Shown: positions 1 to 11,731 of the stretch, in pieces
How positions within the stretch are numbered: position 1 is the first letter of the stretch
Layout: every line of letters begins with the position of its first letter
Made by a program: the position numbers and the translations under genes
NCBI GenBank assembly: GCA_947037995.1
Contig: CAMQUV010000010.1
Span: 1-11,731 of the forward strand
DNA: 11,731 nucleotides
Direction of reading: 5' to 3'
From: an uncultured Rikenellaceae bacterium
Lineage (GTDB): Bacteria; Bacteroidota; Bacteroidia; Bacteroidales; Rikenellaceae
Notes under the pieces: model-generated
The model's input: the letters and a program-made list of their open reading frames with translations, nothing else
Told to the model about the DNA's origin: nothing
The model's database searches: none

Positions 1-2
1 CG

Positions 3-36
3 GTGACTGGAGTTCAGACGTGTGCTCTTCCGATCT
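3..36 (+). other. Illumina TruSeq index adapter (assembly contamination)
   Basis: The 34 bases match the standard TruSeq index-read adapter, beginning GTGACTGGAGTTC and ending GCTCTTCCGATCT. Bases 1-2 would be the end of the index or flanking adapter. This is not organismal DNA: an untrimmed read end was carried into the contig. Its reverse complement translates as IGRAHV followed by TGA, which gives the neighbouring gene a false C-terminus and stop codon. Confidence 0.97.
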
Positions 37-1222
37 CAACTTTTCGAAGAATTGCTATGAATAACGAGATTTTAGCCTGACCTAATGACACAAAAACCTG
101 TTGGCATATTATCTGTAACCCAAATAGATAAACCCCAAAGAAATATATAGGAATAAACCTTGCCGTCATATCTATCAACTGACTATCAGTTGTAAATATA
201 CCTACGAACGCTCTCGGAAACAGTAGCAAAGTTGTGCACAGAATAAAAATATAGCTCCCCCCCGATAGTAGCGCCAGCCTGATACATCGCCGCACTCTGC
301 GCAGGTCGCCCGAACCAAAATTATAACTTACAATCGGTTGCAACCCTTGCGAAATACCCTGCAAAGGCATTGTGGCTATTTGGAAAAGCGAGGTTAGAAT
401 TGTCATTGACCCAACCGCCAAATCTCCACCATATCTCAGCAGCTGAGTATTTAGCGAGATTAGTACCAGCGCCTCGGTGCTTTGCATTACAAATGGCGCT
501 ATACCAAGTGAAATTATACTCCAAATAACATCCCACGATGGGATTAAAAATCGTTTTCGAAGTTTGAGCGCCCCAGTTTGTAGCCTAAGAAATAGTATCA
601 CCCAAATAGCCGATACTGCCTGCGATATTACGGTTGCGTAGGCTGCTCCTTTGACGCCCATATCGAGTGTAAATATGAAAATTGGGTCGAGTGTAATATT
701 AATAATCGCCCCGATAAGTATGGTTGCCATACTTGTTTTGGCGAACCCTTGGGAATTTATAAAGGGGTTCATTCCGATGGCAATCAGCGAAAAAACTGTG
801 CCGAGGAGGTATATGTCGAGATAATCCGTAGCATAATTTATTGTAGCCTCACTTGCACCAAAAAGGAATAAAATTGGTTCGGAGAAAATCGAAAACAAAA
901 CAGTTATGATTACGCCGACAACCACCAACATTGTAAAGCTGGCAGTCATAACCTCTTCGGCACCATCTTTGTCGTTGGCTCCGAGTTTAATCGAGCATCT
1001 TGGCGCGCCGCCCATACCGAACATCATACTAAATGCACCGATGAGTATGATAATTGGGAACGTCACTCCAACGCCAGCTATAGCCATCTCACCATCGTCC
1101 ATTCGGCCAATAAAAACGCGGTCGATTATGTTATATAATAGATTAACAACCTGCGCAATAATAGCTGGTATGGCAAATTTTAGGAGCAGCGCCCCTATTT
1201 TGTCGGTCCCTAGTTTAGTCAT
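37..1222 (-). CDS. MATE-family efflux transporter, 3' end missing at contig edge
   Basis: An inner-membrane, cation-coupled multidrug exporter of the MATE family, closest in feel to the MepA-like branch. The first 395 residues are genuine. They contain about eleven hydrophobic segments in the MATE pattern, the N-terminal IPAIIAQVVNLLYNIIDRVFIG motif region (about residues 18-39), and the matching second-half region near residues 235-290 ending MPLQGISQGLQPI. Family members are usually about 440-460 residues, so the last helix and tail are missing. The reading frame continues into the adapter, and the final seven codons (EIGRAHV plus stop at 14-16) are artefactual. The start is ATG at 1220-1222. 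No promoter of its own is evident in the 74-bp gap upstream, so co-transcription with the secreted-protein gene at 1297-1914 is likely. The substrate cannot be told from sequence. Confidence 0.93.
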
Positions 1223-1296
1223 AAATTTGGTTTAGATTCAAGCTGTAATTATCTAGGGTCTAGTGTTTTAGGTGTATGATTTGTCACTGCTGTGTA

Positions 1297-1914
1297 TTAG
1301 TCTTCCCAGCCCCACGGTGCTGATGGGACCTCGACCTGTTTGGTTAGGTCGAACGTAACGGAGAAAACTCTAGGAGAGCCGACTCGTTGTAGGTTATATG
1401 TGTAAGTTTTGTCGTCGATAGTAATCCACCACACGTTAAATATGCCGTGAGCGATGAGGTCGCAGGTGAATTGGTCTGCTGGAAACATTTGCATATTTGG
1501 CGTGCCCGTATTAGCAGTCCAGCCGCCGTACATTGTCACTTTGTCGTGAGAACCGTCGGCGTGTCGATGGTCGTGTTTTAGGAGTATTCGGTCATTTTCG
1601 AGGGTTAGCACCCAGGTTCTCGATTTGTTTTGACCAACAAAAAAAGGTATTCTAATACGGTTTTCTTCGCACGAGCGTACGTGCAGCACTAATTTTTGGT
1701 CGCTAAATCCGTCGCCCTCACGCGCGCCAGTAGTTACGGTCCCTTCGTAGGCTTTACCAGCGTGTTTCTTGAGATTGTCAAAGAATTGACGCGGCGAGCT
1801 CATTTCTTGCGTAGATTTTGATTCGGTTTTTGGTGCTATTTGTTGTTTTGATTGTTGGGCAAAGCCAGTAAGTGGCATCAATAAAAAGAGAATTAGTAGT
1901 GCAATTTTGTTCAT
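1297..1914 (-). CDS. Secreted protein of unknown function with His-rich motif
   Basis: A 205-residue protein with a clear Sec signal peptide: a Lys near the N-terminus, a hydrophobic core at residues 4-16, and probable cleavage after GFA (residue 19). There is no lipobox Cys, so it should be periplasmic or secreted. Residues about 20-45 are a Gln/Ser/Lys-rich linker. The rest looks like one compact beta-rich domain. Its centre carries HDHRHADGSHD followed by MYGGW and a FPADQF motif, a His/Asp cluster that could bind metal (inference only). I have a general impression of similar conserved hypothetical proteins in other Gram-negatives but cannot name a family. A consensus promoter lies 69 bp upstream and the MATE gene follows 74 bp downstream on the same strand without a terminator between. 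Confidence 0.85.
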   Translation of the reverse strand: MNKIALLILFLLMPLTGFAQQSKQQIAPKTESKSTQEMSSPRQFFDNLKKHAGKAYEGTVTTGAREGDGFSDQKLVLHVRSCEENRIRIPFFVGQNKSRTWVLTLENDRILLKHDHRHADGSHDKVTMYGGWTANTGTPNMQMFPADQFTCDLIAHGIFNVWWITIDDKTYTYNLQRVGSPRVFSVTFDLTKQVEVPSAPWGWED

Positions 1915-1982
1915 TTATCTAAGATTTAAAGGTGTTTTATTGTAGATTATTAAGGGCTGGGGTTGTGAATGGTGTTGAATTG

Positions 1983-2014
1983 CAAATATAGCTGTTTATG
2001 GCATCATTGCCAAA
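1983..2014 (-). promoter_or_regulatory. Bacteroidota-type promoter for the secreted-protein/MATE unit
   Basis: Read on the minus strand, the -33 box TTTG (2011-2014) is followed by exactly 20 bp and then the -7 box TATATTTG (1983-1990), a perfect TAnnTTTG. The expected start of transcription is near 1979, giving a leader of about 65 nt before the ATG at 1914. Confidence 0.75.
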
Positions 2015-2163
2015 CAATAATGGCGGATGCTACATAATAAAACTAGTGCCGATTGTGAATTGATAATGTGACTTAAACGACTTGGAGAAACAACGCCTTG
2101 TTTAAGGTAGGGTAGGCTGCTCCTATGTAAATCATATCAAAGCTTAGTTTAGGATTTTATATC

Positions 2164-2171
2164 TATCTTTG
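2164..2171 (+). promoter_or_regulatory. Candidate -7 element for the Sel1 gene
   Basis: TATCTTTG matches TAnnTTTG and lies 58 bp before the start codon. No TTTG box is present 19-21 bp upstream, so the -33 half is weak or absent and the assignment is less certain than for the other promoters. Confidence 0.45.
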
Positions 2172-2229
2172 TCAAATCTTAGAGCCTGATAGGGGCTCTC
2201 GGTAGAAAACTCATAAAGCATATTTTACT

Positions 2230-3606
2230 ATGAAAAAACTATTATTTCTAATACTACTATTTATTATCCCGAGCGTTTATGCCCAAGAATTTGAGGAGCA
2301 ATTAAAGTTGGCACAGCAAGGTGATGCTAAGGCGCAATTTCAAGTAGGGTTCTGCTATAATGGTGGAATTGGGGTTGATACTGATATACCCAAAGCTATG
2401 CATTGGTTGCTCAAAGCAGCTAAACAGGGAGTCCACGAAGCGGTAGTATGTTTAGCCGTCTATAAGCACATAGGACTATCTATCCCCGAAGGTGGTGACG
2501 ATGCCTTTAATCTTCATTTGGAAGCTGCTGAAAAAGGAGATGTCGAGGCGCAAATGAAGGTCGCAAACTGTTATTGCTATGGCGACGGTATCATTAGGAA
2601 TAAAGAAAAAGCACTTATATGGTACTTGAAAGCTGCCGAACAAGGAAATGCTAAGGCGCAATTAAAAGTAGCACTCCATTTTAGCACAGAAGAACTTGCT
2701 GAGAGTGATTTTCACAAAAGTTTCGACTGGTTTCTAATGGCAGCGCGACAAGGAAATATCACTGCGTTACAATACATATCGCTTTATTCGCGCGATGGTA
2801 AAGGTGTTATGTTGCATCCGTTCGAACCATTTAAGACTCATCTGAATGCAGCCAAACAGGGTTTGAAAGATGACCAATATATTGTAGGAATCTGTTATCG
2901 TGACGGCAAAGGCGTTAAAATGGAGTTGCCCACAGCCCTTAAATGGCTGCTAAAAGCTGCCAAACAAGGGCACGCGGAGGCGCAATACGCTGTGGGGATG
3001 TGTTATAAAAATGGTGATGGTGTGATACTTAATAATGAAACGGCTGGCCACTGGTTCCTAAAAGCGGCTGAGCAGGGCTATGTCAAGGCGCAACTAGAAT
3101 CTGGAATCAGTTATTACTACGGCTACGGAGTCGAAGGGAATGAAGCCAAAGCCCTTGAATTGTTTGTCAAAGCAGCTAAACAAGGTGACGCCCAAGCGCA
3201 ATTACACTTAGGTCTGTACTATCGTTCGGGTTATGGGGATGAGATAAATGTAGCCAAAAGCATATATTGGTGGCGTAAATCGGCTAAAAAAGGAAATTCA
3301 ACAGCGCAACTACTCTTAGCGTCCTGTTATCACGAAGGTCTAGGTGTGAAGAAGAACGATGCCGAAGCCTTTAAATTGTGCCTGAAATCGGCAAAACAAG
3401 ACAATAGCCAAGCACAGTATCGTCTTGGGTGCTTTTATCATCACGGATACGGAGTAACGAAAAGCGAAGACAATGCGTATGTGTGGCTCCAAAAATCGGC
3501 TGAACAGGATAATAGAGAGGCCATATCATTCATCGACAACAACTATCGCAGAAGAGTCATTTCTGAAAAACTAGTTGTAGAATTATTGGGCGACAAGATA
3601 GACTAA
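2230..3606 (+). CDS. Secreted Sel1-repeat (TPR-like) protein
   Basis: A 458-residue exported solenoid protein. Residues 1-18 are a signal peptide (MKK, hydrophobic core, SVYA, cleavage before QE) with no lipobox Cys. Residues 31-426 are eleven consecutive Sel1-like repeats, each exactly 36 residues. A typical unit runs GDAxAQxxVGxCYxxGxGVxxxxxKAxxWxLKAAKQ. Residues 427-458 form a degenerate half-repeat and a short helical cap. Repeats 2, 4 and 5 are the most diverged from the consensus. Sel1 repeats form stacked helix pairs that act as protein-binding scaffolds; no catalytic domain is present, so the partner is unknown. The gene is monocistronic: its own -7 element lies upstream and a hairpin terminator lies 15-20 bp after the stop. 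The start is ATG directly before the signal peptide. Sel1 proteins in host-associated bacteria often mediate host contact or envelope stress functions, but nothing here proves either. Confidence 0.93.
   Translation: MKKLLFLILLFIIPSVYAQEFEEQLKLAQQGDAKAQFQVGFCYNGGIGVDTDIPKAMHWLLKAAKQGVHEAVVCLAVYKHIGLSIPEGGDDAFNLHLEAAEKGDVEAQMKVANCYCYGDGIIRNKEKALIWYLKAAEQGNAKAQLKVALHFSTEELAESDFHKSFDWFLMAARQGNITALQYISLYSRDGKGVMLHPFEPFKTHLNAAKQGLKDDQYIVGICYRDGKGVKMELPTALKWLLKAAKQGHAEAQYAVGMCYKNGDGVILNNETAGHWFLKAAEQGYVKAQLESGISYYYGYGVEGNEAKALELFVKAAKQGDAQAQLHLGLYYRSGYGDEINVAKSIYWWRKSAKKGNSTAQLLLASCYHEGLGVKKNDAEAFKLCLKSAKQDNSQAQYRLGCFYHHGYGVTKSEDNAYVWLQKSAEQDNREAISFIDNNYRRRVISEKLVVELLGDKID
2320..3507 (+). repeat. 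Eleven in-frame 108-bp repeats encoding Sel1 units
   Basis: The repeat array divides without insertions or deletions into eleven 108-bp units. The most constant stretches at DNA level encode the KAAKQG and AQ positions, for example the recurring aaggcgcaa. Units have diverged at most other positions, so this is an old array rather than a recent expansion. Confidence 0.85.
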
Positions 3607-3620
3607 ACTGTACTAAATCA

Positions 3621-3657
3621 AAAAAGCAGCACCGCTATAAGAGAGGTGCTGCTTTTT
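3621..3657. terminator. Bidirectional Rho-independent terminator
   Basis: GCAGCACC (3626-3633) pairs with GGTGCTGC (3645-3652), with an 11-nt loop. The stem is flanked by A-tracts on the left and T-tracts on the right, so it can end the Sel1 transcript on the plus strand and the convergent cydAB transcript on the minus strand. Convergent gene ends at 3606 and 3717 fit this shared role. Confidence 0.9.
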
Positions 3658-3716
3658 ATTTTATTACGTTAGGTCTATGACGAAATCTCTATGAGGAAAT
3701 ATCCGTTGTCGAGCTA

Positions 3717-4862
3717 TTAATATAATTCGCTAGAATCGTCTACCTCTTTTTGCGAGGTTTGTTTGCGTGTCATAGCGCGCCACACAAACCAGATATATGC
3801 CACAACAAACGGTATCATTAGCGAGGCGTAACTCATAACGCGCAGTGTGAACTCAGAAGAGCTACTGTTAGCAATCGTCAGCGAGCTCTGCAAATCTGAA
3901 GCCGAAGGGTAAAAGGCCGTATTATTATATCCAGCTACCAACAACAACGTTGTGACAGCCAATACTGTTCCTGCTCCGCTAAACCATATTGCTTTGCGTG
4001 ATTTCTTTACCCACGTCATAAAAATACCGAACAGAACTAACAGCACGCCAACCAAAAACAGAACTGCAATAAGTGGCATTTCGATAAAATTAGTCAGATA
4101 CTTATACGGTTCCATAAACACATCTCCTTTGGCATCGACTGCAAAACCATCTTTGAGCAGCAGCCCTACTAAAAACGTGACAAAAAGCACTACAAAAGCA
4201 GTTGCTGGGTATCTAAACCATTTTTCGGCGCGCTCTTTGAGCTCATTATCCGCCACTCTGTTTGCAATAAACTGTGCACCAAGAGTTTGTGTAAGCGTCA
4301 TTACGGCAAGCCCAAGCACAACGCAGGGGATTGAGGTGAGTGCTTCGAGGCCATACCAAGGATTAGACCACGAAGATATAGTAGCATTTTGGGCATCGAG
4401 GGCAATATTCGAGAAATTGACAGTAAAGTTCGCCCCATAAAAGAACGTTCCCACAGCCACTCCAACTAGTAGCGGGGCAAGGATTCCGTTAAGCAGCAAG
4501 AATACATCATACGTATTTTTGCCCAGGAAATTACCTTCTCTATTCCTTAGTCCATAGGCGGCAGCCTGCAGTACAAAGGTGAGCAGCAGCAGTATCCACA
4601 CATAAAAGGCTCCGGAGAACGATGTTGAATAAAAAAGAGGGAATGAGGCAAAGAATGCTCCGCCGAAAGTCACGAGCGTAGTAAACGTTAGTTCCCATTT
4701 ATGCGAAATGGTAGTGAATATAAGTTCGCTCCATTGTGGGTTACGACGTTTGAGGCAGTGCATAAGAACTTGCGCGCCTTGAATCATCATTAGGAAGACC
4801 AGTAGCGCTCCCAGGAGGCTAATAATAAGCCACCAATATGTTTGTAAGTCTGTGTGTGTCAT
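3717..4862 (-). CDS. cydB: Cytochrome bd quinol oxidase subunit II
   Basis: Subunit II of the cytochrome bd terminal oxidase, an integral inner-membrane partner of CydA in oxidising quinol and reducing O2 to water. The 381-residue product has eight or nine hydrophobic helices and the CydB landmarks: YWWL at residues 9-12, then HKWE at 54-57 leading into TFGGAFFASFPLFYSTSFSG at about 65-84. E. coli CydB has Asp residues in its first helix (TDGFD); here the segment reads MIQGAQ, with Gln28 and Gln31, and the Asp of HWDGNQ is replaced by Glu57. As I recall, other Bacteroidetes CydB share this pattern, so I read it as lineage-typical rather than loss of function. The ATG overlaps the cydA stop by one base (TAATG), implying translational coupling. 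The gene ends at the shared terminator near 3650. No cydX-like small ORF or cydCD genes are nearby. Confidence 0.95.
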   Translation of the reverse strand: MTHTDLQTYWWLIISLLGALLVFLMMIQGAQVLMHCLKRRNPQWSELIFTTISHKWELTFTTLVTFGGAFFASFPLFYSTSFSGAFYVWILLLLTFVLQAAAYGLRNREGNFLGKNTYDVFLLLNGILAPLLVGVAVGTFFYGANFTVNFSNIALDAQNATISSWSNPWYGLEALTSIPCVVLGLAVMTLTQTLGAQFIANRVADNELKERAEKWFRYPATAFVVLFVTFLVGLLLKDGFAVDAKGDVFMEPYKYLTNFIEMPLIAVLFLVGVLLVLFGIFMTWVKKSRKAIWFSGAGTVLAVTTLLLVAGYNNTAFYPSASDLQSSLTIANSSSSEFTLRVMSYASLMIPFVVAYIWFVWRAMTRKQTSQKEVDDSSELY

Positions 4863-6352
4863 TATTTTAGTCCTTTTTTAATAATTTTAGTAAGCACTAT
4901 CGCGTCTGCTGTAAGCAGTACGACAAAAAGTATTGCGAAGGCAATGAATGTCCCCTGCACCGTATGCAGTCCGACGTTCGATATAGCAGCCTGCACGGGC
5001 AATATGTCTTGAATAGTCCACGGTTGTCGGCCTACTTCAGCCACTACCCATCCGGCATTCGAGGCAAGATAGGCGGTAGGAATAGTCCACAGCGATATGC
5101 GTAACCACAGTTTATTGCTTTCGAGTTTTCCTTTTTTCATAAGGAACAGCGTAACGCTAAACAGCAGTAGGAACCATCCCCCGAGGTATGCCATAGCTCT
5201 AAACATCCAATAGTTTAGCGCCACAGGCGGCACTATATCTTCAGGAGATTCGAGGTAACTATATCCAAAATAGGCATAATTATTTTTCTGAAATTCAGGG
5301 TTTTTAAACACCGCCGCTATTTCGGCCATTTTCGTAGTATCGTCGATTTTCTTAGCTTCTTGAAACTCTGCAAAAAGAGTTTTAGCGATAGTTCCGCGCA
5401 CTTTTTTCTCTTCGAACGACAATATACCTTGTTCGGCATTTCCGTTTTTAAAGTCATTAATCCCAGCAACGAACGCTTCTGAGTCGCCATACGACATAAT
5501 AGAGAGCATTGATGGTACTTCGATTCCGGGCACAATAGAGAACGGAGCGTGGGTCGAGCCATCTTGTATATTTTCGATAGCAGCCAGTTTCATAGGTTGC
5601 ACACGTGCGACTTGTTTGGCTGAGCCGTCGCCTGTATATGCGCAAGCGAGCGCCGAGAAAAGCCCAAAGACCGCCGCGACTTTCATAGATTTCATCGCTA
5701 GTTCGACTTCGCGTTTTTTGAGCAGGTACCAGCTACAAACTCCTGCCACGAACACGGCGCCAAGCACGAAGCAGGACGTTACGGTATGGAAATATTTATT
5801 AATTGCAACGGGTGAGAACACGATAGCCCAGAAATCGGTCATTTCGTTTCTTGCTGTAAGCGGATTGAATTCCATCCCAACGGGTGCTTGCATCCAGGCG
5901 TTAGCCACGAGTATCCACAGCGCTGAGAGGCAGGCTCCAAAGGCTGTGAGCCAAGTTGCTGTGAGGTGAAACTTTTTGCCTACCTTGTTCCATCCGAAGA
6001 GCATAACGGCAATAAACGTTGATTCGAGAAAGAACGCCATAATACCTTCGATAGCGAGTGGTGCACCAAATAGGTCACCCACGAAATAGGAGTAATTGCT
6101 CCAAAGGTTTCCGAATTCAAATTCGAGCACTAGGCCAGTAGCCGCGCCAATAACGAAGTTGGCACCAAAGATTTTCATCCAAAATTTGGCGATTTTTTTG
6201 TATGCCTCGTTTCCAGTTCTAACGTACTGAGTTTCGAGAATAGCTATAATGAATGCGAGCCCCAGGGTGAGGGGTACGAAACACCAGTGAACGATTGCGG
6301 TCATAGCAAAATGCGCCCTTGACCAGTCGATAATAGTTGAGAAATCTTCCAT
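4862..6352 (-). CDS. cydA: Cytochrome bd quinol oxidase subunit I
   Basis: The catalytic, haem-bearing subunit of the bd-type oxidase in the inner membrane, used for respiration at very low O2. Visible signature residues by comparison with E. coli CydA: His22 (haem b595/d region, E. coli His19), Glu102 and Glu110 in the IEGIMAFFLES segment, His189 (b558 ligand, E. coli His186), Lys255 and Glu260 in QPMKLAAIE (quinol site), Met387 in FRAM (b558 ligand, E. coli Met393), and the GWxxxExGRQPW motif at 434-445. The 132 residues between Lys255 and Met387 show a long, E. coli-like Q-loop rather than the short Bacillus form. Length 496 is normal. It is the first gene of cydAB and has a consensus promoter with a leader of about 30 nt. 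No Shine-Dalgarno sequence precedes the ATG, as usual in this phylum. Confidence 0.97.
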   Translation of the reverse strand: MEDFSTIIDWSRAHFAMTAIVHWCFVPLTLGLAFIIAILETQYVRTGNEAYKKIAKFWMKIFGANFVIGAATGLVLEFEFGNLWSNYSYFVGDLFGAPLAIEGIMAFFLESTFIAVMLFGWNKVGKKFHLTATWLTAFGACLSALWILVANAWMQAPVGMEFNPLTARNEMTDFWAIVFSPVAINKYFHTVTSCFVLGAVFVAGVCSWYLLKKREVELAMKSMKVAAVFGLFSALACAYTGDGSAKQVARVQPMKLAAIENIQDGSTHAPFSIVPGIEVPSMLSIMSYGDSEAFVAGINDFKNGNAEQGILSFEEKKVRGTIAKTLFAEFQEAKKIDDTTKMAEIAAVFKNPEFQKNNYAYFGYSYLESPEDIVPPVALNYWMFRAMAYLGGWFLLLFSVTLFLMKKGKLESNKLWLRISLWTIPTAYLASNAGWVVAEVGRQPWTIQDILPVQAAISNVGLHTVQGTFIAFAILFVVLLTADAIVLTKIIKKGLK

Positions 6353-6385
6353 TTAATAGTTGTTTTAAGGGTAATCAATTCTAGT

Positions 6386-6417
6386 CAAATTTAGATAATA
6401 AAAAATTCATAACCAAA
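6386..6417 (-). promoter_or_regulatory. Bacteroidota-type promoter of cydAB
   Basis: On the minus strand, TTTG (6414-6417), 20 bp, TAAATTTG (6386-6393): both boxes match the Bacteroidota primary sigma-factor consensus exactly. Expected transcription start is about 6382. It separates cydAB from the upstream regulator operon as an independent transcription unit. Confidence 0.8.
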
Positions 6418-6432
6418 AAAAACAACTTTAAA

Positions 6433-6478
6433 ATTGCTAAAAGATGCAATATTTCTAAAATAGATTCGTTCTTAGAAC
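6433..6478. promoter_or_regulatory. Two candidate operator palindromes upstream of cydA
   Basis: ATTGC (6433-6437) and GCAAT (6446-6450) form a 5-bp inverted repeat with an 8-bp spacer, centred about 60 bp upstream of the predicted start. GTTCT-T-AGAAC (6468-6478) is a second palindrome centred about 91 bp upstream. Their centres are 31.5 bp apart, three DNA turns. The first position suits an upstream-acting (class I) activator. Short palindromes are common in AT-rich DNA, so this is only a candidate. Confidence 0.3.
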
Positions 6479-6550
6479 CATAATAATGAAATATACCATA
6501 TTTATCCCTCGGAAAAAAAGATTGGGGGGATTAATAATAAGGCGAAAATG

Positions 6551-7132
6551 CTATAGTTTAGTACGTTTCAAACGACTCAAATGAACCGGAGTAATATTTA
6601 GGTATGACGCGATGTAATGCTGCGTAACTCGCTGGAGTATCCCGGGAAACTTGCGCTTCATATTTTCATAGCGAGCCAGAGGGGCAAGCATATAGATGTC
6701 CTGAATTACATCACTCCAAAGGAAAAAGTATTTTTCGGCTATAATACGACCCAATTTCTGACCCTCGCGCAGAGTCTTATAAGCATCACGCAGAGTTTCG
6801 GCCGACATTAAAACCAATTGAGTTGGCTCCAACGCCTGAATAGAATATTTTGACTGCGTACCATTCAGAAAACTCTCATAGTCAGCCGCAAACGTATTCT
6901 CAATCGAAAAATGAAAAGTCTTCTCCTCGCCACTTTCATTAGTGAAATAGGTGCGCATAATCCCACTAGCCACAAAATAAATATCGGTTGCAAGTGAACC
7001 CTCCGACATTACTATCTCGTTCTTACGAACCTCTTTACACCTCAGCTTCGACGAGAAATGTTGCCACTCCGCATCGTTGAGCTCAATGTACTCAGATATT
7101 AATTCGCGCAAATTATCGTTGATAGAACTCAT
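6551..7132 (-). CDS. Crp/Fnr-family transcriptional regulator
   Basis: A 193-residue DNA-binding regulator. Residues about 17-115 are a cyclic-nucleotide-binding-type beta-barrel (EIVMSEGSLATDIYFVASGIMR at 39-60, then ESGEEKTFHFSIENTFAADYESFLNGTQSKYSIQALE). Next comes a long dimerisation helix and a short HTH at about 168-191 (VTQHYIASYLNITPVHLSRLKRTKL). The protein stops at the recognition helix without the winged extension of E. coli CRP, typical of the compact Bacteroidetes branch. The cAMP phosphate-cassette Arg-Ser is not recognisable, and there is only one Cys (Cys32), so neither cAMP binding nor an FNR iron-sulfur cluster is supported; the signal is unknown. It starts 2 bp after the aldehyde dehydrogenase stop, so it is co-transcribed with the two dehydrogenases and probably regulates them. 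The 198-bp gap to cydA holds the cyd promoter. Confidence 0.92.
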   Translation of the reverse strand: MSSINDNLRELISEYIELNDAEWQHFSSKLRCKEVRKNEIVMSEGSLATDIYFVASGIMRTYFTNESGEEKTFHFSIENTFAADYESFLNGTQSKYSIQALEPTQLVLMSAETLRDAYKTLREGQKLGRIIAEKYFFLWSDVIQDIYMLAPLARYENMKRKFPGILQRVTQHYIASYLNITPVHLSRLKRTKL

Positions 7133-7134
7133 TA

Positions 7135-8493
7135 CTATAATATACGTTTAAGAAATTTGAAATATTTATAAGGGGCATATTTAAACGGCAAATCTAGCCA
7201 CACAGCCGTGCGAACAACTCCTCGCTGGTTGCTGAAAACCAAGAAACTCTCTCGTCCGTGATATTTCCCCATTCCACTATCGCCAACACCCCCGAAAGGT
7301 ATGTGATGATTGGCTATGTGCATCAATGTGTCGTTTATACAGGCGCCTCCCGAAGTAGTTTTATTAATAATATCCGACCCATTATTTCCAAAGTAGTATA
7401 GGGCAAGCGGCTTGGCTCTATTGCTCAGATAATCAACCACTTCCTCGATTTTATCAAATGTCATTACAGGTAAAATAGGGCCAAAAATTTCATTTTGCAT
7501 TATCGCCGAATCAGGTCGTATATTGTCGATAATGGTCGGTGCGATATACTTGTCGTTTTCATTAATCTCACCGCCACAATAAATGTCCCCTTCGTTCATC
7601 AATTCTTTGAGTCTATTCACAGCCTCGGGGCTAACAATGCGAGGGTAAAATCGACTTTGAACAGGGTTGTCTCCATACATATTGTTTATGGCCGATTTAA
7701 TCTTTTTCAAGAGTTCGTCTTTAACATTTTTGTGTACGAATAGGTAGTCGGGCGCTATGCAGGTCTGCCCGGCATTTATAAATTTCCCCCACGCAATGCG
7801 TTTTGCTGCAACATCTAAATTTGCATCCGCATCAACAATACAAGGGCTTTTGCCCCCAAGCTCCAGAATCAGAGGTGTAAGATTCTCGGCTGCTGCCTTA
7901 CTGACAATCTTGCCCAGTGCTGTGCTTCCCGTAAAAAATATTATGTCAAATTTTTGTTCGAGCAGTATTGTGTTTACCTCTCTTCCGCCCAGCACAATGT
8001 CGATATAATTAGAGTTGTAGAGCTCTTTAATCATCTGTTCGATGAGTGTTGCCGTAGCTTTTGCGTTGGGCGATGGCTTGAGCATAGCGCAGCATCCGGC
8101 CGATATTGCGCCAATTAGGGGGTTGATTGTCAACTGAAAAGGATAATTCCACGGTGCAATGATTAATGCGACACCCAATGGTTCGCAAACAATATTACTT
8201 TTTGAGGGGAACAGGTGTAAAGGAGTTTTAACTTTTCGTGGTTTGCTCCACTTTTTCAGGTGGTTGATGTGGTTGTCGATTTCTTGCATTACAACACTAA
8301 TTTCTGTCAAATAGACCTCCTCGGCAGATTTATGCAGGTCTTCCCACAGTGCACTCTCTATTTGGTGTTGCTTAGCTATAATCGATTTTTTCAACCTTGT
8401 GAGCTGTTCGATTCTAAATTTAAGACCCTTAGTCTCTCCTGAGCGAAAGAATTTTCTTTGCCCATTGATGGTTTCAATGATTTTGTTTTTCAT
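7135..8493 (-). CDS. NAD(P)-dependent aldehyde dehydrogenase, class 3-like
   Basis: A 452-residue ALDH-superfamily enzyme that oxidises an aldehyde to the carboxylic acid with NAD(P)+. All catalytic landmarks are present: Asn116 in APWNYPF, the FTGS cofactor loop at 187-190, the general base Glu211 in ELGGKSP, the nucleophile Cys245 in AGQTC, Glu335 in NEIFGP, and the PFGGVGDSGMGKYHG segment at 399-413. The length, the short N-terminus and the tail PYKYFKFLKRIL resemble class 3 (ALDH3, fatty aldehyde dehydrogenase) rather than the roughly 500-residue classes. The gene follows the SDR by 5 bp and precedes the regulator by 2 bp, so it is likely the second step of an alcohol-to-acid pathway begun by the SDR. 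A medium- or long-chain fatty aldehyde is a reasonable substrate guess, not proven. Start ATG at 8491-8493. Confidence 0.95.
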   Translation of the reverse strand: MKNKIIETINGQRKFFRSGETKGLKFRIEQLTRLKKSIIAKQHQIESALWEDLHKSAEEVYLTEISVVMQEIDNHINHLKKWSKPRKVKTPLHLFPSKSNIVCEPLGVALIIAPWNYPFQLTINPLIGAISAGCCAMLKPSPNAKATATLIEQMIKELYNSNYIDIVLGGREVNTILLEQKFDIIFFTGSTALGKIVSKAAAENLTPLILELGGKSPCIVDADANLDVAAKRIAWGKFINAGQTCIAPDYLFVHKNVKDELLKKIKSAINNMYGDNPVQSRFYPRIVSPEAVNRLKELMNEGDIYCGGEINENDKYIAPTIIDNIRPDSAIMQNEIFGPILPVMTFDKIEEVVDYLSNRAKPLALYYFGNNGSDIINKTTSGGACINDTLMHIANHHIPFGGVGDSGMGKYHGRESFLVFSNQRGVVRTAVWLDLPFKYAPYKYFKFLKRIL

Positions 8494-8498
8494 AGCTA

Positions 8499-9302
8499 TT
8501 ATTTTCTTCCTACAAAGTTATCCATTGTTTTATAAATTCCTAATATATTTCCGGCAACATAGTCAATTACTGCAATTGGGAATACAGCTTGAGCAAAACG
8601 GGCGAAAAAGTAGAGACTTCGCGATATTGAGCGCATTTTAACGTTGCGCTCGATGGCGCGGATAATAATTGCTGCCGTTTTTTCGGGGTCAAGTATTGGG
8701 ATTGTAGATTTAATTCCATCAAACATACCTGTGTTAATATAGTAAGGCATAATAGTGGTGATATTTACATCTTTTTTCATTTGTTTCATCTCCAACCTAA
8801 GGCTATCCGACCACCCTATAACCGCCCATTTACTCGCTGCATAGACCGACATTTTGGGATTTGTAATGAAACCTGCGGACGATGCAATATTGCAAATATG
8901 ACCTGAATTCCGAGTTACCATACCCTCGAGAAACGCTAGCGTTACGTACATTGGTGCGTTAGTATTAACATTGAGAACGTTTTGTATATCCGCGATTGAG
9001 TGCTCTGTAAAATATTTCCCGACCACTATGCCAGCATTATTTATCAGCACATCGACTTGTCCGACATTTTTCTCGACCTCACATTTAGCATTATTTATTT
9101 GCTCTGTGTTCGTTACATCTACGCAACAGCCGTAGATATTTCCAATTTTGCACAATTCATTTACGGTGTTTTTGATATTTGATTCATTGACATCCCAGAT
9201 TATTACATTAGCATTTTTCTCGAGCATAATTCTCGCCATAATTTTGCCTATACCAGAAGCTCCTCCGGTAATGAGGACATTTTTTTGTTTTAGATTTTTC
9301 AT
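8499..9302 (-). CDS. Short-chain dehydrogenase/reductase, retinol-dehydrogenase (SDR16C)-like
   Basis: A 267-residue classical SDR. It has the Rossmann motif TGGASGIG (12-19), Asp37 at the end of the second strand (WDVN), which favours NAD(H) over NADP(H), NNAG (88-91), a structural Asn near 113, catalytic Ser141, and YAASK with Tyr154 and Lys158. The pattern WDVNESN, DVLINNAGIVVGK, VNTNA, GHICNIASSAG and the C-terminal MDNFVGRK resembles the SDR16C group (RDH10/HSD17B11-like), which acts on retinol-type or other lipophilic alcohols. That substrate class is inferred. I chose ATG at 9300-9302; an upstream TTG at 9320 would add six residues but falls inside the -7 box, so it should not be in the mRNA. 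First gene of the SDR-ALDH-Crp operon. The hydrophobic stretch near 230-255 may help it associate with membranes. Confidence 0.94.
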   Translation of the reverse strand: MKNLKQKNVLITGGASGIGKIMARIMLEKNANVIIWDVNESNIKNTVNELCKIGNIYGCCVDVTNTEQINNAKCEVEKNVGQVDVLINNAGIVVGKYFTEHSIADIQNVLNVNTNAPMYVTLAFLEGMVTRNSGHICNIASSAGFITNPKMSVYAASKWAVIGWSDSLRLEMKQMKKDVNITTIMPYYINTGMFDGIKSTIPILDPEKTAAIIIRAIERNVKMRSISRSLYFFARFAQAVFPIAVIDYVAGNILGIYKTMDNFVGRK

Positions 9303-9317
9303 TGTTATAATTTTATG

Positions 9318-9349
9318 CAAAACTATGGGATAGTTTTCCGCTGGGCAAT
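9318..9349 (-). promoter_or_regulatory. Promoter of the SDR-ALDH-Crp operon
   Basis: On the minus strand, ATTG (9346-9349), 20 bp, TAGTTTTG (9318-9325). The -7 box matches TAnnTTTG exactly and the -33 box in three of four bases. The predicted start near 9314 leaves a leader of only about 12 nt. A perfect 8-bp palindrome TGTTAACA (9356-9363) lies just upstream, centred about -45, a possible regulator site. Confidence 0.65.
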
Positions 9350-9407
9350 AACAAATGTTAACACTATGCTTTTATTTCGGGCGAGGCGTGGCGCGATATA
9401 AGCGCAC

Positions 9408-9470
9408 AAAAAAAGCACCATACTAGTTTATTACATAAAAAGGTGTTTAGTAATAAACTAGTAAGGTGCT
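9408..9470 (-). terminator. Long hairpin terminator
   Basis: The arms 9414-9433 and 9451-9470 are inverted repeats of 20 bases with one A/A mismatch (9420/9464) and a 17-nt loop. On the minus strand the stem runs straight into seven T residues (9408-9414), the form of a Rho-independent terminator. It insulates the SDR operon promoter from transcription arriving from the right, either as a backup to the terminator at 9714-9744 or as the 3' end of an unseen small transcript. Confidence 0.75.
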
Positions 9471-9713
9471 AGGAATTTAGGCTGACCTGCATACATTTGA
9501 GCTATTGACGGGGTTTGAATCCCTCGATTTCGCCTTGCAAAGGATGTGGTTGCTGTCAAGTTTAAACTAATCGTCTATCCTTAATCCCTGTAAAAAAAGG
9601 TTTTTGTTGGTGGGATTGTCGAAAATTGATTAGGGATAACAACTTGTGTGTCATTTAGTTATATGCAGTTCTATCTACTGGTTTAATAAATTTGTTTTTT
9701 GGGTAATATGAAC

Positions 9714-9744
9714 AAAAAAGAGCACCACTTAACCATGGTGCTCT
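9714..9744 (-). terminator. Rho-independent terminator of the lipoprotein gene
   Basis: AGAGCACCA (9719-9727) pairs perfectly with TGGTGCTCT (9736-9744), with an 8-nt loop. On the minus strand the stem is followed by a run of T (complement of 9714-9719). It lies 110 bp after the lipoprotein stop codon. Confidence 0.85.
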
Positions 9745-9853
9745 AGTTGACTTATGTCGTAGGAAATAGGTGATTGATTTTAGTTCAGTGTATCTAAATT
9801 TACAGATACAGGTTAAGATATTTCTACTTGAAAACGATTCCTTTTGTAGGATA

Positions 9854-10570
9854 CTATTTGTACTCTATAGTTTGTGTGCTAGTCAATTTCCTCTTTTGAG
9901 TCTGGTCATATGTTACGTATGTCTGCATTTTTGTAACATATCCATCTTCATCAAACTCATATTCATATTCAATCTTTTCAGAACTACTTTTCTTACTTGT
10001 AGGTAGATTTTTATTTTTTGCTCCAAAGTAACCAAAGTTAAATAATATGTTATCAGGAATATTCTCTGCAAAATAATGAATCCCAATAATTTGATTCTCC
10101 ATTGTAGAGTATGTATAACTACGAATATAATCGCCCTCTCCTTGTGTTATAATATTCCCATTTTTCCAGGTATATGTAAAAGGCACTCCATCGCCATTAG
10201 AGTAATTAAGTAATTCGTTTTTGGCACTATAAGTATAAACACCATCGTAATCTCCTGTTGCGTGTGTTATAATGCCTTTGTTTAAATGATATGTCGTTAC
10301 ATTTGAATATGAGCCGGAAGTATAGGTCTCTGTAATAACATTATCATCATAGTTGTAGTTGTATTCCTCATCCTCACTGCCGTACCTTGATTTTACAACA
10401 CGTCCTTTCTTGTCATATTCAAAAAAAAGAGTTGAGACAGAATTAAACTCATGTGTAGTTGTAGTAATATTACTAACCTGTTTCTCTTGTGGATATTCGT
10501 CATCGTTTTTTGAACACGACACGAACACTAGTAGGCTTAAAGCCACCATTAAAAATTGTTTTTTTTTCAT
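9854..10570 (-). CDS. Lipoprotein with YD-like repeats, likely surface-exposed
   Basis: A 238-residue lipoprotein of unknown function. A signal peptide with three Lys and a hydrophobic core ends at Cys19 (VFVSC), the predicted lipidation site. The residues after it (SKNDDE) resemble the acidic lipoprotein export signal that sends Bacteroidota lipoproteins to the cell surface. The mature part is built of short Tyr/Gly-rich beta-hairpin units, such as FFEYDKKGRVVKSRYG (49-64), YTYSAKNELLNY (112-123) and YEYEFDEDGYVTKMQTY (202-218). This is the pattern of YD/DUF4595-type Bacteroidetes lipoproteins; the family assignment is from memory of the pattern and uncertain. The start is ATG at 10568-10570. 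A roughly 270-nt structured leader precedes it, and a strong terminator follows. The gene is visibly more AT-rich than the cyd and ALDH genes. Confidence 0.88.
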   Translation of the reverse strand: MKKKQFLMVALSLLVFVSCSKNDDEYPQEKQVSNITTTTHEFNSVSTLFFEYDKKGRVVKSRYGSEDEEYNYNYDDNVITETYTSGSYSNVTTYHLNKGIITHATGDYDGVYTYSAKNELLNYSNGDGVPFTYTWKNGNIITQGEGDYIRSYTYSTMENQIIGIHYFAENIPDNILFNFGYFGAKNKNLPTSKKSSSEKIEYEYEFDEDGYVTKMQTYVTYDQTQKRKLTSTQTIEYK

Positions 10571-10621
10571 AGTAAAATAAGTTTTTGTATGCCTTATGTT
10601 CCTACTGGGGCGGGTTTTGTA

Positions 10622-10841
10622 TAAAAAGAAGAAAGCGTGGAACTGCTAACAATATTTTTAGATATTAGGTTCTGGTATGGACCTTGAAGATAAAAATAAG
10701 CAACAGTCCACGCTTATACCGTAAAGTATATAACGTGAATGAGGTCGGCTTATTCTCTCTTCAATAAATGTACCAGATTTAATATCGAGAATAATGCTAA
10801 ACGCTTTCGTGTTCAGATATGTTTGTCCTATCGCTAGGACT
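10622..10841 (-). ncRNA. Candidate structured leader RNA / attenuator
   Basis: Unassigned family. Read on the minus strand, the RNA would begin about 4 nt after a -7 box. P1 is GTCCTA-GCGA-TAGGAC (10840-10825), perfect, with a GNRA loop. P2 is 10816-10797, eight pairs with one A/C mismatch and one G/U and a GAAA loop. P3 is TTATTCTC (10794-10787) with GAGAATAA (10757-10750). TCTGGTA in the P3 loop (10777-10771) can pair with TACCAGA at 10677-10671, a pseudoknot. P4 is CACGTTATA (10737-10729) with TATAA-g-CGTG (10718-10709). A 12-bp helix, AAGCGTGGACTG (10715-10704) with its partner at 10645-10633 plus one bulged base, overlaps P4 and is followed by a TC-rich run ending in T5, as in a terminator. 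The number of nested, loop-specific helices argues for a real RNA; conservation is untested. It could act in cis on the lipoprotein gene or be a free-standing RNA. Confidence 0.5.
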
Positions 10842-10844
10842 CCA

Positions 10845-10852
10845 CAAAGGTA
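10845..10852 (-). promoter_or_regulatory. -7 promoter element of the leader RNA
   Basis: The minus strand reads TACCTTTG, an exact TAnnTTTG. The predicted start near 10841 is one base before hairpin P1. The only TTTG upstream (10868-10871) is 15 bp away rather than 20, so the -33 half is non-standard. A second exact -7 box, TATCTTTG, lies further upstream at 10965-10972, also without a well-placed -33 box. Confidence 0.5.
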
Positions 10853-11125
10853 GAAATAAATCTTGAACAAAAAAGCGAACTTCCATTTTTTGACTGTTGC
10901 TATTTGTGTTTTGTGCAATAAAACAAGTGTGATTCACCGTTAAATCCTTGTGTTTATTACACTACAAAGATAGGTTTATATTACTAAATTATGCTATTGT
11001 GTTAGAATTATGTTTTTCATATCTTTAGTGCGTGCTGGCTTGTTCTTTGCGGAATCCGTGCGAATCAAAGCCTCTATTAAGGATGCTTTTTATTTACGGT
11101 TTAGATTGTTGAGATGTTTAAAAAG
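10853..11125. other. Non-coding stretch between LRR gene and leader RNA
   Basis: No gene is supported here. It contains the 3' UTR of the LRR gene, with no clear hairpin-plus-T terminator, the TATCTTTG box at 10965-10972, and AT-rich sequence. An open frame crossing 10658-10918 on the minus strand begins only at TTG, lacks any ATG, and coincides with the structured leader, so I do not treat it as a gene. Confidence 0.5.
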
Positions 11126-11731
11126 CTACTGAACCTTTACTTTGCCCCTATACTCCTTTTTCAACTCCCAGGATATTGGGCTCTTCTCAGAAATTGAAAT
11201 AGTAGTCAATGATTCACAGTTCAAAAATGCCAAATAACCGATAGAAGTCACAGAATTCGGGATTGATATTTTGGTCAACGACTCACAATCCGAGAATGCC
11301 TTACTGCTAATAAAAGTCACCGTGTTGGGGATTATGACAGAATCTGGTAGCTGCTCTTTGAACGCTGACAGAATAATTGTTTTGCCTTTATCATACAAAA
11401 TGCCATTTTCAATAATAAAATTCTCACCTAAGGAAATTCCTTCAGGATTTAAATTATAACATCCGTAAAATGCCCCCTCACCAATTGAGGTGACTGAGTT
11501 TGGGATTGTTATTTTCGTTAATGAACTACATCTCGAAAATGCATCAGTTCCAATCGAAATCACTGAGTTTGGAATCGAGATGTGAGTCAATGATTTACAG
11601 CCCAGAAATGCACAATCACCGATAAAAGTCACCGTATTGGGTATTATGACAGAATCTGGTAGATAATCTTCGAATGTTGACAAAATAATTGTTTTGCCTT
11701 TATCATACAAAATACCATTTTCAATAATAAA
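11126..11731 (-). CDS. BspA-like leucine-rich repeat protein, 5' end beyond window
   Basis: The C-terminal 201 codons of a larger gene: the frame is open to the window edge at 11731, and the residue at 11708-11710 is an internal Leu (TTG), not a start. The sequence consists of LRR_5 (BspA/Treponema pallidum-type) repeats of 23 residues with consensus xIPNSVTSIGxxAFxxCxSLTxI, arranged in two larger blocks. Each block begins FIIENGILYDKGKTIILS. Such proteins are typically secreted or surface-attached and bind extracellular matrix or other cells; that role is from the family, not shown here. The protein ends SWELKKEYRGKVKVQ and stop (TAG), with no recognisable type IX sorting domain or membrane anchor at the C-terminus. 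The N-terminal signal cannot be seen. Confidence 0.88.
   Translation of the reverse strand, partial: FIIENGILYDKGKTIILSTFEDYLPDSVIIPNTVTFIGDCAFLGCKSLTHISIPNSVISIGTDAFSRCSSLTKITIPNSVTSIGEGAFYGCYNLNPEGISLGENFIIENGILYDKGKTIILSAFKEQLPDSVIIPNTVTFISSKAFSDCESLTKISIPNSVTSIGYLAFLNCESLTTISISEKSPISWELKKEYRGKVKVQ
11311..11731 (-). repeat. 312-bp tandem repeat within the LRR gene
   Basis: Bases 11311-11419 and 11623-11731 align without gaps at an offset of 312 bp (104 codons), with about ten differences in 109 bp. The second copy is cut by the window edge, so more copies may lie beyond. The offset keeps the reading frame. Confidence 0.85.

Follow-up and report, generated by a model that had tools for sequence, protein, structure and literature searches.

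The preQ1 and SAM-II translational riboswitches form a pseudoknot near the start codon, and second-messenger riboswitches are present in multiple copies and act on many targets. In the CopA–CopT antisense complex, two hairpins kiss through their loops and are further joined by two reciprocal helices, which gives four-way junctions. The 6S RNA of Bacteroidota and Bacteroidales-1 are promoter-proximal structured RNAs, comparable in size to the RNA considered here, and DUF805b RNA (RF02914) is filed as cis-regulatory by Rfam. The names of 6S RNA and Bacteroidales-1 (RF01685, RF01693) appear in the accessible part of PMC2864571. The accessible part of PMC9723704 places matches of Flavo-1 (RF01705) near 5' regions and describes Rfp11, Rfp13, Rfp15, and Rfp18 of Flavobacterium psychrophilum as conserved, structured, independent sRNAs, and it reports that two metalloprotease mRNAs require Rfp18 to reach their normal levels.

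We analyzed an 11,731-nt stretch of a contig from an uncultured Rikenellaceae bacterium (hereafter, the window), in which positions 10622–10841 hold one copy of a dispersed RNA family of ~190 nt. Like Flavo-1, this RNA is structured and dispersed in Bacteroidota, but Flavo-1 had no match at E 0.05 even in 20 loci from other families of the class. Unlike 6S RNA and Bacteroidales-1, it lacks an Rfam match, occurs as many differing copies before genes, and is predicted to fold as a cloverleaf with zipped arms. These arms would be joined by a kiss and two reciprocal helices, as in CopA–CopT, although within one RNA rather than between two. The putative output helix adjoins the start codon, as in the preQ1 and SAM-II riboswitches, but the body is far larger, the downstream genes have no shared pathway, and no ligand is suggested because these genes share no function. 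In being multi-copy and many-target, the family resembles the second-messenger riboswitches. The cis-regulatory DUF805b RNA is also comparable, but it is a 35-nt motif that lies outside the core and is missing from the window. We consider it probable, from comparison of homologs, that the RNA at 10622–10841 is a cis-acting, promoter-proximal 5' leader that makes the expression of the downstream gene conditional.

Position and fold of the window copy

The minus strand of this region (220 nt) folded at -68.6 kcal/mol in RNAfold, compared with -37.3 ± 4.1 kcal/mol in 200 dinucleotide shuffles (z = -7.6), none of which folded as well. In a longer segment of 281 nt, z was -6.2 for the minus strand and -3.7 for the plus strand. 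The first-pass annotation of this DNA had described a box followed by hairpins on the minus strand, and this arrangement is present: the box TACCTTTG is followed, four bases 3', by the perfect 6-bp hairpin with a GCGA loop that had been reported (Table 1). The GAAA-loop hairpin of the same annotation (TGAACAC-GAAA-GCGTTTAG) is also there, but is rivaled by the covarying closing helix GAAAGCGT/ACGCTTTC. Its 12-bp terminator-like helix did not hold up: the 3' strand pairs over a long range and is then followed by the U-rich tract, and a scan of 10622–10640 found no intrinsic terminator (a short local GC-rich hairpin directly before the tract). The GNRA hairpins and local terminator that it had emphasized are not the features conserved in the family, and its bounds enclosed a real element but were too narrow, with element A lying upstream and strand D and the start codon downstream. 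Each helix of the family has a complementary counterpart in the window when read by eye. The window contains no tRNA or tmRNA.

Table 1. Features of the RNA locus and its flanks in the window
Feature	Position	Strand	Remarks
Element A GCAACAGTC	10892–10900	-	5' of promoter; common to many homologs; perfect 9-nt complement of B (GACTGTTGC)
Promoter -7 box TACCTTTG, Bacteroidota type TAnnTTTG	10845–10852	-	Counted in copies and control windows
5' hairpin GTCCTA-GCGA-TAGGAC	10825–10840	-	Variable or missing among homologs
Core RNA	10629–10815	-	Covariance model R1, 138.5 bits; window itself among the 71 sequences of the model
Closing helix P0, 5' strand GAAAGCGT	10801–10808	-	Partner ACGCTTTC 10638–10631; covaries in family
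Arm Pa, 5' strand TTATTCTC	10787–10794	-	Partner GAGAATAA 10757–10750
Inter-arm strand V1 GATATTA	10780–10786	-	Partner V2 10667–10661; z 29 and 25 (61- and 40-sequence sets)
Kissing loop 1 CUGGUA	10771–10776	-	Partner UACCAG 10677–10672; z 19.7 over 101 rows
Inter-arm strand V3 TTGAAGA	10758–10764	-	Partner V4 10690–10684; z about 20 and 21 (two sets)
Apical hairpin H6 CACGTTATATAC...GTATAAGCGTG	10709–10737	-	All-pairs covariation scan
Strand B GCGTGGACTGTTGC	10700–10713	-	Alternative partners: H6 5' strand, C, A
Arm Pc TATTTTTA...TAAAAATA	10653–10698	-	Holds V4, arm 2 (AGGT/ACCT), loop 2, V2
Strand C GTTCCACGC	10635–10643	-	Partners B, P0 and, for its left part, D
U-rich tract TTTCTTCTTTTTA, 3' of C	10622–10634	-	T count after CACGC across copies
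Strand D GGAAC	10598–10602	-	Partner GTTCC of C (10643–10639); 27 nt before ATG
Downstream gene (238 aa)	9854–10570	-	Lipoprotein-like N-terminus by eye; start codon 10570; no Pfam match

Homologs and their distribution

Blastn searches over 61 genomes, including that of the window, gave matches in 20, several of which were multi-copy; the weak matches L020, L023, and L028 lack the motifs and are not true copies. A pattern scan of named genomes yielded at least 118 stretches, of which 113 were taken as real copies, whereas L031, L038, L066, L096, and L133 are chance pattern matches in which the covariance model R1 finds nothing. The hosts of true copies, among the matches listed, were Alistipes, Rikenella, Bacteroides fragilis, B. 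faecis, Dysgonomonas, Muribaculaceae, Prevotellaceae, and Taibaiella; the copy in Taibaiella sp. KBW10 (L101; 126 bits) lies outside the Bacteroidales. Cultured strains with copies include Bacteroides fragilis S82 (L055, L080) and Rikenella microfusus DSM 15922 (L040). Model R1 was built from alignment A1, for which 103 loci with enough flank, the window included, were reduced to 81 by redundancy removal and to 71 rows after ten of extreme length were dropped.

At E 0.001, R1 matched 22 of 41 genomes drawn from the window's genus and family and from further families of the order. With a cut-off of E 1e-5, it matched 60 of 198 genomes of the order and 22 of 296 genomes of the phylum. Because of their stricter filters, these scans may overlook weak copies; the genome of the window is included in all these counts, and the other 21 genomes of the phylum scan belong to the same class but another order. 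In the genus of the window, one of the three other genomes was matched. Two relatives of 30 and 40 contigs carried 9 and 10 copies, weak matches counted, and a genome of about 700 contigs carried 19, a less certain number because its matches often lie near contig ends. Besides the window copy, the window's own genome holds a weak match and a copy truncated at the end of a contig. Copies within a single genome differed widely in score (166 to 43 bits in G022). A further alignment (A3) drew on 99 chosen sources and left out seven of a group of 40 loci.

A full copy (137 bits) was found in a plasmid record of Parabacteroides distasonis (NZ_OY725834.1, positions 5886–6079 of L192), where its neighbors are a response regulator on one side and a helix-turn-helix protein on the other; the same record carries proS. 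Neither viral contigs, searched with one pattern, nor phages, searched with one query, yielded a copy. Tandem arrangements were also observed: L178 (1243–2541) contains two leader–gene units with genes alike by eye, and in L179 (248–633) and L180 (2000–2381), two cores about 200 nt apart precede a single gene.

None of the at least 54 cores compared with Rfam 15 matched a family. Searches at the gathering score covered the window, 18 loci (17 of them true copies), and 17 further loci; in E-value mode, the 20 other-family loci gave nothing at E 0.05, and L040, compared a second time under looser conditions, gave nothing at E 1. A relaxed search of the window region returned three matches at E up to 5, all far below the cut-offs. 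DUF805b RNA was detected at the gathering score in the 3' flank of 12 homologs, between the core and the start codon, and at a different position in L104. We found no description of the RNA in the open literature, supplements excluded, or in the accessible parts of PMC8040213, PMC10994844, PMC2864571, and PMC9723704; an earlier listing is possible, and the candidate tables of PMC8040213 are one place where it could stand.

Covariation and architecture

Covariation was assessed in two sets, consisting of 61 pattern-derived sequences and 40 model-derived sequences (the other-genome set, which includes L187 from the window's own genus). Because the latter set was found with R1, only helices outside the 17 pairs of that model are free of bias in it. 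RNAalifold recovered these 17 pairs from the MAFFT alignment A1, a low yield that we take to be caused by misaligned variable stems. In the pairing test, the score of the true helix was compared with the scores after strand swaps between sequences, with statistics that ignore kinship, and an all-pairs scan of 3570 pairs of segments was run separately for each set.

Together with the inter-arm helices V1:V2 and V3:V4 (Table 1), the loop–loop helix UCUGGUAA/UUACCAGA covaried (z 8 and 14 in the two sets), as did B:C (12 and 6), the arm bases Pa (7 and 8) and Pc (9 and 6.5), arm 1 (8 and 6), arm 2 (3.4 and 5.5), and the apical hairpin H6 (9 and 4). The last helices in the list were P1 (6 and 5.5), Pb (4 and 4.5), and the closing helix P0 (4.5 and 4.9), values that are modest for a scan of 3570 pairs, and the listed pairs include a few that are absent from the fold model, such as TATGGCG with GCTTTCT (4.8 in both sets). 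Negative-control pairs scored near zero (h3a:V2, 1.3; V1:V3, 2.2; a5:b3, 0.2; h6a:P0b, 1.6) or below it (V4:V2, -5.3; P0a:s2, -3.3), and the outer strands tested whole (1:4) gave z 2.4.

Over the 62–63 pairs of the fold, counted with and without B:C, covariation was higher than in any of 500 shuffles, and compensatory changes exceeded both shuffled and slid controls, again with statistics that ignore kinship. Specifically, for 53 of 62 pairs one or more sequences carried a change at both positions, double-change cells numbered 719 compared with 281 ± 16 in shuffles, and standard pairs filled 83.3% of paired cells compared with 74.1%. The homologs vary in length, most of the core is variable helix, and what is conserved is the paired bases. 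The two outcomes that the first-pass annotation had named as speaking against an RNA, a lack of compensatory changes and conservation as a protein frame, were not what we observed; its proposal of an undescribed Bacteroidota ncRNA or leader is supported by these changes and by the lack of an Rfam 15 match.

Comparison of the homologs shows the predicted fold to be a cloverleaf of P0 and P1, followed by Pa, Pb, and Pc. Arms Pa and Pc are linked by V1:V2 and V3:V4, with V1 and V3 lying in Pa and their partners in Pc, and the two loops kiss. All helices would coexist in a single molecule; P0, H6, and B:C have a few bases in common. The single long rod predicted by RNAfold is only partly right and was rejected as the full fold, because the flanks of the loop helix did not covary across the rod (a5:b3 and a3:b5, z 0.2 each). 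Inside the arms these flanks did covary, with z values of 10.6 and 6.2 in 101 rows (1.7 for arm 2 in the pattern-derived set alone). A simple attenuator with two alternative hairpin sets was likewise rejected: after strand splitting, most pairings fit one cloverleaf, and overlaps were left at B and C.

Promoter box, flanking pairings, and U-rich tract

The promoter box TAnnTTTG preceded 73 of 80 copies, compared with 1.3% of 301 control windows; it was present in 22 of the 40 copies of the other-genome set and missing in 18. Farther upstream, a loose search for the element-A motif, GCAACAG complementary to B, found CAAYAG in 74 of 103 loci; by a stricter definition, 51 of 80 copies had GCAAYAG at the distance expected. 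TTTG stood just 5' of GCAAYAG in 28 of these 51, compared with 9% of control windows. At the 3' end, at least seven T in the 10 nt after CACGC were found in 74 of the 86 scoreable copies (of 101). In a subgroup comprising L050, L097, and L143, C is followed by CTTGAACCGG in place of the U-rich tract, and L050 and L143 have no ORF within 330 nt.

An unguided scan of the flanks recovered the C:D pairing in both sets (z 10.5 and 5.8). The B:C pairing was weak in a first swap test (22.0 vs 21.2 ± 0.4), and other segments gave z 8.9 and 10.8. The putative A:B pairing is weaker than the others: in the subgroup having A, the swap test gave 24.8 compared with 23.4 ± 0.25, the unguided scan gave z 4.4 among over a thousand pairs of segments, and the other-genome set gave no covariation signal. 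The perfect 9-nt complement in the window is suggestive only.

Downstream and upstream genes

An ATG-initiated ORF of at least 60 aa started 10–75 nt past the core in 43 of 60 copies, compared with 25% of random same-strand windows, and in 30 of the 40 copies of the other-genome set, compared with 21%. When both sets were pooled, 73 of 100 copies had an ORF start within 75 nt of the core. The ATG lay 45–60 nt from the core in 33 of the 43 and 20 of the 30 ORF-bearing copies. The family as a whole shows the arrangement expected of a leader, with a same-strand gene at a short, constant distance and its own promoter; half of the 20 other-family loci do not.

Protein scans covered 80 of 99 ORFs in one collection (A2, the longest nearby ORF, which is the second gene at some loci) and 60 of 104 in another (A4). 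The downstream genes in A2 were diverse: BACON domains were found in five and BspA-type leucine-rich repeats in four, and OmpA, WG-repeat, DUF6140, and many single families each occurred in fewer. A hydrophobic N-terminus was present in 43 of 85 downstream proteins and, by a crude rule, a lipobox-like motif in 21 of 85. Some leaders were linked to the same gene family across records, judged by eye and with blastn. A link to defense genes was considered with PADLOC, but the matches were scattered and unconvincing. Among 60 genes in second or later position, 5 matched uracil-DNA glycosylase, as did 3 of the 80 ORFs of the A2 scan, L067 being a named example.

Nine chosen pairs of loci were compared for gene exchange, and four of them (L068/L145, L046/L124, L046/L083, and L083/L091) have differing first genes between similar flanks. 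In these four, the upstream flank and leader are 88–99% identical, the identity is lost no more than about 10 nt from the start codon, and 80–99% identity returns past the first gene. In L068/L145, for example, one matching stretch spans -834 to +80, the ATG is at +88, and a second matching stretch begins at +372/+345. In L046/L124, rapid divergence instead of exchange is possible, because the two small proteins look related by eye. The match of L044/L094 ends 56 nt past the start codon and that of L080/L125 about 20 nt before it, neither with a clear return nearby, and the remaining three pairs are alike throughout. An IS1595-type transposase lies upstream of the leader in L046 and L082, suggesting that some of the apparent exchange occurs within transposons. 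Upstream ORFs that resemble these transposases by eye were seen in L067, L083, L093, and L117, whereas most of the upstream ORFs listed, L101 not being among them, are not transposase-like by eye.

Several arrangements recurred among these loci. In L068 (3213–3966), the first gene belongs to DUF6140 (E 1.6e-8) and the second matches Tubulin/FtsZ GTPase; in L145, the first gene behind the leader is a 45-aa ORF with no Pfam match. In L067 (3252–4318), L041, L046, L083, L091, L116, L124, and L144, the leader is followed by a small, variable DUF6140-like ORF and then by a second ORF that is alike by eye, a 561-aa ORF taking the place of the small one in L083 and L144.

Copies in other families of the class

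The core was kept in all 20 loci from other families of the class, and the promoter box in 18. An ORF of at least 45 aa lay within 140 nt in ten of them and was missing in the other ten. In one family, nine of 11 loci lacked an ORF within 140 nt, yet retained the promoter box, the fold, and the U-rich tract, and there the RNA looks free-standing. The C:D score across the 20 loci was weakly above the swap control (16.0 vs 14.5 ± 0.5; highest of 300 swaps, 16.15). From their description in the accessible part of PMC9723704, the free-standing form may correspond to a published Flavobacterium sRNA and could be one of Rfp11, Rfp13, Rfp15, and Rfp18; these are described there as independent sRNAs, unlike the leader form.

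Interpretation

Homology, fold, promoter box, spacing, and C:D covariation form the basis of the putative leader, and from them we infer transcription of the window copy, switching, and a direction of control. Because many Bacteroidota carry the RNA, often several times per genome and usually just before accessory genes, it probably controls such genes. On the mRNA, the leader would consist of a closing stem and a four-way cloverleaf, with a kiss between the loops and two reciprocal helices holding the side arms together. Its apical strand B would form a pseudoknot with strand C on the 3' side, and C would also pair with D shortly before the ATG. Strand C would be the output strand: since its covarying partners P0, B, and D overlap in part, a signal that stabilizes or opens the body would shift C between them and alter access to the start codon. 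Candidates for this input are a metabolite, a protein, the ribosome, or the choice of promoter. The state of C may also change read-through, because the U-rich tract follows it. Element A, which some members of the family have, would be transcribed only when initiation occurs farther upstream than the main promoter, and it could bias B.

The same strand, the short spacing, the promoter box, the helices found in both sets, and C:D argue for a leader, as do loci with similar flanks that keep the leader while the first ORF differs. Against it stand the ten other-family loci with no near ORF, the weak C:D signal there, and the copies of the other-genome set that lack the box. A rival reading is a primarily free-standing ncRNA that ends at the U-rich tract after C, with read-through into the next gene being incidental or an attenuator. 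The T-rich stretch after C in most scored copies and the family of nearly ORF-free loci favor such an RNA, but the ATG spacing exceeds the control in two sets, the conserved C:D pairing sits past the U-rich tract, and the scan found no local terminator hairpin at this place in the window; we regard this reading as fairly unlikely. Spread of a transposon-borne leader and promoter with passenger genes, as a mobile cassette, would account for the IS1595-type transposases, the alike upstream ORFs, and the differing first genes between similar flanks; it is improbable given that most listed upstream ORFs do not resemble transposases, that copies of the same genome differ widely in score, and that the matches included one plasmid record and no phage or viral contig.

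The size of the RNA and the number of its pseudoknots lie within the range of self-cleaving ribozymes, but no Rfam ribozyme family matches the cores compared and the core is mostly variable helix, making a ribozyme very improbable. That the element is a chance or DNA-level inverted repeat with no RNA function is scarcely credible: AT-rich DNA does yield some stable folds, as the plus strand illustrates, but none of 500 shuffles reached the covariation of the 62–63 pairs, and the promoter box lies on the RNA strand.

A broader form of the leader reading is conceivable but doubtful, namely, a class-wide Bacteroidota RNA switch with a natural double-crossover fold, formed by the two zipped hairpin arms, that would read one global signal and set the translation of many unlinked accessory genes, including genes exchanged cleanly behind the leader. 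If true, it would constitute an overlooked layer of control over the accessory genes of gut and environmental Bacteroidota, exerted by a large pseudoknotted RNA that is widespread in the sampled genomes of the order and has no Rfam 15 match among the cores compared. The same core, a putative leader in one lineage and apparently a free RNA in another, would also offer a means of studying shifts in the way a regulatory RNA is used.

Other features of the window

Positions 3–36, at the start of the contig, are what we take to be Illumina TruSeq adapter sequence, and because this sequence opens the contig, a MATE-like ORF (14–1222, by eye) ends in the adapter-derived EIGRAHV. About 110 nt past the lipoprotein-like gene, at 9719–9744, a terminator-like hairpin (AGAGCACC...GGTGCTCT) is followed by a T-run. 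A long, near-perfect inverted repeat at 9410–9475 (CACCTTACTAGTTTATTAC...GTAATAAACTAGTATGGTG), followed by seven T, lies upstream of an SDR gene, as judged by eye.
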